Shown: one piece after another, positions 1 through 64,000 of the stretch | Numbering within the stretch: position 1 is the stretch's first letter | How the letters are laid out: the number at the start of each line of letters is the position of its first letter | Source: Streptomyces sannanensis | Lineage (GTDB): Bacteria > Actinomycetota > Actinomycetes > Streptomycetales > Streptomycetaceae | Assembly: GCF_039536205.1 (NCBI RefSeq) | Contig: NZ_BAAAYL010000001.1 | Span: 2,170,001-2,234,000 of the forward strand | Reading direction: 5' to 3' | Length of the DNA: 64,000 nucleotides | Translations under genes and position numbers: made by a program | The notes under the pieces: model-generated | Told to the model about the DNA's origin: nothing | Databases searched by the model: none | Seen by the model: only the letters and a program-made list of their open reading frames with translations

Positions 1-721
1 CGTTGAGCGAGGAGATCGCGGCCTCCAGGTGCTCGCCTCCGACATTGTCGAAGTAGACGTCGATGCCGTCCGGGGCGGCCGCCCTGAGCTGCTCGGCGAC
101 CGGGCCGCTCTTGTAGTTGAAGGCCGCGTCGAAGCCGTACTCCTCGACGAGCAGCTTGACCTTGTCGTCGGAGCCGGCCGAGCCGATGACCCGCGAGGCC
201 CCCTTGAGCTTCGCGATCTGGCCGACCTGGCCGCCGACCGCGCCCGCAGCGCCGGAGACGAAGACGATGTCGCCCTCCTTGAAGGAGGCGACCTCCAGCA
301 GCCCGGCGTAGGCGGTCAGGCCGGGCATGCCGAGCACTCCGAGGTAGGCGGAGAGCGGGGCGAGCGAGGGGTCGGCCTTGACGGCGCGCTCCGCCTCCAC
401 ATCGGCGTACTCGCGCCAGCCGAGCCCGTGCAGCACATGGTCGCCCACGGCGAAGCGCGAGTCGGCGGAGGCGATGACCTCGCCGACCGCACCGCCGTCC
501 ATCGGCGCGTCGAGCGCGAAGGGCGGTACGTACGACTTCACATCGTTCATCCGGCCCCTCATGTACGGATCGACCGACATGAAGAGGTTACGGACCAGGA
601 TGCGGCCGGGGCCGGGCTCGGCGACGGGGGCCTCGCGCAGCGCGAAGTCCTCCGGCTTGGGCCAGCCGTGCGGGCGGGCGATCAGATGCCATTCACGACT
701 GGTGACGGGGAGTGCGGACAT
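1..721 (-). CDS. NADP-dependent oxidoreductase, MDR family (partial)
   Basis: The C-terminus lies beyond the left edge; about 240 residues are visible. The ATG at 719-721 follows a GGAGGG ribosome site. The protein opens MSALPVTSREWHLIARPHGW, carries a GroES-like fold and then the nucleotide-binding segment with FVSGAAGAVGGQVGQIAKLK, and ends at YFDNVGGEHLEAAISSLN. This is the zinc-independent medium-chain reductase pattern of CurA and leukotriene B4 dehydrogenase-like enzymes, which reduce alkenal or enone double bonds with NADPH. It diverges from marR across a 90-bp gap that contains a palindrome, so MarR repression is likely. The substrate cannot be told. Confidence 0.9.
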   Translation of the reverse strand, partial: MSALPVTSREWHLIARPHGWPKPEDFALREAPVAEPGPGRILVRNLFMSVDPYMRGRMNDVKSYVPPFALDAPMDGGAVGEVIASADSRFAVGDHVLHGLGWREYADVEAERAVKADPSLAPLSAYLGVLGMPGLTAYAGLLEVASFKEGDIVFVSGAAGAVGGQVGQIAKLKGASRVIGSAGSDDKVKLLVEEYGFDAAFNYKSGPVAEQLRAAAPDGIDVYFDNVGGEHLEAAISSLN

Positions 722-811
722 GGGGGTGCGGCCCTCCAAAATGTTTCAGGTGGTGAAACAACCATGCACCTCGATATTTCATGTTGTCAAGCAAATGGGT
801 ACCCTGAGGCC
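722..811. promoter_or_regulatory. Divergent promoter and probable MarR operator
   Basis: The palindrome TGTTTCA-GGTGG-TGAAACA (742-760) has perfect 7-bp arms. Toward the oxidoreductase, a TTGACA -35 box (minus strand, 790-785) lies 18 bp from CATGGT (766-761), so the palindrome sits over the transcript start, where a repressor would block it. The operator assignment is inferred from the adjacent MarR gene. Confidence 0.6.
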
Positions 812-1306
812 ATGGCCCCTCGCACAGACCCCCTGACCCTCGAGGTCGTCGAACTGATCGGCACCGTCGTGGCGCGTTACTACGACGAATACGAGCAGGC
901 CGCGGCAGAGCACGCGCTCACCGGGGCACAGGCCCGCGTCCTGGGACTGCTCTCCCTGGAGCCGACGCCGATGCGGCGTATAGCCCAGAAGCTGAAGTGC
1001 GAGCCGTCGAACGTCACCGGCATCGTCGACCGGCTGGAGACCCGCGGCCTGGTCGAACGTCGCCCCGACCCGGCGGACCGGCGCGTCAAGCTCGCCGCCG
1101 CCACCGACGAGGGCCTGCGGACCGCGGCGGCGCTGCGGGAGTCACTGAACTTCGCCCGTGAGCCGCTCGCCGAGCTCTCCACGGAGGAGCGCACGGTCCT
1201 GCGCGACCTGCTCCAGCGAATGCTGGGAGCCGACGCCGTTAGCACTGCAACCGCACTCGCGCTATCGCCGCAGGTCAAGCGCGGTACACCGCCCGCCCGC
1301 ATGTGA
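812..1306 (+). CDS. MarR-family transcriptional regulator with transposon-altered C-terminus
   Basis: A 164-residue winged-helix protein. Helices for dimerisation come first (VVELIGTVVARYYDEYEQ), then the recognition region (MRRIAQKLKCEPSNVTGIVD) and the wing (LVERRPDPADRRVKLAA). It probably senses a small ligand and represses the divergent oxidoreductase. The last 22 or so residues, after LGADA, are read from a miniature transposable element that begins at 1243, so the natural C-terminus has been replaced. The DNA-binding part is intact. No ribosome site stands out before the ATG at 812, so translation may be weak or leaderless. Confidence 0.85.
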   Translation: MAPRTDPLTLEVVELIGTVVARYYDEYEQAAAEHALTGAQARVLGLLSLEPTPMRRIAQKLKCEPSNVTGIVDRLETRGLVERRPDPADRRVKLAAATDEGLRTAAALRESLNFAREPLAELSTEERTVLRDLLQRMLGADAVSTATALALSPQVKRGTPPARM

Positions 1307-1454
1307 CGAGCCATCAGCCACTTGGAGCGTTGACCTGCCGGTTCGCGGTTCGACCGAATGCGGGAACCGGAATCCTCCACTGACGCATCGCCAGTGGAAG
1401 AACTCCGCTGCACCCGCCCTGACCTGCGGTGACGCAATGAGTGCGGTTGCAGTA
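1243..1454. mobile_element. IS5-type MITE, 212 bp
   Basis: The ends are imperfect inverted repeats: CTGCAACCGCACTC near the left end (1245-1258) and GAGTGCGGTTGCAG near the right end (1439-1452), with CCGCAGGTCA repeated further in. The element is flanked by TTAG at 1239-1242 and 1455-1458, matching the 4-bp YTAR target duplication of IS5 elements. It encodes no transposase and supplies the modern marR 3' end. Confidence 0.65.
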
Positions 1455-1457
1455 TTA

Positions 1458-1703
1458 GGGGGTGTCCGGCGGATCATGCCGGGCTCGCGACACCCTGCGA
1501 CTCCGTCTCTCCCCCGTAGCCCTTCGGGCACGGGAGGTGCCCCCGGCGTTGTCGCCAGTCGCCGATGCCCCCCGGCTACCTCCCCGGGCTTCCTCCCCCG
1601 CTACCCCGAGGCGTACCCCCAGAGGTGCCCCCACCGCATGCGTGGACATCAGCCGCTCCGCGGCGGGCGCTCGCCGAGCCGGCCGGATCCACCGGACACC
1701 CCC
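1458..1703. mobile_element. IS630/Tc1-type MITE, 246 bp
   Basis: The terminal inverted repeats start GGGGGTGTCCGGYGGATC at both ends, and TA flanks both sides (1456-1457 and 1704-1705), the target choice of IS630/Tc1 elements. There is no transposase. Its interior holds GGGGGCACCTC-type palindromes. The right TA helps form the stop codon of the neighbouring zinc-ribbon gene. The first MITE appears to have inserted at this element's left border. Confidence 0.65.
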
Positions 1704-2404
1704 TATGTGCACCACCAGAGGAACTTGGTGCACGTCGCACTCGGGCTCGGGCTCGCCGTGGGCAGCGGTTCCTCCTGCGGCGTCCCGGACACCGGCGGCT
1801 CCGACGACGGCCGCCGCGGCGCCGGGGATTCACCATCGGTCGTCGGCTGCCGCGCAGGCGCCGAGGACCAGGCATAGGGCGCGACGGCCGAAGGCGAGAA
1901 GGGAACCGTGGGCGACGGCGACTCGCTCGCCTCCGCACTCTCCGAGGCGCCGGCACTCGCGGAGGAGGGCTGCTCGGTGGCCGGAAGCCCGGTCGGCTCG
2001 GCGGGGAGATCCGAAGAGGCCTCGGGCCATGGCGTCTCCTCCGGCACCGGGCCCTCCTGCACCGGAGGGGCGGCCTCGCCCTGCGGCGCCCCGGCGGTCA
2101 GCCGGGTCAGACCCAGCGCGCCCACCGCCAGCACCGCACCCACCGAGACGATCACCACGGTGCGGGTCCGCCCCTTGCGCGCCCGGCGGGAACGCCCGGC
2201 CGCCCCGCCCTCCTCGGCGGAGGAGACGGACTCGGCCCGGTGCGCGCGACGAGGCCCCGACGGTCCTTCGCCCCCGGCTTCCGGGGCGGCGTACACCGGG
2301 GGCTCCGCGGGTTCGTGCCGCCGGAGTTCCGCGGCGGGGGTGCCGCATCCGGGACAGGCGAGTGCGCCGTTGAGGTGCCGCCGGCAGAGGTGGCAGTAGT
2401 CCAT
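1703..2404 (-). CDS. SCO2400-like zinc-ribbon membrane protein
   Basis: A 233-residue protein. Residues 1-25 form a zinc ribbon (CHLCRRH and CPGCG). A basic, acidic-patched linker follows, then one membrane helix near 85-105 (VVIVSVGAVLAVGALGLTRL). The rest is a long Pro/Ser/Ala/Glu-rich tail expected outside the membrane, ending TCTKFLWWCT. The ATG at 2402-2404 was chosen because the zinc ribbon begins there. Streptomyces have a conserved family of this architecture named after SCO2400, of unknown role. The stop codon uses the TA target site of the MITE at 1458-1703. Confidence 0.75.
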   Translation of the reverse strand: MDYCHLCRRHLNGALACPGCGTPAAELRRHEPAEPPVYAAPEAGGEGPSGPRRAHRAESVSSAEEGGAAGRSRRARKGRTRTVVIVSVGAVLAVGALGLTRLTAGAPQGEAAPPVQEGPVPEETPWPEASSDLPAEPTGLPATEQPSSASAGASESAEASESPSPTVPFSPSAVAPYAWSSAPARQPTTDGESPAPRRPSSEPPVSGTPQEEPLPTASPSPSATCTKFLWWCT

Positions 2405-2516
2405 GTGGTCGGAACCTATGCGCCACACGTGCACCTGAAGGGTCCCGACCGGTGAAGATCTTGTGCGGAACGTCAGGCTCCGCTCCATGTCGGCCGTACC
2501 GGGCAGGATGAATCCC

Positions 2517-3074
2517 ATGACAGGCGCGACACCCTTCGGTCCGCTCGACTTCCAACTGGTGCTGCTGCGCCGGATGGCCGACCACCAGCCGGGACTCGCC
2601 GAGGACGCCCGCCGCCGGCTGGGCGTCTCCGTATCCGATCAGCGCGAGGCCAACCGCCGCTGGCAGGCGATGGTCCGGACACGGGCGCGCGGGGCGGTGG
2701 CGCGCTACCGCTCGGTGCTCGGCGAACCCGAGTCGGTCGTTCGGCGCAGAATCGGCGGTCTGGAGTGCGACGCCCTGCAATGGCCGATGCCCCTCTGGCC
2801 CGGCCTGCGGTTCGAGGTGCTCGCCGCACCGAACGGCGCCGTCTGGAACGAATGGCTGGTCAGAGCCCCGGGAACGGCCGGCCCCGAACTGCGTACGGCC
2901 GAGGATCTGCGCCCCTGGTCGTGCACCGTGGACGAGGTGGCCCGCGCCTTCGCCCCGGCCCGCCCCATGGAGGGCGACGCCCCCACCCGATGGCGCCTGG
3001 CCATCACCCTCCCGGACGGCACGCCCTGCGTGGCCCACTTCACCTACGGGCTGTTGCAGGACACCACCCGATAG
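2517..3074 (+). CDS. Conserved hypothetical protein, 185 aa
   Basis: The ATG at 2517 is preferred over that at 2508 because GGCAGGA lies 8 nt before it. The protein is soluble, Arg- and Trp-rich, with no membrane segment or catalytic motif that I recognise. It contains LARYRSVLGEP-like helical stretches and a C-terminal part (RWRLAITLPDGTPCVAHFTY) resembling a beta-sheet domain. It lies 134 bp upstream of mbl on the same strand and is divergent from the zinc-ribbon gene. I cannot assign a function. Confidence 0.7.
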   Translation: MTGATPFGPLDFQLVLLRRMADHQPGLAEDARRRLGVSVSDQREANRRWQAMVRTRARGAVARYRSVLGEPESVVRRRIGGLECDALQWPMPLWPGLRFEVLAAPNGAVWNEWLVRAPGTAGPELRTAEDLRPWSCTVDEVARAFAPARPMEGDAPTRWRLAITLPDGTPCVAHFTYGLLQDTTR

Positions 3075-3208
3075 CACAGCACGGTCTGGCGCACCGTCAG
3101 CTCGCATCCCCCCGACCGGCGCAGCTCAGCGCGCGCGCCCCGGGTGCCCCCCGCACGATGCGAAAGGAAGCCATCACATCCGCGTCCGCGCCCTCGGGAG
3201 GATCTGCC

Positions 3209-4270
3209 ATGACCGTGCGTCTTGAGCAGTTGCGCCGTTGCCATGTCGCCGTCGATCTCGGAGCCGCCAGAACCCGGGTGTACGTCAAGGGCGCCGGACT
3301 CGTCGTCGACGAGCCCAGCTGTGCCGCCGTGAACACCCGCACCGGCGGGGTCATCGCCGTCGGCGCCCTGGCGGAGAAGATGACCGGCCGCACCCCGGAC
3401 TACATCCGGGTCGTACGGCCCGTGTCCGGCGGCACCGTCAACGACATCGACATGGCCCAGCGCATGCTCCGCCTCCTGCTCGGCGAGAAGCTCCGCCGCC
3501 AGCTGCGCCGCAAGCCCCGGCTGCGCGCCGCCGCCTGCAATCCGCACGACAGCGACCCGCTCGCCCAGCGCGCCACCGTGGAAACCCTGGTCGGGCTCGG
3601 CGCTCGCCGGGTCGAACTGGTCGACACCCTGATCGCCGCGGCCGTCGGCTGCCAGCTCCCGGTGGAACAGCCCACCGCCACGATGATCATGGTGTGTGGT
3701 GCGGCGACCACCCAGATCGCGGTGCTCTCGCTCGGCTCCATCGTCACCGCCGAGCGGATCCCGGTCGGCGGCAACGCCGTCGACCACGCCGTCATCCAGC
3801 ATCTGCGCCACCATCACGAGCTGATGCTGCCCAGCCAGTCGGTACGCCCCCTCCAGCTCGCCCTCCACGGCAACGGCCTGGCCCCCCACGGACCGAAGAG
3901 CACCGAGATCCACGGCCGGGACGTGGCCACCGGGCTCGCCCGGTCCGTCCTGGTCGACACCGCCGCCGTGCGGGACGCCATCCACACCCCCCTCACCTCG
4001 GTACTCGACGGCATCGGCCGGGTGCTGCGCGAATGCCCGCCCGATCTGGTCGCCGACCTCGTGGACCGCGGCATCATGATGGTCGGCGGCAGCGCCCTGC
4101 TGCCCGGCCTCGACCAGATGCTGCGCGAAGCGACGGGCATGCCCGTGCACATCGCCGAACGGCCCGACATCTGCGCCGTCCAAGGACTCGGCGCGATGCT
4201 GGAGGGCAACGTCCATTCGATGGTGCTGAACCCGCTCGCCGAGACACCACCGAACGAACTGGGCGAGTGA
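3209..4270 (+). CDS. mbl: MreB-like actin homologue (Mbl type)
   Basis: A 353-residue actin-fold protein. The phosphate-1 loop VAVDLGAARTRVYVKG is near the start, with MIMVCGAATTQIAVLSLG (phosphate 2) and IMMVGGSALLPGLDQML (adenosine loop) following, all in MreB/Mbl order. The start ATG has GGGAGGAT 6 nt upstream. Streptomyces MreB and Mbl act in spore-wall synthesis rather than rod elongation. The protein matches the Mbl paralogue in its short, divergent N-terminus. It overlaps the downstream sensor kinase by 4 nt (GTGA), so the two are translationally coupled. Confidence 0.85.
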   Translation: MTVRLEQLRRCHVAVDLGAARTRVYVKGAGLVVDEPSCAAVNTRTGGVIAVGALAEKMTGRTPDYIRVVRPVSGGTVNDIDMAQRMLRLLLGEKLRRQLRRKPRLRAAACNPHDSDPLAQRATVETLVGLGARRVELVDTLIAAAVGCQLPVEQPTATMIMVCGAATTQIAVLSLGSIVTAERIPVGGNAVDHAVIQHLRHHHELMLPSQSVRPLQLALHGNGLAPHGPKSTEIHGRDVATGLARSVLVDTAAVRDAIHTPLTSVLDGIGRVLRECPPDLVADLVDRGIMMVGGSALLPGLDQMLREATGMPVHIAERPDICAVQGLGAMLEGNVHSMVLNPLAETPPNELGE

Positions 4271-5814
4271 CCGAGGAGTCCGCCACGCCCCGCGGCGCGC
4301 CCCGGTTGCCCATGCTGCTGGAGGCGGCACTCGGCGTGGGCACCTACCCCGAGCTGCGCACCACACTCCAGCACATCGTGGACACCGCCACCGAACTGAC
4401 CGGCGCGCAGTACGGCGCGCTCGGCATCTACGACCCCGAGCGCGGCGCTGTCGTGGAACTGTTCACCACGGGTCTGAGCGACGAGGCCCGGGCCCGCATC
4501 GGACGGCTCCCCGACGGGCGCTCCGGGCTGCTCGGCGCCCTCATCCACGATCCGCGGCCCATCCGGCTCGACGATCTGACCGCCGACCCGCGCTCCGGCG
4601 GAGTTCCCCCCGGCCACCCGGAGATGCACTCCTTCCTCGGCGTCCCCATCCGGGCGCACACCGAGGTGGTCGCCAATCTCTACTGCACCGAGAAGTCCGG
4701 CGGGCCCTTCAGCGAGGACGATCTGGCCCTGCTGCGCGTACTCGCCTCACAGGCAGGCATCGCCATCGGCAACGCCCACCTCCACGAGACCACCCGGCTC
4801 CGCGAACGCTGGATCGAGGGAACCGCCGCCGTCGCCACCGCGCTACTGGCCGGCGACAACGCGGACGACGCGCTCATGACCGTCGCCGAACAGGCCCGCA
4901 TCCTCGCCGACGCGGCCGCCGGCGTGGTGCTCCAGCGCACCGAGAACGACGGAATGGAGATCGTCACCGCCTCCACCCACGACGACCCGGCCGACCTCGT
5001 CGGCACCGTCATCTCCCCCGGCGCGCCGGTGCTGGAGCAACTGCTCGGCGGCGAACCGGTCTTCATGGACGACGCGGCCACCGATCCGCGGATGACCACG
5101 CACGCGCGGCACCGCTTCGGGCCGACCATGCTGCTGCCGCTGCGCAGCGGCGGCACGCTCATCGGCACCCTCGTCCTGCCCCGGCACCGGGGCGCCCGCC
5201 CGTACACCCGGGCGGAGCGGCTCCTCGCCGCGCAGTTCGCCTCGGAGGCCGCCCTGGCACTCGTCCTCGCCGGCGCCCAGCACGACCGGGAACAGCTCGC
5301 GGTGTACGAGGACCGCGACCGGATCGCCCGCGATCTGCACGACCTCGTCGTCCAGCGGCTGTTCGCCACCGAGATGATGCTGGAGTCCACACTCCGGCGT
5401 GCGGCGGAGGCCGAGGCCGGTGAACTCATCGGGCGGGCCGTCGAGGAACTCGACTCCACCATCCAGGACGTACGCACCGCCATCTTCGCCCTCCAGCAGC
5501 CGCCCGCCGCCGCGCCCAGCACCTTCCGCGGCCGAGTACTGCGCGAGACCAGCGGGGCCGCGGTGCTCCTCGGCTTCCCTCCGTCGGTGCACTTCGCCGG
5601 CCCGGTGGACGCGCTGGTCGGCGAGCCGACCGCCGACCGGCTGCTGGCCGCGCTGCGCGGCGCCCTGGCCGCGGCGCACCGCAGACCGGGGGTGTCCGCC
5701 GTCGACGTGGAGATCGAGGCGGACGCGGCCGGGGTACGGCTCGTCGTCACCGACGACGGAACACGGGACGACGGCGCCCGGGGCACGACGGTGACGTGGC
5801 ACGCGCCGCTGTGA
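4267..5814 (+). CDS. GAF-domain sensor histidine kinase with degenerate ATPase domain
   Basis: A 515-residue protein: two GAF domains (about 20-180 and 200-345), then a HisKA_3 dimerisation helix with the phospho-acceptor motif DRIARDLHDLVVQRLF, and a short ATPase-like end. The layout is that of DevS/DosS kinases. The N-box region reads ALRGALAAAHRRPG and lacks the canonical Asn, and the glycine boxes are mostly absent (only VTDDGTRDDG remains). Phosphoryl transfer may therefore be weak or lost. It is coupled to mbl by a GTGA overlap, and no response regulator adjoins. Confidence 0.85.
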   Translation: MTEESATPRGAPRLPMLLEAALGVGTYPELRTTLQHIVDTATELTGAQYGALGIYDPERGAVVELFTTGLSDEARARIGRLPDGRSGLLGALIHDPRPIRLDDLTADPRSGGVPPGHPEMHSFLGVPIRAHTEVVANLYCTEKSGGPFSEDDLALLRVLASQAGIAIGNAHLHETTRLRERWIEGTAAVATALLAGDNADDALMTVAEQARILADAAAGVVLQRTENDGMEIVTASTHDDPADLVGTVISPGAPVLEQLLGGEPVFMDDAATDPRMTTHARHRFGPTMLLPLRSGGTLIGTLVLPRHRGARPYTRAERLLAAQFASEAALALVLAGAQHDREQLAVYEDRDRIARDLHDLVVQRLFATEMMLESTLRRAAEAEAGELIGRAVEELDSTIQDVRTAIFALQQPPAAAPSTFRGRVLRETSGAAVLLGFPPSVHFAGPVDALVGEPTADRLLAALRGALAAAHRRPGVSAVDVEIEADAAGVRLVVTDDGTRDDGARGTTVTWHAPL

Positions 5815-6230
5815 GGTTCCGCCCGGCGCGGCAGCCGGTCACCGGTCAGGTTGGCCTGGGGGCACCTCCCAGCGATAGCTGGGGGAGCGTCCTGCCTCAA
5901 ACTCCCCCAGAGGTGCCCCCAGGACGGACGCGGGGGGCTGCCGTCGCCGGGTGCGGCTCCGTGGTACGCCGGCCCGGGATGCTCCCGGTCGCCGAGTGCC
6001 GCTTCGGGGGTTGCTGCCGGTCTGGCATTGCTGCCGGTCGCCGAGTGCCGCTCCGAGGTGCGCCGACCCGGGATGCTCCCGATCGCCGGGTTCGGCTGGG
6101 GTGCCGCTTCGGGGGTTGCTGCCGGTTGCCGGGTGCGGTTCTGGTGTTGCTGGTGGTCTGGCGTTGCTGCCGGTTGCCGGGTGCCGCATAGGGTTGCACG
6201 CAGTGCCGCCGATGACGAGGAGTACGCCGC
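5815..6230. repeat. REP-like repeat field upstream of matB
   Basis: This gap contains an inverted repeat (CCTGGGGGCACCTC at 5853-5866, GAGGTGCCCCCAGG at 5911-5924). It is followed by short direct repeats of GGTCGCCGAGTGCCGCT, GGGATGCTCCC and TTGCTGCCGGTTGCCGGGTG between about 5950 and 6190. Similar GGGGGCACCTC palindromes occur inside the MITE at 1458-1703 and near 7870-7890. No open frame here looks coding. Confidence 0.6.
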
Positions 6231-7670
6231 GTGTCCGTTCTCTTTCCCGCTCTGCACGCTGCTTCCGGTAACGAGGCCGTGAGGTTCGGTGACCGTGCGT
6301 TGAGCCACGCCGGGCTGGCCGCCGCCGCGGGTTCGCTCGTGCCTCGCCTCACCGGCGCGGGGCGCGTCGCGGTGTGGGCGACACCCTCGCTGGAGACGGC
6401 CGTGGGAGTGGTGGCCGCGCTGCTGGCCGGGGCCGCGGTGGTACCGCTCAACCCGAAGACCGGGGAGCGGGAGCTCGCGCACATCGTGGCCGACAGTGCG
6501 CCCTCGCTCGTGCTGGCCGCGGCCGGTGAGCGGTTGCCGAAGGCGCTGGGCGGTCTGGAGCGTATCGACGTACCGACAGCCGGGCCGGCGGTGGAGGTGC
6601 CCGCCGAACCGTCGGCCGAGGCCCCCGCCTTCGTCGTGTACACGTCCGGCACCACCGGCCCGCCCAAGGGCGCCGTGCTGCCGCGCCGCGCGGTCGTGGC
6701 GACGCTGGACGCGCTGGCGGAGGCCTGGCAGTGGACCGGGGACGACGTACTGGTGCACGCGCTTCCGCTGTTCCATGTACACGGTCTGATCCTGGGCGTG
6801 CTGGGCCCGCTGCGGCGCGGCGGATCCGTGCGTCATCTGGGCCGGTTCAGCACGGACGGCGTGGCGCGGGAGCTCGCGGCGGGCGGCACGATGCTGTTCG
6901 GTGTGCCGACGATGTATCACCGGCTGGCGGAGGCCCTCGAGGACGACCAGGAGCTGGCCAAGGCACTGGCGGGGGCCCGACTGCTGGTCTCGGGTTCGGC
7001 CGCGCTGCCGGTCCACGACCACGAGCGGATCACGGCCGCGACGGGCCGTCATGTCATCGAGCGGTACGGGATGACCGAGACCCTGATGAACACCAGCATC
7101 CGCGCCGACGGGGAGGCCCGCCCCGGCACGGTCGGACTCCCGCTTCCCGGTGTGGAGTTGCGGCTGGTCGACGAGGCGGGCGGCGAACTCACGGCGTACG
7201 ACGGGGAGTCCGTCGGCGAGATCCAGGTGCGCGGTGCGAATCTCTTCACGGAGTATCTGAACCGGCCCGATGCGACGGCCGCGGCTTTCGACGGCGACTG
7301 GTTCCGTACAGGCGACATGGCGATCCGCGACCCGGACGGCTATGTCCGTATCGTGGGTCGCAAGGCCACCGACCTCATCAAGAGCGGCGGCTACAAGATC
7401 GGCGCGGGCGAGGTCGAGAACGCGCTGCTGGAGCACCCCGGGGTGCGCGAGGCCGCTGTCACGGGCGAACCGGACGCGGATCTGGGCGAGCGGATCGTCG
7501 CCTGGGTCGTGCCGGCCGATCCCGCGGCACCGCCGTCCGCCGAGGAGCTGGCGGACCATGTGGCGAACCGGCTCGCCCCGCACAAGCGGCCGCGCGTCGT
7601 CCGCTTCCTGGACGCGCTGCCGCGCAACGACATGGGCAAGATCATGAAGCGGGCCCTGCACGACGTCTGA
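6231..7670 (+). CDS. matB: Malonyl-CoA synthetase
   Basis: A 479-residue ANL-superfamily enzyme that adenylates malonate and transfers it to CoA. The signature YTSGTTGPPKGAV lies at about 139-151. RYGMTETLMNTSIRADGE is the A5 and substrate region, GDWFRTGD the A7 motif, and the catalytic lysine is in the C-terminal RNDMGKIMKRAL. Length and motifs match S. coelicolor MatB closely, including the malonate-pocket region. A GTG start with a GAGGAG site was chosen. It probably feeds malonyl-CoA or methylmalonyl-CoA into fatty-acid and polyketide synthesis. A strong hairpin terminator follows. Confidence 0.93.
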   Translation: MSVLFPALHAASGNEAVRFGDRALSHAGLAAAAGSLVPRLTGAGRVAVWATPSLETAVGVVAALLAGAAVVPLNPKTGERELAHIVADSAPSLVLAAAGERLPKALGGLERIDVPTAGPAVEVPAEPSAEAPAFVVYTSGTTGPPKGAVLPRRAVVATLDALAEAWQWTGDDVLVHALPLFHVHGLILGVLGPLRRGGSVRHLGRFSTDGVARELAAGGTMLFGVPTMYHRLAEALEDDQELAKALAGARLLVSGSAALPVHDHERITAATGRHVIERYGMTETLMNTSIRADGEARPGTVGLPLPGVELRLVDEAGGELTAYDGESVGEIQVRGANLFTEYLNRPDATAAAFDGDWFRTGDMAIRDPDGYVRIVGRKATDLIKSGGYKIGAGEVENALLEHPGVREAAVTGEPDADLGERIVAWVVPADPAAPPSAEELADHVANRLAPHKRPRVVRFLDALPRNDMGKIMKRALHDV

Positions 7671-7678
7671 CGACCGAA

Positions 7679-7760
7679 GCGCTCGGTCGCATCGACCATG
7701 ACCGAGCGCCTGACCCGCAGGTCCCGACCCGGGTGGACCGGGCCGGGACCTGCGGGTCAG
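7679..7760. terminator. Tandem hairpin terminator after matB
   Basis: Two stems occur in series: GCGCTCGGTC / GACCGAGCGC (7679-7688 with 7700-7709), then a perfect 17-bp stem (7710-7726 with 7744-7760, core CTGACCCGCAGGTCCCG). There is no U-tail, as is common in Streptomyces. It probably works for both matB and the converging MFS gene. Confidence 0.8.
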
Positions 7761-7929
7761 GTGATGGACGCCCAGTTCTTCCAACAGGTGGGGTCCCCGG
7801 AGCGGAAGCCCGGGGGGCTACTTCACCACCCGACGGAGAACGTCGCCACCCAGCCCGTCCTGGGGCATCTCTGGGGGCACGGGCAGGTCAACCAGGCACG
7901 GGCGTTTGCACCCGCGCGCAGACACCGCG

Positions 7930-9192
7930 TCACGGCTGCGGCGACCTCGCGTCGTAACGGAGGAACCCTCGCCGTCCGAGGGCGAGCAGCCCGACCGCCA
8001 CCACACACGCCAGCCCGCCCCCGACCACGGCCACCGCGGGCGAGGCGAGATCGGCGACCGAACCGGCCAGGAAGTCCCCGGCCCGCGGACCGCCCGCCAC
8101 AACGACGATGAAGACGCCCTGGAGCCGGCCGCGCATCTCGTCCGGCACCGCGGCCTGGAGCATCGTGTTGCGGAACACCATCGACACGGTGTCTGAGAAG
8201 CCCGCGAGCGCGAGGAAGAGCAGCCCGAGCCAGAGTTCGCGGGTCAGCCCGAAGACGGCGATCGCCGCGCCCCAGCAGGACACCGCGAGGACGACGGCGA
8301 GACCGTGCCGGTGGATCCGGCCGAGCCAGCCGGAGAAGACCCCGCCGAGCAGGGCGCCCACGGCGGGCGCGGCAGCCAGCAGTCCGGCCGTCCGGGCATC
8401 ACCGCCGTACCAGAGCCCGGCAATGGCCGGGAAGAGCGCCCGCGGATGGGCAAGGATCATCGCGCAGAAGTCGGAGAAGAACGTCATCCGGAGATTGGGC
8501 TTGGTGGCCAGGAACCGCAGCCCGTCCAGGACCGACGCCCGCTTCGCCCCTTCGGCGCGGTCGGGCAGCATCGAGGGCAGCCGCCACATCGCGTACAGCG
8601 CGGCGGTGAAGGTGACGCTGTCGATCAGGTACGCGGCCTGGTAGCCCCAGAAGCCCACGACCAGCCCGCCCAGCATCGGGCCGACGAGGAAGCCTGAGGT
8701 CGTGGTCATCGACTGCAGCGCGTTGGCCGCGGGCAGCTGCTCCGGCGGCAGCAGCCGGGGGATCATCGAGCTTCTGGCCGGGGAGTTGAGGGCGGCGCAG
8801 ACCGCCTGCAGCGCGACGACGGCGTACAGGAACCAGACCCGGTGGAAGTCGGCGAGCGCGCCGGCGGCCAGCACCACGGAGAGTACGGCCGAGCCCGCCG
8901 CGCTCCACAGGCCGAGCTTGCGGCGGTCCACGGTGTCGGCGACAGCCCCGCCGTACAGGCCGAAGAGGACCAGTGGGACGAGGGAGCAGAGGCCGACGAG
9001 ACCGACCGAGAAGCTGGACCGGGTGATGTCGTAGACCTGGAGGGAGACCGCGAGCGAGGTCATGCCCTGGCCGATCCAGGAGATGGTGTTGCCGACCCAG
9101 AGCCTGCGGTAGTCGGGCGAGGTGCGCAGCGGGGTGAGGTCGGCGAGTATCCGGCGGCTCTTGGCCGGCGCCTGGGCCTTCGTCCCGCTCAC
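7930..9192 (-). CDS. MFS transporter, EntS-like
   Basis: A 420-residue membrane protein with about 12 predicted helices. It has the MFS loop motif between helices 2 and 3 (GAVADTVDRRKLG) and a second half repeating the fold. The pattern resembles EntS-type siderophore or drug exporters. The GTG start at 9192 overlaps the stop of the upstream acetyltransferase gene by 4 nt, so the two are co-translated. The substrate is unknown. Confidence 0.85.
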   Translation of the reverse strand: MSGTKAQAPAKSRRILADLTPLRTSPDYRRLWVGNTISWIGQGMTSLAVSLQVYDITRSSFSVGLVGLCSLVPLVLFGLYGGAVADTVDRRKLGLWSAAGSAVLSVVLAAGALADFHRVWFLYAVVALQAVCAALNSPARSSMIPRLLPPEQLPAANALQSMTTTSGFLVGPMLGGLVVGFWGYQAAYLIDSVTFTAALYAMWRLPSMLPDRAEGAKRASVLDGLRFLATKPNLRMTFFSDFCAMILAHPRALFPAIAGLWYGGDARTAGLLAAAPAVGALLGGVFSGWLGRIHRHGLAVVLAVSCWGAAIAVFGLTRELWLGLLFLALAGFSDTVSMVFRNTMLQAAVPDEMRGRLQGVFIVVVAGGPRAGDFLAGSVADLASPAVAVVGGGLACVVAVGLLALGRRGFLRYDARSPQP

Positions 9193-9635
9193 AGCTCGAA
9201 CCGCGGCTCGGGCCGCTCCCAGGTGACCTTGGGCGGTACGGGTGCGACGGTGCCGGTGCGGCGGGCGCCCGTACGGCGGTAGAACTTCTCGGCCGGCGGG
9301 TGGGACACGACACGTACATGCGGGAGTCCGGCCTCCCCGGCGTGTCCGAACATGTGCTCCATCAGGAGCCGCCCGATGCCGAGCCCCTGCGCCTCGTCGG
9401 CGACGAAGGCCGGGTCGAGTTCGGCGTCGTCGAGGAGCAGGACGTAGAAGCCCAGCACCCGCCCGGCGGGGTCGGCCGCCTTGTACACCGGGTGGCGTTC
9501 GATGGAGTCGGCGGTGACGCGGTATCCGGCGACCATCGGGGCATATCGCCCCTCGTAGGCCCGGGAGGCCTGCACCAGCGCGGTGAGGGCCTCCGCGTCC
9601 TGCGCGGAGGCCCTGTCGATCAGTGTCGTCACCAT
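9189..9635 (-). CDS. GNAT family N-acetyltransferase
   Basis: A 148-residue protein with the GNAT fold: VLGFYVLLLDDAELDPAFV strands, then the acetyl-CoA motif A (ADEAQGLGIGRLLMEHM) and the terminal KFYRRTGARRTG segment. It acetylates an unknown amine. It is translationally coupled to the MFS exporter downstream, which suggests modification and export of the same compound class. Confidence 0.85.
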   Translation of the reverse strand: MVTTLIDRASAQDAEALTALVQASRAYEGRYAPMVAGYRVTADSIERHPVYKAADPAGRVLGFYVLLLDDAELDPAFVADEAQGLGIGRLLMEHMFGHAGEAGLPHVRVVSHPPAEKFYRRTGARRTGTVAPVPPKVTWERPEPRFEL

Positions 9636-9670
9636 GCGGAGCAGCATAGGGGCGGGGTCGACAGTGCCCC

Positions 9671-10395
9671 TTACGGCTGGAGTCGCACCACCTGCGGGTC
9701 GTGGTCGCTGGTCTGATCGGCGAACTCGGCGTTCACATGAACGATGTCGTAGTCGAGCGGGCCGGTGGCCGTGCTCAGCACATCGCCGACGTCGGCGACC
9801 GGGAAGGCGGTGGTCAGCAGGGACTCGACCTTGACCCGGCCGGTGTTCTGCGAGGTGTACGAGCCGTAGACGGTGCCGCCCCGTGGGCTCGGGTTCTCGG
9901 CCGGCTTGGCGGTGACGAACAGCTCGGCGTACGGGGTGGTCGCGCCGACCACACGGGCGTTGGTGACCTGGACCCGCATGCCCTCGAGGGACTCGTACCG
10001 GTCGAGCGCGTACGTGGACGGGGCGAGCGTCAGCCCCTCGATGGAACCGCCGCCGGCATCCGGAGCGTAGGCACCCGGGACCGAGGCGGCGTCCAGCACG
10101 AAGGACGCGGGCAGCGCGTTTCCGGTGGAGAGGGTGGAGACGATCTGCGGCGAGCTCAGCTCGGTCAGCGACTGAACGCCGCCGGCCTCCCGGGTAGTAC
10201 TCGGTGACCCGGCCGGTCACCGTCACCTTGTTGCCCACCTTGTGGAGGGGGCGCTGGAACCGGTGAACGCGAAGATCGCCTCGCTGGTGGCGGGGTTGCC
10301 GTCATCGACCGGGTCCTGGATCCAGTAGCCCCGAGAGGTGCCGGTCGAGCGGATCGCGGTAACAATGCCGGTGTCGGTGACCGACGAACCACTTT
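9671..10395 (-). pseudogene. Decayed extracellular endonuclease/exonuclease/phosphatase (ExeM-like) gene
   Basis: Three minus-strand frames carry consecutive pieces of one protein. Near 10390-10250 the reading is an OB-fold part with TSRGYWIQDPVDDGNPATSE, then VGNKVTVTGRVTEYYPG, then from about 10170 SLTELSSPQIVSTLSTGNAL onward. The last frame joins directly to the C-terminal DYDIVHVNAEFADQTSDHD, so most of the metal-binding catalytic core is deleted. At least two frameshifts and one internal deletion make it non-functional. Confidence 0.7.
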
Positions 10396-10455
10396 AGGGG
10401 GAAAGGCGCTTGGTGCTCTGAACCGCCGCGATGGTCGCGGTGGCGGCTGTTGCAG

Positions 10456-10763
10456 GCTGCGGTACGGACGGCCGCGGAGCCGGCACCGGTCCCCTGGTAC
10501 TCCGGGAGTACGGCGACGGGGGCCAGGCACAGCGCCGGGGTGTCGTCGATGTGACAGCGGGTCAGCAGCGCGTGACCGACGAGCCTGCCGTCCTGGTCCG
10601 TGACGACGATGGACAGGCCGTCGATCCACGAGGAGTCGGCCCGCAGGGCCTCGACGAGGTCGGCTTCCAGCGGGGTGTCGAAGGCGGCGAGGTCGGTCTC
10701 GCGGATGGCGGGGGTGTCGGCGCCGGTCTCGGCGCGCGTGATCCAGTCGGTGCGAGTGCTCAT
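10456..10763 (-). pseudogene. Truncated GNAT acetyltransferase
   Basis: It starts at ATG 10763 (MSTRTDWITRAETGADTPAI) and keeps the first half of a GNAT fold through motif A (VAVLPEYQGTGAGSAAV). The frame then leaves the homology at about 10456 and runs into the nuclease remnant. The second half of the acetyl-CoA site is missing. The end coordinate is approximate. Confidence 0.65.
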
Positions 10764-10845
10764 GACAGGATGAGGATCCGTTTCGTGGTCCCATTGTGTT
10801 GCGGCAGCAGCTCTGGGACCCTGGTGCGTCTCGTGCCGCCTGGAG

Positions 10846-11408
10846 TCACAAGTCAGCAGTGGTGAGGATTCGATACATCCGAGTTGGCCGCAGCGCGGAG
10901 TTGGCAGCGGCATCGTCGGCGACCTCGGGGTCCGGGTCTGATAGCAGCTGCTCCAGCAGCGCATCCGTGATGTTGGGGTGACGAGCAACTCCGCGGCGCA
11001 GGAAGGACTCGGCAGCAGCGGCGAGTTGCTGAAGGGCTGTCACGGGTAGGTCTGGGTCTTGCAAGGCGACGTGGCGCACGTTCGGGCTCGGTTCGTCGGC
11101 GAACGTGCGCAGCCGCGGTCCACCATGTCGCGGACGAAGTCCGCGTACGCGTCACGGATCGCCGGATCGGGATGCTCAGCGATCCTGCGGCACATCGCCG
11201 GGGAGAGCCGGTCCCCGTGAAGGCGCACCGCGGTCTCGCCGTCGCCGTGCGCCAACAGAGCCTCGACAACGGCGTCCGCCAGCCGCCCACGGCGCAGCAA
11301 TATCCCGTGTCGGCCGGCCGCGTGTGCGGCCAAGCGCACCAGGACGTCCTGAGAAGCTGCTGGGTTTCGCCCCAGCCCGGACAGTTGCGGATGATTGAGG
11401 CTCACCAT
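10846..11408 (-). pseudogene. Leucine-rich-repeat-variant-like protein, frameshifted
   Basis: Alpha-helical repeats of about 24 residues are visible (PAASQDVLVRLAAHAAGRHG, ADAVVEALLAHGD, NITDALLEQLLSDPDPEVAD). Near 11085 the frame shifts by one base: VRDMVDRG continues as LRTFADEPSPNVRHVALQD in another frame. The family is common in Streptomyces and of uncertain role, possibly protein binding. Upstream (11402-11520) another frame reads DFDRVAAFAKCSIKDFSG, a further remnant. Confidence 0.6.
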
Positions 11409-11556
11409 GCGCCCAACATAAAGGGCCAGCGGGTCCCACTGAAGTCCTTGATCGAACACTTCGCGAACGCGGCCACCCGGTCGAAGTCGAGCACCTCCAC
11501 ATCCACCTGCCCCGTGTGCTGAAGACGGCACCGTCGCCACCGTCGCAATGAGCCCC

Positions 11557-11772
11557 TCAGCTTCCGTCACAGCCTTCGAAGCAGGACACGATGTTGTTCC
11601 ACATGAAGGGGTCCTTCCGGCCTGGCTCTCCTTTCACCCAGCCGAACACCGCTGCAACCACCTTCTCGCGCGAGACCGTCCGGGTCTGGAAGTGCTCGGC
11701 GGGAGCCCCGTCCCGGTACTCCAACTGGAAGGTGTTGTCCTCCCACCAGAGGACACAGGCCCGGGTCGACGG
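11557..11772 (-). pseudogene. Start-less fragment of a hypothetical protein
   Basis: A 71-codon open frame without a usable start reads as ordinary protein (LWWEDNTFQLEYRDGAPAEH, VVAAVFGWVKGEPGRKDPFM, WNNIVSCFEGCDGS) and is closed upstream by TAA. It looks like the C-terminal half of a small Streptomyces protein of unknown function left behind by deletion. Confidence 0.5.
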
Positions 11773-11825
11773 TTATCAGCGTCACCATGTAGCACCAGGT
11801 AGCACACTCCGGCTACCGTAAGGAC

Positions 11826-12095
11826 ATGACCGCGCAGCCCGAGATCACCCAGCGCGACCTGCGCACCAGGTCCAAAGAGATCATGGATGCCGTCCAGAGT
11901 GGCCAGTCCTTCACCGTCACCCGGGACGGGCACCGCATCGGCGAGCTGATCCCCCTGCGTCGGCGTCGGCGCTTCGTTCCGCGCGGCGAGTTCGTCGCCA
12001 TGTCCCGCACCGCACCCGACATCCCCCTGGACGCCTTCCGCGCCGACCAGGACGCCGCCGCCGAGCAGGAGATGGACGACCCCTATGCCCGGTGA
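11826..12095 (+). CDS. Phd/YefM-type antitoxin
   Basis: An 89-residue protein starting MTAQPEITQRDLRTRSKEIM. The N-terminal Phd fold binds DNA (SGQSFTVTRDGHRIGELIPL), and an acidic disordered C-terminus (DAFRADQDAAAEQEMDDPYA) would wrap the toxin. It overlaps the PIN toxin by 11 nt, the usual coupled arrangement, and likely represses its own promoter. It is intact although it lies in a decayed zone. Confidence 0.88.
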   Translation: MTAQPEITQRDLRTRSKEIMDAVQSGQSFTVTRDGHRIGELIPLRRRRRFVPRGEFVAMSRTAPDIPLDAFRADQDAAAEQEMDDPYAR

Positions 12096-12543
12096 ACACC
12101 AGCAGGGACTCCTCGACACCAACATCATGATCCTACGCAAGTGGATCAACCCCGAGGAGCTCCCCGCCGAGATGGCCATCACCGCCGTCACCCTGGCCGA
12201 ACTCTCCGCAGGCCCCCACCAGGTTCGCAGCAACGCCGAACAGGACGACTACGACGAACACGCCGAACGCGCCCGCCGCACGGACATCCTCCAGCGCGCT
12301 GAGAACGAGTTCGACCCCATCCCCTTCGACGCGGAAGCCGCGCGCATCTACGGCCGGGTCTGCGCGGCCGTCATCAGCGCCGGCCGCACGCCCCGGCGCC
12401 GTATCGCCGATCTGATGATCGCCTCGATCGCCATCGCCGAAGGCCTCCCCCTGTTCACCACCAACCCCGACGACTTCAAGGGCCTGGACGACCTCCTCGC
12501 CGTCGTCCCCGTCACCCGACCCACAGTGCTCCACGACCGGTAG
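12085..12543 (+). CDS. VapC-like PIN-domain toxin
   Basis: A 152-residue PIN ribonuclease. The acidic residues sit in LLDTNIMILRKW, the TLAELSAG glutamate, and the RRRIADLMIASIAIAEGLPL and LFTTNPDDFKGL segments. VapC toxins cleave tRNA or rRNA, and the target here is unknown. It is paired with the overlapping Phd-type antitoxin. A tyrosine-integrase fragment and a tRNA scar directly downstream suggest it came in on, or was retained from, an integrated element. Confidence 0.88.
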   Translation: MPGEHQQGLLDTNIMILRKWINPEELPAEMAITAVTLAELSAGPHQVRSNAEQDDYDEHAERARRTDILQRAENEFDPIPFDAEAARIYGRVCAAVISAGRTPRRRIADLMIASIAIAEGLPLFTTNPDDFKGLDDLLAVVPVTRPTVLHDR

Positions 12544-12546
12544 TGG

Positions 12547-12762
12547 GATGCCAACGCACCCCGCCGCACCGACCTGAAGATCGTCCAGGAGATGCTCGGC
12601 CACTCCATGATCACCCCGACCGCCGCTACGTACACCAGCATGGCCCCTGCCCTGTCCCGGGCCGCCGCCGAGGCCGCCGCGGCAATCGGCCCGCGGAACG
12701 GCCACAAGGGCCCGAGGGCGGCTCTCCGCGTGATCGACGGCACCGGCGGGCAGGCCGCCTGA
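12547..12762 (+). pseudogene. C-terminal fragment of a tyrosine integrase
   Basis: The open frame reads RRTDLKIVQEMLGHSMITPT and continues ATYTSMAPALSRAAAEAAAA, ending at TGA 12760-12762. LGHSMITPTAATYTSM is the last catalytic block of tyrosine recombinases (H-x-x-tyrosine region). The N-terminal and most of the catalytic domain are missing. It lies next to the tRNA scar, so it is the relic of an integrated element. Confidence 0.75.
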
Positions 12763-12849
12763 TCGTGCGTCGCCACAGCCCCGCTCACACCTTCCCGGCG
12801 CCGCGTTCTCTGTGAGTTCTCGGAGACTGCGACATCCGGGCCAGAACGG

Positions 12850-12887
12850 GCAGAGGCCCGCCGGACAAACGTCCGGCGGGCCTCTGC
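12850..12887. terminator. Strong bidirectional hairpin terminator
   Basis: A perfect 17-bp stem (12850-12866 with 12871-12887, core GGCCCGCCGGAC) closes an AAAC loop and is followed by CTTGATC. It lies between the integrase fragment and the tRNA scar. Confidence 0.85.
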
Positions 12888-12944
12888 CTTGATCGCCGCA
12901 ACCAGCGTCTCCGCTGATCAAACCGTTTCTGCACCACTGTGCAG

Positions 12945-12994
12945 TGGTGGGGCGGGTGGGACTCGAACCCACGGCCGACGGATTATGAGTCCAT
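12945..12994 (-). other. Attachment-site scar: 3' half of a tRNA with CAT anticodon
   Basis: The minus strand contains an anticodon loop CTCATAA with its stem, a variable region, a full T-arm (GTGGGTTCGAGTCCCAC), the 3' acceptor strand CCGCCCC and ACCA. The 5' half is absent: no D-arm or matching GGGGCGG strand lies upstream, and the sequence there is unrelated. The gene would be tRNA-Met or tRNA-Ile2 (CAT). The broken side faces the prophage and the CCA side faces the chromosome, which is what the displaced attachment end looks like after integration into a tRNA 3' end. Confidence 0.7.
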
Positions 12995-13415
12995 CGGAAT
13001 CTGTGCGCCTCGGGTTCCAGGAAGATCAATCTAGCCCGTTTTGGCTGGCCAGGCCTCCCTTCGAGAGCGCAGGACTCCAAGGGAGGTTCTGTCTTTACTC
13101 AGGCTTCCGTCCCCGCTGTGTCCCCATCACGTCCCCTCGGCACGCTGACAGAACTCCTGGTGAGAGGCCTGCAGGGCGCCGTGGTGCTGCGGGGTCGGCG
13201 AGCAGGGCCAGCCGGAACTCGCGTGCAGCGGATTGACCTTCCGACGCACGAAGGCCCTGCCCCCAATCGGGTGGGGTCAGGGCCTCAAGCGAGCCACGGC
13301 AGTCGCTGCCGGTGCTGCAACGGTAGCCGTTCCACTTGCCCGCGTCCCGGTTTCTGGGTTTCAGCTGCCTGCCCAGAGCGGGCTGCGGGCTTGGAGGTCA
13401 CTCCGCGCCAGCGGG
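12995..13415. other. Gene-poor left prophage boundary
   Basis: No start-to-stop gene is convincing. A minus-strand frame ending at about 13096 reads as a protein tail (AAREFRLALLADPAAPRRPA, then GDVMGTQRGRKPE), possibly the end of an integrase-like or other lost gene, but this is weak. A hairpin at 13251-13283 (GGCCCTGACCCC with GGGGGCAGGGCC on the minus strand) would terminate leftward early transcription. Confidence 0.5.
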
Positions 13416-13871
13416 TTAGGACTGGCCCTCGGGGTGTTTGTCGCGCTCCTCGAGAACGAGGAACATCAGGTGGTCGGGGTCCAGGCCGTCGTCCAGAAAG
13501 CTGTGGAGAAGCCGGGCCATGACGTAGGAGGCATCGATCGCGAGTGCCGCGTGTACGGCGATCGCTGCGCCGTGCCGTTCGCCTGCAACGAAGTGGCCCC
13601 AGGCGGCGAGGGTGTGAAGGGCCGGGGTGTAGCCGGTGTACCCGGTGGTTTCGCAGCGCGCGATGGCATGGTGCCACAGGATGCGGGCGTTATTCAGTTC
13701 GCAGGGGTAGATGAACGCCATGGCACGGTCACGGGCGATGGGGTCGGTCAGCCCCATGGTGATCCGGTGAATCGTGGCGTCGTCCAGGCCGCTGGGGTCG
13801 TCGTCGTTCTTAATGACGTCGTGGATGAGGCGGATGGTGTCTTCGCGCAGAGCCTCGCGGGTCGGTATCAC
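13416..13871 (-). CDS. DUF4192-like protein
   Basis: 151 residues from GTG 13871 (GAGAGG upstream). The helical text (NNARILWHHAIARCETTGYT, LHTLAAWGHFVAGERHGAAI, AIDASYVMARLLHSFLDDGL) is the C-terminal half of DUF4192, an actinobacterial family of unknown function often found in phages and plasmids. It is the last gene of the leftward early region and precedes the boundary hairpin. Confidence 0.65.
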   Translation of the reverse strand: MIPTREALREDTIRLIHDVIKNDDDPSGLDDATIHRITMGLTDPIARDRAMAFIYPCELNNARILWHHAIARCETTGYTGYTPALHTLAAWGHFVAGERHGAAIAVHAALAIDASYVMARLLHSFLDDGLDPDHLMFLVLEERDKHPEGQS

Positions 13872-13888
13872 GATGCAGTCCTCTCGCC

Positions 13889-14365
13889 TCAGGCGTTGGT
13901 CTTGGCGGGCTTCTTGCGGGCGCGGCGCGCCTTCGGCTTGGGCGCCGGTTCGGCCTTGACGGTGGGGGTGTCGGTCTCGGTCTCCCAGGGGCGGTCGCCG
14001 ACGTGTCGGGGCTTGCGGTCGACGGCGGGCAGGAGGTCGTGCTGGATGCGCTCGGCGATGACGTCGGCGGGGTCCTGGTCGTCGTCGACGGAGGTGAGGG
14101 GTACGGCCATGTTCCAGGCGTAGAAGGTGCCTTCGGTCCACTGCTGGCTGTTGGGGTTGTACGCGGTCCCGGTGCAGTTGAGGGCGAGCTGTACGACGGC
14201 TCCGGAGAAGAGGGTGCGCAGGGTGATCATGGGCGCGGAGTCGCCGTCGTGGATGAGCATGGCGGTGCCGTCTTCGCCGCCGGGGGGCAGGATGCGCCAC
14301 TCGGGGCCGAGGGTGCGGGCGATGGCGTCGGCGGTGTCGCCGAGGGCGCTGGTGGTGAGGATCAT
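13889..14365 (-). CDS. Hypothetical early phage protein
   Basis: 158 residues. The ATG at 14365 sits 6 nt after the GGAG of a start-associated sequence. The N-terminal two thirds look like a mixed alpha/beta domain (ILTTSALGDTADAIARTLGP, TLFSGAVVQLALNCTGTAY). The C-terminus is basic and Lys/Pro/Ala-rich (KPKARRARKKPAK), suggesting nucleic-acid contact. I do not recognise the family. Confidence 0.7.
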   Translation of the reverse strand: MILTTSALGDTADAIARTLGPEWRILPPGGEDGTAMLIHDGDSAPMITLRTLFSGAVVQLALNCTGTAYNPNSQQWTEGTFYAWNMAVPLTSVDDDQDPADVIAERIQHDLLPAVDRKPRHVGDRPWETETDTPTVKAEPAPKPKARRARKKPAKTNA

Positions 14366-14586
14366 CTGGTTCTCCAAGAGGTTGCAGACCTGTGGGGGCC
14401 GGGGTTGGCCCGGCCCCCACGGGGGTTGATCTCGCTGTAGAGCTCGATGCGGTCGTAGAGGTCGCGGCCGGAAGGAAGCGTGCTGCCGAAGCGGACGATG
14501 TGTACGTCGGTCTCGCCGTGCTCCGGATGCTGAATCGAGAGCTTCGGTGTGGCCGCCTGCCGGGCGCCGAGCGGCCGGGCACCCAT
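14362..14586 (-). CDS. Small hypothetical protein overlapping the next gene
   Basis: 74 residues from ATG 14586. The middle (GETDVHIVRFGSTLPSGRDL) reads like real protein, and its TGA overlaps the next ATG as ATGA, which suggests coupling. However, its last 20 codons run through the hairpin and start-associated sequence of the following gene, so the true product may be shorter or absent. Confidence 0.45.
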   Translation of the reverse strand: MGARPLGARQAATPKLSIQHPEHGETDVHIVRFGSTLPSGRDLYDRIELYSEINPRGGRANPGPHRSATSWRTR

Positions 14587-14605
14587 CAGCGCCCGGCCGG
14601 CGACC

Positions 14606-14905
14606 TCAGGGGCCCCAGATTTCCGCGTAGGCCTCGATGAGCTCGAGCAGCTTGGTGGTGCCGATGGCGCCGTAGGTGTAGGTCCACGTGTCGATCGGGC
14701 CGCACGTGGGGTGAATCAGGGAGATGGCGATCTTGATGTCGCCGTCGCCTCGCACCTGGGCAAGGGTGATCTTCAGACGGTTGGGGTTTCCGCCGAACCG
14801 GATGTAGAGGCTGTCACCGAGGGCACAGGCCTGGACAGGCTTGGGGTCGCCGTCACAGGTGTCGGCGAGGCAGTTCGCAACGGTGTTGAGCAGTCGGGTG
14901 TACAT
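14606..14905 (-). CDS. Hypothetical early phage protein
   Basis: 99 residues from ATG 14905 with GGGGAGGG upstream. It is the first gene after the repeated promoter at 14955-14983. It reads as a small beta-rich fold (SLYIRFGGNPNRLKITLAQV, DIKIAISLIHPTCGPIDTWT). No family is recognised. Confidence 0.7.
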   Translation of the reverse strand: MYTRLLNTVANCLADTCDGDPKPVQACALGDSLYIRFGGNPNRLKITLAQVRGDGDIKIAISLIHPTCGPIDTWTYTYGAIGTTKLLELIEAYAEIWGP

Positions 14906-14954
14906 GGACCCTCCCCTTTGGTTGGGCGAGGGGCTTCCCCCTCGCTCTGGTTAT

Positions 14955-14983
14955 ATTTTATTACACGTAGAGGTGAAGATCAA
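14955..14983 (-). promoter_or_regulatory. Repeated early promoter, copy 1
   Basis: On the minus strand TTGATC (-35, 14983-14978) lies 17 bp from TAAAAT (-10, 14960-14955), followed by ATAACC. It is nearly identical to copies at 16918, 18620 and 24434. It would drive the 14905 gene leftward. Confidence 0.8.
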
Positions 14984-15007
14984 CTCGTCTGGCGACATAC
15001 CCCCAGG

Positions 15008-16033
15008 TCAGGCGGCCTGTATGCCCTCGCCCGCCCTACTGATCAGGCGCTCCGCCTGCGCCAGTGCGGCCGCCGTCGCCCCCGCTGCCACGATGCGGTT
15101 CCGGTGCTCGAAGATCGCCCGCTGATGCCCCAGGGCCCGGCTCGTCATATCCCCCTCGGAGAGGGTGTTGCCACAGGCCACGAGGGCACCGGGCCCGAGG
15201 TCCCAGATGATCGTGTTGACCGCGGCTCCGGCAGCGGCGATGGCGTCCAGCTCCTGGAGCATCCAGCCGAAGTCGTGCGGGTCGCGCTGGTATTCGCGCA
15301 GAATCTGGGCGGCCGCGCGGAACATGCCGCCTGTACCGCCGGCGGGCTCGTAGAAGCGGTGCATGCGGTCGAGGTCGCCCTCGATGAGCACCCGGGCCAT
15401 CATTTCGCAGACCTCGGGCGGGGTGTGGTACTCGCCGAGTCCTGAACGGGACGAGTGGTGGCGGAGCTTGGTGATGGTCCAGGACATGAGGTCGGTCTCA
15501 GACCGCATGTAGGGGTCGCTGTCGCCGGTGTGCTGCAGGACACCGTGCTTCAGCGCGGCGTCGGTGACGGCCTTGATGGCGCGCAGGGTCGGCTCATCGT
15601 GGTTCTCCTCGGTCCAGCGGAAGATCGGGGCCGCGGTGTCGATGAGGTCGGGCCGCTGGAGCCAGTTGGCGGCGACGACTTCACCGAATCCGGCGGGGAG
15701 CGCATCGGCAGGCTGGCTGGCGATGAAGTCGGCGAGCGCCTGGGCGTGGCCGGCGCCGTCGCTCTTGATCGGCCAGAGGGCGAGGGCGGCAACGATGCCG
15801 ACGGGTATGTCCATGCGGCTACTGCCGTGGGCGCGGTACCACGCGTCGGCGATCGCCTCACCGAAGTCGACGCCGCTGGTGCGCAACGTCTGGAAGTACG
15901 GCTTGCGCCGGGGCGGCTGTGCAGGTGCGGAAGCGGGCCTCGCCTCGGCATGCGGGGCGGGGGTGGACTTGAAAGTGGCGGGCACTGGCGCCGGTTCGGG
16001 GGTGTCCTGGGCGAAGAGGTCGAGCTGCTGCAT
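15008..16033 (-). CDS. N6-adenine methylase-like protein lacking NPPY
   Basis: 341 residues. The SAM-binding region is plain (RFYEPAGGTGGMFRAAAQIL), preceded by an HsdM-like target segment (GLGEYHTPPEVCEMMARVLI). The catalytic NPPY/F motif that should follow is not seen; the frame instead goes ALVACGNTLSEGDMTSRALG and ends with a helix. It therefore resembles a C-terminally cut type I/IIG methylase subunit. It may bind SAM or DNA without methylating, or act with another protein. Confidence 0.75.
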   Translation of the reverse strand: MQQLDLFAQDTPEPAPVPATFKSTPAPHAEARPASAPAQPPRRKPYFQTLRTSGVDFGEAIADAWYRAHGSSRMDIPVGIVAALALWPIKSDGAGHAQALADFIASQPADALPAGFGEVVAANWLQRPDLIDTAAPIFRWTEENHDEPTLRAIKAVTDAALKHGVLQHTGDSDPYMRSETDLMSWTITKLRHHSSRSGLGEYHTPPEVCEMMARVLIEGDLDRMHRFYEPAGGTGGMFRAAAQILREYQRDPHDFGWMLQELDAIAAAGAAVNTIIWDLGPGALVACGNTLSEGDMTSRALGHQRAIFEHRNRIVAAGATAAALAQAERLISRAGEGIQAA

Positions 16034-16110
16034 GGTGTCCTCCGGGCATGGGGCCGCCCCCTGGCCTGGGTTGTGAGGGCCGAGGGGGCGGCGTGGTGGC
16101 CGAGCGGGTG

Positions 16111-16392
16111 TCAGTGCTTGCCGTGCGCGCGGGCGCGCTGGGCGGTGAAGTCGGCGAAGTGATCGGCGACGACGTCGAGCGCGGCGTCATCGGCGGCGTA
16201 CGAGCGAAGGATCTGCTCCTTGGCGTCCTCCGCTGTCGGCGCGTCGATCGCCCAGTAGGGAAGACAGTCGCTCCAGAGCTCACCGTGGAGTGCGGCGCGT
16301 TCGTCCTCGTCAGCGGGTTCTTCGTGGACGTTGAGGATGTCGATGCGCCCGCCGCTTCCTTCGGTGAAGACGACCCACCAGGTCTTGTCCAT
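16111..16392 (-). CDS. Hypothetical early phage protein
   Basis: 93 acidic residues from ATG 16392 (GGAAGG upstream), opening MDKTWWVVFTEGSGGRIDIL. The helical C-terminus (EDAKEQILRSYAADDAALDV) is followed by HFADFTAQRARAHGKH. Small acidic early proteins of this sort often inhibit host enzymes, but nothing specific can be said. Confidence 0.7.
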   Translation of the reverse strand: MDKTWWVVFTEGSGGRIDILNVHEEPADEDERAALHGELWSDCLPYWAIDAPTAEDAKEQILRSYAADDAALDVVADHFADFTAQRARAHGKH

Positions 16393-16451
16393 GTCATGCC
16401 TTCCGGGTGAGGCCGGGGCCGCCGATCGGCGGCCCCGACGCAGGTAGTTGG

Positions 16452-16862
16452 TCAGATGGCTCGGGTGTTCCAGGTGAAGAGCGAGTCGAGGTGCCAGGTG
16501 CTGCCGCCCTTGCCGTCGTCGCCCGGGCGCAGGACGCGGATGGTCTCCGCCTCGAGGACGTAGGCCCACTCCAGGCCGTGGCCGGCGCTGTCATCGCCGT
16601 AGACGGGCCCGGTGTCCTGCCGAAGGGTGCGGCTGTGGCAGTAGCACTCGCCCGTGGGCCGCTTGTAGTGCGGAATGCTGCTCCAACCGGTGTGCTCGTC
16701 GACGAGCTGGCGTATGGCGGCCTCGGTGTCGCCGTGGTGAATGAGGAGGTGGAGATGGCGAAGGGCCGGGATGCGTGTGGCGGGGTGGCCGTCGTAGTGG
16801 ACGTAGCGGCCGATGAAGCCGCGGGTGGGGTGGGGGCGGGCGATGACGGATCGTGTGGCCAT
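16452..16862 (-). CDS. Hypothetical early phage protein
   Basis: 136 residues, His- and Trp-rich, from ATG 16862 with GGGAGG upstream, first in its transcript after promoter copy 2. Text such as GRYVHYDGHPATRIPALRHL and LEWAYVLEAETIRVLRPGDD recalls a widespread actinophage family of unknown function. Cys and His in TGECYCHSRTLR might bind metal. Confidence 0.7.
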   Translation of the reverse strand: MATRSVIARPHPTRGFIGRYVHYDGHPATRIPALRHLHLLIHHGDTEAAIRQLVDEHTGWSSIPHYKRPTGECYCHSRTLRQDTGPVYGDDSAGHGLEWAYVLEAETIRVLRPGDDGKGGSTWHLDSLFTWNTRAI

Positions 16863-16917
16863 GGGGTGTGCCTCCCGAGGTGGGCGGGAGGGGGCTTCCC
16901 CCCTCCCTGTTGGTTAT

Positions 16918-16946
16918 ATTTTATTGCATTACTGGTTGGAGATCAC
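16918..16946 (-). promoter_or_regulatory. Repeated early promoter, copy 2
   Basis: On the minus strand GTGATC (16946-16941), a 17-bp spacer, then TAAAAT (16923-16918) and ATAACC. It drives the gene that starts at 16862. Confidence 0.8.
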
Positions 16947-16948
16947 CC

Positions 16949-18088
16949 TCACCGCTGAGAAAACTTGACCAAAGCCCGGAGTTTCCACAGGTCAGAGATC
17001 TCAGGGAGGGTCACCACCAGGGCCGTCGCATTGTCCGGCCGGTCGTAGAGCAGCGCCGCAGCTCGTACCGCGTCGTCGACGAGCAGCCCTGCCGCATCCC
17101 GCTCGTCCTCGCCGAGCAGCAGGGCATCGAGGCTGCCGGGTCGCTCTCCGTCCTCAAGCGGTTCGTAGACGCCGTCCGTGCACAGCAGCAGACGACTGAC
17201 CTGGTCGGCAGATTCGCGCCACCAGCCGATCTCGCCGTAAAACTTGGCGAGGTGCGACATGACCCAGTGCCGGTCCGCGTCGTCGACTTCCATGCCGCGG
17301 TCGCGCTTGTACTGGGCTGCGTTGTGGTCGCGGGTGAGCAGGCGGTGCATGCCGAACTCGTTCACCTGGTACGCGCGGGCATCACCGCACCAGGCTGTGG
17401 TCAGCGTGTTGTTCGCCTGGTCGTACACGACGACGACCGCGCAAGCAGTCGGCTCGTCCGCCCACAACTCCCCGTCCGTCCACTTGGGCATCTCGGCGAG
17501 GCACTCGCGGCGGATGTCCTTGAGGGCGCCCACCGGGTCTCCGAAGCGTGCGGCGGCGGCCGCCAGGCGCGGTGCGTAGTGGCGGGTCCACTCGCGCACC
17601 AGCGGGGTGTCGCCGACGCCGTCGAGGACGACGTAGGCCCAGCGTCCGGCGGGGCGGTGGTGGTAGATGGCCACGGCGTCGCACTGCTCGCTGCGCCCGC
17701 CGCACTGCTGGGCAAACGCTGCGGTCGGGCGAACCGTGGTGCGCACGCCAACTGCGGCGGAGATGGCCTCGAGGTCGGCCGGGCTCCAGCTGGGTGCCTG
17801 CGGGGTGGCGGCGAACACGATCGGTCCGCGCAGCTGCGGGGGCCGGCTGCCGCCGGTGAGCGCCCTCCACGCATCCATGGCGGGGGTGTTGATGCTGTGC
17901 TTCCAGCCAGCGCGCGGGGCGTGGGCGGTGATCCTCGTGGACAGGCGGTGGGTGATGGTGCGGCCGGGCGCGGAGCCGAGCAGCTTGTCGAGCTCGGCGG
18001 CGCGCCGCGTCGGGGCGGCGGCAAGGTTGAGCGGATCGCAGGCGCCGTTGAGGTTGATGTAGACGGCGTTGGCCAGGCGGCGAGTCAT
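16949..18088 (-). CDS. PP2C-family phosphatase with DUF3846-like N-terminus
   Basis: 379 residues from ATG 18088, directly after a start-associated sequence. Residues 1-100 (AVYINLNGACDPLNLAAAPT through PPQLRGPIVFAATP) parallel the DUF3846-like protein encoded next door. Residues 130-375 are a complete PP2C domain: VVLDGVGD (156-160 would hold metal ligands), TAWCGDARAYQV, LLLCTDGVYEPL and DRPDNATALVV. PP2C enzymes remove phosphate from Ser/Thr, here perhaps counteracting host kinases. A phosphatase among phage early genes is unusual. Confidence 0.82.
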   Translation of the reverse strand: MTRRLANAVYINLNGACDPLNLAAAPTRRAAELDKLLGSAPGRTITHRLSTRITAHAPRAGWKHSINTPAMDAWRALTGGSRPPQLRGPIVFAATPQAPSWSPADLEAISAAVGVRTTVRPTAAFAQQCGGRSEQCDAVAIYHHRPAGRWAYVVLDGVGDTPLVREWTRHYAPRLAAAAARFGDPVGALKDIRRECLAEMPKWTDGELWADEPTACAVVVVYDQANNTLTTAWCGDARAYQVNEFGMHRLLTRDHNAAQYKRDRGMEVDDADRHWVMSHLAKFYGEIGWWRESADQVSRLLLCTDGVYEPLEDGERPGSLDALLLGEDERDAAGLLVDDAVRAAALLYDRPDNATALVVTLPEISDLWKLRALVKFSQR

Positions 18089-18170
18089 GGGGTTCTCCAA
18101 GGGGTGGGTTGAGGGGCCCGGTCGCCGGGGTTGTTGTCACCCGGCGGCCGGGCCGGTCCGATGGGATCGG

Positions 18171-18551
18171 TCAGGCTGCTTCGCGCAGGGCGCTGGAGAG
18201 GGCTTCGGCGGTGTCGCGGACGTTGCCGGTCAGGCTTCCGAGCTCCCCTGCAGTGTTGGGCAGGCCGAGCAGAACGATCGGGCCGTGCAGCTGGTAGGGC
18301 AGGCGGCGACGGGCAAGGGCGGCGGCGAGGCGGGTGGCGTACGGGTTGGGCGGGAGGTCGCGCGCGCCGGTCTCGTGCACGATGAAGCTCGCCCCGATCG
18401 CGACGCCGTCACCGTCGGTACGGCCGTACTTGGCGACCTCGACGAAGCCGCCGACCTGCTCGCGCAGGGCGCGCGCCTGCTCCGCAGTCTGGAGGGGGAG
18501 CGTGAGGCGGGTTGTGGTGCCGTCGGGGTCGATGCGCAGGGCGTCCAGCAT
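18171..18551 (-). CDS. DUF3846-like protein
   Basis: 126 residues from ATG 18551 behind a start-associated sequence. The order LDALRIDPDGTTTRLTLPLQ, LREQVGGFVEVAKYG, RDLPPNPYATRLAAALA and LHGPIVLLGLP is the DUF3846 pattern, found in phages and plasmids and of unknown function. Its resemblance to the front of the neighbouring phosphatase suggests duplication and fusion. Confidence 0.65.
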   Translation of the reverse strand: MLDALRIDPDGTTTRLTLPLQTAEQARALREQVGGFVEVAKYGRTDGDGVAIGASFIVHETGARDLPPNPYATRLAAALARRRLPYQLHGPIVLLGLPNTAGELGSLTGNVRDTAEALSSALREAA

Positions 18552-18619
18552 GAAGGTCTCCAAGAGGCTCCCCGAAGGGGCCGGTCGTGGGTCGGGGCTT
18601 CCCCCTTCCTTGTGGTTAT

Positions 18620-18648
18620 ATTTTATGTCATCGAGTGGCGAAGATCAA
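18620..18648 (-). promoter_or_regulatory. Repeated early promoter, copy 3
   Basis: On the minus strand TTGATC (18648-18643), a 17-bp spacer, then TAAAAT (18625-18620) and ATAACC. It drives the DUF3846-like gene and the phosphatase. Confidence 0.82.
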
Positions 18649-18702
18649 CACCTATTGCGGAGAAACTCCACGCCTCGACCGCATATCCCCGCAGGTCAGC
18701 AG

Positions 18703-19314
18703 CTATCTCCCTGTCTCGGTGGCCTCCTGACGGCGGGCCAGAATGGCCTCGCGGTCGGGCCACTTCGCCTTGGTCAGCCGCGCCCGCTGCGCCGAGGGCA
18801 GCACGACCAGCGGAGCGCCGAGCCACTCCAGGCCCGCGACGCGCAGCCACCAGGCGTCGCACTGGTCCCCGCCCTTGTCGTCGGCGAACTCCACGCCGGC
18901 CGCCAGGTATGCGGCCGCGGCCATCTGCCCCTTGTCGGCACGGCCGTGGTCGCAGGCGTACGACTTCAGCGTGGCCGGCACCACGAGGGCGTACGGCACG
19001 CCCGCGTCGATGAGCTCGGCCTTGACGACGCCGTGGACGTGGGCGGTGATGCCGGCGGCCATCGCGTGCTTGGGCAGGTCCTCGATGACCGCGAGGTGCG
19101 GCCGGTGGTTGGTGATGGCGGCACGGATCTCGCTGCGGATGATGAGGAGGCGGCGGTCGCCGTCCGCCGCGCGGGTCTTGATCCGGCGGGTGGTGCCGTC
19201 GGGAAGGCACATGCCGGTGGAGGTCAGGGAGAGGTCAAGCCCGAGGACTCGAGGGCGCGGGCCCGCCGCCGACCATCCGGCCGGGGCGGGAACCTGCTCG
19301 GTGGTGGCGGTCAC
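18703..19314 (-). CDS. RuvC-like Holliday junction resolvase
   Basis: 203 residues of the RNase H-like fold. The acidic residues appear in order: VLGLDLSLTSTGMCLP (first Asp), HLAVIEDLPKHAM (Glu) and DDKGGDQCDAWWL (final Asp pair). Phage RuvC relatives resolve branched replication or recombination DNA before packaging. The GTG at 19314 overlaps the preceding stop by 4 nt. The protein lies in a run of coupled small genes. Confidence 0.82.
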   Translation of the reverse strand: MTATTEQVPAPAGWSAAGPRPRVLGLDLSLTSTGMCLPDGTTRRIKTRAADGDRRLLIIRSEIRAAITNHRPHLAVIEDLPKHAMAAGITAHVHGVVKAELIDAGVPYALVVPATLKSYACDHGRADKGQMAAAAYLAAGVEFADDKGGDQCDAWWLRVAGLEWLGAPLVVLPSAQRARLTKAKWPDREAILARRQEATETGR

Positions 19315-19676
19315 CGGCTGCCGCCCATCCAGTCGTCGGGGAGGGGTGGGCATTCCTCCAGCTCTGGCCACTCCAGGCGCTCGCCGTTGGTGTCGGTGTC
19401 CCCCGGCGGGTCGGCGGGCAGCTGCGCCGTGAAGAAGCGATCCACGAGCCCGGTGGGCTCGCAGCCGGCCACCGCGGCGAAAGGAGCGGCGCCCGTGAGG
19501 TAGGCGCGGCGCGGCAACCAGTGGGTAGCCGTCACCCACGCATGGGCGGTGTCCGTGTCGCAGCAGTCGAGCTTGCCGCCGGTCTCCACGGCGATCACAT
19601 GGACGATGGCGAGGAAGGTGCGCTGCGGTGTGTCGGCTTGGTCCGTGGCGGCCGGAGGTATGGGCTCGTTGGTCAT
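19311..19676 (-). CDS. Hypothetical early phage protein
   Basis: 121 residues from ATG 19676. It opens MTNEPIPPAATDQADTPQRT and contains a helix-strand core (FLAIVHVIAVETGGKLDCCD) and a Pro/Glu-rich end. It is coupled to the RuvC-like gene (GTGA) and to the gene before it (ATGA). The function is unknown. Confidence 0.65.
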   Translation of the reverse strand: MTNEPIPPAATDQADTPQRTFLAIVHVIAVETGGKLDCCDTDTAHAWVTATHWLPRRAYLTGAAPFAAVAGCEPTGLVDRFFTAQLPADPPGDTDTNGERLEWPELEECPPLPDDWMGGSR

Positions 19677-19813
19677 GAGGGCTCCTTGTCGGGCGGGGTG
19701 ATCAGCTGGGTGGCCAGGACTTCGGCGCGGGCCAGGCGCAGCGCGAGCGAGGCTGCGCGGCCATGCGGGTGAGGGCCGCCCCCGCTATGTCCGGGGCGGC
19801 CGTCGTGCGTCAC
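19673..19813 (-). CDS. Small hypothetical protein, 46 aa
   Basis: The GTG at 19813 overlaps the upstream stop, and its stop overlaps the next ATG, so it is embedded in a coupled chain. The helical part SLALRLARAEVLATQLITPP is the only clear structure. The start was chosen by this overlap. Confidence 0.5.
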   Translation of the reverse strand: MTHDGRPGHSGGGPHPHGRAASLALRLARAEVLATQLITPPDKEPS

Positions 19814-20010
19814 GAGCTGGCCGGGCAGCAGCCCCAGTGCACGGTCCGGCCGGTCAGGCTGTGGCCGTACTCGCCGACACCGGGGCACTCGGTGACCGCC
19901 GAGGTGTCGGGCTGGCAGGGGACGAGGTTGGAGTGGGCGTCCTTGCCGCAGCCGCAGCGGTATCCGGTCGGGTCATAGGCGAGCGGGTCGGGCGTGGTCT
20001 GGTCGGTCAC
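19810..20010 (-). CDS. Small Cys-rich protein
   Basis: 66 residues from GTG 20010 with GGAGAAACCC upstream, a weaker relative of the start-associated sequence. Cysteines in GYRCGCGKDAH, VPCQPDT, TECPGVG and HWGCCPASS could bind zinc. The function is unknown. Confidence 0.6.
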   Translation of the reverse strand: MTDQTTPDPLAYDPTGYRCGCGKDAHSNLVPCQPDTSAVTECPGVGEYGHSLTGRTVHWGCCPASS

Positions 20011-20068
20011 GGGTTTCTCCGCTTGGGGTTGGGCCTGGGCCGCCCGCAGAGCGGCCCAGGTGGGGCGG

Positions 20069-20506
20069 CTACAGGTAGGGGTGCGGCTGGGCCGTGGGAG
20101 CGGTGCCGGCCACGTACTGAGAGCTGACCCATGCCAAGCAACCGATGGCCTTGCTCACGGTGCTCCGGTCGCCGTGCGCGATGGTGTGCCACAGAGCGAA
20201 GGCAGTCTCGTGGTCGTCGTTGGTGATGGCGGCGTGGAAGCGGGCGGCCCACAGTCGGCTGCGGCCGTTGTGGCTGGTGTCCAGGGCGAGGGCGGGATGG
20301 ACCGTGAAGAAGGAGTGTTCGCAGGGCCGAGCGAGGCGCATGAGAGATGCCGAGGTTTCGGTGATCGCTACGGCTACCTCGTACTGCCCCTGGCAGTCGC
20401 GGCCGTTCATGAGGTTGGTGATGCGGCGTGCGGCGGCAGGCAGGTTGCGGCGGCCGATGTGGTGGACGGCCTGTTCGGCTCGCTGGATCTCGTCGTGCTG
20501 GAGCAT
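20069..20506 (-). CDS. Hypothetical helical early protein
   Basis: 145 residues from ATG 20506, placed behind a start-associated sequence. It is all-helical (QRAEQAVHHIGRRNLPAAAR, RLWAARFHAAITNDDHETAF, STVSKAIGCLAWVSSQYVAG). The family is not recognised, but its general look is like the DUF4192-type helices at 13416-13871. Confidence 0.7.
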   Translation of the reverse strand: MLQHDEIQRAEQAVHHIGRRNLPAAARRITNLMNGRDCQGQYEVAVAITETSASLMRLARPCEHSFFTVHPALALDTSHNGRSRLWAARFHAAITNDDHETAFALWHTIAHGDRSTVSKAIGCLAWVSSQYVAGTAPTAQPHPYL

Positions 20507-20568
20507 GTTGGTGGTTCTCCAAGAGTGGGGGCAGGGCCCGGCCCCGGATGGGGCCGGGCGTGGGGTGT

Positions 20569-21030
20569 CTAGAAGGGGGGCTCGTCGCTCACGGGCCAGC
20601 TCGGACGGCGGGACCGGTGGGGCAGGGGCAGAACTCGCCAGGTGACGTTGGGCTCCCAGCACGGGCAGATGATCCACTCGGTGCCGTCGTACTCGCCGGT
20701 CTCGGGGTGGCCGTGGTCCTCGTTCCAGCCGCCCTCTCCCCGGCACTGCGTGCAGGCCGGACGGGGTGTGTCGGTGAGCACGAGGGCCGGCCGGTCCCAG
20801 CGGCCGTGCAGGCTGTCTGCGGTTGCGATCCTCAGGCGGAGGCGTAGCGGGATGATCCGGCCAGGGGTAAAGCAGGGGCAGTCGATGATGCCCGGGTGCC
20901 GTTCTGGGGGTCCGGCGTAGGTTTCCGAGGCATCGCCTGTCCCGCTGCACGACGCGCAGTCGGGGTGCGGCTCGTCCTGGAGCGTCAGGGCGAAGGGCCG
21001 CCACCTGAGGCGAGTAATCGGGAAACGCAT
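20569..21030 (-). CDS. Double zinc-ribbon early protein
   Basis: 153 residues from ATG 21030 behind a start-associated sequence. Two DnaJ-like knuckle pairs are seen: CASCSGTG with IIDCPCFTPGR, and CTQCRGEGGW with WIICPCWEPN. An OB-like segment lies between them (IIPLRLRLRIATADSLHGRW). It probably binds nucleic acid or a protein partner. Confidence 0.7.
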   Translation of the reverse strand: MRFPITRLRWRPFALTLQDEPHPDCASCSGTGDASETYAGPPERHPGIIDCPCFTPGRIIPLRLRLRIATADSLHGRWDRPALVLTDTPRPACTQCRGEGGWNEDHGHPETGEYDGTEWIICPCWEPNVTWRVLPLPHRSRRPSWPVSDEPPF

Positions 21031-21083
21031 CGGGGTCTCCAAGAGGGTGGGTCCGCCCGCCGAGGGGTGGACCCGAGGGGTGG

Positions 21084-22601
21084 TCAGGCGGTCAGGTTCA
21101 GCAGGTCTTCGCCGTAAATGGCCTCGGCGAGGGCGGAGACGAGGACTTCGGCAGCGGGCGGGGTGACGGCATTGCCGTACTGGCGGACTTGTTCGCGCCG
21201 GTTGCCGAGGACGGTGTAGTCGTCGGCGAAGGCCATGCCGCGGCCGATCTCGTCGGGGTTGAGCATCCGCAGCAAGCAGTCGTTGATGTCGATGGCGGGC
21301 GTGGGCTCGGTGGTGACCAGGGCGTGTCGGTCGACGGTGGTGACGGTGCCCATGGGGTCGGTGACGGGCTTGGCCTGGCCCTTGCCGTAGTAGGGGACGA
21401 GGAGGGCGTCGGTCTCGCGGGTGGTGCGGGTCCGCATCGGTTCGCTGACCGGCTGTGCCGTGTCGTTCCAGGTGCCACCGACCGGGACGAGCATGGGCGG
21501 GGTGACGAGGGCGTGGTGGGTGCCGGAGGCGGTGAAGGTGGCAAGCGGCTCGTCGACCCCGCGCGCCTTCTTCTCGGAGCCGCCGCCTCTCATCTCGGCG
21601 ATAAACGGCAGGAACTCGGGGGCGTAGGCGATGCCGGTCTCGTTGCGTGTGGTGATGGTGCGCATCGGTGCTTCGTCCAGCGCCCACGGCTTCTTGCCTT
21701 CGCGGCCTTCCATGGGCACGGCCATGGGGCGGCCGGCGTAGCGGTCCAGCCCTGCCTGAATGCGCTGGAGGGTCTTCTCCGCGAGCGGACGGGAGCGGTC
21801 GCCGACGCGGGTGCCGAGGACGTTCCAGTCGATGGCGGCGGCTGCCGGAAGTACGGCCGGTTCGACGGTCTTGCCGCAGCCGGTGACGGGGCACACGTAG
21901 AGGTACTGGGCGCGGTAGCGGCCCCACTCGGCGCCCTTGAATGCCTGCTGGGCTGCGATGACCCCGTGGTCCGGGCAGTGCGCCTCGGGGCTGAGCCACT
22001 TCTCCCAGTTCGGTTCGCGGCCGATGCTGGCCAGCCAGTAGACGATGTACGCGCGGTCGCGGGATTGCGGGGCCTTGGCGGTGCCGAAACGCGGGCGCAG
22101 GTGCATGGAGTTGAGGTAGACGATGCGCATTTCGTAGCCGAGGGCCCGTATCGCCTGTGCCCATGCGTCGAACAGGATCCAGTTGCGGACGTCGACGACG
22201 TTCTCGGTGACGCCGCCGAGGACCGGCTTGCCGCGCAGGATCATCGCTTCGAGGTAGCGGGGGACGTCCCACATGGTGGCGCGGGAGCGTACGGCGGCGG
22301 CGTCGGGCAGGATCTCGCCGAACAGGTCGGGCTGGCGGTCGGCGTCGGTGCGTATGCCGCGGGCTATGGAGTGGTTGGTGCACTCGGGCGACGCCCACAG
22401 CAGGTCGGTGCGCGGGTAGCGGCGGAAGTCGATCTGGCTGATGTCGGCGCAGTCGTGCTGCACGGCCGGGAAGTTCTCCGCGTGGGAGGAGATCGCGAGG
22501 TCCCAGTGGTTCGCAGCGATCTTCACTTCGACACCGGGCACGCAGTGCATGCCCTGAGAGGAGCCGCCGGCGCCGCAGAAGAAGTCGGTGACGGTGAGCA
22601 T
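21084..22601 (-). CDS. DNA (cytosine-5) methyltransferase
   Basis: 505 residues from ATG 22601, just after a start-associated sequence. Motif I is DFFCGAGGSSQGM. The catalytic loop is LLWASPECTNHSIARG, so the usual PCQ is written PEC with the Cys kept. Motif VI is GGVTENVVDVRNW and motif VIII QSRDRAYIV; the target-recognition region lies between about 260 and 400. It methylates C5 of cytosine. With no cognate nuclease nearby, protection from host restriction or epigenetic control is the likely role. Confidence 0.88.
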   Translation of the reverse strand: MLTVTDFFCGAGGSSQGMHCVPGVEVKIAANHWDLAISSHAENFPAVQHDCADISQIDFRRYPRTDLLWASPECTNHSIARGIRTDADRQPDLFGEILPDAAAVRSRATMWDVPRYLEAMILRGKPVLGGVTENVVDVRNWILFDAWAQAIRALGYEMRIVYLNSMHLRPRFGTAKAPQSRDRAYIVYWLASIGREPNWEKWLSPEAHCPDHGVIAAQQAFKGAEWGRYRAQYLYVCPVTGCGKTVEPAVLPAAAAIDWNVLGTRVGDRSRPLAEKTLQRIQAGLDRYAGRPMAVPMEGREGKKPWALDEAPMRTITTRNETGIAYAPEFLPFIAEMRGGGSEKKARGVDEPLATFTASGTHHALVTPPMLVPVGGTWNDTAQPVSEPMRTRTTRETDALLVPYYGKGQAKPVTDPMGTVTTVDRHALVTTEPTPAIDINDCLLRMLNPDEIGRGMAFADDYTVLGNRREQVRQYGNAVTPPAAEVLVSALAEAIYGEDLLNLTA

Positions 22602-22664
22602 GGTGGGTCTCCAAGAGGTCAAGTCCGGCCCGCCGCCTGGGCGGCGGGCCGGATCGGGGTGTTG

Positions 22665-23075
22665 CTAGGCGGCCTGCGCCGCAGTGGTGAACTTCCGGGC
22701 CTCGTTGAACAGGCCCATCGCCGAGCGGCAGCTGGGGCAGGGCTCTTCCCCGTAACTCCGGTGCTGGCGCCATCCGGTGTCGGTGCCGCACACGGCGCGC
22801 AGCTTGGACTCCTCCAGCTCGTCCGGGTCGACACCGGGCGCCTCGGCGTAGACGCGGCCGCTGATCCACAGCCGTCCTCCGGCAACACCGTCGAACGAGG
22901 ACTGGGCGGGCTTGACCAGCTGGATGCAGGCGGCCCGGAAGGGGCAGAAGGTGCACGTCAGGAGCTCGTCGCCGGAGGCGAGCACGCGGGCCTGGTGGCT
23001 GGTGTTGCGGGTGCTGGGCGCGTGGACGAATTCCTCGCGGCCGCCGCACGGTGCCTGGTTGATCCAGGAGGTCAC
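22665..23075 (-). CDS. WhiB-like iron-sulfur protein with C-terminal Cys domain
   Basis: 136 residues from GTG 23075, overlapping the previous stop. Cys10, Cys41, Cys44 and Cys50 give the Wbl spacing C-x2-C-x5-C after a distant first Cys (LLTCTFCPFRAACIQ). A glycine-rich turn and Trp (GVAGGRLW) follow, as in Wbl proteins that bind a 4Fe-4S cluster and sigma factor region 4. The C-terminal part (AVCGTDTGWRQHRSYGEEPC, then PSCRSAM) is a common actinophage zinc-like motif. It could steer host development or transcription. Confidence 0.7.
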   Translation of the reverse strand: MTSWINQAPCGGREEFVHAPSTRNTSHQARVLASGDELLTCTFCPFRAACIQLVKPAQSSFDGVAGGRLWISGRVYAEAPGVDPDELEESKLRAVCGTDTGWRQHRSYGEEPCPSCRSAMGLFNEARKFTTAAQAA

Positions 23076-23734
23076 TGGTCGGCCTCCGGGTCGTATCGGT
23101 GGGCGACGGTCAGCGCGGTGACGGTGTACGGGGTGAAGCAGTTGCCGTTGTCGGAGGTGAACCACAGGTGCTCGATGGCGTCGTTGCCGCGGTTGGGCCT
23201 CCACAGGGGCTGGCCGCCGTCGAGTCCCGTGCTGTTGAGGAAGTCGTCCCAGCCGTGGGCTTGGGCTTCGCTGCGGGTGGTGTAGCGGCCGAGGGTGATC
23301 GTGCCGCGCTTGACGCGGTAGATGGTGAACTCGCCGGGGTCCGTCTCGTAGCCGGTTCGCCGTTCGGTCCACTCCGGCATCTCGAACTCGTCGACGTAGT
23401 GGGCGCCCCACTGGGCTCCCGGCTTGTCGTTTCGGGTCCAGCCGAAGGCCACCAGATGTCCGTCTTCGGGGTGCCGGGTGGTGTATTCGGCGCGGAAGGT
23501 GTGGACGTGCTCCGTGCCGCCGAAGACCGTCTGGAGCTCGTAGACGCCGCCTGCGCGCATGACCGTGGGCTCGCTCTCCAGCTCGGGCGCCAGGCCGTGC
23601 TCGGCCAGGCGCTCTGTCACCAGGTCGGCCAGGTGGTCGCGGGTTGCGTGCTGGGACAGGTCTGAGGTGGCTTCGCGGGTGTACTCAGTGATCGCAGTCA
23701 GGATCACGTGGTGCAGGTCGGGAGTCGTGGTCAT
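23072..23734 (-). CDS. Hypothetical early phage protein
   Basis: 220 residues from ATG 23734 behind a start-associated sequence. An N-terminal helical part (LHHVILTAITEYTREATSDL) precedes a beta-rich domain (GVYELQTVFGGTEHVHTFRA). The end overlaps the Wbl gene by 4 nt. No family is recognised. Confidence 0.7.
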   Translation of the reverse strand: MTTTPDLHHVILTAITEYTREATSDLSQHATRDHLADLVTERLAEHGLAPELESEPTVMRAGGVYELQTVFGGTEHVHTFRAEYTTRHPEDGHLVAFGWTRNDKPGAQWGAHYVDEFEMPEWTERRTGYETDPGEFTIYRVKRGTITLGRYTTRSEAQAHGWDDFLNSTGLDGGQPLWRPNRGNDAIEHLWFTSDNGNCFTPYTVTALTVAHRYDPEADQ

Positions 23735-23763
23735 TGCGGTCTCCAAGAGGTTGCAAAGGCAGT

Positions 23764-23910
23764 TCAGTTGGCGCGGTGCCGCGCGTGATGGCGGCCGCAG
23801 GTGGTGCAGCGGCGGACGGGGTCCCGTCGGCGGTCGACGGCGACGCCGACGACGAACGCGGCGAGCACGGCCAGGCCGAAGGCGATGACGATGAGCAGGG
23901 CGGTCAGCAC
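23764..23910 (-). CDS. Small membrane protein, 48 aa
   Basis: The GTG at 23910 overlaps the upstream gene's end by 7 nt. One hydrophobic helix (LTALLIVIAFGLAVLAAFVV) is followed by a cytosolic basic tail with CTTCGRHH, a possible metal-binding knuckle. It may be a small host-membrane modifier. The function is unknown. Confidence 0.6.
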   Translation of the reverse strand: MLTALLIVIAFGLAVLAAFVVGVAVDRRRDPVRRCTTCGRHHARHRAN

Positions 23911-24296
23911 CAGGCCACCCCCAGGCGGTCGAGGAGCTCGAGGACTGCACCGAGGAGCGGGCCGCGGTCGAGGCCGTTGGTGTGGTCGGGGCCGGCGTCG
24001 CTGGAGTCGTACAGGACCTCGTGGACGGTGGGGTTGTCCCGGTGATCGCGGGAGAGCACCCAGCCGTTGTTGGCGTCGGGGTCCATGGCGAGGCTGTGCT
24101 CGGACGCGAGGGTCAGGTGCGTGCCGTCGGGCAGGTCGGCGTAGATGACGAACTCGCCGCCGCAGGTCTCGATGTCGGTGGGGAGGCCGAACCGGCGCAG
24201 CGGGGTGATGACGCGGGAGTAGCGGGTCCACAGCAGCTGCCAGAGCGGGTCGTTGACCCGTCCGTGGTCGGGCATGGGCGCGGTGGCAACAGGCAC
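23904..24296 (-). CDS. Hypothetical early phage protein
   Basis: 130 residues. The GTG at 24296 fits GGAGG 5 nt upstream in a variant start-associated sequence. Text: DPLWQLLWTRYSRVITPLRR, FVIYADLPDGTHLTLASEHS. It is the first gene after promoter copy 4. The function is unknown. Confidence 0.65.
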   Translation of the reverse strand: MPVATAPMPDHGRVNDPLWQLLWTRYSRVITPLRRFGLPTDIETCGGEFVIYADLPDGTHLTLASEHSLAMDPDANNGWVLSRDHRDNPTVHEVLYDSSDAGPDHTNGLDRGPLLGAVLELLDRLGVAWC

Positions 24297-24330
24297 AACA
24301 TCCTCCAAGAAGGTTTCTGAACAGTACAGA

Positions 24331-24348
24331 GTTCTGGCCTATCTTTTC
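24331..24348 (-). promoter_or_regulatory. Second shared leader element
   Basis: The top-strand text GTTCTGRCCTAYCTTTYC occurs here and again at 28380-28397, each time a few dozen bases upstream of a leftward gene start. It is either a second promoter class or a binding site for a phage regulator. Only two copies were seen, so the boundary is uncertain. Confidence 0.4.
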
Positions 24349-24433
24349 CAGAGGTGATCACCTTGCGGCGAGCGAGCATCGACGGGTCACCCATGCATGG
24401 GCTTACCAGCCAACCCCTCAACCTCTTAGTTAT

Positions 24434-24462
24434 ATCTTATGGCCATCTGTGGGGAAGATCAA
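24434..24462 (-). promoter_or_regulatory. Repeated early promoter, copy 4
   Basis: On the minus strand TTGATC (24462-24457), a 17-bp spacer, then TAAGAT (24439-24434) and ATAAC. It lies just left of the replication-initiator gene and drives the block from 24296 leftward. Confidence 0.82.
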
Positions 24463-24488
24463 CACGACGTCACACAGTCGTGACCTGC

Positions 24489-25508
24489 TCACTCGCCCTG
24501 GCTGCGCCTGCAGCCTTCCTCAGGGCTCTGCTCCCGGCCCCGGCGCAGCGCCTCCCGCGCCGCCCACTTGGCCACATCAAGCTCGTCCGCCCTCACCTCG
24601 GCCCGCAGCTTGCGCATCTCCGACTCCTCGTGCCAGTTCTCCCACCACTGGCCGTTCGTCTCGCGTGCTGCCGCCTCGTTGGCACGCCGCTGCCGCTCCC
24701 TGGCTGCCCGCGGCGTCGTGCCGCAGGACCGACAGTTCGCCCCGGGACGGGTGCGGTGCTTCGGGCAACCGCTGGCCGGCGCCTGCTGGTTGGTCTCTGC
24801 GGGAGCGGGCTCCCCCGCGGCGTCAGCCGTGGGGGTAGGGGGGCTTGAGGAAGGAGGAGAGGAACGGAACGAAGGAAAGGAAGGGGTTTCCCCGGCGAAA
24901 CCCTGGGGGTTGCCCCCGGGAAACCCTGAAGGTTCCCCCGGCGAAACCCTCGCCTCCTCGGTTGAGTCGCTCTCTTCAGGGTTCCCCTCGCGAAACCCTC
25001 GCTCATCCGCGCTGGTCGCGGCCTCACTCGCCGGAGCCTGGCTCTCCCCAGCCCCGTGGTCCGGGTTCCGCGCGGCTTCCTCAAGCTGCCGCTTCTGTAT
25101 GTCCACGTACGTACGGGCCGGCGCGGCAGGCTTGCGCCGAGGCTTGTCCGGCTTGCGGGCCAGCTTCGGATTCGTGGGCCTTCGCCGGAGCTCCTGCAGC
25201 CGCTCGTCGAGCTGCTCGCGCTCCGGAGTGATGGGCACCCCGTCCGGGAAGATCCGGTAGGTGGCAGCGCGGCCGTCGCGCGCCGCGTTGACGCGCTCGA
25301 TGAGCCCCTTGGCGACCAGGTGCGTCAGGACCGTGGAGACGCGTTTCTCGCCGACGCCGACCCATGCGACGAGGCGACGTTGGGTCGGTGTGGACAGCCG
25401 CGTGTCTTCGTCGGCGGAGTCGGCGAGCTTCATCAGCGCCAACTTCTCGGTGGGGTTGACGACCTCGGGCGGCAGGTAGGCGGCGGCGATCATCAGGCGG
25501 ATGGACAC
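24489..25508 (-). CDS. Replication initiator with winged helix (lambda O-like)
   Basis: 339 residues from GTG 25508. Residues 15-75 form a winged helix (STPTQRRLVAWVGVGEKRVS, HLVAKGLIERV). A long low-complexity linker (about 110-220) is encoded by the iteron array. A C-terminal Cys-bearing helix region (CPKHRTRPGANCRSCG, then WHEESEMRKLRAEVRADELD) could contact a helicase. The arrangement of DNA-binding head, origin inside the gene and partner-binding tail parallels lambda O. The initiator role is inferred. Confidence 0.65.
   Translation of the reverse strand: MSIRLMIAAAYLPPEVVNPTEKLALMKLADSADEDTRLSTPTQRRLVAWVGVGEKRVSTVLTHLVAKGLIERVNAARDGRAATYRIFPDGVPITPEREQLDERLQELRRRPTNPKLARKPDKPRRKPAAPARTYVDIQKRQLEEAARNPDHGAGESQAPASEAATSADERGFREGNPEESDSTEEARVSPGEPSGFPGGNPQGFAGETPSFPSFRSSPPSSSPPTPTADAAGEPAPAETNQQAPASGCPKHRTRPGANCRSCGTTPRAARERQRRANEAAARETNGQWWENWHEESEMRKLRAEVRADELDVAKWAAREALRRGREQSPEEGCRRSQGE
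24883..24999. other. Candidate phage replication origin (four iterons)
   Basis: Four 22-bp units start at 24883, 24906, 24929 and 24978. Each is an interrupted palindrome, RGGTT then CCCC and ending CGAAACCCT (second copy GGAAACCCT). The first three are spaced exactly 23 bp, which is not a multiple of 3, so the repetition is kept at DNA level and not for the protein. A 40-bp purine tract (24846-24886) adjoins on the left and could be the unwinding element. Confidence 0.6.
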
Positions 25509-25608
25509 AGGGACCTCTCGTGCGGTGCAAGGGTGGGGCGGGGCGGCTATGCGCCGCCGCGCCCCCGGACCAGGGCGCGGCGGCTCACGGTGGTGAAGGA
25601 GCAGGCGG

Positions 25609-26751
25609 TCAGGGCTGCTTCGCGGGCTTGACCTTGATGGCGCGCGCCGTCTTCTTAGTGGTCGCCCTCATCGGGACGCCGAGCCCGGCCTCCTTGAGCA
25701 GCGCCTCCATGCGCTTGAAGTCGGGGCCAGCCAGCTCGGGCACGTCCACCCCGAGCGCGTCGAAGCGGTCGATCATCGCCTGCTGGTCCACCTCGTCGAC
25801 CGGGTTGCCGCCGGTCCACTTCAGCTCGTTCGCCCCGTACACGCCGGGCTTGGAGTCGTCCAGCATCGTGCGGGCCTTCTTCTTCAGGCGCTTGCCCTCG
25901 GTCTCCAGCTCGTGACCGCGCACGTAGTCGGCGAGCGCCGCCTCCCGGTCGGCATCGTCGTGGACGAGGACCGTTTGCACGGGCGCGCCCGGCACCCGGG
26001 GCTCACCCCAGCAGGCCGTGCGGAAGACGCAGTGGTCACAGATGGCGTCCAGGCCCGGCCCGTCGAACGAGCGGCGTGCCTCCTCCGGGTCGGCGCACTC
26101 GACCACCCGCTGCACCCACCAGCGGGCCCGCGTTGCCTCCATGGGGTCGAAGGGGAACTCCTGGATGTGTTCTTCGCCGTTGTCGCGGTTGACGAAGCGG
26201 AACCGGATCGCCTGCACGTCGATCGGCCCGAGACGGGCGAGGTACCGCTGTCCGGGCTTGTCCTCCCAGCCGACGGTGCGCAGCAGGTCCGCGTACAGGT
26301 ACACCTGCCGCAGCTCGGCCTCCGAGGCGCCGTAGCGCAGCACCCGGTCCCACACGTAGGTGGACTTGGTCTTCACGTCCTCCACCGTCACCACAGACGC
26401 GGGGGACTTCGGGCGCAGGCGCTTGGGCAGCCGGGCCGCGGTGACCTCGTCGATGTGCACCGCGTCGATGTGGCCGCGCACGTCCGCGCCGACGACGCTG
26501 GTCTCGATCAGCCAGCCGTGTTCCTCCTTGGCGGCGGCGAGCAGGCCCTCGTGCGCGTACGTACCGAGGATCGCTGCGCGCTTGTCGCTCGTGTCGGTCG
26601 GCTCGGTCCCCGCCAGGATGTACGCGGCGCGGCGCTCACACACCGTGTCCGAGGCGCCGAGCTGGCGCTGAAGGGATCGGGGGCGTCTCGCGTCGATGGC
26701 GTGGGCGGCCGGCCACAGGGACGGCGTGCTCTCCACAGGCTGTGCGGTCAT
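25609..26751 (-). CDS. PD-(D/E)XK exonuclease, RecB/Cas4-like
   Basis: 380 residues from ATG 26751 behind a start-associated sequence. The nuclease residues lie in VRGHIDAVHID and VTVEDVKTKSTYV (D then ExK-type lysine). CDHCVFRTACW near 230 suggests an iron-sulfur cluster as in Cas4/AddB. It would resect DNA ends for phage recombination, working with the Sak4-like ATPase encoded next upstream. Confidence 0.82.
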   Translation of the reverse strand: MTAQPVESTPSLWPAAHAIDARRPRSLQRQLGASDTVCERRAAYILAGTEPTDTSDKRAAILGTYAHEGLLAAAKEEHGWLIETSVVGADVRGHIDAVHIDEVTAARLPKRLRPKSPASVVTVEDVKTKSTYVWDRVLRYGASEAELRQVYLYADLLRTVGWEDKPGQRYLARLGPIDVQAIRFRFVNRDNGEEHIQEFPFDPMEATRARWWVQRVVECADPEEARRSFDGPGLDAICDHCVFRTACWGEPRVPGAPVQTVLVHDDADREAALADYVRGHELETEGKRLKKKARTMLDDSKPGVYGANELKWTGGNPVDEVDQQAMIDRFDALGVDVPELAGPDFKRMEALLKEAGLGVPMRATTKKTARAIKVKPAKQP

Positions 26752-26870
26752 CAAGGTCTCCAAGAGGTCTTCCAGATCCCCGGCACCCGAGGGGGCACCG
26801 GGGCTGCGGGGCCGCCCTCAAGCGGCCCCGCAGCGGCGGTGCATGGGTGGTCAGCTGCTGTAGGGGGCGG

Positions 26871-27965
26871 TCATGCCGCGTCCTTCTCGGCCTTGGCCGC
26901 GGCGGCGGCGCGCAGCTTGGCGGCCGGGTCGTCGGCGAGTGCGTCGTCGGGGCCCTTGCGCGGGTGCTCGATGTCGGTGACGCGCTGGGTGATGGCGGCC
27001 TGCACGGTGGCGGCCTCTTCGCGCGTCAGGCCCGAGTCCTCCGGCCGGGTGGCATGCCACAGCGCGGTCAGGGCGCCCTTGTCCTTGGCCTCGGCCACGC
27101 GGTCCAGCCACGGCTGTACGCGGTCGCCTGCGAGTGCGGGCATGACGCGGGGCTGCGATTCGACCGAGCAGCCGAGCCCGTCGAAGACCAGGCCCTCGAT
27201 GGTGAAGTCGGGGACGGTGAGCGGCTGTCCGGGGCGCACCTGCAGCTTGAGCGAGCGGGCCTTGATGACCTGGGGGTGCTCGTCGCGCTTGAGGCGGACC
27301 CACACCGTTGCGTCGTAGCCGAGGTCCTTCTGTGCGCTGACGCGCCAGTCACGCAGCACGCGCCCGCGGTGGTCCTTCACCGGCTTGCCGTCGTCGCCGA
27401 TGGCGGTGATCTCCTTGCCGCGGGCGAGGAGGACGACGATGCCGGAGAAGGTGCGCAGCAGGTACATGACGCGCTGCCAGCGTTCGTTGGCGTCGTTCCA
27501 CAAGTTCATGGGGACGTCGATCTCGGCGTCCGGGTCACGCTGCAACAACTCGGCTCCGCGCTTCGAACGGCGGGCGCGCTCGTGCGTCCAGTTCGTCAGC
27601 ATCCGCCACAGCGCGGAGGCGGAGTCGATGGTGAGGACGACCGGGGGCTCCTTGGCGGCGGCAGCTCGGCGGGCCTCGGCGTGGACGGCTTCGATCTGCT
27701 CGAGGATGTCGCGGTAGGTGCCGTCGTGGTCGATGATCAGGTAGTCGGCGCCGGGGATGGCGGCGTACTCGTCGGCGCTGCCTTCGTCGAGGTCGATCCA
27801 GTACATCTGGCCGATCCGCTCGGACGCGCTGAACAGCGCCGCACCGTAGGTCTTGCCGCTTCCCTCCTCGCCTTCGATCAGGACGAGCGGCCAGGGCACG
27901 ATGCCCGTGGGCTTGCGGGTCTTGAGCTTGGGGCCGGCCGGGCGGGCCGGGGTCTGCTTGCTCAA
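26871..27965 (-). CDS. Sak4-like RecA-fold ATPase
   Basis: 364 residues. A TTG start at 27965 is used, because CCTCTTGGAGAG lies 6 nt upstream and no nearer ATG exists. Walker A is LIEGEEGSGKTYG and Walker B VVLTIDSASALW; the C-terminus is Ala/Lys-rich. Sak4 proteins are phage single-strand-annealing or RecA-like ATPases. The next gene encodes an exonuclease, so the two form a recombination module. Confidence 0.8.
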   Translation of the reverse strand: MSKQTPARPAGPKLKTRKPTGIVPWPLVLIEGEEGSGKTYGAALFSASERIGQMYWIDLDEGSADEYAAIPGADYLIIDHDGTYRDILEQIEAVHAEARRAAAAKEPPVVLTIDSASALWRMLTNWTHERARRSKRGAELLQRDPDAEIDVPMNLWNDANERWQRVMYLLRTFSGIVVLLARGKEITAIGDDGKPVKDHRGRVLRDWRVSAQKDLGYDATVWVRLKRDEHPQVIKARSLKLQVRPGQPLTVPDFTIEGLVFDGLGCSVESQPRVMPALAGDRVQPWLDRVAEAKDKGALTALWHATRPEDSGLTREEAATVQAAITQRVTDIEHPRKGPDDALADDPAAKLRAAAAAKAEKDAA

Positions 27966-27994
27966 AGCTCTCTCCAAGAGGCGTTCATGACGGG

Positions 27995-28345
27995 TCAGGC
28001 TGCGCGCAGGGCGCGCAGTTCGAACAGGCCGCTCCACTCGGGGTGGCGGTCGACGATCAACCGCACATAGCGGGAGCGGTAGTTGTTGTTGAGCCGGAAC
28101 TCGTCGCCGCGGGTGGCCTCGCCGTAGCGGTAGCGCAGGAGCTCGAAGAGCATCCCGATGCCGATGCGGGTGAAGCCCTTGGCGATGGCGTCGCGGGTCA
28201 GGCTTTCCAGGTGGCGGAGCACCCAGGGGTTGAGGTGGTGGAACGCCTCGAACTGGGCCTGGATGGACTGGCCGGGGACGTTGGCCGGGGCGACGAGCGG
28301 CGCAATGTCGTCGAGGCCGGGCAGCGGCTGCGCAAGGTGGGTCAC
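27995..28345 (-). CDS. Hypothetical early phage protein
   Basis: 116 residues from GTG 28345 (GGGGGAG upstream). The helical sequence (QFEAFHHLNPWVLRHLESLT, GFTRIGIGMLFELLRYRYGE) and the end with RYVRLIVDRHPEWSGLFELR form a conserved-looking actinophage family of unknown function, usually next to recombination genes. Confidence 0.7.
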   Translation of the reverse strand: MTHLAQPLPGLDDIAPLVAPANVPGQSIQAQFEAFHHLNPWVLRHLESLTRDAIAKGFTRIGIGMLFELLRYRYGEATRGDEFRLNNNYRSRYVRLIVDRHPEWSGLFELRALRAA

Positions 28346-28437
28346 GACTCCCCCAAGGTGTGTAGTTGTTCCCCATACTGTTCTGACCTACCTTTCGATC
28401 GCAAGATCCTTCCGGGATTCGCGAGGAAGGGGTGGAT

Positions 28438-28689
28438 TCAGAGAAGGCGCAGATGGCGCCGGGAGGTGCGCTTCGCGCAGTCGGCGAAGTGATGGTCACT
28501 GCTGCCGCAGATGCAGGGCTCGACGCGGTTGACAGAGGCGATACCGTCGAGCGCGGCGAGGAGCACGGTGGCACGCCGGGGTGCGCCACCGGTCTCGACG
28601 TAGACGCGGAGTGCGTCGGTGAAGATCTTCAGGTCCCAGCCGGTGACGGCGGCGAGCGGGCGGCCGTCGGCCTGTTTGGCGATGCGCAT
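28438..28689 (-). CDS. Small early protein with Cys/His end
   Basis: 83 residues from ATG 28689 (GGGGGATTC upstream), first gene after promoter copy 5. A helix (FTDALRVYVETGGAPRRATV) precedes EPCICGSSDHHFADCAKR, a likely zinc knuckle. The function is unknown. Confidence 0.65.
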   Translation of the reverse strand: MRIAKQADGRPLAAVTGWDLKIFTDALRVYVETGGAPRRATVLLAALDGIASVNRVEPCICGSSDHHFADCAKRTSRRHLRLL

Positions 28690-28725
28690 GAATCCCCCTT
28701 CAGGATCCCCTGTTTGGATGGTTAT

Positions 28726-28755
28726 ATCTTATAGCAGGGGGGTGGGGAAATCCAC
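28726..28755 (-). promoter_or_regulatory. Repeated early promoter, copy 5 (divergent -35)
   Basis: On the minus strand GTGGAT (28755-28750), an 18-bp spacer, then TAAGAT (28731-28726) and ATAACC. The -10 and downstream bases match the other copies; the -35 is weaker. Confidence 0.65.
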
Positions 28756-28776
28756 TGTGGAGACCGGAGGTTGGTC

Positions 28777-29319
28777 CTACTTAGCGGCCCGTCCGCGCGG
28801 AAGAATGCATGAGCCCGGGCCCTCGTACCGCCGCTCCCGGATGGCCGCCTCGACCTCGGCGTCCACAACCCAATCCTTGGTGCGCGACTTCTCTCGGAGC
28901 GCCGGCACCACGTCTGCGACGAAACGGTCCAGCAGCCACAGCGGCGCACCGGACACACGCCGGTCCGCCTCGCCGAGCTGCCCCTTGCTGCGGTACATCG
29001 CGCCGGCCTGGATGCGCGTCACGTGCAGCAGCTCGGCGATCTCCTGAAGCCCGACCAGCGGCGGCACCTCGGAGACGTCGTCCGCCCAACGCCCGTGCTC
29101 CTGTTCCGCGATCACCGCCTTCAGCGCCGCCTCATCGGGTGCGCCGGCGTGCCGACGAGCCTCGGCGAGCGGCCAGTACGCCTTCCCCGAGATGATCACG
29201 GCGTTGCTGTAGTCGATGTGACCGCGCTTGACCCACAGCGACACCTGCTGCGGAGCCACCCCGCACACGGCCGCGAACTCCTGCGTCCCCGCCAGGTAGG
29301 GGATCACCTCATCTGACAT
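28777..29319 (-). CDS. Helix-turn-helix early regulator
   Basis: 180 residues from ATG 29319 (AAAGGGG upstream). Two MerR/AlpA-like helix-turn-helix units are visible: QEFAAVCGVAPQQVSLWVKR and LQEIAELLHVTRIQAGAMYR. Such proteins act as phage excisionases or transcription switches. It is the rightmost early gene and faces the lysis module. A rightward promoter-like element overlaps its upstream region, so it may read or set the early/late switch. Confidence 0.65.
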   Translation of the reverse strand: MSDEVIPYLAGTQEFAAVCGVAPQQVSLWVKRGHIDYSNAVIISGKAYWPLAEARRHAGAPDEAALKAVIAEQEHGRWADDVSEVPPLVGLQEIAELLHVTRIQAGAMYRSKGQLGEADRRVSGAPLWLLDRFVADVVPALREKSRTKDWVVDAEVEAAIRERRYEGPGSCILPRGRAAK

Positions 29320-29356
29320 CCCGCACCCCTTTACTGTTCGACAACGCACGAGTGAA

Positions 29357-29458
29357 TAAAATATAGCCGCCGTGGTGGGCATGGCAGGGCCAGTCGCGCT
29401 ACGCTGGAGGCCTCCAAGAGGTCGAGGCCCCCACCAGCGGTGGGGGCCTCGCCGTCTT
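29357..29458 (+). ncRNA. Candidate small RNA carrying the complement of the start-associated sequence
   Basis: A rightward TAAAATATAGCC (29357-29368) matches the -10 and start region of the early promoters, although no good -35 is seen. About 50 bases later the RNA would read GGCCTCCAAGAGGTCGAGG, the complement of the CCTCTTGGAGA motif before early genes. It then meets a 12-bp hairpin (GAGGCCCCCACC with GGTGGGGGCCTC) and GCCGTCTTT. That is the layout of a trans-acting small RNA. It may instead be an orphan hairpin-plus-motif leader read leftward. Confidence 0.35.
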
Positions 29459-29463
29459 TCCGT

Positions 29464-29697
29464 CTACTTCGCGTCGTACGCCGGGGGCTTGGCGTAGCCG
29501 AGCAGCCACCCGAACCGCGGGCTGGCGTGCTCCTCCGCAAGCCGGAACAGCGCGTAGTAGACGACCGAAACCACCGGGGTCAGGACCCCGGTCAGCGCAC
29601 CCTCGTCCAGGTGCAGGCCCCAGGCTGCTCCGACCGCGATCAGCCAGCCGACCAGCGCCGGCACCCCGGTACGGATCAGCGACACGTACAGATTCAC
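29464..29697 (-). CDS. Holin
   Basis: 77 residues with two membrane segments (TGVPALVGWLIAVGAAWGLH, GVLTPVVSVVYYALFRLAEE) and a short charged tail, as in Streptomyces phage holins that time lysis by opening the membrane. It is the last gene of the late operon, overlapping the nuclease gene by 4 nt; the hairpin at 29424-29450 follows. Confidence 0.8.
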   Translation of the reverse strand: MNLYVSLIRTGVPALVGWLIAVGAAWGLHLDEGALTGVLTPVVSVVYYALFRLAEEHASPRFGWLLGYAKPPAYDAK

Positions 29698-30056
29698 TTC
29701 CTTGCTCCTTCTCGTGGCCCCGCGCCGTCGTAGGGGGCCGCATGGCCCTGGGTAAGCAGGTCGTCGTTCAGGCAGGTCATGGAGCCGCTGTAGACCCGCG
29801 CCAGGAGGCGCCCGTACTTCTCGCGCCGCTCGTCGGTCTCCACGGACACCGCGCCCTCGGCGCGCTCCACCCAGTCGCGAGTGAAGGCCTCCGCTGTCCC
29901 TCCGGCCTCGGTGCCGCGCTCCGGGCAGTTCAGGCCGAGGAGCCGCACCCGCTGGTGCAGCAGCAAGCCGAAGCCCAGACGGAGCTCCACGTCCAAGGTG
30001 TCGCCGTCCACTACCTCGAGGACACGGGCCGGGATCAGCTCCACAGCCGCCGCCAC
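29694..30056 (-). CDS. Staphylococcal-nuclease-like (thermonuclease) protein
   Basis: 120 residues. RVLEVVDGDTLDVELRLGFG, RVRLLGLNCPERGTEAGG and REKYGRLLARVY carry the SNase active-site order (Asp, Arg, Glu, Arg). No signal peptide is seen. It overlaps the endolysin end by 22 nt and the holin start by 4 nt, so it is made with the lysis proteins. It might degrade host DNA or neighbouring nucleic acid at lysis. Confidence 0.82.
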   Translation of the reverse strand: MAAAVELIPARVLEVVDGDTLDVELRLGFGLLLHQRVRLLGLNCPERGTEAGGTAEAFTRDWVERAEGAVSVETDERREKYGRLLARVYSGSMTCLNDDLLTQGHAAPYDGAGPREGARK

Positions 30057-30940
30057 GTCTCCGGGCCCGGGTAGCCGTCCGCGTCCAAACCGGTCCAGCC
30101 CTGGGCGCGCTGGAAGTCGGCTACGTTCAGCCGGTCCGCCTCACCCCAGGTTCGGGACGGGCCCACCCGGTAGTGCCTGCCGAAGCCCTTCCTCACCAGA
30201 TGCTTGCCGAGCAGCAGGATCGACTCGTTGGACTTGCCCGGCCCGAACGCCTGGGCGCCGGGGTAGGGCGGCGGTATCGGCTTGGGCGTCGAGGGCTTCG
30301 CCGGCGAGGTGCCGCTCGCGGGCGGCTTGGCTCCGCCCGTCTCATCCTCCTTGATGAGCTTGGCGACACGGGCCCGGAAGTCGTCCATGGAGAAGCCCCT
30401 GGGGTCGATCTTGCCGGGCTGCCACTCCAGGTGGCCGATCACGGACCGCTCACTCCAGCCGTGCTCGCGGCACAGCGCGGCCGCCCAGCGTGCCGCGGCG
30501 TCCAGTTGCTCCTCCGGCCACGGGTCTACACCGTCGCCCCGGTTGATGAGCTCGGCACCGTAGAAGTGCGGGTTGCCGTCAGCGGTTGCGGACCGGTCGG
30601 CGGGGAGGATGGTCTCGGCCTTCACCGCCGCGAGTACGCCCGCGTCTCCGCGGCCAGCGTGGTTGGCACGGCCCCAGCCCACCAGGTGGCAGGTACCTTG
30701 CTTGTCGATCACGCTGTGGCACAGCGGGCCCGGAAGATCCGAACGGCCGTTGTAGCACATGCCGACCATCTGGGCCTGGGACGAGTACGGGCCGGTGTGG
30801 TGGATGATCACGCCGTACACGGGGCCCCACGGACCCATGTGGTTCCGGTTATGCGTTTCCCACGAGTTGACCTCGACCACATCCATGCCTGCGGCCCGTA
30901 GGGCGGACAGGGCGCGAGTCGCTGTCAGAGGTGTTGCCAT
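30035..30940 (-). CDS. Endolysin: N-acetylmuramoyl-L-alanine amidase with cell-wall-binding domain
   Basis: 301 residues. An amidase_2/PGRP fold covers about 35-190, with zinc ligands in VYGVIIHHTGPYSS and SVIGHLEWQPGKIDP. A Pro/Ser linker (about 200-225) leads to a peptidoglycan-binding domain (LLLGKHLVRKGFGRHYRVGP to the end, WRRLWS). It cuts between muramic acid and L-Ala in the wall. It is the first gene of the lysis cassette with nuclease and holin. Confidence 0.88.
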   Translation of the reverse strand: MATPLTATRALSALRAAGMDVVEVNSWETHNRNHMGPWGPVYGVIIHHTGPYSSQAQMVGMCYNGRSDLPGPLCHSVIDKQGTCHLVGWGRANHAGRGDAGVLAAVKAETILPADRSATADGNPHFYGAELINRGDGVDPWPEEQLDAAARWAAALCREHGWSERSVIGHLEWQPGKIDPRGFSMDDFRARVAKLIKEDETGGAKPPASGTSPAKPSTPKPIPPPYPGAQAFGPGKSNESILLLGKHLVRKGFGRHYRVGPSRTWGEADRLNVADFQRAQGWTGLDADGYPGPETWRRLWS

Positions 30941-30988
30941 CGGGCGCTTCCAGCTTCTCCCCCGCGCCTGGTGATGGTGAGACTGAGC

Positions 30989-31309
30989 CTACAGTCCGAG
31001 CTTGGCAACGATCGCGGCCACAAGGACCCCCACAACGATCGGCGAGATCAGGGCTGTGAGCGCCAACCGACGGACAGCACGCGCGTCTTGGGCCTCGGAC
31101 TCCCGTGCCCGCTTCACCTCGGCAAGGTCGTCCTCGATCGCCTTGAGCCGGATATCGTCGGTGCGCCGATCCGCGTCGTACTCAATCTTGGTGACCATTT
31201 CGGCAAGGCGTGCCGTGAAGGCCGCGAAGTCGGCGCGGAGATCGTCGCGCATCTGCTGCATTGCTCGCAGCAGTTCCCACGGGGTGGGGTCCTGGGTCGG
31301 CGCGGTCAC
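30989..31309 (-). CDS. Small coiled-coil membrane protein
   Basis: 106 residues from GTG 31309 with GGAGGA upstream. A heptad-rich coiled coil (about 15-75) precedes one C-terminal membrane helix (LALTALISPIVVGVLVAAIV). It lies between tail-tip genes and the endolysin, a common place for a second holin-like or tail-associated protein. Confidence 0.7.
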   Translation of the reverse strand: MTAPTQDPTPWELLRAMQQMRDDLRADFAAFTARLAEMVTKIEYDADRRTDDIRLKAIEDDLAEVKRARESEAQDARAVRRLALTALISPIVVGVLVAAIVAKLGL

Positions 31310-31343
31310 GTCGCTCCTCCACACAGCAGCCCCACGCCACCGA

Positions 31344-31715
31344 TCAGTCTACGGACAGTCCTTGCGCAGGCTGCTGCTGCGGGCGGTGTCCGCAGGCCCA
31401 GTTCCACAAGCGGCGAACAGCGGCGAGGACCAGCTCGTCGGTGACCGCATTCGGTGCAGCGTCCGGGTTGGCCGGGTCGTAGGCAGCCTCGGCAGCTGCG
31501 GCCACGGCCGGGTCGGCCGCGACGGCCGGCGCGTATCCGGCAGACGCGAGGTCCGGGTTGTAGACAACGAGGGCCAGAGACTCTCTCAGCCAGTGTCCAT
31601 CGGTAGCGGGATCCTCCGCGAAGACTTCGCGGGCGACGTTTGCGCATCCCATGTGCACTCGGGTCTGGAATCCTTTGTGTGCGGCGAGGCTGTGCATGAG
31701 GGAAAGGGCGGGCAT
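31344..31715 (-). CDS. Hypothetical late protein
   Basis: 123 residues from ATG 31715, Ala-rich helical (MHSLAAHKGFQTRVHMGCAN, PAVAAAAEAAYDPANPDAAP, ELVLAAVRRLWNWACGHRPQ). It is encoded just after the tail fibre and is possibly a fibre-assembly or baseplate accessory protein. No family is recognised. Confidence 0.65.
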   Translation of the reverse strand: MPALSLMHSLAAHKGFQTRVHMGCANVAREVFAEDPATDGHWLRESLALVVYNPDLASAGYAPAVAADPAVAAAAEAAYDPANPDAAPNAVTDELVLAAVRRLWNWACGHRPQQQPAQGLSVD

Positions 31716-31726
31716 CAGGGCTCCTT

Positions 31727-34015
31727 CTACTTGGTGTAGGTCACGCGGAGTTTCGGCGCGTACGTTTCTCCGTAGCCGCGAGCACGGCCGTAGTAGGTGC
31801 TGGAGGAGCTGTTCGGGTCGAGAGCGATACCCCGCCAGGACGTGGAGTCGAATATGGCAGTGATGTCGACCCACTTCCCAACGTTCTTCCCCCAGTCCAC
31901 CGTCTGAGACTCCGCATCACAGGAGAACGACGACGGGCGGGACGTGTGCTTGTGGGCCTTAATGACGGCCTTTCCGCCACTGTTGTAGAACCAGTGATCG
32001 AAGTACAGAAACACCTCCGCCTTGATGATCGTGGCCCCTGACAGGTCGGTGGCCAGCGACGACGGAAACCCAATCAGTGATGCCTGGATTCCGTTCCCAG
32101 AGCTGTAGTAGCCCTGGTAGCACTTGTTGCCCCAGTTGTTGTTGTACGAGCTACGTTTCGAGTACGAACCGGACCATGCCGCGCTATATGTCTTCTGGTA
32201 TTTCTGCGGTGGAGGTATGGAACTCGCGCCGCCGTTGTTGAACACGCCGGTCTCGGGGAGAGACGGACCAATGTCCTCGACATAGAACATTCCTCGATAC
32301 GCGCTTGCGCCGAGCATCTTCAGAGTCTGACCAGACGGCCCGTTTTGATTCCTGAAGGAACAGAGAACCCGGTGCGTTCCTGCGCCCCAGAGCGATCCGC
32401 CTCGCACGTCTTCCATGCGGACACGGGTAAGCAGATTGGACATCGGGTAAATGGCCGACTGTACCTGTGGTGAGGACAGGGTTGGCGCCGCTGCGCCCCC
32501 GTCGCGCAGATAGAGGACGGCGTCGCCACCGACGGCGGAGGCGGAGGCGTAGCAGTCCAGGACCACGCGGTACAGGCGGGCGGGGTCGGCGGTAAAGGCC
32601 AGCTCAAGCAGGCCCATCTCTGTGTTCGTGGTCGTCACGGAAGTGGACAGCAGCCTCCATGCGACGATGCCGCGGCTGGAGTCGGCGAGAAGCGTCTCGA
32701 TGGGGTCGCCGCCAACCGTCAGGCGGCCGGCAACCGAGAGGTCCGCGAAACCTGCGGCGCCGCGGTCGTCGATGGTGGCAACGGGCACGCCATCCGTGGA
32801 CAGGGTCAGGTATTGGGGGCGGCCGGTGACCAGGGCGACAGCTTCCTCACCGTCTGCGTCGAGCAGGCGCAGACCCGCGGGTGATATCTCGGCGCTCCCT
32901 CCGGCGGTCGAGGAGGACAGCACTGGGCGGCACTCGATGTTGTCCCACCAGGCCGCGCCGGTGGCCGCCGCGGCGCCAGCCCTGGCGCGAAGTTCAAGCG
33001 CGGCGTAGGCGGCACCGTTCGGGGCGAGCACTTGGCCGGACATTCGGCGCCAGGTGTTATCGGGGGTGGGCTGGTCCACCGAAACGATGCCGTCGCCGCC
33101 GAGCGGCTGCTTCGCTGCGTCGTACCAGCGCATCTGGAGGCGGAGGCCTCCGCCCACGTAGTCGCTTGTGACCTTGTAGTCGCCGCCGAGCCAGTACCTG
33201 TCGCCGGCGGTGATGGGCATCATGCCGTAGCGCAGGTAGCGGTACTGGTTTGCGGAAAGATTTCCGTCCAGCCAAAGGGCGTTGGATGAACCGTTGCCGC
33301 CGGACTTGACCGCCACTCCGTCGACACCTGCGATGCGTTCGGCCATCAGGCCTGTCTCGAACGAGGGGTCCGGAATGATGTTCCCGTTCGCGCCGAAATA
33401 GAGGTGGTCGACCGTAACCTGACCGGCTTTGATCTTCGGGCCGGTGACCGCCGCCTGGGCAAGCTTGGTGTCGGTGACGATCCCGTCGGTCAGGTCGTCG
33501 CCGTTCGCCTTCCGGGCGGCTGCGGGCACTGCGGCAGACGGAGTGCCTGGAGTGCCGGACGTATTCACCGCAACGAGCCGGACCCATACGTTGTCGTACG
33601 AGGCAAGGGCGATCGTGACCGAGGCGCCGGAGGCAGCTTCGATGGTGGTGGTGGGCCAGCGCACGTCGGGCATACCGATGTCATCCGGCAGCAGGTGCAC
33701 CTGTACCCGAGCGAGGTCCAGCGGCGCAGCCGGAGCGTCGGCGAAGGCGCCGTCCCAGGTGATTTTCAGCCCGGCAAGCGACGGCTCCACTAGTGGATCG
33801 GTGGGCATGGGTGGCGGCGGCCCGTTGACCGCAATGACTCCTGTGGTGCCATCGGGCTGCTGACCGACGATGCCCCGGATGCCTCCGTCTTCGTCATGGA
33901 TCTCGATCGCGCCGTTTTCGATCGACGAGTAGGCAAGCTGGGCGGTGCGCGAGGTGCGAGCGAGCAGTCGCTCGACCTGGGCCAGGCGCGCGGCGAGATG
34001 GGCGAGGGTGGTCAC
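31727..34015 (-). CDS. Tail fibre / minor tail protein
   Basis: 762 residues from GTG 34015. An N-terminal helix (LAHLAARLAQVERLLARTSR) is followed by fibronectin-like strands (about 60-200), carbohydrate-binding-like beta segments (about 225-350) and a Gly/Ser/Tyr-rich C-terminal domain (SGSYSKRSSYNNNWGNKCYQ, YYGRARGYGETYAPKLRVTY). This is the likely receptor-binding protein and probably the most variable structural gene. It follows the tail-tip protein by 1 nt. Confidence 0.78.
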   Translation of the reverse strand: MTTLAHLAARLAQVERLLARTSRTAQLAYSSIENGAIEIHDEDGGIRGIVGQQPDGTTGVIAVNGPPPPMPTDPLVEPSLAGLKITWDGAFADAPAAPLDLARVQVHLLPDDIGMPDVRWPTTTIEAASGASVTIALASYDNVWVRLVAVNTSGTPGTPSAAVPAAARKANGDDLTDGIVTDTKLAQAAVTGPKIKAGQVTVDHLYFGANGNIIPDPSFETGLMAERIAGVDGVAVKSGGNGSSNALWLDGNLSANQYRYLRYGMMPITAGDRYWLGGDYKVTSDYVGGGLRLQMRWYDAAKQPLGGDGIVSVDQPTPDNTWRRMSGQVLAPNGAAYAALELRARAGAAAATGAAWWDNIECRPVLSSSTAGGSAEISPAGLRLLDADGEEAVALVTGRPQYLTLSTDGVPVATIDDRGAAGFADLSVAGRLTVGGDPIETLLADSSRGIVAWRLLSTSVTTTNTEMGLLELAFTADPARLYRVVLDCYASASAVGGDAVLYLRDGGAAAPTLSSPQVQSAIYPMSNLLTRVRMEDVRGGSLWGAGTHRVLCSFRNQNGPSGQTLKMLGASAYRGMFYVEDIGPSLPETGVFNNGGASSIPPPQKYQKTYSAAWSGSYSKRSSYNNNWGNKCYQGYYSSGNGIQASLIGFPSSLATDLSGATIIKAEVFLYFDHWFYNSGGKAVIKAHKHTSRPSSFSCDAESQTVDWGKNVGKWVDITAIFDSTSWRGIALDPNSSSSTYYGRARGYGETYAPKLRVTYTK

Positions 34016-34016
34016 A

Positions 34017-35105
34017 TCAGCCTCCGTAGGTGAATCGGTCGGCGCGCTGCAGCTGCACCACTGCCTGCTCCTGCTCATCACCCGTAGGGGGTTTGAGTTG
34101 CCAGCCGACGATCCGACCCCAGCCGTCGAACTCCGACCACTGGTCGTGGACGCGGACGCGGACGTCATCTCCGATCTGCCATGAGCCGATCCGGGCCGCG
34201 GGGTGGTCGCGGACGACGATCTCGGTGACCTCGCCGATGACCTGCCGGGCGGTGCGCTCCGTGCGGGCACGGGTCGCCAGCCGGTCGTTGCCCTTCTCCG
34301 AGGGGAGCTCGAGGAGGTGTTCGAGGCGCAGCCGACTGTCGCGGACTGCGTCGATAGCGCGGCGGCGGCTGCGGCCCTCCCCCGCGCCGAGCGCGACGAC
34401 GACCTGCGCGTAGCTGTCCGCGTCGTACTCGACTGCAACCGTCTTGGCGACGTTGATGCCGGACGTGAAGCTGATGTCCGTACGTCGTGTCCCGAGGCGG
34501 GGCCACCCGATTCGGACCCGAGTGGCCGGCTTGCCACCAGTCCAGGCAACCGACTCGGTCCATTCGGGGGCGGACTCGACCGCGGTCATGTCATCGATGA
34601 CCTGGCCGAGGGTTGGCGCCTCCCACCAGTCGACGGAGTACGGCTCGGCAGTCGTGCCCACGGTGGCCTTCGACGTGGTGGAGTCGACGACCACCCTCAG
34701 GTCGCCGTCCGGCTGCTCCTGGCAATACGCCCACACATCACGGATGACCTTGCAGGGGTCGGCATTGACGTAGGGCCCGCGGCCGTTGAGGTTGCCGTGG
34801 AGGTCATGGCGACGGTGCGGGTAGGAGCCGACACCGGCTGCCTCGACGCGCAGCTGCTGCCCTTCCGGGTCAGCGCGCCACACGATGCCGCCCCACAGCA
34901 GGGTCCCGTCGCGCTCCGAGAAGATCAACGTGTTGCCCGGGTCGAGTTGGGCGCGCGCCAGGTGGGCCAGACGCGGCTCGACGACCGCGGTCAAGCTGCC
35001 GGGGCCGTTCAGTTCTGGGCCGAACTCGACACCGCTCAGGGGCAGGTCCCAGGCCAGGATGTCGCCGGTCAGAGCGTTCTGTGTGAGGTATCGGTAGGAC
35101 GGCAT
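34017..35105 (-). CDS. Tail-tip protein (ReqiPepy6 Gp37-like)
   Basis: 362 residues from ATG 35105, sharing TGATG with the upstream stop. The beta-rich start (LSGVEFGPELNGPGSLTAVV, LDPGNTLIFSERDGTLLWGG) resembles the hub family common in actinophages. It precedes the fibre gene in transcription, consistent with a baseplate hub. Confidence 0.72.
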   Translation of the reverse strand: MPSYRYLTQNALTGDILAWDLPLSGVEFGPELNGPGSLTAVVEPRLAHLARAQLDPGNTLIFSERDGTLLWGGIVWRADPEGQQLRVEAAGVGSYPHRRHDLHGNLNGRGPYVNADPCKVIRDVWAYCQEQPDGDLRVVVDSTTSKATVGTTAEPYSVDWWEAPTLGQVIDDMTAVESAPEWTESVAWTGGKPATRVRIGWPRLGTRRTDISFTSGINVAKTVAVEYDADSYAQVVVALGAGEGRSRRRAIDAVRDSRLRLEHLLELPSEKGNDRLATRARTERTARQVIGEVTEIVVRDHPAARIGSWQIGDDVRVRVHDQWSEFDGWGRIVGWQLKPPTGDEQEQAVVQLQRADRFTYGG

Positions 35106-36034
35106 CAGATGACGCCCTCGGTGAACTCCACGTCGCAAATGAACGTCGTGGCGCCGTCCACGGCCAAGTCGCCTGTCTCAGACTTGTACATGTACGTCTC
35201 GGTATAGACGGGGACCGTGGTTCCGCGCAGGGACGCAGGTATGGCCAACGAGTCGGCGAACACCACGGTGTTGCGGCGGAAGCCGCTGCCCTGGTCGTCG
35301 TCAATCGCGATGTGCTGGCCCGCGGTGGTGCCGATGACATTGCGTATCAGGGCGAAGACGTTCGCACGGCGAAGGGACAGCCCGGTGATGGTCGTGACGA
35401 TCTTCGCTGTAGCAGCCCACGGCGGTACGGCGATGTTCCAGCGGGCGTTGGTAGGCCAGACGTGCCATTTGTTGTCGGAGTAGCCGAGGGTGGACGACGC
35501 TGCGGGGAAGGCGGTGTTCAGCGTCCGCTCGCGCCGGGGGTTGGCGATGACCCGAAGGTCCTTGATCATGGCGTCGGTGATGGTCGCCGTTTGGGCGGGA
35601 ATGTCCAGGCGGGCCAGCGGTACGGCCGTCATTCCGGCCGGCGCGGCCGTGGTCGTTGCCGAGACGCCGCTAATCACATGGAAGTAGCCAATGTCCTGCG
35701 TGGCCGGGTTCCTGGTTCCCTCGTACTCGGGGTCCTCCATGCGCAGCACCAGCAGGTCGGACCGGGCCGCGGCGCCGGTCGGTGCGATAGGCACGGTCGC
35801 GTCGCCGACGTTGTATTGGGTGTAGGAGCCCTGACCCCAGGCCGCGCCGCGCACGACTGCGGAGCCGTCGCCGACGCGGACCCCGGCTCCGGGGGTGGCC
35901 AGCTGCCGCACCTTGAGGTCGTTGCCTTCGGTCACGCCCTGTGAGCCACGAGACATGTCGCGGATCATCATGCGCAGCGCGCGGGCGGGGTGGGTGCCGC
36001 CGTGGACCATCAGCGGGGGCTGGATCAACGCCAT
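35105..36034 (-). CDS. Minor tail protein
   Basis: 309 residues from ATG 36034. The start (MALIQPPLMVHGGTHPARAL, RMMIRDMSRGSQGVTEGNDL) and many short beta strands are typical of actinophage receptor-side tail proteins. A C-terminal jelly-roll-like part (VPVYTETYMYKSETGDLAVD) may bind the cell surface. It lies between the distal tail protein and the hub. Confidence 0.7.
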   Translation of the reverse strand: MALIQPPLMVHGGTHPARALRMMIRDMSRGSQGVTEGNDLKVRQLATPGAGVRVGDGSAVVRGAAWGQGSYTQYNVGDATVPIAPTGAAARSDLLVLRMEDPEYEGTRNPATQDIGYFHVISGVSATTTAAPAGMTAVPLARLDIPAQTATITDAMIKDLRVIANPRRERTLNTAFPAASSTLGYSDNKWHVWPTNARWNIAVPPWAATAKIVTTITGLSLRRANVFALIRNVIGTTAGQHIAIDDDQGSGFRRNTVVFADSLAIPASLRGTTVPVYTETYMYKSETGDLAVDGATTFICDVEFTEGVI

Positions 36035-36047
36035 TGGGGTGTGCTCC

Positions 36048-36968
36048 TTACAGGGCCGTGTACGCGTCGCGCCATGAGACGGACAAGCGTGCGGTGTTGG
36101 TGTAGTCGGTGGCCGTCCAGCGCAGCTCCGAGCGGCGGGCGGGGGCATCCGGCTCGGTGCCGGGGATGGTGAAGAGGTCCAGCCGGGAAGCTGAGGTGAG
36201 GGCGGCGGAGGCGTTGCCGGATCCGTTGCGCAGCACCCAGCGGGTACCGGGCCGTGTGTCGATCTCGATGCGCTCGCCTTCCCCAAGGGTGAGGGCGAGC
36301 TCCAGGACGCGGCCGGTTTCCACGATCCAGACCCGCGGATTGGTGACGGGCCCGGTGATCGTGATCGTCGGCCAGGCAGGAAGGTCACCAGAGTTGGTGA
36401 CCCAGCCAGGGCGCTCCTGGGGGTCAGCGACGCCGGTCGTGATCGGGGCGACGAGCGGGGCCTGGAAGCCCTGACTGTCCTGGGAGACATCCAGGGGCAG
36501 GACAAGGGTCTGCTGCACATCGTCGTAGAAGCGTGGGTCGGTAGCGGCGAACTCCAGCTCGAGGGGGATCCAGCCGAAGATGCTCTGCGCCGTGCTGATT
36601 GCGTCGGCGCGGCGGATCCGCCCGTACAGGCGCCGCACGCCGCGGCCGGGCCAGCGCAGCCGGAGTACGGCCAGCTTGCCGGCGGTCTTCCGTATGGACG
36701 GGGTGCTGGCTACTTCGTGCAGCCGCGCCAGTGCATCGGCGGCCGCGCTGGGGTCGCCGGGGGTGCGGATGGCGGCTTCGATCCGGACGACGCGGGGCCG
36801 GTAGTAGTCGACGCCGGGAAAGGCACCGTCGTCCGTTGGGTTGTCGACGTCCTGGGTGCGTAGCTCAGGCGCGCCCAGTCCCACTACGTCGGAGACCACG
36901 TAAGGGGTGCCGGGCCCTAGGAGTAGCCCTGCGAAGTCGATCTGGTAGTCGGTGGTGAGCGTGGCCAT
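36048..36968 (-). CDS. Distal tail protein (Dit-like)
   Basis: 306 residues from ATG 36968, overlapping the tape-measure stop by one base (TGATG). Typical Dit features: YQIDFAGLLLGPGTPYVVSD at the front, the paired beta domain (RRLYGRIRRADAISTAQSIF) and a C-terminal galectin-like fold (WVLRNGSGNASAALTSASRL). Dit links tube and tip. Its place right after the tape measure fits. Confidence 0.8.
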   Translation of the reverse strand: MATLTTDYQIDFAGLLLGPGTPYVVSDVVGLGAPELRTQDVDNPTDDGAFPGVDYYRPRVVRIEAAIRTPGDPSAAADALARLHEVASTPSIRKTAGKLAVLRLRWPGRGVRRLYGRIRRADAISTAQSIFGWIPLELEFAATDPRFYDDVQQTLVLPLDVSQDSQGFQAPLVAPITTGVADPQERPGWVTNSGDLPAWPTITITGPVTNPRVWIVETGRVLELALTLGEGERIEIDTRPGTRWVLRNGSGNASAALTSASRLDLFTIPGTEPDAPARRSELRWTATDYTNTARLSVSWRDAYTAL

Positions 36969-39900
36969 CAGATGCGGCCTCCTCGCTGGGCGTTGCGCAG
37001 GCGACGCATGATCTCCGTGCCCACGGAGTCGGCGGTGGTCTGGTCGGCGGCGCCGTTGACGGTGACGGGCATGGAGCCGACGAGCGCGGCGGGCTGTTCG
37101 CGTACGACGACGACCTGCACGGCGCCGGCCGGGCGGGCGTCGACCACACGGGCCGGGCTGGTGCCTGCCGGGGTGAGGCGGTAGCCGAAGCGGCGCGCGA
37201 CGTCCTCGAGGACGGCCGTGGCCGAGCTTCGCTTTGCGCCGCCGAGCGGGATGAACGCCTCGCCCTGCGTCTCGGGCTCAGCAAAGCGGACGAGTCCGTT
37301 GCTGGTGGCGTAGATGCCGGGGGTGAGGATGCCGCCGGAGGCATAGGCAAGGCCCTTGTTGGCCTTGGCGAGATCGGCGAGGAACTTCGTGCCCTTGGTG
37401 CCAAGTGCCGACTTGATGCGCGCGTAGGCCAGGTTGGCGATCTCGATGATGTGGTCCTCGTCCAGCTTGGTCGCCTCCGCGACCTCGTGGATGCCGGTCT
37501 TGGAGTTCTTGACTGCGGAGATGATGGCCACCAGGTCCGGCAGGTCCGAGTCCGGCAGCACCTTGTTGGCGCTCTTCGCTGCTTCGTTGGCAGCCTTCGC
37601 CTTCGACTTGTTCTTCACCGCCTCAGCGGCCAGGTCCTCGGCGTCAGCGTCGCCCTGCTCGGCAAGCATCTTCGCCAAGTCGCCGTAGCCGGATGCGGCA
37701 AGCCGCGCGAGGTTCTGCTCGAAGGCCTGCTGGTCCTTGACCGCGGCCTTGAGTTGGCTGGTGTAGGAGCCGAGCGAGGCCTTCGACGCCTCGGCGAGCG
37801 CCCGAAGGTCGGCGGCCATGGCCTTGATGTACTTGGAGCTGCCCGTGGCCATCTTCCGTGTCAGCTCGATGCCGTCCTCGCCCATGTCGGCAAGCGCGTC
37901 GGCGACGTCCTGGCCGGCGCGGCGGGCCACGGTGTCGAGGTCCTTACGCCACTGCCGGGCCTTCTTCACTGCCTTGTCAAGGTTCTTGCCGAACGCGGCC
38001 AGGCTGAACTTGCCCTTCTTGTCCTTCGAGTCCGACGCCAGGCCGGAGAGGCTGAACAGCGAGGGCGCTTCGTAGTTCCAGCCGGTCAGGCCGCCGTCGG
38101 CGTACCACCGGATGCCCTGGCCGCCGAGCCTGCGCACCGTCTCCTCGGCGATCGCCCGGGACCTGGTCCGCTTGCTCGGCGCGAGCGGGATGTAGCTCTC
38201 GCCTCCCGTTTCGGGCTCGGCCCATACCCGCCAGTCGCCGGGACGGGCGATCTGTGCGACGTGGTGCTCTCGCCGACGGATGCCGCCGCTGGCGAAGAAG
38301 TCGAGGACGCTGCCGTTGGCCTGCGGTCGCTGAATCGAGTCCGGGGTGCCGTTGGCGTCCTTGTCCCACCCTGTCCGCTTGAAGTAGATGGGGACCACGA
38401 TGGGCGGCGGCTGGTTCGCGGTCACACTGACGGTGATGGACTTGCTTCCGGGGATGTTGTTGACGGACACCCCAATCGCGTTGAGCTGTGCCTCGACGGC
38501 TTGCATGTCGCCGGACAGCAGCGCCGAGGTGAGCGCGGAAGCAGCTGCCGAGCCCTTCTCCCGGGCGACCTGGGCGATGAGATCGAGCATTCCCGACCAC
38601 TCAGTGTTCGCCTGCTGCCCGGCCGTCTGGAAAGCGGCCACCACCTGCGAGAGGTCGGGTGCGCTGATCGGTGTGTCCGCGCCCCACACCGCCTGCAGCT
38701 GGGTCATCGCACCTTGCACGTCGCCGTCGAGCAGGGCCTTCTTCAGGACGAGGGCCGCGTCCTTGCCCTTTCGCTGGGCCACCTGGGCGATCAGGTCCAT
38801 GCCGCGGTCGAACTCGTCGCGCGCCTCATGGCTGGACTGCTTCACCGCCCGGCCGATGTCCAGCAGCGCCATCTGCTGTGTGATCTTCGCGAACTTGGAC
38901 GGGTCGTTGGTCTCCGAGGCCTCCGCCCAGGCCCGCGCGGTCTCATCGCCGTACCGCGCTGCGATCGCAGGCAGCTGCTCCAAGCCCAGCCGGTATGCCT
39001 CCGTGGAACGGGCCGCGTCCTCCTGCACGATCGCCTGCATCTCGTCCGCGATCTGCGTCTTGCCCTTCTTCAGATCGGTGACCAGCTCGGCAAGCATCGG
39101 CGCCGACTCCACCCCGAGATCCGCGAAGTGATCGACGAGCGGCGAGTAGCCGGCCAGGGCCAGCTCGGAGAGGTTCTTCTGAAAGTCGCGCTGCGACTCG
39201 ACCTGCTTGCGCAGCTCCTCCATGTAGCCGCGCAGGGAGACCTTCGCGTCGTCGGCGTCCTTGCCAGCCTTGCGCATCGCCTCTCCGGCGGCGGACTGGG
39301 CGTCCTTGAAGGCCCGGGAGGGGTCCACGGCGTCACCGACGGCCTTGGCGAGGGCCTCCATCTCCTTCGTGTACTGGGGGGCGCCCTTCTTGTCCTTGGG
39401 CAGGAGCATGTCCAGGTTCCACGCGCCGCCCATCACCGACTGCTGCTCGCGGATCTTCGCGTCGACGATGGCCATCTGCTCTGCGATCGCGGCTTCCTGC
39501 TTCACCGCGTCCGACCAGATCTTCCGCCGTTCCTTGAGGACGTTGCGCGCGTTACGCGCGTCCGACAGGGCCCGTTCCTTCTCGTCGGGCGACAGGCCAG
39601 GGACGAGCCCCAGACCCTGCCTGTTCAGCTGGTCAGCCTTGGCGTACAGGGCGTCCAGCTGGGCCCCGCCGCTCGTGATGGCTTCGACCGCCTCGTCCAC
39701 GTCGGCGCCGATGGCCTTCATGTACTCCGCGAAATTGCCGCCCGTCAGCTGCTCGGTCAGCTTGCGGATACCCGCACCGGACTCGCCTTCCTCCCGCTCC
39801 GCCTTCAGCGCGGCCACCAGCTCTTCGGTGGCGTCCTTCGCCTTCTGCTTGGACGCGCTGTACGCCGCGTAGCCGAGCGTGCCGACCGCCAGCAGGGCAG

Positions 39901-41785
39901 TCAGACCGGAGACGGCCAGGCCCGCGCCGGACAGGACCGCCGGCAGCACCGCACCGCCCGACCGCGCCGCAGCGAGCTGCGTACGGAACGTCGTCAGCTG
40001 TGCCCCGACCTTGATGAATGCCGCGCGCATCAGCAGCGCAGCGGCGCCCAGCGCCGTCGTCCATCCGATGAGCGACTTCATGGGGCCCGGCAGGTCGTTG
40101 AGCGCGCCCGCAACGACGTTCATGACCTCGCCGACCGCCTTCAGCGCGGGCAGCAGCGCCCTGCCGAGGTCGATGCCGAGCGCCCGGGCCTGGTTGGCGA
40201 ACAGCTGCCACTGCCCGGACGTGGTGTCCATCTGGATCTCGTATGCCCTCTGCGTAGCGCCGGCCCGCTCGACCTCGTTGGCGATCCCTCGGTAGGTGTC
40301 TGCGTAGTTCTTCCCGTCCGCTGCCGCGAGCGCCAGGACCGCGCGTACAGCGCGGATGTCCTTAAACATGCCGGTGATCGCCTCGGCGGAGCCCTTGGTG
40401 ACCCCGTTGAGCTTGTTGATCACCACATAGAGGCCGTCCTGCTGCACCGCCGACGCCGTGGACTCGTAGCCGAGGCCCTTGATCGCCTCCCGGAGCTCCG
40501 CGGTCGGCTTCATCAGCCGGGTCATCAGCATGTTGAGCGCGGTGGCGCTCTCGGCGGCCGGGATACCGGCCAGCGTGATCGCGGCCAGAGCGGAGGAGAG
40601 GTCGTCAAACTCGACGCCGGCCGCGGCCGCCATGGGCACCACGTCGCCAAGCTGTTGGGCGAGCTCTTCGAACGAGATGACACCGAGGTTGACGGTCTGG
40701 AACATCGTGTCCATCACGTCGCTGGCCTGCGAGGCGGGAACACCGTACGCCTTCAGGACACCGAGCAGGGCGCGGGCGCTGGTCTCTGATGTGGTGAGGC
40801 CGGCCGCCGCGCCCTGTGCCGCGACCTCGAGGATGCTCATCGCCTGGGCGCCGTCGAACCCGGTGGAGACGATCTGGTACAGGCCCTGGGCGAGCTGCTC
40901 TGCGGTCTGCGGCAGCTCAGTGGACAGTCGAACGATCTGGTCAGTGAACGACGCGACGTTGTCGCCCGTGATCTGCTGCGAGATCGTCATGACGTTCGCC
41001 ATCTCCCGCTCCAGGGCGATGGCGTTGGCGACGCCGAGGCCGAGCACCGCGGCAAGGGCGACACCGGCCTGCGCGGAACGGGCGGCGCTGGCCTGCCGGG
41101 CGGCGGCCACTTCTTCTTCGGCTCGCCGTACCGTGCGCGCCGTAGTGGCTGCGGTGCGGGTTGCGCGCTGCTGTGCATCGTTCCGTGCGGCAACCGCGCT
41201 TGCCGCACGGGCTTCCGCGTCCGCGAGGCCGGTGGAGGTGCGGGCGGCGAGCCGCGTCGCGCGGGCCGCTGCGTCCGTGGCCGCGGCGGCCCGCAGCTGC
41301 GCGGCGGCCGTGCCCTGCGTGTACTGGCCGGAGATCGCCTGCGCGCGTGCTGCGCGCTGTGCCGCCGCCGCGGCGTTCGTCGCGCCGCGGGCCTGGGCTG
41401 CCTGCGCGGCAGCGGTCATGCGGGCGGCGTTCGCGTGGGCGGCGGCGGCGCTGGTCGCGGCCGTCGCCTGCGCGGCCTGGGCGCGGGCCGTGAGCGTCGT
41501 CGCGATCTGCTGGGCGCGCTGGATGCGTGTCACCGCCTGCTGGGCCGCTGCGGCCTGCTGGGTCGCGCGGGCGACGCGGCCCTGCGCGGCCACCATTTGT
41601 GCGGAGGCTGTCTGCTGGGCGGCGGCCAGGCGCTGGGTTGCGGCCTGCATCTGCCCCAGGCGCCCAGCAGTGCCGGCGAGCTGGCCGTCGAAGGCCCGCA
41701 GTTGGCCCGCCGACTGGCGGAGCCCGGCGGCGAGCGGGCCCGTGTTCGCCATCAAGTTGACGTACAGGTTGTAGCCGGAGGCCAC
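36968..41785 (-). CDS. Tape measure protein
   Basis: 1605 residues from GTG 41785. The first 240 residues are Ala/Gln-rich coiled coil. A TP901-type core follows (LERAMANVMTISQQ-like text, TELPQTAEQLAQGLYQIVST). Membrane segments occur near 600-640 (VLSGAGLAVSGLTALLAVGT), and the second half is helical with two FIPLG-type repeats (GESYIPLAPSKRTRSRAIAE, GEAFIPLGGAKRSSATAVLE). It sets tail length; this size implies a long flexible tail of roughly 240 nm by the usual 0.15 nm per residue. Confidence 0.92.
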   Translation of the reverse strand: MASGYNLYVNLMANTGPLAAGLRQSAGQLRAFDGQLAGTAGRLGQMQAATQRLAAAQQTASAQMVAAQGRVARATQQAAAAQQAVTRIQRAQQIATTLTARAQAAQATAATSAAAAHANAARMTAAAQAAQARGATNAAAAAQRAARAQAISGQYTQGTAAAQLRAAAATDAAARATRLAARTSTGLADAEARAASAVAARNDAQQRATRTAATTARTVRRAEEEVAAARQASAARSAQAGVALAAVLGLGVANAIALEREMANVMTISQQITGDNVASFTDQIVRLSTELPQTAEQLAQGLYQIVSTGFDGAQAMSILEVAAQGAAAGLTTSETSARALLGVLKAYGVPASQASDVMDTMFQTVNLGVISFEELAQQLGDVVPMAAAAGVEFDDLSSALAAITLAGIPAAESATALNMLMTRLMKPTAELREAIKGLGYESTASAVQQDGLYVVINKLNGVTKGSAEAITGMFKDIRAVRAVLALAAADGKNYADTYRGIANEVERAGATQRAYEIQMDTTSGQWQLFANQARALGIDLGRALLPALKAVGEVMNVVAGALNDLPGPMKSLIGWTTALGAAALLMRAAFIKVGAQLTTFRTQLAAARSGGAVLPAVLSGAGLAVSGLTALLAVGTLGYAAYSASKQKAKDATEELVAALKAEREEGESGAGIRKLTEQLTGGNFAEYMKAIGADVDEAVEAITSGGAQLDALYAKADQLNRQGLGLVPGLSPDEKERALSDARNARNVLKERRKIWSDAVKQEAAIAEQMAIVDAKIREQQSVMGGAWNLDMLLPKDKKGAPQYTKEMEALAKAVGDAVDPSRAFKDAQSAAGEAMRKAGKDADDAKVSLRGYMEELRKQVESQRDFQKNLSELALAGYSPLVDHFADLGVESAPMLAELVTDLKKGKTQIADEMQAIVQEDAARSTEAYRLGLEQLPAIAARYGDETARAWAEASETNDPSKFAKITQQMALLDIGRAVKQSSHEARDEFDRGMDLIAQVAQRKGKDAALVLKKALLDGDVQGAMTQLQAVWGADTPISAPDLSQVVAAFQTAGQQANTEWSGMLDLIAQVAREKGSAAASALTSALLSGDMQAVEAQLNAIGVSVNNIPGSKSITVSVTANQPPPIVVPIYFKRTGWDKDANGTPDSIQRPQANGSVLDFFASGGIRRREHHVAQIARPGDWRVWAEPETGGESYIPLAPSKRTRSRAIAEETVRRLGGQGIRWYADGGLTGWNYEAPSLFSLSGLASDSKDKKGKFSLAAFGKNLDKAVKKARQWRKDLDTVARRAGQDVADALADMGEDGIELTRKMATGSSKYIKAMAADLRALAEASKASLGSYTSQLKAAVKDQQAFEQNLARLAASGYGDLAKMLAEQGDADAEDLAAEAVKNKSKAKAANEAAKSANKVLPDSDLPDLVAIISAVKNSKTGIHEVAEATKLDEDHIIEIANLAYARIKSALGTKGTKFLADLAKANKGLAYASGGILTPGIYATSNGLVRFAEPETQGEAFIPLGGAKRSSATAVLEDVARRFGYRLTPAGTSPARVVDARPAGAVQVVVVREQPAALVGSMPVTVNGAADQTTADSVGTEIMRRLRNAQRGGRI

Positions 41786-41788
41786 GCG

Positions 41789-42124
41789 CTACCTCTCTCT
41801 GGGCCGCAGCCCGATCTTCACCCCGCGCCCCTCGGCCCCCTCGGGAACCTGCTCCTGCTCCATCGCGATCAGCTCGCACCCTGGGCAGCGGTGTGTCTCC
41901 GAGACGTACGCGAACCGGTCTCCGCCTGCCTGCTCGTCCCACTCGGCGGCCCTGGTGCCGCACCCCTCGCACATCGTCTTCGTGTAGGCGAGGTAGGCCA
42001 GCGCCTTCGCGCGGTCCAGGGCCGTCCACCGTCCGTCACCCGCCCCGAGGAACTGCGAGTGCGGGATGCCGTACGCCGCGCACAGCTCCAGCTCGGCGCG
42101 GAACGCGGCGTCGGTGATCAGCCT
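41789..42124 (-). CDS. Tail assembly chaperone, frameshift extension
   Basis: This segment lacks its own start. It is reached by a -1 shift on the slippery heptamer GGGAAAA (42130-42124) just before the stop of the upstream chaperone frame. The extension adds 111 residues (RLITDAAFRAELELCAAYGI onward) with a zinc-like CEGCG and CPGCE pair, giving a 314-residue fusion. This is the lambda G/GT arrangement, used to make both forms in a fixed ratio. A GTG or ATG inside the segment could also be used. Confidence 0.8.
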   Translation of the reverse strand, partial: RLITDAAFRAELELCAAYGIPHSQFLGAGDGRWTALDRAKALAYLAYTKTMCEGCGTRAAEWDEQAGGDRFAYVSETHRCPGCELIAMEQEQVPEGAEGRGVKIGLRPRER

Positions 42125-42732
42125 TTTCCCAGGTCCGCCCTCAGCGTCTGGTTCACCAGCAGTGACATCGTGAACAAGGCCTTCGCCTCGGAGTCCGGCC
42201 AGGCGTCGAGCAGCTCCTGCGCCTCCTCCTCGCTCATCCCCTCGACCGGTCGGCCCTCCTGATCCCGCTCAACATGGCAGGCCGAGATCAGCGCAGGGGG
42301 AAACGTTTCGACGTTGTACTCCATGCCGGCGTCGGCCTGGGCCTCGGTCGGCGGGTGCTCGCGCAGCAGCTGCTCCCAGGCAGGCCTGGGCAGCGCGCGG
42401 AACGTCAGGGTGAGCGTGGCCTCGGCGAGTGCGCGCTGCGCGTCGTCGAGCGCGCCCGTGGCGGCCAGGACCTCGGGGTGGGCCTGCACCCAGTCCTCGC
42501 GTTGCTCCTCTGGCACGCCCAGTTCGATGGAGGCGGCCTGCGCCCGTGTGCGGGCCTTCGCCAGGTCGAGCGAGGCCTCGGTGACTGCCGTCTTCGCCGC
42601 CGGGTCGTCGCAGATCGACAGCGTCCGCTCCGGCAGCTTGCGGGCCCGCAGCCGCGCCATCTTGGCCGCCCAGTGGGCGTCCTTGGCGACGGCGGCGGCC
42701 GGAGGCTCAACAGTGGTGGAATGCATGGACAT
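42118..42732 (-). CDS. Tail assembly chaperone (short form)
   Basis: 204 residues from ATG 42732 with GGGGAGGG upstream. Helix-rich (DLAKARTRAQAASIELGVPE, ALAEATLTLTFRALPRPAWE). It ends LGKG at TGA 42118, next to the slippery GGGAAAA. It coats the tape measure while the tube polymerises, and lies between the major tail and tape-measure genes as expected. Confidence 0.85.
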   Translation of the reverse strand: MSMHSTTVEPPAAAVAKDAHWAAKMARLRARKLPERTLSICDDPAAKTAVTEASLDLAKARTRAQAASIELGVPEEQREDWVQAHPEVLAATGALDDAQRALAEATLTLTFRALPRPAWEQLLREHPPTEAQADAGMEYNVETFPPALISACHVERDQEGRPVEGMSEEEAQELLDAWPDSEAKALFTMSLLVNQTLRADLGKG

Positions 42733-42748
42733 GCGGCACCCTCCCCGC

Positions 42749-43240
42749 TCAGGCGCCGGCCGTCGGCACGGCGGCGTCGAGCGTCGGCAGCGCAGTGATC
42801 GCGAAGGACACCTTGAACTTCGCCGGCTCGGTGCCCGTGGTGTAGCTCGGGCTGCGGGAGCCGACCCGGACCGGGAAGATGTCCATCGACTTGGAATCGG
42901 GCTGGTCGCCCTTGCGGAGGATCACCACGAAGCCCTCCGTGTTCTTCGACAGGAGCGTCTCGATCGTGTCCCCGGTCTTGTCTTCGTAGAACGTCAGCGC
43001 GGAGTTCTCGGCCTTGTCCTCACCCGGGATGTTCGAGGTGAACGCGGACCCCATGTCAGGGGTGTCGATCGGGGAGTTCTCCAGGCCGAAGCCTTCGATG
43101 TCGGAGATGGCGCCGGACAGGTCGGTTCCGTTGGCGGCGCCGAGCTCAGTGCGGGTCGGGATGTTGGTCTCGGCCGCGATGGCCTTGAGGAAGTAGAACT
43201 TGGTGACGCCGCGGCGCATGAACCGCTGGGTGGTAGCCAA
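42749..43240 (-). CDS. Major tail protein
   Basis: 163 residues using TTG 43240 (GTGAG upstream), or about 156 from ATG 43219. Beta-rich tube protein: FYFLKAIAAETNIPTRTELG, SDIEGFGLENSPIDTPDMGS, DTIETLLSKNTEGFVVILRK and a C-terminal FKVSFAITALP strand. It precedes the tail chaperones in transcription, the standard place. The start codon is uncertain. Confidence 0.78.
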   Translation of the reverse strand: MATTQRFMRRGVTKFYFLKAIAAETNIPTRTELGAANGTDLSGAISDIEGFGLENSPIDTPDMGSAFTSNIPGEDKAENSALTFYEDKTGDTIETLLSKNTEGFVVILRKGDQPDSKSMDIFPVRVGSRSPSYTTGTEPAKFKVSFAITALPTLDAAVPTAGA

Positions 43241-43396
43241 GTGGGTGGTCTCACTCTCTGGGGACCCTGCCTCCGAGAGTGGCGCGCGCCGGAGGCCCGT
43301 CCCCGACACGTCGCACGTCATACGACAGGGGATGCGGCCCGTACCGGTGCTGGCCGGGCGTCCGCGAGGGGCCTCCGCGGTGAGGTAGCAGTGACG

Positions 43397-43834
43397 TCAG
43401 GACCCGAGAGAGGTCACCGTGAGGACGTACCGCTGCACGTAACTGTATACGCCGCTGCTGACGGAGACGCCTTCCTCCTTGTCCAACTCCCGTCCGATGA
43501 CGGCACATCCAGTCACGGTGATCGCATTCGCGTACCCGCCCACCGTGGTGCGGGCCACCAGGGCGGCACGGACCTTGTCGGCCATCCACTCCGCCTGCTC
43601 GGCGGTTGTAGCGACCGAGGTCACCTGCAGCAGGACGCGGGCATCCGCGTCACCATCACCGAACACCGGCCCGGAGGTTGTGATGCCCAGCGGGTACAGC
43701 ACGCTGTACGGCACCGTGGCCCCGGTCGGTGTGCTCGTCGCAGTGGGGGCGGTGCCGTAGCCGCAGGAGCGGCCAGTCGCGGTGGCGAGCATCGTCTGCA
43801 CCGCAAGCGATACCACTCGCCCTGACACCGGCAT
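43397..43834 (-). CDS. Tail terminator-like protein
   Basis: 145 residues from ATG 43834. Text: ATVPYSVLYPLGITTSGPVF, DADARVLLQVTSVATTAEQA, WMADKVRAALVARTTVGGYA. The strand-helix order fits the gpU/tail-terminator or minor tail completion family. It lies between the connectors and the major tail gene. Confidence 0.65.
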   Translation of the reverse strand: MPVSGRVVSLAVQTMLATATGRSCGYGTAPTATSTPTGATVPYSVLYPLGITTSGPVFGDGDADARVLLQVTSVATTAEQAEWMADKVRAALVARTTVGGYANAITVTGCAVIGRELDKEEGVSVSSGVYSYVQRYVLTVTSLGS

Positions 43835-43836
43835 GG

Positions 43837-44088
43837 TTACTCCTCGTCCTGGGTAATGCGGCTGGCGATGACGTCGGCCTCTGTGTCGTGCAGTGCGTAG
43901 CGCAGCATCCCCACCCGGTCCCACACCGGCAGGTCTGTGGGCGAGGACCCCAGCAAGAGCCCCAGCGCGCCGTCCTCGTCCACGATTTCCGCGACGAGGA
44001 TCATCCGGGACAGCAGGCCATAGCCGTGCCGGTCCAAGACATCGGCGATCGCCGTGTGCAGGTCGCTGGCCAGGTCAGGCGCAGTCAT
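43837..44088 (-). CDS. Small late protein
   Basis: 83 residues from ATG 44088, coupled to the previous gene (overlap 4 nt). Acidic and helical (ADVLDRHGYGLLSRMILVAE), possibly a connector accessory. The function is unknown. Confidence 0.65.
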   Translation of the reverse strand: MTAPDLASDLHTAIADVLDRHGYGLLSRMILVAEIVDEDGALGLLLGSSPTDLPVWDRVGMLRYALHDTEADVIASRITQDEE

Positions 44089-44522
44089 GAGCCGTCACCG
44101 ATCGCGTCCGCGAGCGCCGTGACGAACAAGGGCCTGATCTCCTCCACCGCCGGGCCGACGTGCGGGAAGGGCGGCTGATTGAAGACTCTTCCCAACGAGT
44201 CAGCCCCCACGAAGCCGTACTCCAGCCGCCTGGCCTGGGGCTTGTTGGTGCCCACGGTCGCGGTGACGGTCACGCCATCGGTCGAGACCTCGTGCGCCCA
44301 GCTGCGCCGGTAGTCGCCCGTGGGCGCGTTCGGCCCCGGCCTGCCGGAGGCCTTCGCCTTGATGCGGGTCTCCAGCAGCATCGCGTAGTGCTGCACGACC
44401 GCTGTGGCCTGCGGGAGCGTCAGTGCGGCCCGAGCATCCAGCGCCGCGGCGATCTGCACCGCATTCGAATAGGCGCCGGCCAGCGGGTGCGCGTTCGGAT
44501 GCGGGTTCAGCGGCGAGACCAT
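44085..44522 (-). CDS. HK97 gp10-like connector protein
   Basis: 145 residues from ATG 44522. It begins with a helix (NAVQIAAALDARAALTLPQA) and then carries the gp10 pattern of a beta region (TDGVTVTATVGTNKPQARRL) with an aromatic end (YGFVGADSLGRVFNQPPFPH). It joins head to tail. Confidence 0.75.
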   Translation of the reverse strand: MVSPLNPHPNAHPLAGAYSNAVQIAAALDARAALTLPQATAVVQHYAMLLETRIKAKASGRPGPNAPTGDYRRSWAHEVSTDGVTVTATVGTNKPQARRLEYGFVGADSLGRVFNQPPFPHVGPAVEEIRPLFVTALADAIGDGS

Positions 44523-44963
44523 CTACAGGCCCCTCTCCTCGGGGATGGGCGGCTCCTTGCCGAGTGCCCACTCGGTGAGCTGGGCGAGCATGGCTCGCGT
44601 CAGCTCGTGCGGGCCGCCATCTTGCAGGTCATGGCGGGCGAGCGCCGCCTTCTCCAGCTCGGCCGCGTCGATCGCCGCCAGGAACGCGGCGGCGGCCTGG
44701 CCGGGGTCCGGCTGCTCTCCGACGACGACCCACGCCTCCCCCTCGAACACACTCTGTGCCGTGGTGCTCGGCGGCAGCTCCACCAGCAGCTGGGGAAACT
44801 GGCCGGCGACGTGGGTGAGGGCATAGGCCGCGACCGACGACGTCAGGTCATGGCCGTCGACCTCAAGTAGGTTTCCGGGCCCGCCTCCGGGCCCGTTCGT
44901 CTGGATGCGGACCCGCCGCACCCCTGAGGCTGAGGTAGGTGCAGAACTCTGATGTGTTATCAC
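44523..44963 (-). CDS. Hypothetical connector-region protein
   Basis: 146 residues from GTG 44963. A beta-rich front (LLEVDGHDLTSSVAAYALTH, FPQLLVELPPSTTAQSVFEG) and a helical acidic end. It lies between adaptor and gp10-like genes and may be a small head or tail accessory. Confidence 0.65.
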   Translation of the reverse strand: MITHQSSAPTSASGVRRVRIQTNGPGGGPGNLLEVDGHDLTSSVAAYALTHVAGQFPQLLVELPPSTTAQSVFEGEAWVVVGEQPDPGQAAAAFLAAIDAAELEKAALARHDLQDGGPHELTRAMLAQLTEWALGKEPPIPEERGL

Positions 44964-45002
44964 CTACCTCAGCCTACGCGGCTCCCGTATCTCAAGCAGT
45001 TG

Positions 45003-45428
45003 TCACCCAGGCGGGGTGATCTCGTCCAGGCGGGTGACTCGCACGATCTCCACCGTGGATGCCTCCGACGGGTCAAGGACCTGCCAGGTGCGCCCCGTTG
45101 TTGCCGCATGCTGGCCTGCTGCGGCAATCACTTCCACTCGGTCGTAGCGGGCGGGCACGGGCGCCGAGATCGGTGTGAGCAGTCGGTACCAGGAGACCGT
45201 GTCGTCGAGCCATTCGCGCCCGAGGACGTGCTGGGCGGTGACCTGGCCGTGGCCGGAGAGGACCGCGCCGGTCCCCTCGTACACAGTCGTGGCCGGCACC
45301 GGGCCGAGCAGGCCGGTATCCGCATCGAGGACCGGGGTGCCGGTCGGCCTGGTGATGCGGACTGTGTCCACCAGGACTTCGGACTCGAGGCGCTGCCGCT
45401 CGGCCTCTTTATCGATCGGCGTCGTCAC
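45003..45428 (-). CDS. Head-tail adaptor, copy 2 (DUF6093-like)
   Basis: 141 residues from GTG 45428, overlapping the previous stop. LVDTVRITRPTGTPVLDADT is followed by TTVYEGTGAVLSGHGQVTAQ and a domain end ASTVEIVRVTRLDEITPPG. It is plainly homologous to the gene just upstream, so the adaptor was duplicated in tandem. Such proteins form the ring between portal and tail. Confidence 0.75.
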   Translation of the reverse strand: MTTPIDKEAERQRLESEVLVDTVRITRPTGTPVLDADTGLLGPVPATTVYEGTGAVLSGHGQVTAQHVLGREWLDDTVSWYRLLTPISAPVPARYDRVEVIAAAGQHAATTGRTWQVLDPSEASTVEIVRVTRLDEITPPG

Positions 45429-45859
45429 GAGGACCCCGTGGTCTGCGTGTTTTGGTCGAGGAAGGTCGTACGGACGACGGCGAGAGTCGACGTCTGTCCG
45501 ATGTCCAGTACGCGCCAGGTGCGGCCGATGGCGGCGGGGTCGGCCGCCTGGGTGACGCTGACCGTGTCCCCCCGGGAGGCCACAGGCGCATCCAGCGGGG
45601 TGAACAGCTTGTACTTCGACGTGGAGTCGTCGAAGTACGCCTGGCCCTCCAGGTGCAGGACGATCCCCGGCCCGCCGTCGGGGAAAACTCCGCCGTTGCC
45701 TTCGTAGATGGCGATGGGCGGGCCGGGCTCGTACTGGCCAGTGTCCGGGTTGAATACCGGCTCCCCCGGCCGGGTGATCTTGACGGTGTCGGTGAGGATC
45801 TTGCGCTCGATAATGTCGCTGACAGCCCCCAGAGTCAGCCCCTCAGTGGGTGTACTCAT
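45425..45859 (-). CDS. Head-tail adaptor, copy 1 (DUF6093-like)
   Basis: 144 residues from ATG 45859. LTDTVKITRPGEPVFNPDTG, PIAIYEGNGGVFPDGGPGIV and WRVLDIGQTSTLAVVRTTFL parallel the following paralogue segment by segment. It is the first connector gene after cargo island 2; the gap from the island's MurF stop is only 77 nt. Confidence 0.75.
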   Translation of the reverse strand: MSTPTEGLTLGAVSDIIERKILTDTVKITRPGEPVFNPDTGQYEPGPPIAIYEGNGGVFPDGGPGIVLHLEGQAYFDDSTSKYKLFTPLDAPVASRGDTVSVTQAADPAAIGRTWRVLDIGQTSTLAVVRTTFLDQNTQTTGSS

Positions 45860-45936
45860 GTGTTCGAGCGTAGAGGCTGCCACCGACACCCAATCTGTTC
45901 TCCTCTCGCGGCCCAGGGCCACCCGATGCGGCGTGC

Positions 45937-47337
45937 CTACGCGGCCGTCATATCGGCCTGAAGGACGTCGGCGAAGTGCTCCAAGCCAACCGAGCGCGAG
46001 GCCTTCACGAGAACCACGTCACCGCTCTTGAGTAAGCCGTGCAGAACCGGCAACAGGCCGTCCGGATCGGCAGCCGATTCGATCTGCGGGGGCGAGGAGC
46101 TGAGACGCGCAGCATCGCTGAGTGCCATGGCCTCGCTGGTGGTGCCCACCGTCACCAGGACATCGATGCCCAACTCGCCGACGAGACGTCCAATCTCCGC
46201 GTGGGCTGCACGCGAGGCATCACCGAGTTCCTTCATCTCGCCCAGCACGGCGACCTTCCGTCGCCCCTGGGCAAGGGACTTAAGCGAGTGGAGTCCGGCA
46301 CGCATGGATTCGACATTGGCGTTGAAGGCGTCATTGATGATCGTCACGCCATCGGCGCGTTCGAGAACCTGGAGCCTGCCGGCCGACACGGGGTCGGCGG
46401 CGGACAGCGCCTCGGCAATCTGGGCCGTGGCCATGCCAAGCGAGTGGGCAGCAGCTGCCACCGCGAGCGCATTGTGAACCTGGTGCGCACCCAGCAGGCG
46501 CAGGGCGACGGAGGCCGAGCCCTGCGGTGTGTGCAGAACAAACGTGGCGCGGCCAGCAGTGATACGGATATCGGTGGCCCGGATGTCGGCGCTGCCGCCG
46601 GTTCCATACGTCACAACGGCGGCCACCGTCCGGTGGGCCATCGCGGCGACCAGGTCATCATCGGCATTCAGGACCGCGACGCCGCCCTCGGCTACCGGAG
46701 GGAGCGCCTGAACCAGCTCGCTCTTGGCGTCGGCAATGGCTCGCCGGCTGCCGAACTCCCCGACGTGCGCGGAGCCGATGTTGAGGACGATGCCCAGGCT
46801 CGGCGGGGTGAGCGAGGTAAGGTACGCGATGTCGCCTTGATGTCGCGCGCCCATCTCCAGAATGAGGTAACGGGTGGACTCGCTGGCGCGCAGCACGGTG
46901 AGCGGCAGACCGATCTCCGTGTTGAACGAGCCCGGCGTAGCGACGGTTTCCCCATGGCGGCTGAGGACCTGCGCGAGGAGGTCCTTGGTGGTTGTCTTCC
47001 CCGCGGAGCCGGTCAGGGCGACGACCTGTGCGTTGGCGGTGCGGGTGAGAACGTGCTGCGCGAGCCGGCCGAGGGCCGCAGTGACATCGGGGACGACGAC
47101 GGCGGGCACACCGACGGGGCGGGAAGCCAGGACGCATACGGCGCCTGCGGTGATGGCCTGGGGGACAAAGTCGTGTCCGTCGACGCGGGCGCCGGACACC
47201 GCGACGAACATGCCGCCAGGGTCTACATTCCGGGAGTCGCTGGCACTTTGACCGGTCACCCGCACAAGGGGGTCGGGGGCATCGTGGAGGGTGCCGCCGG
47301 TGGCTTGGGCGATCTCGGTGAGCGTCAACGTAATCAC
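45937..47337 (-). CDS. MurF-like D-Ala-D-Ala-adding ligase
   Basis: 466 residues from GTG 47337, overlapping the C39 stop by 4 nt. Full-length Mur ligase: P-loop VVALTGSAGKTTTKDLL (about 106-120), central domain ILEMGARHQGDIAYLT, the carbamylated-lysine segment IADAKSELVQAL, and C-terminal INDAFNANVESMRAG with VAVLGEMKELGDASRAAH. MurF normally joins a dipeptide to UDP-MurNAc-tripeptide. Nothing is missing, so it is probably active, either on the wall precursor or on a related substrate. It is last in the island operon. Confidence 0.85.
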   Translation of the reverse strand: MITLTLTEIAQATGGTLHDAPDPLVRVTGQSASDSRNVDPGGMFVAVSGARVDGHDFVPQAITAGAVCVLASRPVGVPAVVVPDVTAALGRLAQHVLTRTANAQVVALTGSAGKTTTKDLLAQVLSRHGETVATPGSFNTEIGLPLTVLRASESTRYLILEMGARHQGDIAYLTSLTPPSLGIVLNIGSAHVGEFGSRRAIADAKSELVQALPPVAEGGVAVLNADDDLVAAMAHRTVAAVVTYGTGGSADIRATDIRITAGRATFVLHTPQGSASVALRLLGAHQVHNALAVAAAAHSLGMATAQIAEALSAADPVSAGRLQVLERADGVTIINDAFNANVESMRAGLHSLKSLAQGRRKVAVLGEMKELGDASRAAHAEIGRLVGELGIDVLVTVGTTSEAMALSDAARLSSSPPQIESAADPDGLLPVLHGLLKSGDVVLVKASRSVGLEHFADVLQADMTAA

Positions 47338-47885
47338 GCGGGGATCCTTCCGGCGATGAGGGGGGCGAAGGTGATCGCGCGCCCGGAATAGGAGGCGGCC
47401 ACCCTGCTGAGCGGCACCCGACCATGCGTCTGGCCCCAGGCGGACGGGTCGCGAATGAGGATGACGGGGTCCGGTCCGGCCTCGTAACCGCGGGCGATGA
47501 TGAGGTGGCCGCCACGGCGCCCGTCGTCGGGAAGCTGCTCAGTGACCGAGATGATGAGGGGGGCGTCAGCAAGTCGGCTCACGAGGCTGTCGACCGCAAC
47601 GGGCTCGGCGCGGCCTGGCACTCCGAAGTCAGTCGCCAGGTCGGCGATGCCGGCGTGAAGCCAGCCCCGAGGGGTCAGGGCCTCGCGCTTGACGCCCAGC
47701 TTCAGCAGCTCGGTCACTGAGGGGGCCTCGCGGCCGTAGGCGAGAAGGATCATCCGTAGTGCTGCCATGCCGCACGCTCTATCCGACCACTCGATGCGGT
47801 CCCCGAGCGCCCACCCTCCGTGGAGGTCCCATTCATCGGGCTCGATGCGCTGACGACACATGGGCACATCGTGGACGCGGGACAT
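47334..47885 (-). CDS. C39-family cysteine peptidase
   Basis: 183 residues, stand-alone, without transporter or signal peptide. The catalytic triad can be placed at Cys38 (RACGMAALRMILLAYG), His127 (GRRGGHLIIARGYE) and Asp146 (VILIRDPSAWGQT). C39-type peptidases cut after double-Gly leaders or act on peptide bonds in the cytosol. It sits between Ddl (17-nt gap) and MurF (overlap), so it probably trims or ligates a peptide in that pathway. Confidence 0.8.
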   Translation of the reverse strand: MSRVHDVPMCRQRIEPDEWDLHGGWALGDRIEWSDRACGMAALRMILLAYGREAPSVTELLKLGVKREALTPRGWLHAGIADLATDFGVPGRAEPVAVDSLVSRLADAPLIISVTEQLPDDGRRGGHLIIARGYEAGPDPVILIRDPSAWGQTHGRVPLSRVAASYSGRAITFAPLIAGRIPA

Positions 47886-47902
47886 GGCAGCACTCCGGTC
47901 GT

Positions 47903-48982
47903 TCAGGCAGTGGCCTCCCGCTCGGAGAAGAGGCCAGTGAAGACGGGCCTGGGCAGAGGCACATCGTACGGGGCCCGGGCCATGGCTTCGTGGAGCATGG
48001 CCACAACGACATCAGTGTGTGTGAGCCCATGCAGGGCCGCACCGACGACGAAGTTGCTGTCTCGGGACATGCCCGGCGTCGTGTTCACCTCCAGCGCGTA
48101 TGCCTCCCTGTCGGTGACGATGAAATCCACCCGTGCCGCACCGTGACAGTCCAGGCCGTCCCAGAGCGTCTTGGCATACCCGGTCACGGCGGATAGCAGG
48201 TCCCCCGTCAGACCCGCCTTTGTAACCGACACGGTACCCACGGAATCGGCGTCCAGCTTCGCTTCCGCGTCGTAGAACTCGCCGGAGTGCACGTTCGTGG
48301 CCAGGGGCGGGAAGACCAGGACGCCGTTGGGCAGTTCCAGCATGCCTACCGTCACCGGCGTTCCCGGCAGGTACTCCTCCACTAAGACGGGGGAGGCGTC
48401 CACACGGGCGGCGTCCCCAAGGGCTGCCGCCAGCTCTTCCGGGTTGTGCACCAGACTCATCCCCACGCTGGAACCGCCGAGGGTCGGTTTGACCATCACC
48501 GGCCACCCCAGCCACTCCACCGGGTTGGCGGACCACACATGCCACAGCGGCGTGGGGATGCCCAGGCTCTCCATGAACCGCTTACACCGGATCTTGTCCG
48601 CGGCCACTGCAGAAGCAGCCACACCGCTTCCGCAGTACGGCATGCGCAGGTAGTCCAGCAGCCCTTGCAGCCGGCCGTCCTCCCCAAACGGGCCGTGCAG
48701 GTTGGACAGCGCCACCTGGTACGAAGCCAGCTCCTGAACGAACTGCGGCTCGCACGGATCGAGGATCTGGAACCGCGCGCCGATCTCGGTGAGTGCCTCG
48801 GACAGTGCCGTGACCGACATCTGCTCTGGCGGGCACTTAGCGGCGTAGAGCTGGTCCTCTGCGGACACCGGTCCGTAGACCAGGGCCACGTGCAGTCCCT
48901 TCTGGCTCCGCTGCCAGGTGCGAAGTGTCTCGACGGACTCCTGCACCGCCGCGATGTTATGGGAGTCGAGGAAGACGGTCAT
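47903..48982 (-). CDS. D-alanine-D-alanine ligase-like ATP-grasp enzyme
   Basis: 359 residues from ATG 48982, overlapping the DapF stop (ATGA). The Ddl motifs are complete: LSNLHGPFGEDGRLQG, AASAVAADKIRCKRFMESLG, VKPTLGGSSVGMSL, VLVEEYLPGTPVTVGML and ALEVNTTPGMSRDSNF. It joins two amino acids, usually two D-Ala. The specificity residues differ enough from cellular Ddl that D-Ala-D-X or another dipeptide is possible. It feeds MurF encoded two genes later. Confidence 0.87.
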   Translation of the reverse strand: MTVFLDSHNIAAVQESVETLRTWQRSQKGLHVALVYGPVSAEDQLYAAKCPPEQMSVTALSEALTEIGARFQILDPCEPQFVQELASYQVALSNLHGPFGEDGRLQGLLDYLRMPYCGSGVAASAVAADKIRCKRFMESLGIPTPLWHVWSANPVEWLGWPVMVKPTLGGSSVGMSLVHNPEELAAALGDAARVDASPVLVEEYLPGTPVTVGMLELPNGVLVFPPLATNVHSGEFYDAEAKLDADSVGTVSVTKAGLTGDLLSAVTGYAKTLWDGLDCHGAARVDFIVTDREAYALEVNTTPGMSRDSNFVVGAALHGLTHTDVVVAMLHEAMARAPYDVPLPRPVFTGLFSEREATA

Positions 48983-49776
48983 GCGATCACTCCTTCGAAC
49001 GAGTGGGTGACGGGCCCACCAACCCAGAAGGCCCGTGGGCGATCGGTGTGGGGACGGACAGTGAGGGGTGTGCCGGCCTTGTTGTGCACGGTGACCGGGG
49101 CAGCGCCGACCAGGCCCCGATGCGCGGCGATGACGACGGCAGCAACGGCTCCGCTGCCGCATGACAGGGTTTCGGCCTCGACGCCCCGCTCGTAGGTGCG
49201 GATCTTCAGCTCCTGCCGACCGACCGACTGGACGAAGTTGACGTTCGTGCCAAGCGGTGCGAGCCGGTCGTGGTGGCGAACGATGCGGCCAAAGGCTTCC
49301 GCGTCGAGTCCGTCCACGTCATCGACGACAGCGACGACATGCTCAGTGCCGGTGTGCGCGGAGTCGAACCAGAACGGCCGGTGGTTCCACACAGCCTGAA
49401 CGCGCCGCATCTCGACCGCGCCGACCTCGGCCGTCACCTCTACGCTCTGCCCGTGCACGAGCCCCTGGTGCTCCACGCCGGCCATCACCAGGGTCATGTC
49501 CCTGAAGTGGTGGTCGCTGGCCGCGCACCATGCGGCGCATCGCAAGGCATTGCCGCACATGGTGGCGATCGATCCGTCGGCGTTGTAGCAGGTGACCCCG
49601 AGTACGGGCGGGGCGGAGCCGATCAGGGCACTGACGACCAGGCCGTCCGCGCCGATGCCGGTCCGCCGGGCACACAGGTCGCGGGCATCATGCGACCAGT
49701 CCTTTCCCAGGACCCCGGCGGGGCCAGTGAGCAGGATGAAGTCGTTCCCGGCTCCGTGCAGCTTTCGGAAGTCCAT
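48979..49776 (-). CDS. Diaminopimelate epimerase-like protein
   Basis: 265 residues from ATG 49776 with GGAGGAG upstream. The two catalytic cysteines are present: Cys74 in YNADGSIATMCGNALRC (usual CGNG reads CGNA) and Cys206 in YERGVEAETLSCGSGAVA. The substrate loop MDFRKLHGAGNDF is normal. It would convert LL- to meso-diaminopimelate or epimerise a related amino acid. Streptomyces walls use LL-DAP, so an extra epimerase could alter the wall precursor. First gene of the coupled DapF-Ddl-C39-MurF set. Confidence 0.85.
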   Translation of the reverse strand: MDFRKLHGAGNDFILLTGPAGVLGKDWSHDARDLCARRTGIGADGLVVSALIGSAPPVLGVTCYNADGSIATMCGNALRCAAWCAASDHHFRDMTLVMAGVEHQGLVHGQSVEVTAEVGAVEMRRVQAVWNHRPFWFDSAHTGTEHVVAVVDDVDGLDAEAFGRIVRHHDRLAPLGTNVNFVQSVGRQELKIRTYERGVEAETLSCGSGAVAAVVIAAHRGLVGAAPVTVHNKAGTPLTVRPHTDRPRAFWVGGPVTHSFEGVIA

Positions 49777-50029
49777 CCGATCTCCTCCTCGTCCTTCTCA
49801 AGCGGGTGCGAGAGGGCTGAGGGGCGTGCTCGCCCAGCCTCGGGACCATCGCGGGTCACGCGGCTATCCGAACAAGAGCCCCTTACGGGTGATGTGCGCG
49901 ATACGGCGGGGTGTCCTGGCGCAGGGCGCCCCCGTAACGAGCCGTGCTGCCTACCGGCTGGCGCCCGCGGGATGAGGCAGGACCAGAGTGGGAGTGAGCT
50001 CGTAGGTGGCGTTCACCGCCCGATGTCAT

Positions 50030-50494
50030 TCACGCGGTCGCTCCTCGCACTGCGAGAAGAGCCCAGGTGCACTTGGCCCCGCCGGCGAGAATGGTCCACC
50101 CCCAGTCAGAGGTCAGGGCGTGAACCAAGGCCAGGCCGCGGCCGCCTGTCGCCTCGCCCGGATCGGCCACAGGGCGGGGCGGCTTCTCGCTGAAATCGCG
50201 TACCTCGATGAGAAGCAGGCCTCCGCCGTATGAGGCGACGAGCTCGATGTCGCGCCCACCGGCGTGCACCACGGCATTGGCAATGAGTTCACCTGCTACG
50301 AGCATCGCGTCGTCAATGGCTCGGGGGACGCGCCACGCGTAAAGGATCGCCCGGAGCTCCCTGCGGACCCGTGGCACCTCAGATAACTCGCCGACAAGCC
50401 CCAGCGACATCTGTGACCTGGCCGGCATCTTGGGCCGTTCGCGCGGCTCCACGACGGCCACGAGTTCCGGGAAAGCTGTGGATTCGGTCTTCAC
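50030..50494 (-). CDS. RsbW/AbaA-like ATP-binding protein
   Basis: 154 residues from GTG 50494, overlapping the upstream stop by 4 nt. HATPase_c fold: N-box AGELIANAVVHAGGRD, G1-like IEVRDFSEKPP and G2 GEATGGRGLALVHALT. It is a stand-alone anti-sigma or signalling ATPase, abundant in Streptomyces next to XRE regulators. It probably tunes expression of the island. Confidence 0.82.
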   Translation of the reverse strand: MKTESTAFPELVAVVEPRERPKMPARSQMSLGLVGELSEVPRVRRELRAILYAWRVPRAIDDAMLVAGELIANAVVHAGGRDIELVASYGGGLLLIEVRDFSEKPPRPVADPGEATGGRGLALVHALTSDWGWTILAGGAKCTWALLAVRGATA

Positions 50495-50886
50495 GCGCGG
50501 ACACCACCCTCAGAGCGAGGCCCGTGCTCGGAAAGCAGGTAGCACGCCAGCGCCTTGTTGCAGAGCAGCCAAGAACGCAGGGCAGTGCGATCTGCCCGGT
50601 AGAAGGCAATCTCTGTTTCGGTGGTCGCGATCACGCCTTGCACCTTGCCGTCGACGATGTACTGCTCAATCGCCAGCCAGCCGGTGCGGGTGCTGCGCGG
50701 GGTGCCCACCGGCACCATGTCGTACAGCTCGGCAGCAACATCGCACCCCAGCGATTCAGCAAACTTCCGCAGCGAGTTCAGGGTTGCCGCCGCGACGCCC
50801 GAATCGATGGCGATCGTGTACAGCACAACCCGCTGACCGGCGATCGCTGAGTCAACTGCCTGCCGCTCAGATCTCCTAGCGTCCAT
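50491..50886 (-). CDS. Resolvase-N-terminal-like protein
   Basis: 131 residues from ATG 50886 (CAGGAG upstream). The Rossmann-like segment VVLYTIAIDSGVAAATLNSL, CDVAAELYDMVPVGTPRSTR and VDGKVQGVIATTETEIAFYR resemble the catalytic half of serine recombinases, without the DNA-binding half. The nucleophile serine and arginine pattern is not convincing, so it is probably a regulatory relative. A phage start-associated motif (CCTCTTGGAGAAG) lies 17-31 nt before the start. Confidence 0.6.
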   Translation of the reverse strand: MDARRSERQAVDSAIAGQRVVLYTIAIDSGVAAATLNSLRKFAESLGCDVAAELYDMVPVGTPRSTRTGWLAIEQYIVDGKVQGVIATTETEIAFYRADRTALRSWLLCNKALACYLLSEHGPRSEGGVRA

Positions 50887-51105
50887 CGGGACTCCTGAGG
50901 TCAGCTTCTCCAAGAGGTCACCAGCACACGGGCATATGCCAATTAGCCTGGTCTGCCCGGGGAATGGCGGACTAGCCCTAGAATCTGCACCTCAACGGCT
51001 CTGCCCGTGTGCCGGATTACCCATGACGCTATGCCGCATAAGGTGCGGAGGCGACGGACTGCGGGTACGAGTAAGGACAGGCCACCAACGCCACGGGGAG
51101 GCGAA

Positions 51106-52242
51106 ATGGCCGCTCACAGCGACAGGCCCGCCCTCGCAACGCTGACTGGCAGCAGCCCTGCTGTGCGGCCGCGCGAAGGCACGGTCACCGGCCACCTCTT
51201 CAAGGTGATCCGCGAGCGCATCCCCCGCACTCAACAAGAGCTTGCCGAGGCACTCAGCGTGGACAAGGCGACCATCCAGGGCTGGGAGTCAGGGCGACGT
51301 CCTCTCACCGCCACCCAGGCCGGGAAGCTGCGCACGGTATCCAGAACGTTGCTGCGCCTGGGCGCGTCATCACACATGCTTGCCCTGCTCAACGAGGCAA
51401 TGGACGCCGATACTGTCATCGCCCATGCCCTAGCTGGCCCTCCAGCGCAGGACATCGCCTCGCACCCCCTGGCTAACTGGGTGTTCACCCGCAGCACCAC
51501 GCACATGCTCGCCTGGGCGCTGACCGGCACCCCACCCGAAGCTCTACCCTCCGCCGAACTCCCCCGTCGCCGCGGCCCGTCCCCTGCCTCACCGCTTCTC
51601 CCTCACACCGAGCTGCGCGCCTTCTACGATCACATGCGCCGCGCCGCCGAACTCGGCGACCATGCAGGAGAGTCCGGAGCTTTGCTGCGCCGCCAAGCTC
51701 TGTACGTGTGCTCCTACGACGATGCAGCAGACACTCGGGACTGGCTCGCCGACATGAGACGACGCAGCCGCCCTCCACGCGCCGGCCAGTGGACCCCGCA
51801 TTGGGCCGACACCCGATCTGTCGCCGCATCCCTCACCCGGCACGGCGACCCCGATCCCCTGCACGCGTTCATCAGGCAGGGCATGGGCGACGAAACCGGC
51901 GAGATCGCCAACCTCAACTACTGGGCGAACTGGCTCGGCGTCGACCTCACCACCCACGCCAATGACACCTTCATGGTCGAGCAGTCCCACACCGCATGGG
52001 ACGGCCTCGCGCTACTCCGGCGCCTCACCGACCGCCTCGCCCCGAACCTCGCCTGCATCGACCTGAACGCACACACCGTGTGGTCGCTCCTCGCAGCGCG
52101 CCGTGGCCTGCTGGCCGCCGACCCGAATCTCAATCGCGTACTCGACGAGCGCGTCACTACCCTCCTGGACAGCAGCACGATCTCCGCACAGACCAGGCGC
52201 GAGCTGGAGGAAGTGCACTACGGTCTGACCTTGCATACCTGA
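51106..52242 (+). CDS. XRE-family regulator of the island
   Basis: 378 residues from ATG 51106 with GGGGAGGCGAA upstream. The helix-turn-helix is at about 35-85 (TQQELAEALSVDKATIQGWE, SGRRPLTATQAGKL). A long C-terminal helical domain (about 140-370) resembles the tetratricopeptide-like sensor half of Streptomyces XRE regulators. It diverges from the resolvase-like/DapF side and precedes the HD gene by 21 bp, so it likely controls the whole island. Confidence 0.82.
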   Translation: MAAHSDRPALATLTGSSPAVRPREGTVTGHLFKVIRERIPRTQQELAEALSVDKATIQGWESGRRPLTATQAGKLRTVSRTLLRLGASSHMLALLNEAMDADTVIAHALAGPPAQDIASHPLANWVFTRSTTHMLAWALTGTPPEALPSAELPRRRGPSPASPLLPHTELRAFYDHMRRAAELGDHAGESGALLRRQALYVCSYDDAADTRDWLADMRRRSRPPRAGQWTPHWADTRSVAASLTRHGDPDPLHAFIRQGMGDETGEIANLNYWANWLGVDLTTHANDTFMVEQSHTAWDGLALLRRLTDRLAPNLACIDLNAHTVWSLLAARRGLLAADPNLNRVLDERVTTLLDSSTISAQTRRELEEVHYGLTLHT

Positions 52243-52263
52243 TCACGGCCAGGAGGGGACGGC

Positions 52264-52848
52264 ATGACGGACGCCGACAACACTGCCATGGACGAAGGAA
52301 CCGTTGGGTACCTGCTGGAGATGGGTGCCCTCAAGCGCGGCAAGCGCAGCGGCTGGTGGATCGCCGGCGTCAAGGACCCAGAGACGATCGCCGAGCACTC
52401 TTGGCGCACCGCAGTCATCGGCTCCGTCCTTGCAATGATGGAAGGCGCCGACCCAGCGAGAGTGGCACTGCTGTGCACCTTTCACGACACGCAGGAAACC
52501 CGCGTCGGCGACATCCCATGGATCGGTCGCCGCTACCTGACCGCCGCCAACAACGAGGCCGTCACCGCCGACCAGGTCGCCGACGCTCACCCCAAGGTTG
52601 CCGCTGGCATCCAGAAGATCATCGAGGAATACGAGAACGGCGAGTCCCTCGAAGTCCTGGTCGCCCACGACGCCGACAGGCTGGAGTGCACGATCCAAGG
52701 GCTGGAGTACCTGCAGCAGGGATACCCGGCCGCGCAGGAGTGGGTCGACAGCACCCGCGCCAAGCTGAAGACTCCGTCTGCCCAGGCTCTTGCCAAGGCC
52801 GCGCTGACCATGTCGATCGCTGAGTGGCAGCGCACCTACTTGCAATGA
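52264..52848 (+). CDS. HD-domain phosphohydrolase (YfbR-like)
   Basis: 194 residues. The metal-binding residues are in DPETIAEHSWRTAVIG (His), LCTFHDTQETRVGDI (His-Asp) and VAHDADRLECTIQ (Asp). The pattern matches YfbR/HDDC2 5'-nucleotidases, which dephosphorylate deoxynucleoside monophosphates. It is co-directional with the XRE gene. In a phage it could tune nucleotide pools, or act with the peptide genes. Confidence 0.8.
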   Translation: MTDADNTAMDEGTVGYLLEMGALKRGKRSGWWIAGVKDPETIAEHSWRTAVIGSVLAMMEGADPARVALLCTFHDTQETRVGDIPWIGRRYLTAANNEAVTADQVADAHPKVAAGIQKIIEEYENGESLEVLVAHDADRLECTIQGLEYLQQGYPAAQEWVDSTRAKLKTPSAQALAKAALTMSIAEWQRTYLQ

Positions 52849-52929
52849 GCAGTCGTTCTGGCTGGCGGCGAGTGGCCGAGTAACAGGCAGAGCCAGACCG
52901 CGGCCTCGCCGCCAACCAGCACACGCCAG

Positions 52930-53121
52930 CTAGGCGAGCAAGAACATGAGCACTGGCAGGCAGACCGCCATGGAACCTGCGAAGCCAACACCCGCAGCGA
53001 CGAGGCAGTCAGCGAAGGCCGCCCCTTCGCTTAGCTTGAGCATGGCTGCTACGAGGCCCACACAGCTTGAGATAAGAGCGGCAACCACTGTGTAGACGAT
53101 CTTGCGTTCCCTTACGCTCAC
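52930..53121 (-). CDS. Small membrane protein, 63 aa
   Basis: The GTG at 53121 has GGAAAGG upstream. Two hydrophobic segments (VYTVVAALISSCVGLVAAML, GVGFAGSMAVCLPVLMFLLA) separated by a short loop. It lies at the head-side edge of cargo island 2, converging on the HD gene. The function is unknown; a membrane or transport role is possible. Confidence 0.6.
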   Translation of the reverse strand: MSVRERKIVYTVVAALISSCVGLVAAMLKLSEGAAFADCLVAAGVGFAGSMAVCLPVLMFLLA

Positions 53122-53532
53122 CGCGACCTTTCCTCCCCGGGGAAGGCGGTCTGGCTTGTCGCATGACGACATCAGGAACCAGACCGCCATGATTCAGCGA
53201 TCAACCGGACCGCGTTGTCAGCAGTCCTCACCTGATGTGCCTGCAAGGTGAGCTGTCGGGTTCGACCCTCTTGCACTGGTCGGCCGCGCCTCCTAGCACA
53301 CGGCTTCACCCCAAGGCTCGACTCCTACGAGTCGGCCAACATAATTGGTTCCCCAGCTCCTGTCGCCCCTGCTGCCCCTCCTCAAGCAGACTTATCTCGA
53401 CGAACAGCCCAAGATCGCGACTGTGGCGCGGCAGGACAGGACCCGGCAATACCGCACCGTCTGAAATGGTCCTCCAGGCATCCGTCAGGTGCGCCCCCAT
53501 TCGGACAAATTGTGACCCACGCCACCACGCCT
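53122..53532. other. Gene-free spacer at head side of cargo island 2
   Basis: Neither strand shows a frame with a plausible ribosome site. No strong hairpin or repeat stands out. It probably marks the insertion boundary between the minor head gene and the island. Confidence 0.5.
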
Positions 53533-54345
53533 CTAGGGCCGAACAACGTCCGGTCGTGGGCCAAAAGCCCGCCGGCACCGCGGGTGGGAGATCGGCCACT
53601 CCGCAGCTTCGTCGACGCTGCGCAATGTCCGTGCTGCCTTGTCGGGATCCTGGTGACTGGTCCATCCACAGTCGGCACCGTCGAAGACCTCGACCACTCC
53701 GACGCCGGCCTCCCTGGCGCGGTTGAGGGTGCCCGCGTTGTAGGCAACGGCGCTCTTCGCCAGGGTGGCAGTCTCCGCCCACGCGCGTACAGGTACGCGG
53801 GCACCGTGGCGGTACACGACGTGGGTCAGGCTCTGGCCAGCCAGTTTGTCGGCGAGAGCTTTGGCGGCCTGCCTGGCGGTGGTGTTTCCAGCGGCGAGCT
53901 GCGGCACCTCCGCACGTGCCGCAGCTCTGACCGTCCGGTACCAGCGTTCCGCCATCCGCTCGGCCTCCTGGGAGCGCCGGAGGAAATCCTCGTACGAGTC
54001 GGAGGCGAGGGACTGGAGCGCGTCGACGTGGGCCTGCGTCCAGGTGAACTGCTGTCCGACCGCCGCGGCGGCGCGCTGCGCCCCCTGCTGGTAGAGGTGC
54101 GGCAGCTGGCGTTGTACGAACGCCCGTGCCTCCGCATCCACACGGCCGCGAAAATCGGCGATCGCGGCTTTGAACTCCTCCAACGTGGCCAGCACGTACG
54201 GCAGCCGCCAGCGGGCGACGATGCTCGCGATGACCGTGGTCTGCTTGTCGGCGAGCCGCTGCCAGGCATCCTCCAGTACGCGGGCGACGCGGCGCGCCAC
54301 CTCGTCCGGGTCGCCGGGCGTCAGCGGCGGCCACTCGTACGGCAT
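53533..54345 (-). CDS. Minor head protein (MuF-like)
   Basis: 270 residues. A helical front (EEFKAAIADFRGRVDAEARA, LASDSYEDFLRRSQEAERMA) leads to the MuF-type C-terminal motif: FDGADCGWTSHQDPDKA and AEWPISHPRCRRAFGP, with Cys and His ligands. Such proteins sit inside the head near the portal and may be injected. It is the last head gene before cargo island 2. Confidence 0.78.
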   Translation of the reverse strand: MPYEWPPLTPGDPDEVARRVARVLEDAWQRLADKQTTVIASIVARWRLPYVLATLEEFKAAIADFRGRVDAEARAFVQRQLPHLYQQGAQRAAAAVGQQFTWTQAHVDALQSLASDSYEDFLRRSQEAERMAERWYRTVRAAARAEVPQLAAGNTTARQAAKALADKLAGQSLTHVVYRHGARVPVRAWAETATLAKSAVAYNAGTLNRAREAGVGVVEVFDGADCGWTSHQDPDKAARTLRSVDEAAEWPISHPRCRRAFGPRPDVVRP

Positions 54346-54352
54346 CTGCCCC

Positions 54353-54679
54353 TCACCTCGTCGACCGGGCCGGCGTCAGGTGCGACACGATCGCCTCGGG
54401 CATCGCGGCGCCCTGAGCTACGTCGTCCGGCGCGGGGGTGTCGGCGAGATCAGCGATCTGACGTTCGATGCCTGCGAGGTTCTGCGCCTGGTCGAGGGTG
54501 ACGACCCCGTTGACGGTGATGCGCAGCGGGTCGGCGAGGAGCTTAGCGCGGCGCTCGGCGAGCACCTCGGCGGCCACCGCTCGTGCCTTGCCGAGCCGCG
54601 TGTACCGGGCCTCCAGGTCGCTGGTGTTGGTGGACGGGCCGAGCTGCGCCAGCAGCCAGGCAAGGACGGCAGGGGGCAC
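54353..54679 (-). CDS. Small head protein
   Basis: 108 residues from GTG 54679 (GGAAGG upstream, the best-placed start). Helical (AWLLAQLGPSTNTSDLEARY, AEVLAERRAKLLADPLRITV), ending near the MuF gene. Possibly a head accessory or connector; the family is not recognised. Confidence 0.65.
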   Translation of the reverse strand: MPPAVLAWLLAQLGPSTNTSDLEARYTRLGKARAVAAEVLAERRAKLLADPLRITVNGVVTLDQAQNLAGIERQIADLADTPAPDDVAQGAAMPEAIVSHLTPARSTR

Positions 54680-54748
54680 AGCAGGCTTCCTTCCAGATGC
54701 GGCCCGGCGCGGCACCCGTGCGGGTGCCGAGCCGGGCCAGGGGCTGGG

Positions 54749-55095
<347 letters not shown>

Positions 55096-55099
<4 letters not shown>

Positions 55100-56145
55100 A
55101 GCACCTTCGCCACGATGTGGGCGTCCGGCGTGTGGAGGACGGGCATGCCAACCGCGGCGCCCTTGGTCCAGATCTGCACCGGGTCGTCCCGAACGCCGCG
55201 GGTGATCACGATGCCGGGCGCCTCCTCGCGGACGATCTCGGGGTTGGTGCCACGGGACAGCACCAGCGCCTCAGCGGTGACGCCGAACATGGTCTGGCCC
55301 CACTTCTGCCGGTCGGGCGGCAGCATGATCCAGCGGTCCTCCGGCAGGACCTTGGTGGACACGCCGTCGACTCGGACCTGCGCCTTGTAGAAGGTGATCT
55401 CCGGGAGGCCATAGTTGCCGCGCACCACGTTGACCTGCTGCGGGGTGAGCGTTGCGGTCGGCGTGGTGGACGGGTTCACGCTGCCGTAGTAGGCGGCCCG
55501 GTAGGCGTTGTTCTTCGCCAGGTAGGAGAAGGCCTTGCGGGAGGTGAGGACCATCGCGGGCTCGGGCGCGCCAAGGTCGTCGAGGTACTGGATCCAGGCC
55601 AGTTCGTCCGCGATGGGGTCCGACGTCGGGTCGGACCAGAGCTTCGCGGCGGTCGGCATGTTTCCGGCCGGTACGCCCCAGTCGACCTCGGTGGTGAGGT
55701 TGTTCTCGTTGGTCAGGGTGAACTTGCCGTCGAGGAGGACGTCGCCGGCGGCAAGCTCCAGGCGGGAACGGATCGCTTCGACGTGGCGCTCGACGTCGTC
55801 GTAGAGCAGCTCTATGAGGCGGTCCTGGTCGGCGCCGTGGGACTGCTCAAGCAGCACCTGCTCCTGCTCGCCGACGACGAGCTTCTGGCCGAGGGCCGGG
55901 AGCATGCCCTCGCGGGTGTTCTGCCACGCCTCGCGGGTCGCGAACGGCACGCTCGCGTCATAGGCGCGGTACTTGGCGGTGTTCACGTAGCGGCCAGCGT
56001 CCTTGAGCTTCCACTTCACGTCGCGGGAGACAAGCGTGGGGAACACCGTGCTGGTGAGCAGAAAGTCCGCCGGGGTGGGGATGGTGCGGGCAAAGGTCGT
56101 GAGGTCGTGCGTCGAGACGCCCTTGATGAGGTCCTGGATGGTCAT
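55096..56145 (-). CDS. Major capsid protein (lambda gpE family)
   Basis: 349 residues from ATG 56145. Lambda E/HK97-type fold: TPADFLLTSTVFPTLVSRDV, YVNTAKYRAYDASVPFATRE, the E-loop-like VGEQEQVLLEQSHGADQDRL, and a C-terminal WGQTMFGVTAEALVLSRGTN. Its neighbours are a decoration protein and a scaffold, confirming the head block. Confidence 0.9.
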
Positions 56146-56160
56146 CTGCTGCCACCCTCC

Positions 56161-56571
56161 TTACACAAATCGGATCTGGCAGGTGGCGGACGGGGCAACG
56201 GGGGTGACGGCGACCGGCAGCTTCGCGGTGATCACAGAGCCGTGCCAGAGCAGCGCGGCCGGAACCTTCGCCTGGCCGGGCGCGAACAAAGCCTCGGCAA
56301 AGATGAAGCCAGCCAGGTCCTGACGGCCGTCGGTCGCGCCGGTGGCGTACAGGCCGTACAGGCCAGACGCGGTGATCTTGCCGACCGGTATGCCGGACAG
56401 GACCCGCGAATACGGCTGGGTGCTCTCGGTGCTGGCGATGTAGTGGGTGCCCGCGGTGAGCGTGGACATGTCGAGCGTGATGGTGTCGGTGGAGTCGGTG
56501 CCGTGCAACGACGCGAGCCACGAGCGGTTCGCGGTGTACGACGACGACGTGGTGATGGGCTGAATGGACAA
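56161..56571 (-). CDS. Head decoration protein
   Basis: 136 residues from TTG 56571, with GGGAGGGG upstream (no ATG fits). Beta-rich (DTITLDMSTLTAGTHYIAST, GLYGLYATGATDGRQDLAGF) with a final domain typical of HDPD/gpD proteins that cap the capsid. Encoded directly before the capsid in transcription. Confidence 0.75.
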   Translation of the reverse strand: MSIQPITTSSSYTANRSWLASLHGTDSTDTITLDMSTLTAGTHYIASTESTQPYSRVLSGIPVGKITASGLYGLYATGATDGRQDLAGFIFAEALFAPGQAKVPAALLWHGSVITAKLPVAVTPVAPSATCQIRFV

Positions 56572-56694
56572 AGCCCCTCCCTCGTGGACGCGATGGCGGT
56601 ATCCGCGCGCTCACCAAGCGGTGGCGCCGTCCACGGAGTTGGGAGGGGCGTGGTCCCCTGTCCGGCCATGTCCCGCCGGTGGGAGCGAAGTTGA

Positions 56695-57372
56695 TCAGTC
56701 CGAGATGTACCCGCGGCGTCGGGCCATGTCAAGCCCGGCGCTGCCCTGCTTTGGCGTGTTGGATCCGCGCGGCGGCGGGCCGCCGGCCGGGGAGCCGCCC
56801 GGCGCCGGGGGCGATGCGGTCTGCCGCTGCCCGCCGAACAGTTCCGGGCGCCGCTCCGTGAGCTGCTGCGCGGCTTCGGCGAGGGCCTGGCTGTCGGCGT
56901 CGTCCGGAACGGCGAGCAGGCGTTCCGCGTCGGCGAGATCATCGCCAGTCGCACCGAGCGCCACCAGCGCGACTCGGCGTTGCGCGGACCTCTCCGCCGC
57001 GGCCGCCGCAGCCTCGCGGGCCGCGGCCGCGGCCAGCCGATCGTTCGCCTCCTTCTCGCGGCGCTCCACCTCCGACAGCGACGCCTTCTCGGCGTCCCGC
57101 TGCTGCTGCAGGTACGCGGAGAGGTCGTCGGCCTTGTCAAAGCCCAGCTGCTCCAGCAGCTCCTTCACCGCGGACCGGCCGCCCTGCTGCTTCTCGCGGG
57201 CGAGCAGCTGCGACACCTCGTCCTGGGTGAACGTCCGCGCCGGGGCGGGCGGCTGATTCGACGGGTCGTTCGACGGGTCCCGGCCATCGGCACCGAGGAT
57301 CGGATAGATCGGCCGGCCGTCACGGCGGTAGCCGAGCGGCACGAGCGGGTCAGGAAGCGTACGGCGCGCCAT
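56695..57372 (-). CDS. Scaffold-like protein
   Basis: 225 residues. A helical coiled coil (about 45-150: TFTQDEVSQLLAREKQQGGR, EANDRLAAAAAREAAAAAAE) is followed by a Gly/Pro-rich capsid-binding tail (RGSNTPKQGSAGLDMARRRG). This is the classic scaffold layout and place, next to decoration and capsid. Confidence 0.8.
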   Translation of the reverse strand: MARRTLPDPLVPLGYRRDGRPIYPILGADGRDPSNDPSNQPPAPARTFTQDEVSQLLAREKQQGGRSAVKELLEQLGFDKADDLSAYLQQQRDAEKASLSEVERREKEANDRLAAAAAREAAAAAAERSAQRRVALVALGATGDDLADAERLLAVPDDADSQALAEAAQQLTERRPELFGGQRQTASPPAPGGSPAGGPPPRGSNTPKQGSAGLDMARRRGYISD

Positions 57373-57443
57373 GCGGAAACCCCTTGGGTCTTCAACGCCC
57401 CCGCGCCGACGATCAGTCTAGCCACGGCCTGGCCCGCTGAGTC

Positions 57444-58280
57444 CTACCCAGCCGACGGGGCGTCGCTCATCGCCGTACCGGGCTTACGGTGATTCTCCGG
57501 CAGCTGAAATGTCCGCAGGCCCATCTGTGCGGCCCGCAGGCGCATACCGATGTCCCCGGTCAACACCCGTGTTCCGGCGTGTGGGTTCAGCTGGTCCAAG
57601 TCGGCCGCGCAGAGCAGGATCTGCATGTCCACGTCCTTCGTCGAGCGACGCATGGCCAGCCCGCCAACCTCCAGCGTCACCCCGTCCTTCACCCGGACTG
57701 TGGCGCCTGCGTTGCCGTTCGCCAAGGCCTTGTCCAGGTACCGGATCGCTGTTGCCGCACGCCGAGCCAGCACCCCGTCCCCGTACTTCTGCCGATCCAG
57801 CTCATCCAGCACGACCAGCGGTACCACGAGCCGCGTCTGCGGATCGTTCGCCCCGTCGTCCTTCAGGATCGTCCGCCAGTTGATGTGATCCGGCTGGTCC
57901 CAGCGCAGTAGCACATTCGTATCGACCACCACCGGCACGCCGGGCCGCTCGGCAAGCGCCTTCAACTCCGCCAAGTCCTGCTCAGCCTCCCGCAAGACGC
58001 GCAGCTGCGCTTCGACCTCACCGAGGACTATTCGGTTGGCAGCTGGACCAATCCCGCCCACCTGGAACAGATTCCAAAACGCCGGCGACATCAGACCGCC
58101 CGCTAGGTCCGGATCGGCGAACGTCTGCTCCAGCCCACGCAGCACCTGATCGAATGCCCTCAGGTAGCCATCCCACAGCGTTTCGTACGGCTGGCTACTC
58201 TGAGCATTCTCGAAGGCCATGACGGCCTTCCGCAGCTCGTCCTCGGCGCGGTCAAGGGTGACACCAGGCTTCAGTCGCAT
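57444..58280 (-). CDS. PIN-domain cargo protein
   Basis: 278 residues. A helical N-terminus (about 1-110) joins a PIN nuclease domain with the acidic set in VPVVVDTNVLLRW, LVVPLVVLDELDRQKYG, KDVDMQILLCAADLDQLN and RVLTGDIGMRLRAAQMG. No antitoxin is adjacent. PIN nucleases cut RNA. Inserted between scaffold and portal, it is a late-expressed or lysogeny-expressed cargo gene, perhaps excluding other phages. Confidence 0.8.
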   Translation of the reverse strand: MRLKPGVTLDRAEDELRKAVMAFENAQSSQPYETLWDGYLRAFDQVLRGLEQTFADPDLAGGLMSPAFWNLFQVGGIGPAANRIVLGEVEAQLRVLREAEQDLAELKALAERPGVPVVVDTNVLLRWDQPDHINWRTILKDDGANDPQTRLVVPLVVLDELDRQKYGDGVLARRAATAIRYLDKALANGNAGATVRVKDGVTLEVGGLAMRRSTKDVDMQILLCAADLDQLNPHAGTRVLTGDIGMRLRAAQMGLRTFQLPENHRKPGTAMSDAPSAG

Positions 58281-58393
58281 GACGGTGATCCTCGCAGCTA
58301 CGCCGGTCAGGCAGAAAGCAGTTAGTTCAGCCTCTCGTCGCCCACTGGCCGGGGCGGCGGACTGAGCGACAGGGCAGATCGTGTACTCGGCGG

Positions 58394-58711
58394 CTAACGT
58401 TGATCAAGTCCCAATCCACCCTGCTGGCTGCTGGTGGACTGCTCACCCCACCCCGCCTTGTCCCCAGGCTCGGCGGGGTGCGGCATGTCGATGTCGAGGC
58501 CGCCCTCTTCGCGAGTGCGATGCGTGTCGGCCCAGACTGTGACTCGTACGCCGTCCTCGCCGGGTACTCGTCGTACCCGGCCTGGGCCGGACGACAGCCA
58601 CAGGCCGGCGATCTGCTGCGCCGCCCGCAGCACGGTCTCCTCGTCGGCACCATTGATCTCCACCTGAATCAGGCCGGGCCGGGACTCATCGTTGTGCGTC
58701 ATGATCGGCAT
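58394..58711 (-). CDS. DUF6207-like small protein
   Basis: 105 residues. GLIQVEINGADEETVLRAAQ, IAGLWLSSGPGRVRRVPGED and GVRVTVWADTHRTRE follow the DUF6207 pattern, a Streptomyces family of unknown role. Starts at ATG 58711 or 58702 are both possible. Part of cargo island 1. Confidence 0.6.
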   Translation of the reverse strand: MPIMTHNDESRPGLIQVEINGADEETVLRAAQQIAGLWLSSGPGRVRRVPGEDGVRVTVWADTHRTREEGGLDIDMPHPAEPGDKAGWGEQSTSSQQGGLGLDQR

Positions 58712-58753
58712 GACGAGGAAGCTACTGCGGCGGTTCGCCTCCAGGCCCTGGGA

Positions 58754-58993
58754 TCACTCGTCCGTGGCTGCGGGTGCAGGGTGAAGTACGGCAGCCTTCA
58801 CAGCACGCTCCAGCTCGTAGCGGTTCACGCCCGCTTCCTTGGCGTGCGCAGTGATCGCAGCCTGCACCGCGACGGTCGCCTCGTACCAGGCCGTCCACTG
58901 CGCGGCGTGCGCGTCGCCGACGAGGCCGGTGAGCTTGGCCCGCCCGTCCTCGGCAGCGCGCTTCAGTTCGATCAGACTGTCAGGAATGTCCAC
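58754..58993 (-). CDS. Small helical Streptomyces-type protein
   Basis: 79 residues from GTG 58993 (an upstream ATG at 59122 would add 43 unlikely residues). VDIPDSLIELKRAAEDGRAK and AWYEATVAVQAAITAHAKEA fit a conserved Streptomyces protein of unknown role. It diverges from the gene at 59069. Confidence 0.6.
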   Translation of the reverse strand: MDIPDSLIELKRAAEDGRAKLTGLVGDAHAAQWTAWYEATVAVQAAITAHAKEAGVNRYELERAVKAAVLHPAPAATDE

Positions 58994-59068
58994 GTCCGGA
59001 TCGTACGTCGCTGGCCGAGGCCACCCCTGACCGGCCCAGAGTGCCGAAACAAACCTATACTCGAATAT

Positions 59069-59467
59069 GTGTCCGAAATGCTGCCGCCTGATCCTGCGCG
59101 CATGCGCATCATCGAGGCACACCTCCAGCGGCAGCTCGCCGAGAACCAGACCATCGGCATGTACCTGGAGCTACAGCTAGCCGCTGTCCGACACCGCCTG
59201 GCCGCAACGGAGCCCCGAGCCGCAGGCCAGCCGACCGCCGCGGCGGCGCCAGCAGCGACCCGGCCGATCGATACGACCTCGGCGGAGTGGAAAGTAGAGC
59301 AGATGCGTACCAGCGATGGCCCCCTTCCCGGCCGCGTACACAAGGGCGACTGCCACATGGACGGGAAGAGCGTCGCCATCGACATCCACCGCGCGCGCGT
59401 GATGCTGGCAGACGGCGTGGATGCCTGCCCGATCTGCCGACCAGACACAGCACTCGGGATCGACTAG
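59069..59467 (+). CDS. Hypothetical protein, possibly leaderless
   Basis: 132 residues from GTG 59069, or 129 from ATG 59078. A TATACT box ends 7 nt before the GTG, so the message may have no leader; no ribosome site is seen. The C-terminal IDIHRARVMLADGVDACPIC with RPDTALGID is a compact Cys-bearing motif. The only rightward gene of the late region outside island 2. Confidence 0.65.
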   Translation: MSEMLPPDPARMRIIEAHLQRQLAENQTIGMYLELQLAAVRHRLAATEPRAAGQPTAAAAPAATRPIDTTSAEWKVEQMRTSDGPLPGRVHKGDCHMDGKSVAIDIHRARVMLADGVDACPICRPDTALGID

Positions 59468-59516
59468 GTGTATCGATCACGAGCGTTGTTGACCTTCGTG
59501 GGTATTAATCATGGCG

Positions 59517-59568
59517 AGGGCCTCCGTGTGGGGTGGAATGTCGAACCCTCACCACACACGGGGGCCTT
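59517..59568. terminator. Bidirectional hairpin between converging genes
   Basis: An imperfect 18-bp stem pairs 59517-59534 (GGGCCTCCGTGTGG core) with 59551-59568 (CCACACACGGGGGCC core), 15 of 18 matched. It serves the gene ending at 59467 and the pentapeptide gene ending at 59574. Confidence 0.7.
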
Positions 59569-59573
59569 CGTGG

Positions 59574-61586
59574 TCAGCGTTTGATGCGTCCGCGTACGGC
59601 AAGGACGGCCAGGGCGAGCAGAGTGGGTTCGAGGAGCCGAGAGGCCATCTCGATATAGGTACCGGCAGTGGTGAGGTTCTGGCCCGAGGAGCGGAAGACC
59701 ACCGAATTGACGGCGACGCGGGTCGCCTTCTCGGCGCGCTTCCAGGTCATGCGCTGATGCCAACCGCCATTCAAGGCGGGGTCGGGGGCTTTGGTCTTGA
59801 GGGCGATCCTGCCGTGAGTGAGAGTTCCGGTAGTGGCGGGATCGGGGTCATGAGTGGGCAGACCGAAGCCCATGAGGAGCAGCACAGTCAGGGACATGGC
59901 GGTAAGCAGCCAGGCGAGCGCACGGGAGGAGCGCAGGCCGTAGCCGGAGAGCAGCCAGTAGCCCCACAGCAGGCCGCGCTCACTGCGCGAGGTACCGGTG
60001 CGGTCGTGGCGGCGCATCTCCATCTCGCCGTAGTAGAAGTCGGCGGCGCCGGGCTCGTTCTTGCCGTCCTCGAAGGCCTTGCGTAGCTGCCGGTAGAGCG
60101 CGGCCACGTCCTCCGGGTCAGGGGTGAGACCGGGGTCGGGGTGGTGCGGTCCGGTGCGCCAGTGCCGGGGTGAGGGTTCCAGGCCCGGGGGCGGGGCGGG
60201 CTGGCCGACGCTCTGCGCGCGCCAGTGGTGTTCCTCGGCCAGGGTGCGCCGGCGGGTCCACCAGCAGGGCCATATGAAGTGGCGGCGGCGGAGGCCGGTG
60301 GGGGTGGGGGCGAAAGTGCAGCGGCCTTCCAGGCGGAGCTGGTCGAGGTGGAAGGCGCCGGAGAACAGGCAGTCAGTCAGGTCGGTGTCCGTCAGGACCA
60401 GGTGTGCGGCGTCCACGCCCTGGGCCGAGGCTATCCGCACCCCGGTGGGGTGGTCTGTCAGCAGGCTCTCGTCCAGCACGGTGCTGCCGGGTGTGAAGGG
60501 GGCGGGGTGGGCGGTGACCGCCACGGGGAAGGAGAGCACTGCGTGGCTGAGGTCCGTTGTGGCATAGCGCAGGCGCAGGGTCGCCGTCGACTCCCACCGA
60601 GTCCTCTCGCAGCGCAACGCACTTGCCGCAATCTCCAGCGTCACCGGCAGCTCGAACACCGCAGCGGACAAATCAATCTCCTTCGCACACACCACCGGCC
60701 CGAACTGCGTCGTCACCGCAAACCGTGCCCTGGTGAACCCGGCGTCGCCGGAGAACTGCGCCGCGTTGAACCACGCGTCACCGGAGAACTGCGCTTGGTC
60801 GAAACGGGCGGTGCCGGAGAACTGCGCCCCGCCAAACCAGGCGTTGCCGGAGAACTCTGCCGCGTCGAACCAGGCGTCGCCGGAGAACTGCGCCCTGCCA
60901 AACCGCGCGGCGCCGGAGAACTGCGCCCCGCCAAAAAGCGCGTCGCCGGAGAACTGCGCCGCGTTGAACCACGCGTCACCGGAGAACTGCGCCTCGTCGA
61001 ACCACGCGGTGCCGGAGAACTGCGCCCCGCCAAACCAGGCGTTGCCGGAGAACTGCGCCTCGTCGAACCCGGCGGTGCCGGAGAACTGTGCCCCGCCAAA
61101 CCGCGCGTTGCGGGAGAACTGCGCCTCGTCGAACCCGGCGTTGCCGGAGAACTGCGCCCCGCCAAACCAGGCGTCGCCGGAGAACTCTGCCGCGTCGAAC
61201 CAGGCGTCGCCTGAGAACTGCGCTTGGTCGAAACGGGCGGTGCCGGAGAACTGCGCCCCGCCAAACCATGCCTCGCCAGAGAACTGCGCCTCGCGGAACC
61301 GCGCGGTGCCGAGGTGGGGGTTTCCGGTGGCGGGGTCGTGGAGGGCTTGGAGGAGGGCTTGAAGGAGCCGTGCGGTGAAGGGGGTGCCGCGTTGGTCGAC
61401 GTCGCTACCGGGGGTGAGGCCGGCCAGGTAAGCGTCGCGGTCGGTGTCCTCCAGGTGGGCGAGGCATGCGGTGTGGCCAGGGACGTGGATGCCGCGGCAG
61501 CCGACGGGGTCGGTGTCGGGATCTGCGCCCTGCGCGCAGTGCGGCCAGGAAGGCGCCGAGAGAACAGGCGCTGGTGGTGTGCTCAT
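59574..61586 (-). CDS. Pentapeptide-type repeat membrane protein (channel-like)
   Basis: 670 residues from ATG 61586. Residues about 95-285 hold 17 units of an 11-residue repeat (AQFSG-xAxFxx), encoded by 33-bp units between 60730 and 61300. A second beta segment and a cytosolic linker follow. The C-terminus has two membrane helices around a pore-like loop (RALAWLLTAMSLTVLLLMGF, YIEMASRLLEPTLLALAVLA). This is the architecture of ion-channel-like pentapeptide proteins in actinobacteria. It lies in cargo island 1, behind the portal gene, and may alter the host membrane during lysogeny. Confidence 0.8.
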   Translation of the reverse strand: MSTPPAPVLSAPSWPHCAQGADPDTDPVGCRGIHVPGHTACLAHLEDTDRDAYLAGLTPGSDVDQRGTPFTARLLQALLQALHDPATGNPHLGTARFREAQFSGEAWFGGAQFSGTARFDQAQFSGDAWFDAAEFSGDAWFGGAQFSGNAGFDEAQFSRNARFGGAQFSGTAGFDEAQFSGNAWFGGAQFSGTAWFDEAQFSGDAWFNAAQFSGDALFGGAQFSGAARFGRAQFSGDAWFDAAEFSGNAWFGGAQFSGTARFDQAQFSGDAWFNAAQFSGDAGFTRARFAVTTQFGPVVCAKEIDLSAAVFELPVTLEIAASALRCERTRWESTATLRLRYATTDLSHAVLSFPVAVTAHPAPFTPGSTVLDESLLTDHPTGVRIASAQGVDAAHLVLTDTDLTDCLFSGAFHLDQLRLEGRCTFAPTPTGLRRRHFIWPCWWTRRRTLAEEHHWRAQSVGQPAPPPGLEPSPRHWRTGPHHPDPGLTPDPEDVAALYRQLRKAFEDGKNEPGAADFYYGEMEMRRHDRTGTSRSERGLLWGYWLLSGYGLRSSRALAWLLTAMSLTVLLLMGFGLPTHDPDPATTGTLTHGRIALKTKAPDPALNGGWHQRMTWKRAEKATRVAVNSVVFRSSGQNLTTAGTYIEMASRLLEPTLLALAVLAVRGRIKR

Positions 61587-61802
61587 GGGGTAGCGGCTCC
61601 GCTTATGTGTCTCTTGGCGGACGAAACAGAGGTAGGAATGGTCCGGCGGGCGTGAACAACCCAGTCGGCCCGCGATGAAGGCAGGGTGCTGCCGAAACCC
61701 TTGGACATCCCGCCCCGTTCCTGGGGGCCTCGCGCCTCCCAAATCAGTGTCAAAGTGCTGTCATTCTCATGGACGAAGCCACGTATCCATAGATGCCTTC
61801 AG

Positions 61803-63659
61803 CTACTGCTCCGGTTCAGGGTCGCTGCCACCCGCGGGGCTCCGAGGTCCAGGCAGGACCGGTACCGGCGGAATATCGGGGTCGGCCTCTGGCAGCCCCA
61901 GGTACTCGCGTACGGCCGCGTTGTCGCCGGTGGCGTCAGCGAGGCGGACCGCGGCGTCGAATGCCCTGGCTTGGATGCGCTCGATCTCCTCGGTGGCGTC
62001 TTCTATCGGATATCCGGCGTCCATGAGCATCCGTACAGCGGTCTCCAGTGACATGACGCCGGCGCCGTAGGCCTTGACGACTTCCTCGAGGATCGCGGCC
62101 CGGTCGGTGGGGGTGTGCGGGCCGAACACGATGCGGGCGGGCAGGGTCTCCCCGACCGGCCACGCGGCACCAGCCTGGTGGAGGCGGCACACCATGCGCA
62201 GGAGCACCGTGTACTTGTGGGCTCTCGCGAGCCGCATGGAGGCGACGAGGGAGTCCAGCGGCCCGAGGGCCAGGGCGAGGGCGTAGCCGGACGGCAGGGC
62301 GGTGGGGTCGAGGGTGCCGAGTCCGGCGGAGGTGAGTCGGGAGTTTCCGGCGATGCGGTCGAGCAGGTGGTCCGTGCGGGCTCGGAGCTCGGCAAGCTGG
62401 TTACTGGTGTCGAGTGCGTCCATGCGGCCGCCGTCGGCGAGCTGCCACACCTGGCCGGCGCTGACCTGTACCGGCTCGGGCTGGCCGGTGGCGCGGTTCA
62501 CCGGGAGACGGGCCCCGGCGAGGCTGATGATCGGTGTACCGGTGGTCGCTGAGGCTCCGGCGGCGTCGGTGTCGGTCGCGGCGAGTTCGTCCAGGGCCTG
62601 CATGACGTGGGCGAGGATGGGCTGGCCCCAGTGCTCCCCTGCGTCGGGGATGCTGTTGGTCACGTGGATGACCGGGATGAAGTCGCACATGAGGTCGAGC
62701 CGGTCGAGGACTTCTCCATCGGAGCGAACGCGGTAGGCGGCCTTGTCGGGCGGCAGGTTGTACACGTCGTGCCCGGCCTTGAGGTCGTCGAGGAGCCACT
62801 CGGCGTCCGACAGGTAGCAGGTAATCCCGGACGGCCGACTGGGCGCCCACGGGTAGGCGCGGGTGACGGCACCGGTGTCGGCGTCAAGCTTGTCGCCGAC
62901 GATCAGCACCGGGTCGCCGTCCGCACCGTAGATCCACTCCCGGACCGGGTGGCCGTCCTTGTTGGTGCCGGGCTTCGTGGCGGCGCCAATCGGCCCCAGT
63001 TCCCAGGTGATGCGCCGCACCCTAACCTTGGTGCCCTTCGCCCGGTCCTCGGGGAGTTCCCATGCGAGGTGAATGCGCCGCGGGAACTCGGCGCCGTCCT
63101 GCTCTCCGTCCTCTCCCCACTCGGGGAAGAAGAACCCGGGATCGTAAGTACGGAGGATCGGCCGGCCCTTCGACGGCTCCCACGCCAAGGTGTACACAGC
63201 ATCACCGGACCGTACGGCCACACGCTCGGCCTGCTGCATGCGCAGCGCCAGCAGCTCCTTCTCCGCCCAGCCGCGCAGCTGCTCCTGCAACTCGGCTGCG
63301 GCCGCGGCGCCCTCAGGAGGGTTGTCGTCGTCGGCGTGCTCGGCTCCGGGCACGGTGATGGTCTGCTCCGAGCCGAGCAGGTAGCCGAGAGCCGTGTCGA
63401 TCAGCTTGGAGGCGTCGCCGAGCTCGCGCCGGTCGGCGTGCCCTTCATCGCTGCTCGTGGCCGCGGCCAGTTGCCCGGCCTGGTTCAGGTCGTACGCGGC
63501 GGTGAGCTTGTACGAGGCGAGGCGCCGCAAGTCTTCGTCGGGCACCCACGAACCAGTGACCTCTGCGAAGGTGTTGCCGCCCGGGCGGCTCGGCTGAGCC
63601 ATGGCCGGCTTGTAGTTCAGCCAGGACCACGCATCGATGACCAGATCACGCAGACGCAC
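61803..63659 (-). CDS. Portal protein
   Basis: 618 residues from GTG 63659 with GAGGAGG upstream. SPP1-type portal features: DLRRLASYKLTAAYDLNQAG, AERVAVRSGDAVYTLAWEPS, MCDFIPVIHVTNSIPDAGEH and a long C-terminal helical part (SLETAVRMLMDAGYPIEDAT) used in DNA passage. Terminase should lie upstream, beyond the right edge. Confidence 0.88.
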   Translation of the reverse strand: MRLRDLVIDAWSWLNYKPAMAQPSRPGGNTFAEVTGSWVPDEDLRRLASYKLTAAYDLNQAGQLAAATSSDEGHADRRELGDASKLIDTALGYLLGSEQTITVPGAEHADDDNPPEGAAAAAELQEQLRGWAEKELLALRMQQAERVAVRSGDAVYTLAWEPSKGRPILRTYDPGFFFPEWGEDGEQDGAEFPRRIHLAWELPEDRAKGTKVRVRRITWELGPIGAATKPGTNKDGHPVREWIYGADGDPVLIVGDKLDADTGAVTRAYPWAPSRPSGITCYLSDAEWLLDDLKAGHDVYNLPPDKAAYRVRSDGEVLDRLDLMCDFIPVIHVTNSIPDAGEHWGQPILAHVMQALDELAATDTDAAGASATTGTPIISLAGARLPVNRATGQPEPVQVSAGQVWQLADGGRMDALDTSNQLAELRARTDHLLDRIAGNSRLTSAGLGTLDPTALPSGYALALALGPLDSLVASMRLARAHKYTVLLRMVCRLHQAGAAWPVGETLPARIVFGPHTPTDRAAILEEVVKAYGAGVMSLETAVRMLMDAGYPIEDATEEIERIQARAFDAAVRLADATGDNAAVREYLGLPEADPDIPPVPVLPGPRSPAGGSDPEPEQ

Positions 63660-63799
63660 GGGGGCCTCCTCGACAGGCCCCGCGCCCATACGAGTTCAGC
63701 GTAGACGTTCAGGACGCAACGCTAAGCACTCCGAACCTCCAGTGTCTGGCGGCACCGGGTGTGTCCAGGGGCGAAAACACAAGCAGATCCGCGACCTGC

Positions 63800-64000
63800 T
63801 CAAACCAACCATGCGACGACTGCAGCATCGTCGACTACCGCGGCGGTCGTCTTCTTGGCCGGCGGTTCTCCGGTGTCGCCAGTGAGCTCCTTGCCGAGGG
63901 TGACGGCCGCCACGACCAACGCGAGAGTCGCCACGATGAGGCTCCCGAGAGCAATCCTGTCGGCATGGCTGGCTCGGTGCCACCAAGAACCCTGCGGTAC
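63800..64000 (-). CDS. Membrane protein (N-terminus beyond window)
   Basis: 66 residues are visible, ending at TGA 63800-63802. A membrane helix (IALGSLIVATLALVVAAVTL) is followed by GKELTGDTGEPPAKKTTAAV and ends VAWLV. It lies upstream of the portal in transcription. No homology can be claimed from this piece. Confidence 0.55.
   Translation of the reverse strand, partial: VPQGSWWHRASHADRIALGSLIVATLALVVAAVTLGKELTGDTGEPPAKKTTAAVVDDAAVVAWLV

Follow-up and report, generated by a model that had tools for sequence, protein, structure and literature searches.

A four-gene set of wall-precursor-type enzymes within a Streptomyces prophage

The window, by which we mean the entire 64-kb stretch analysed here (positions 2170001-2234000 of a contig from the 7.83-Mb genome of Streptomyces sannanensis), covers a prophage region in which an island of genes separates the minor head gene (53533..54345, minus strand) from the first gene of the neck/tail unit, a "head-tail adaptor" (45425..45859, minus strand). 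Four of the island genes encode a DapF-like epimerase (48979..49776), a Ddl-like ATP-grasp ligase (47903..48982, with its ATG at 48982), a C39-type papain-fold cysteine protease (47334..47885) and a full-length MurF (45937..47337). All four lie on the minus strand and are complete, in frame and coupled, with 4-nt overlaps joining DapF to Ddl and C39 to MurF. Coordinates, overlaps and family models thus confirm what a first-pass annotation had read from this DNA, namely four complete, coupled genes of the DapF, Ddl, C39 and MurF families.

The strand of this set is shared by genes for a HATPase_c_2 (RsbW-like) regulator (50030..50494, minus strand) and a small resolvase-like protein (50491..50913, minus strand); an XRE-type regulator (51106..52242, plus strand) and an HD-domain hydrolase (52264..52848, plus strand) form a divergent pair. 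For the XRE gene, whose open reading frame opens at 51007, the probable start is 51106. As accompanying genes, the ATPase, XRE and HD proteins named in the first-pass annotation have Pfam support; no Pfam match was obtained for the resolvase-like protein, whose likeness was seen by eye. A small protein with a membrane-like stretch, also noted by eye (52930..53190, minus strand; no Pfam match), may or may not belong to the unit. At another locus, L045, relatives of the window XRE (47%) and HD (62%) proteins adjoin a module of Ddl, C39 and the MurF C-terminal domain (MurF_C), so that XRE and HD are probably part of the functional unit; the 31 cassette loci described below yielded no relatives of the window-type HD and XRE proteins. 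A Pfam scan of the island genes found no MurE, VanX (M15 dipeptidase)/VanXY or VanRS, and neither an exporter nor a precursor peptide was identified among them.

The island occupies a cargo hotspot between head and neck/tail genes

Within the window, PHROGs matches mark the portal, major head, minor head, neck1 and tape measure genes. Two "head-tail adaptor" genes match phrog_13779, a family without a stated function, and the adaptor label is therefore one given by position. To the right of the prophage core, beyond the window, inspection by eye revealed terminase-like, ParB-like and tyrosine-integrase-like genes followed by chromosomal genes, giving a prophage of roughly 67 kb.

When the minor head protein was searched against 295 Streptomyces genomes, 41 gave a match, the window's own included, and in 13 other genomes identity was at least 70% across nearly the entire protein. 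The first adaptor could be located downstream of the minor head gene in 10 of these 13, at distances of 8.6, 12.5, 12.6, 14.4, 15.2, 17.9, 21.6, 23.1, 24.3 and 24.9 kb, as compared with 7.6 kb in the window. Cargo is thus present at all 11 measured hotspots, the window included (7.6-24.9 kb), and none of the 11 is empty. Left out of this count were L079/L090 and L087/L096, in which the right edge was not found in about 31 kb (the L087 minor head gene being only partial), L078, which runs into a contig end, and genome G279, represented only by L086, a partial second copy. Beyond the cargo, the order of neck and tail genes is the same wherever the sequence was read far enough. Such cargo was found neither in phage ZL12 (minor head 37%) nor in the IMG/VR loci L111-L113 (33-35%). 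The island is accordingly one of many cargos that related Streptomyces prophages carry at this position, with the minor head gene on one side and the neck/tail unit on the other. Since 9 of 13 close IMG/VR relatives stop no more than 4 kb past the minor head gene, virus finders may cut prophages at the cargo, and the load is perhaps largely hidden. The literature matches listed, with most subscription journals outside their scope, included no description of a hotspot in Streptomyces prophage late genes.

Comparison of the cargo edges by eye shows that homology ends on the left right behind the minor head stop codon, and restarts on the right at TGTC[AG]G-N10-TA[CG]G[CG]T-N7-ATG, in which the adaptor gene begins at the ATG. 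In the window this right edge reads TGTCGG-N10-TACGCT-N7-ATG (45857..45888, minus strand), the single site in the 64 kb that fits the strict pattern. Six of the 10 other measured prophages have the strict pattern at the adaptor (L074, L075, L077, L080, L083 and L084) and four a deviating motif (L076, L081, L082 and L085); a scan of the prophage-side loci, 399 kb in all, turned up one additional site, in L096, and 320 kb of control DNA gave none. From TGTC onward, positions 45857-45888 agree with the RecA-NDp/PafBC promoter consensus, tTGTCRGtg-N8-TAnnnT. Two reports describe this promoter class and its regulator in Streptomyces and other actinobacteria (PMC5087735, PMC8223512).

The start of the first adaptor is corrected to 45859, from 45922. 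Because it lies behind its own promoter-like motif, the island appears to stand between two late units, and the cargo is probably placed between transcription units. The first-pass annotation was right to locate the island between the minor head and adaptor genes, but probably not to locate it inside a single late operon. With such an arrangement, the tail unit would retain its own DNA-damage-type promoter whatever the insert; a leaderless adaptor start and induction of the promoter-like motif are likewise predictions from the sequence.

Cargo content varies widely, and its proteins are only partly common to different prophages. NCBIfam models over cut-off identify an FxLD lanthipeptide precursor, an FxLD methyltransferase and a thiopep_ocin domain in L090 (a prophage without a located right edge), an FxLD methyltransferase with thiopep_ocin in L085, and thiopep_ocin in L076. 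At the same hotspot, L094 carries MurA (492.4 against a cut-off of 392.7), so that a second prophage of the family supports the earlier view of a phage-borne set of wall-precursor-type enzymes. Further cargo genes resemble those for radical-SAM proteins, glutamine synthetase, amino-acid permease and nucleotide-sugar dehydrogenase, several of them assigned by eye or below equivalog cut-offs. The window cargo overlaps with the others in the RsbW-like ATPase only, which has homologues in 3 of the 10; at 1e-4, no relatives of the window DapF, Ddl, C39 or MurF were present in the other cargos.

Residue changes in the epimerase and ligase point to altered substrates

The window DapF passes the TIGR00652 model (181 bits, cut-off 114.65) and, like all 28 cassette DapF rows (the window included; the partial L121 excluded), has both catalytic cysteines. 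In the same 28 of 28 rows the GNPH motif, which the host DapF retains, is replaced by GTEH, the window form, or by GTDH. We take the Asn of GNPH to be a substrate-site residue, and the substrate of the DapF-like enzyme, here called X, is probably not DAP. A swap of meso-DAP for LL-DAP is not favoured: the DapF motif is altered and, as the island scan showed no MurE, pathway knowledge makes an exchange by DapF alone unlikely. Recruitment of a DapF relative to D-amino-acid supply is seen in DcsC (7vdy), a DapF-fold O-ureido-serine racemase that serves the natural product D-cycloserine; cycloserine genes were not seen in the window.

The Ddl-like ligase, by comparison, falls below its model (TIGR01205, 194.8 bits, cut-off 245.65), and its scores against Van-type models, among the matches listed, reach only 82-110 bits where the cut-offs are 495-775. 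Using DdlB numbering, Leu282 and Tyr216 are presumably residues of the second D-Ala site. At the Leu282 position all 31 cassette Ddls counted have Asn (Met in the host, Leu in E. coli), and at the Tyr216 position all 31 have Leu, Ile or His; these counts exclude L008 and L015, in which the match is split in two, and L021, L022, L173, L174 and L193, in which it is partial or absent. The key residues are conserved across widely diverged cassette copies, and the cassette Ddl is unlikely to be an ordinary D-Ala-D-Ala ligase.

The MurF relative claimed earlier proved to be as near to TIGR01143 as the host enzyme (434.4 and 429.9 bits, cut-off 288.6), to which it is 56% identical; with three domains, a P-loop and the NAN motif, it looks canonical. 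Outside the window, a single protein each for DapF, Ddl and MurF in the host genome exceeds the family cut-off. The C39 protein, 183 residues long, is a single-domain protein rather than an ABC-exporter peptidase domain, and lies just over two Pfam cut-offs (PF13529, 25.1 against 24; PF03412, 22.2 against 22). Its papain-like Cys-His-Asp triad (C38/H127/D146) is intact within a C39 fold, the papain-like fold being common to phytochelatin synthase Alr0975 and the pseudomurein peptidase PeiR; a PDB sequence search with C39 returned a single chance-level match. The fold by itself reveals no function, and a role in editing or transfer is our guess.

The cassette is an actinobacterial module that also resides on chromosomes and plasmids

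Relatives of the C39 protein number 316 at 1e-3. With a threshold of 1e-50, 21 of 392 Streptomyces genomes contain one, counting the window's own, and identity in the others is 75-79%; with 1e-20, the count for genomes sampled from the class is 3 of 394, again with the own genome among them and with one at 43%. Among 31 cassette loci, 23 have one architecture, which comprises XRE (with DUF6879 and small genes) and DapF-Ddl-C39, the latter followed by the C-terminal domain of MurF only; DapF and Ddl are each in one piece in 21 of these 23. MurF_C without the ligase domains is found in 27 of the 31 loci, and full-length MurF in the window, L008, L044 (where no DapF relative was found) and plasmid L193. 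The MurF match breaks off in L018, and the contig ends in L020. When 39 C39 rows were placed in a tree, 15 loci of the architecture shared by the 23 fell into one clade (99/95, rough bootstrap), with the window outside. C39 and MurF_C are joined in one protein in L021, P0015, P0068 and P0085; P0062, a candidate fusion suggested by its length, was rejected as an N-terminal extension.

A relaxase relative lies within the fetched stretch of 8 of the 31 loci (by Pfam for one). Three Streptomyces plasmids carry the cassette. Two were examined: L194 combines the entire set with the MurF C-domain, and L193 retains C39, full MurF and only the last 46 residues of Ddl. Genes adjoining the L194 cassette, CutA (60-64%) and XRE (47%), have relatives in prophage hotspot cargos. 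Broken copies occur on chromosomes and a plasmid (L173, L174 and L193), and distant Ddl-C39 modules lie near MFS, amino-acid ligase, FemAB_like or methyltransferase-like genes; in loci of the L047/L048 type, a C39 relative is accompanied by genes for an amino-acid ligase, a FemAB_like protein and an MFS transporter. No C39 relatives were found in the phages and viral_contigs collections, and in the fetched stretches of the 31 cassette loci no portal, head, adaptor or tape-measure gene of this prophage family was seen.

The core is thus an actinobacterial cassette found on chromosomes and plasmids too, and we reject a phage-specific cluster. Although the cluster turned out to be fairly common in Streptomyces chromosomes and to occur on plasmids, no characterised product was found for it, so that the proposal of the first-pass annotation is weakened but not overturned in full. 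The literature matches listed, most subscription journals again being outside their scope, held no description of the four-gene cassette.

Some chromosomal copies have defence genes nearby: CBASS type I in L011 and L051 (the same system, 97%), CBASS type II in L124 and CRISPR I-E in L019, and strong GajA and GajB (Gabija) models matched among the second-set neighbours, taken as a pooled set. In a first PADLOC comparison, 66 families were matched among 127 neighbours (18 loci), whereas 14 control regions with 127 ORFs gave 3; these figures use 127 of 169 neighbours and 127 of 153 control ORFs, with two regions of the window's own genome dropped. A second gave 53 families among 88 neighbours (11 loci) as against 70 among 144 ORFs (16 control regions), the controls including restriction-, Mza- and candidate-type matches. 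Both pooled matches over loci and left out long ORFs and some neighbours. The strong difference of the first comparison was not borne out by the second; since the second control set also gave matches, we report defence genes near the cassette as an observation and claim no defence-island enrichment. A PADLOC scan of the window HD, Ddl and MurF proteins at 1e-5 returned no matches.

A candidate D-Ala-D-X module and its alternatives

Our best reading, to which we assign a probability of about 0.38, is that the cassette is a mobile D-Ala-D-X module with VanC-like logic that would alter the wall precursor of the lysogen. We infer its substrates, product and effect as follows. The DapF-like enzyme would invert amino acid X, the Asn-type Ddl would couple D-Ala (or a similar residue) to D-X, and MurF would add the D-Ala-D-X dipeptide onto UDP-MurNAc-tripeptide; copies with MurF_C only would depend on the host MurF or on the C39/MurF_C pair. 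C39 might edit peptides, for example by stripping off the usual D-Ala-D-Ala terminus or by transfer of the new dipeptide, with control exerted by XRE/HD and the resolvase-like/ATPase pair. The altered precursor would shield the lysogen from rivals, among them phage lysins, whose target is lipid II or the wall. Of the two altered precursors proposed earlier, a new terminal dipeptide fits the changes in the Ddl pocket, and meso- in place of LL-DAP is unlikely, no MurE having been seen. Against the D-Ala-D-X reading are the 27 of 31 loci that lack MurF ligase domains, the island scan in which no VanX, VanRS or MurE was seen, the score of DapF over its curated cut-off, and a defence link that was not upheld as enrichment; moreover, the MFS and amino-acid ligase genes of L047/L048-type loci fit an exported small peptide equally well. 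If the reading is true, the cassette would represent new wall-precursor or D-peptide chemistry, and its ligase one with a predicted new specificity.

Nearly as probable, given the lanthipeptide-type cargos and the L047/L048-type gene sets, is a free D-residue peptide, cytoplasmic or secreted, that would serve as an anti-phage chemical defence or a bacteriocin, with Ddl as peptide ligase, C39 as processing enzyme or transferase, and MurF or MurF_C as a recruited ligase or binding domain. Consistent with this idea are the peptide-cluster genes at the same hotspot in L085, L076 and L090, the transporter, ligase, FemAB_like and methyltransferase-like neighbours of distant Ddl-C39 modules, the kinship of L194-adjoining CutA (60-64%) and XRE (47%) to hotspot cargo genes, and the CBASS, CRISPR I-E and Gabija genes near some chromosomal copies. 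Anti-phage LanB-type lanthipeptides in actinomycete defence islands offer a further precedent, one to which the FxLD cargo genes may be related. The full-length window MurF with its canonical ligase features speaks against a free peptide, however, as do an island with no identified exporter or precursor peptide and the failure of defence enrichment in the second comparison.

It is unlikely that the cassette is passive passenger DNA, tolerated by a hotspot that accepts inserts and currently idle for phage and lysogen: cargo is highly variable and L173, L174 and L193 are broken, but the window copy is intact and coupled, key residues are kept across widely diverged copies, and every one of the 11 measured hotspots contains cargo. 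A dose effect, in which ordinary reactions would yield more D-Ala-D-Ala precursor for wall repair or tolerance in lysogeny, agrees with DapF and MurF scores over curated cut-offs; it is rendered improbable by a Ddl below its cut-off whose pocket is altered in 31 of 31 copies, by the altered DapF motif in 28 of 28, and by the 27 of 31 loci without MurF ligase domains. Equally improbable, we judge, is a bolder scheme in which C39 and the Mur-ligase C-domain would together act as a dipeptidyl transferase that needs no ATP: the Mur domain would hold D-Ala-D-X, and the cysteine enzyme would swap the dipeptide onto stem peptides. Such a wall-based chemical immunity for mobile elements, the prophage among them, would be one of several exchangeable biosynthetic immunities in a late-gene cargo bay beside a DNA-damage-type promoter.

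VanC operons include a serine racemase. The D-Ala-D-X reading shares with VanC/VanE/VanG and VanHAX systems a common logic (a supplier of the second residue, a variant Ddl, a peptidase, and MurF installing the dipeptide), as set out for the vanHAX operon and MurF in PMC8698665. Where Van operons have VanH or a serine racemase, however, the cassette has a DapF-like enzyme; where they have zinc VanX/VanXY, it has a C39 cysteine protease, with no VanRS seen; and its Ddl, among the matches listed, lies far under the Van model cut-offs. PMC12360287 and PMC12715929 describe LanB-type anti-phage lanthipeptides in actinomycete defence islands, termed 'lanthiphages' in Actinomycetota (Shomar et al., as cited in PMC12715929). 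These too are compact biosynthetic cassettes of actinobacteria, in part located near defence genes, and FxLD-type genes share the prophage hotspot; neither a LanB-type protein nor a precursor was found among the scanned island genes, so that the cassette chemistry must differ. Biosynthetic cargo in Streptomyces prophages has a parallel in the small clusters of actinobacterial prophages, several of them class I lanthipeptide clusters in Streptomyces, that appear in the accessible part of PMC10023795 (13/2112); a fixed late-gene hotspot and a wall-enzyme cassette are features of the window not described in that part. With lanthipeptide-type, radical-SAM, MurA and candidate D-dipeptide genes gathered at one fixed hotspot, what temperate phages pay their Streptomyces hosts becomes directly testable.

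Upstream of the adaptor/tail unit of the prophage, the window carries a RecA-NDp/PafBC-like motif (45857-45888), and a motif of this kind occupies the equivalent position in six of the 10 other family prophages for which both edges of the cargo hotspot were found. The motif is a putative, probably leaderless promoter of the adaptor/tail unit in this prophage family. Elsewhere in the window prophage, Pfam matches identify two phage DNA methylase genes, an N6_Mtase (15008-16033) and a C5 DNA_methylase (21084-22622), and inspection by eye places a VapBC-like pair near the left end (11826-12543).

Inspection of the hotspot in another prophage (L084/L094) revealed that its cargo includes a MurA scoring above the curated cut-off (L094:15244-16593); the adjoining gene appears radical-SAM-like by eye and has no NCBIfam match at 1e-20. 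Among 13 close IMG/VR relatives, the virus contig stops 0-4 kb past the minor head gene in nine (L099-L106 and L108); virus predictors may cut the prophage off at its cargo.

At L019, a chromosomal locus of the DapF-Ddl-C39-MurF cassette, a permease-like gene adjoins the cassette upstream of DapF. By eye, this gene resembles the permease-like gene of prophage hotspot cargos, hinting that modules have been exchanged.

C39 relatives also adjoin FemAB_like, L-amino-acid ligase and MFS genes at two loci, one with a Ddl (L047) and the other with an M15 VanX-type peptidase (L048); these loci possibly represent a D-peptide natural-product cluster. In Planomonospora, two C39 genes of different subfamilies lie in tandem (L127), in a neighborhood where no Ddl or DapF relative was found, and the C39 of a further Planomonospora locus (L126) resembles a hybrid of both subfamilies.
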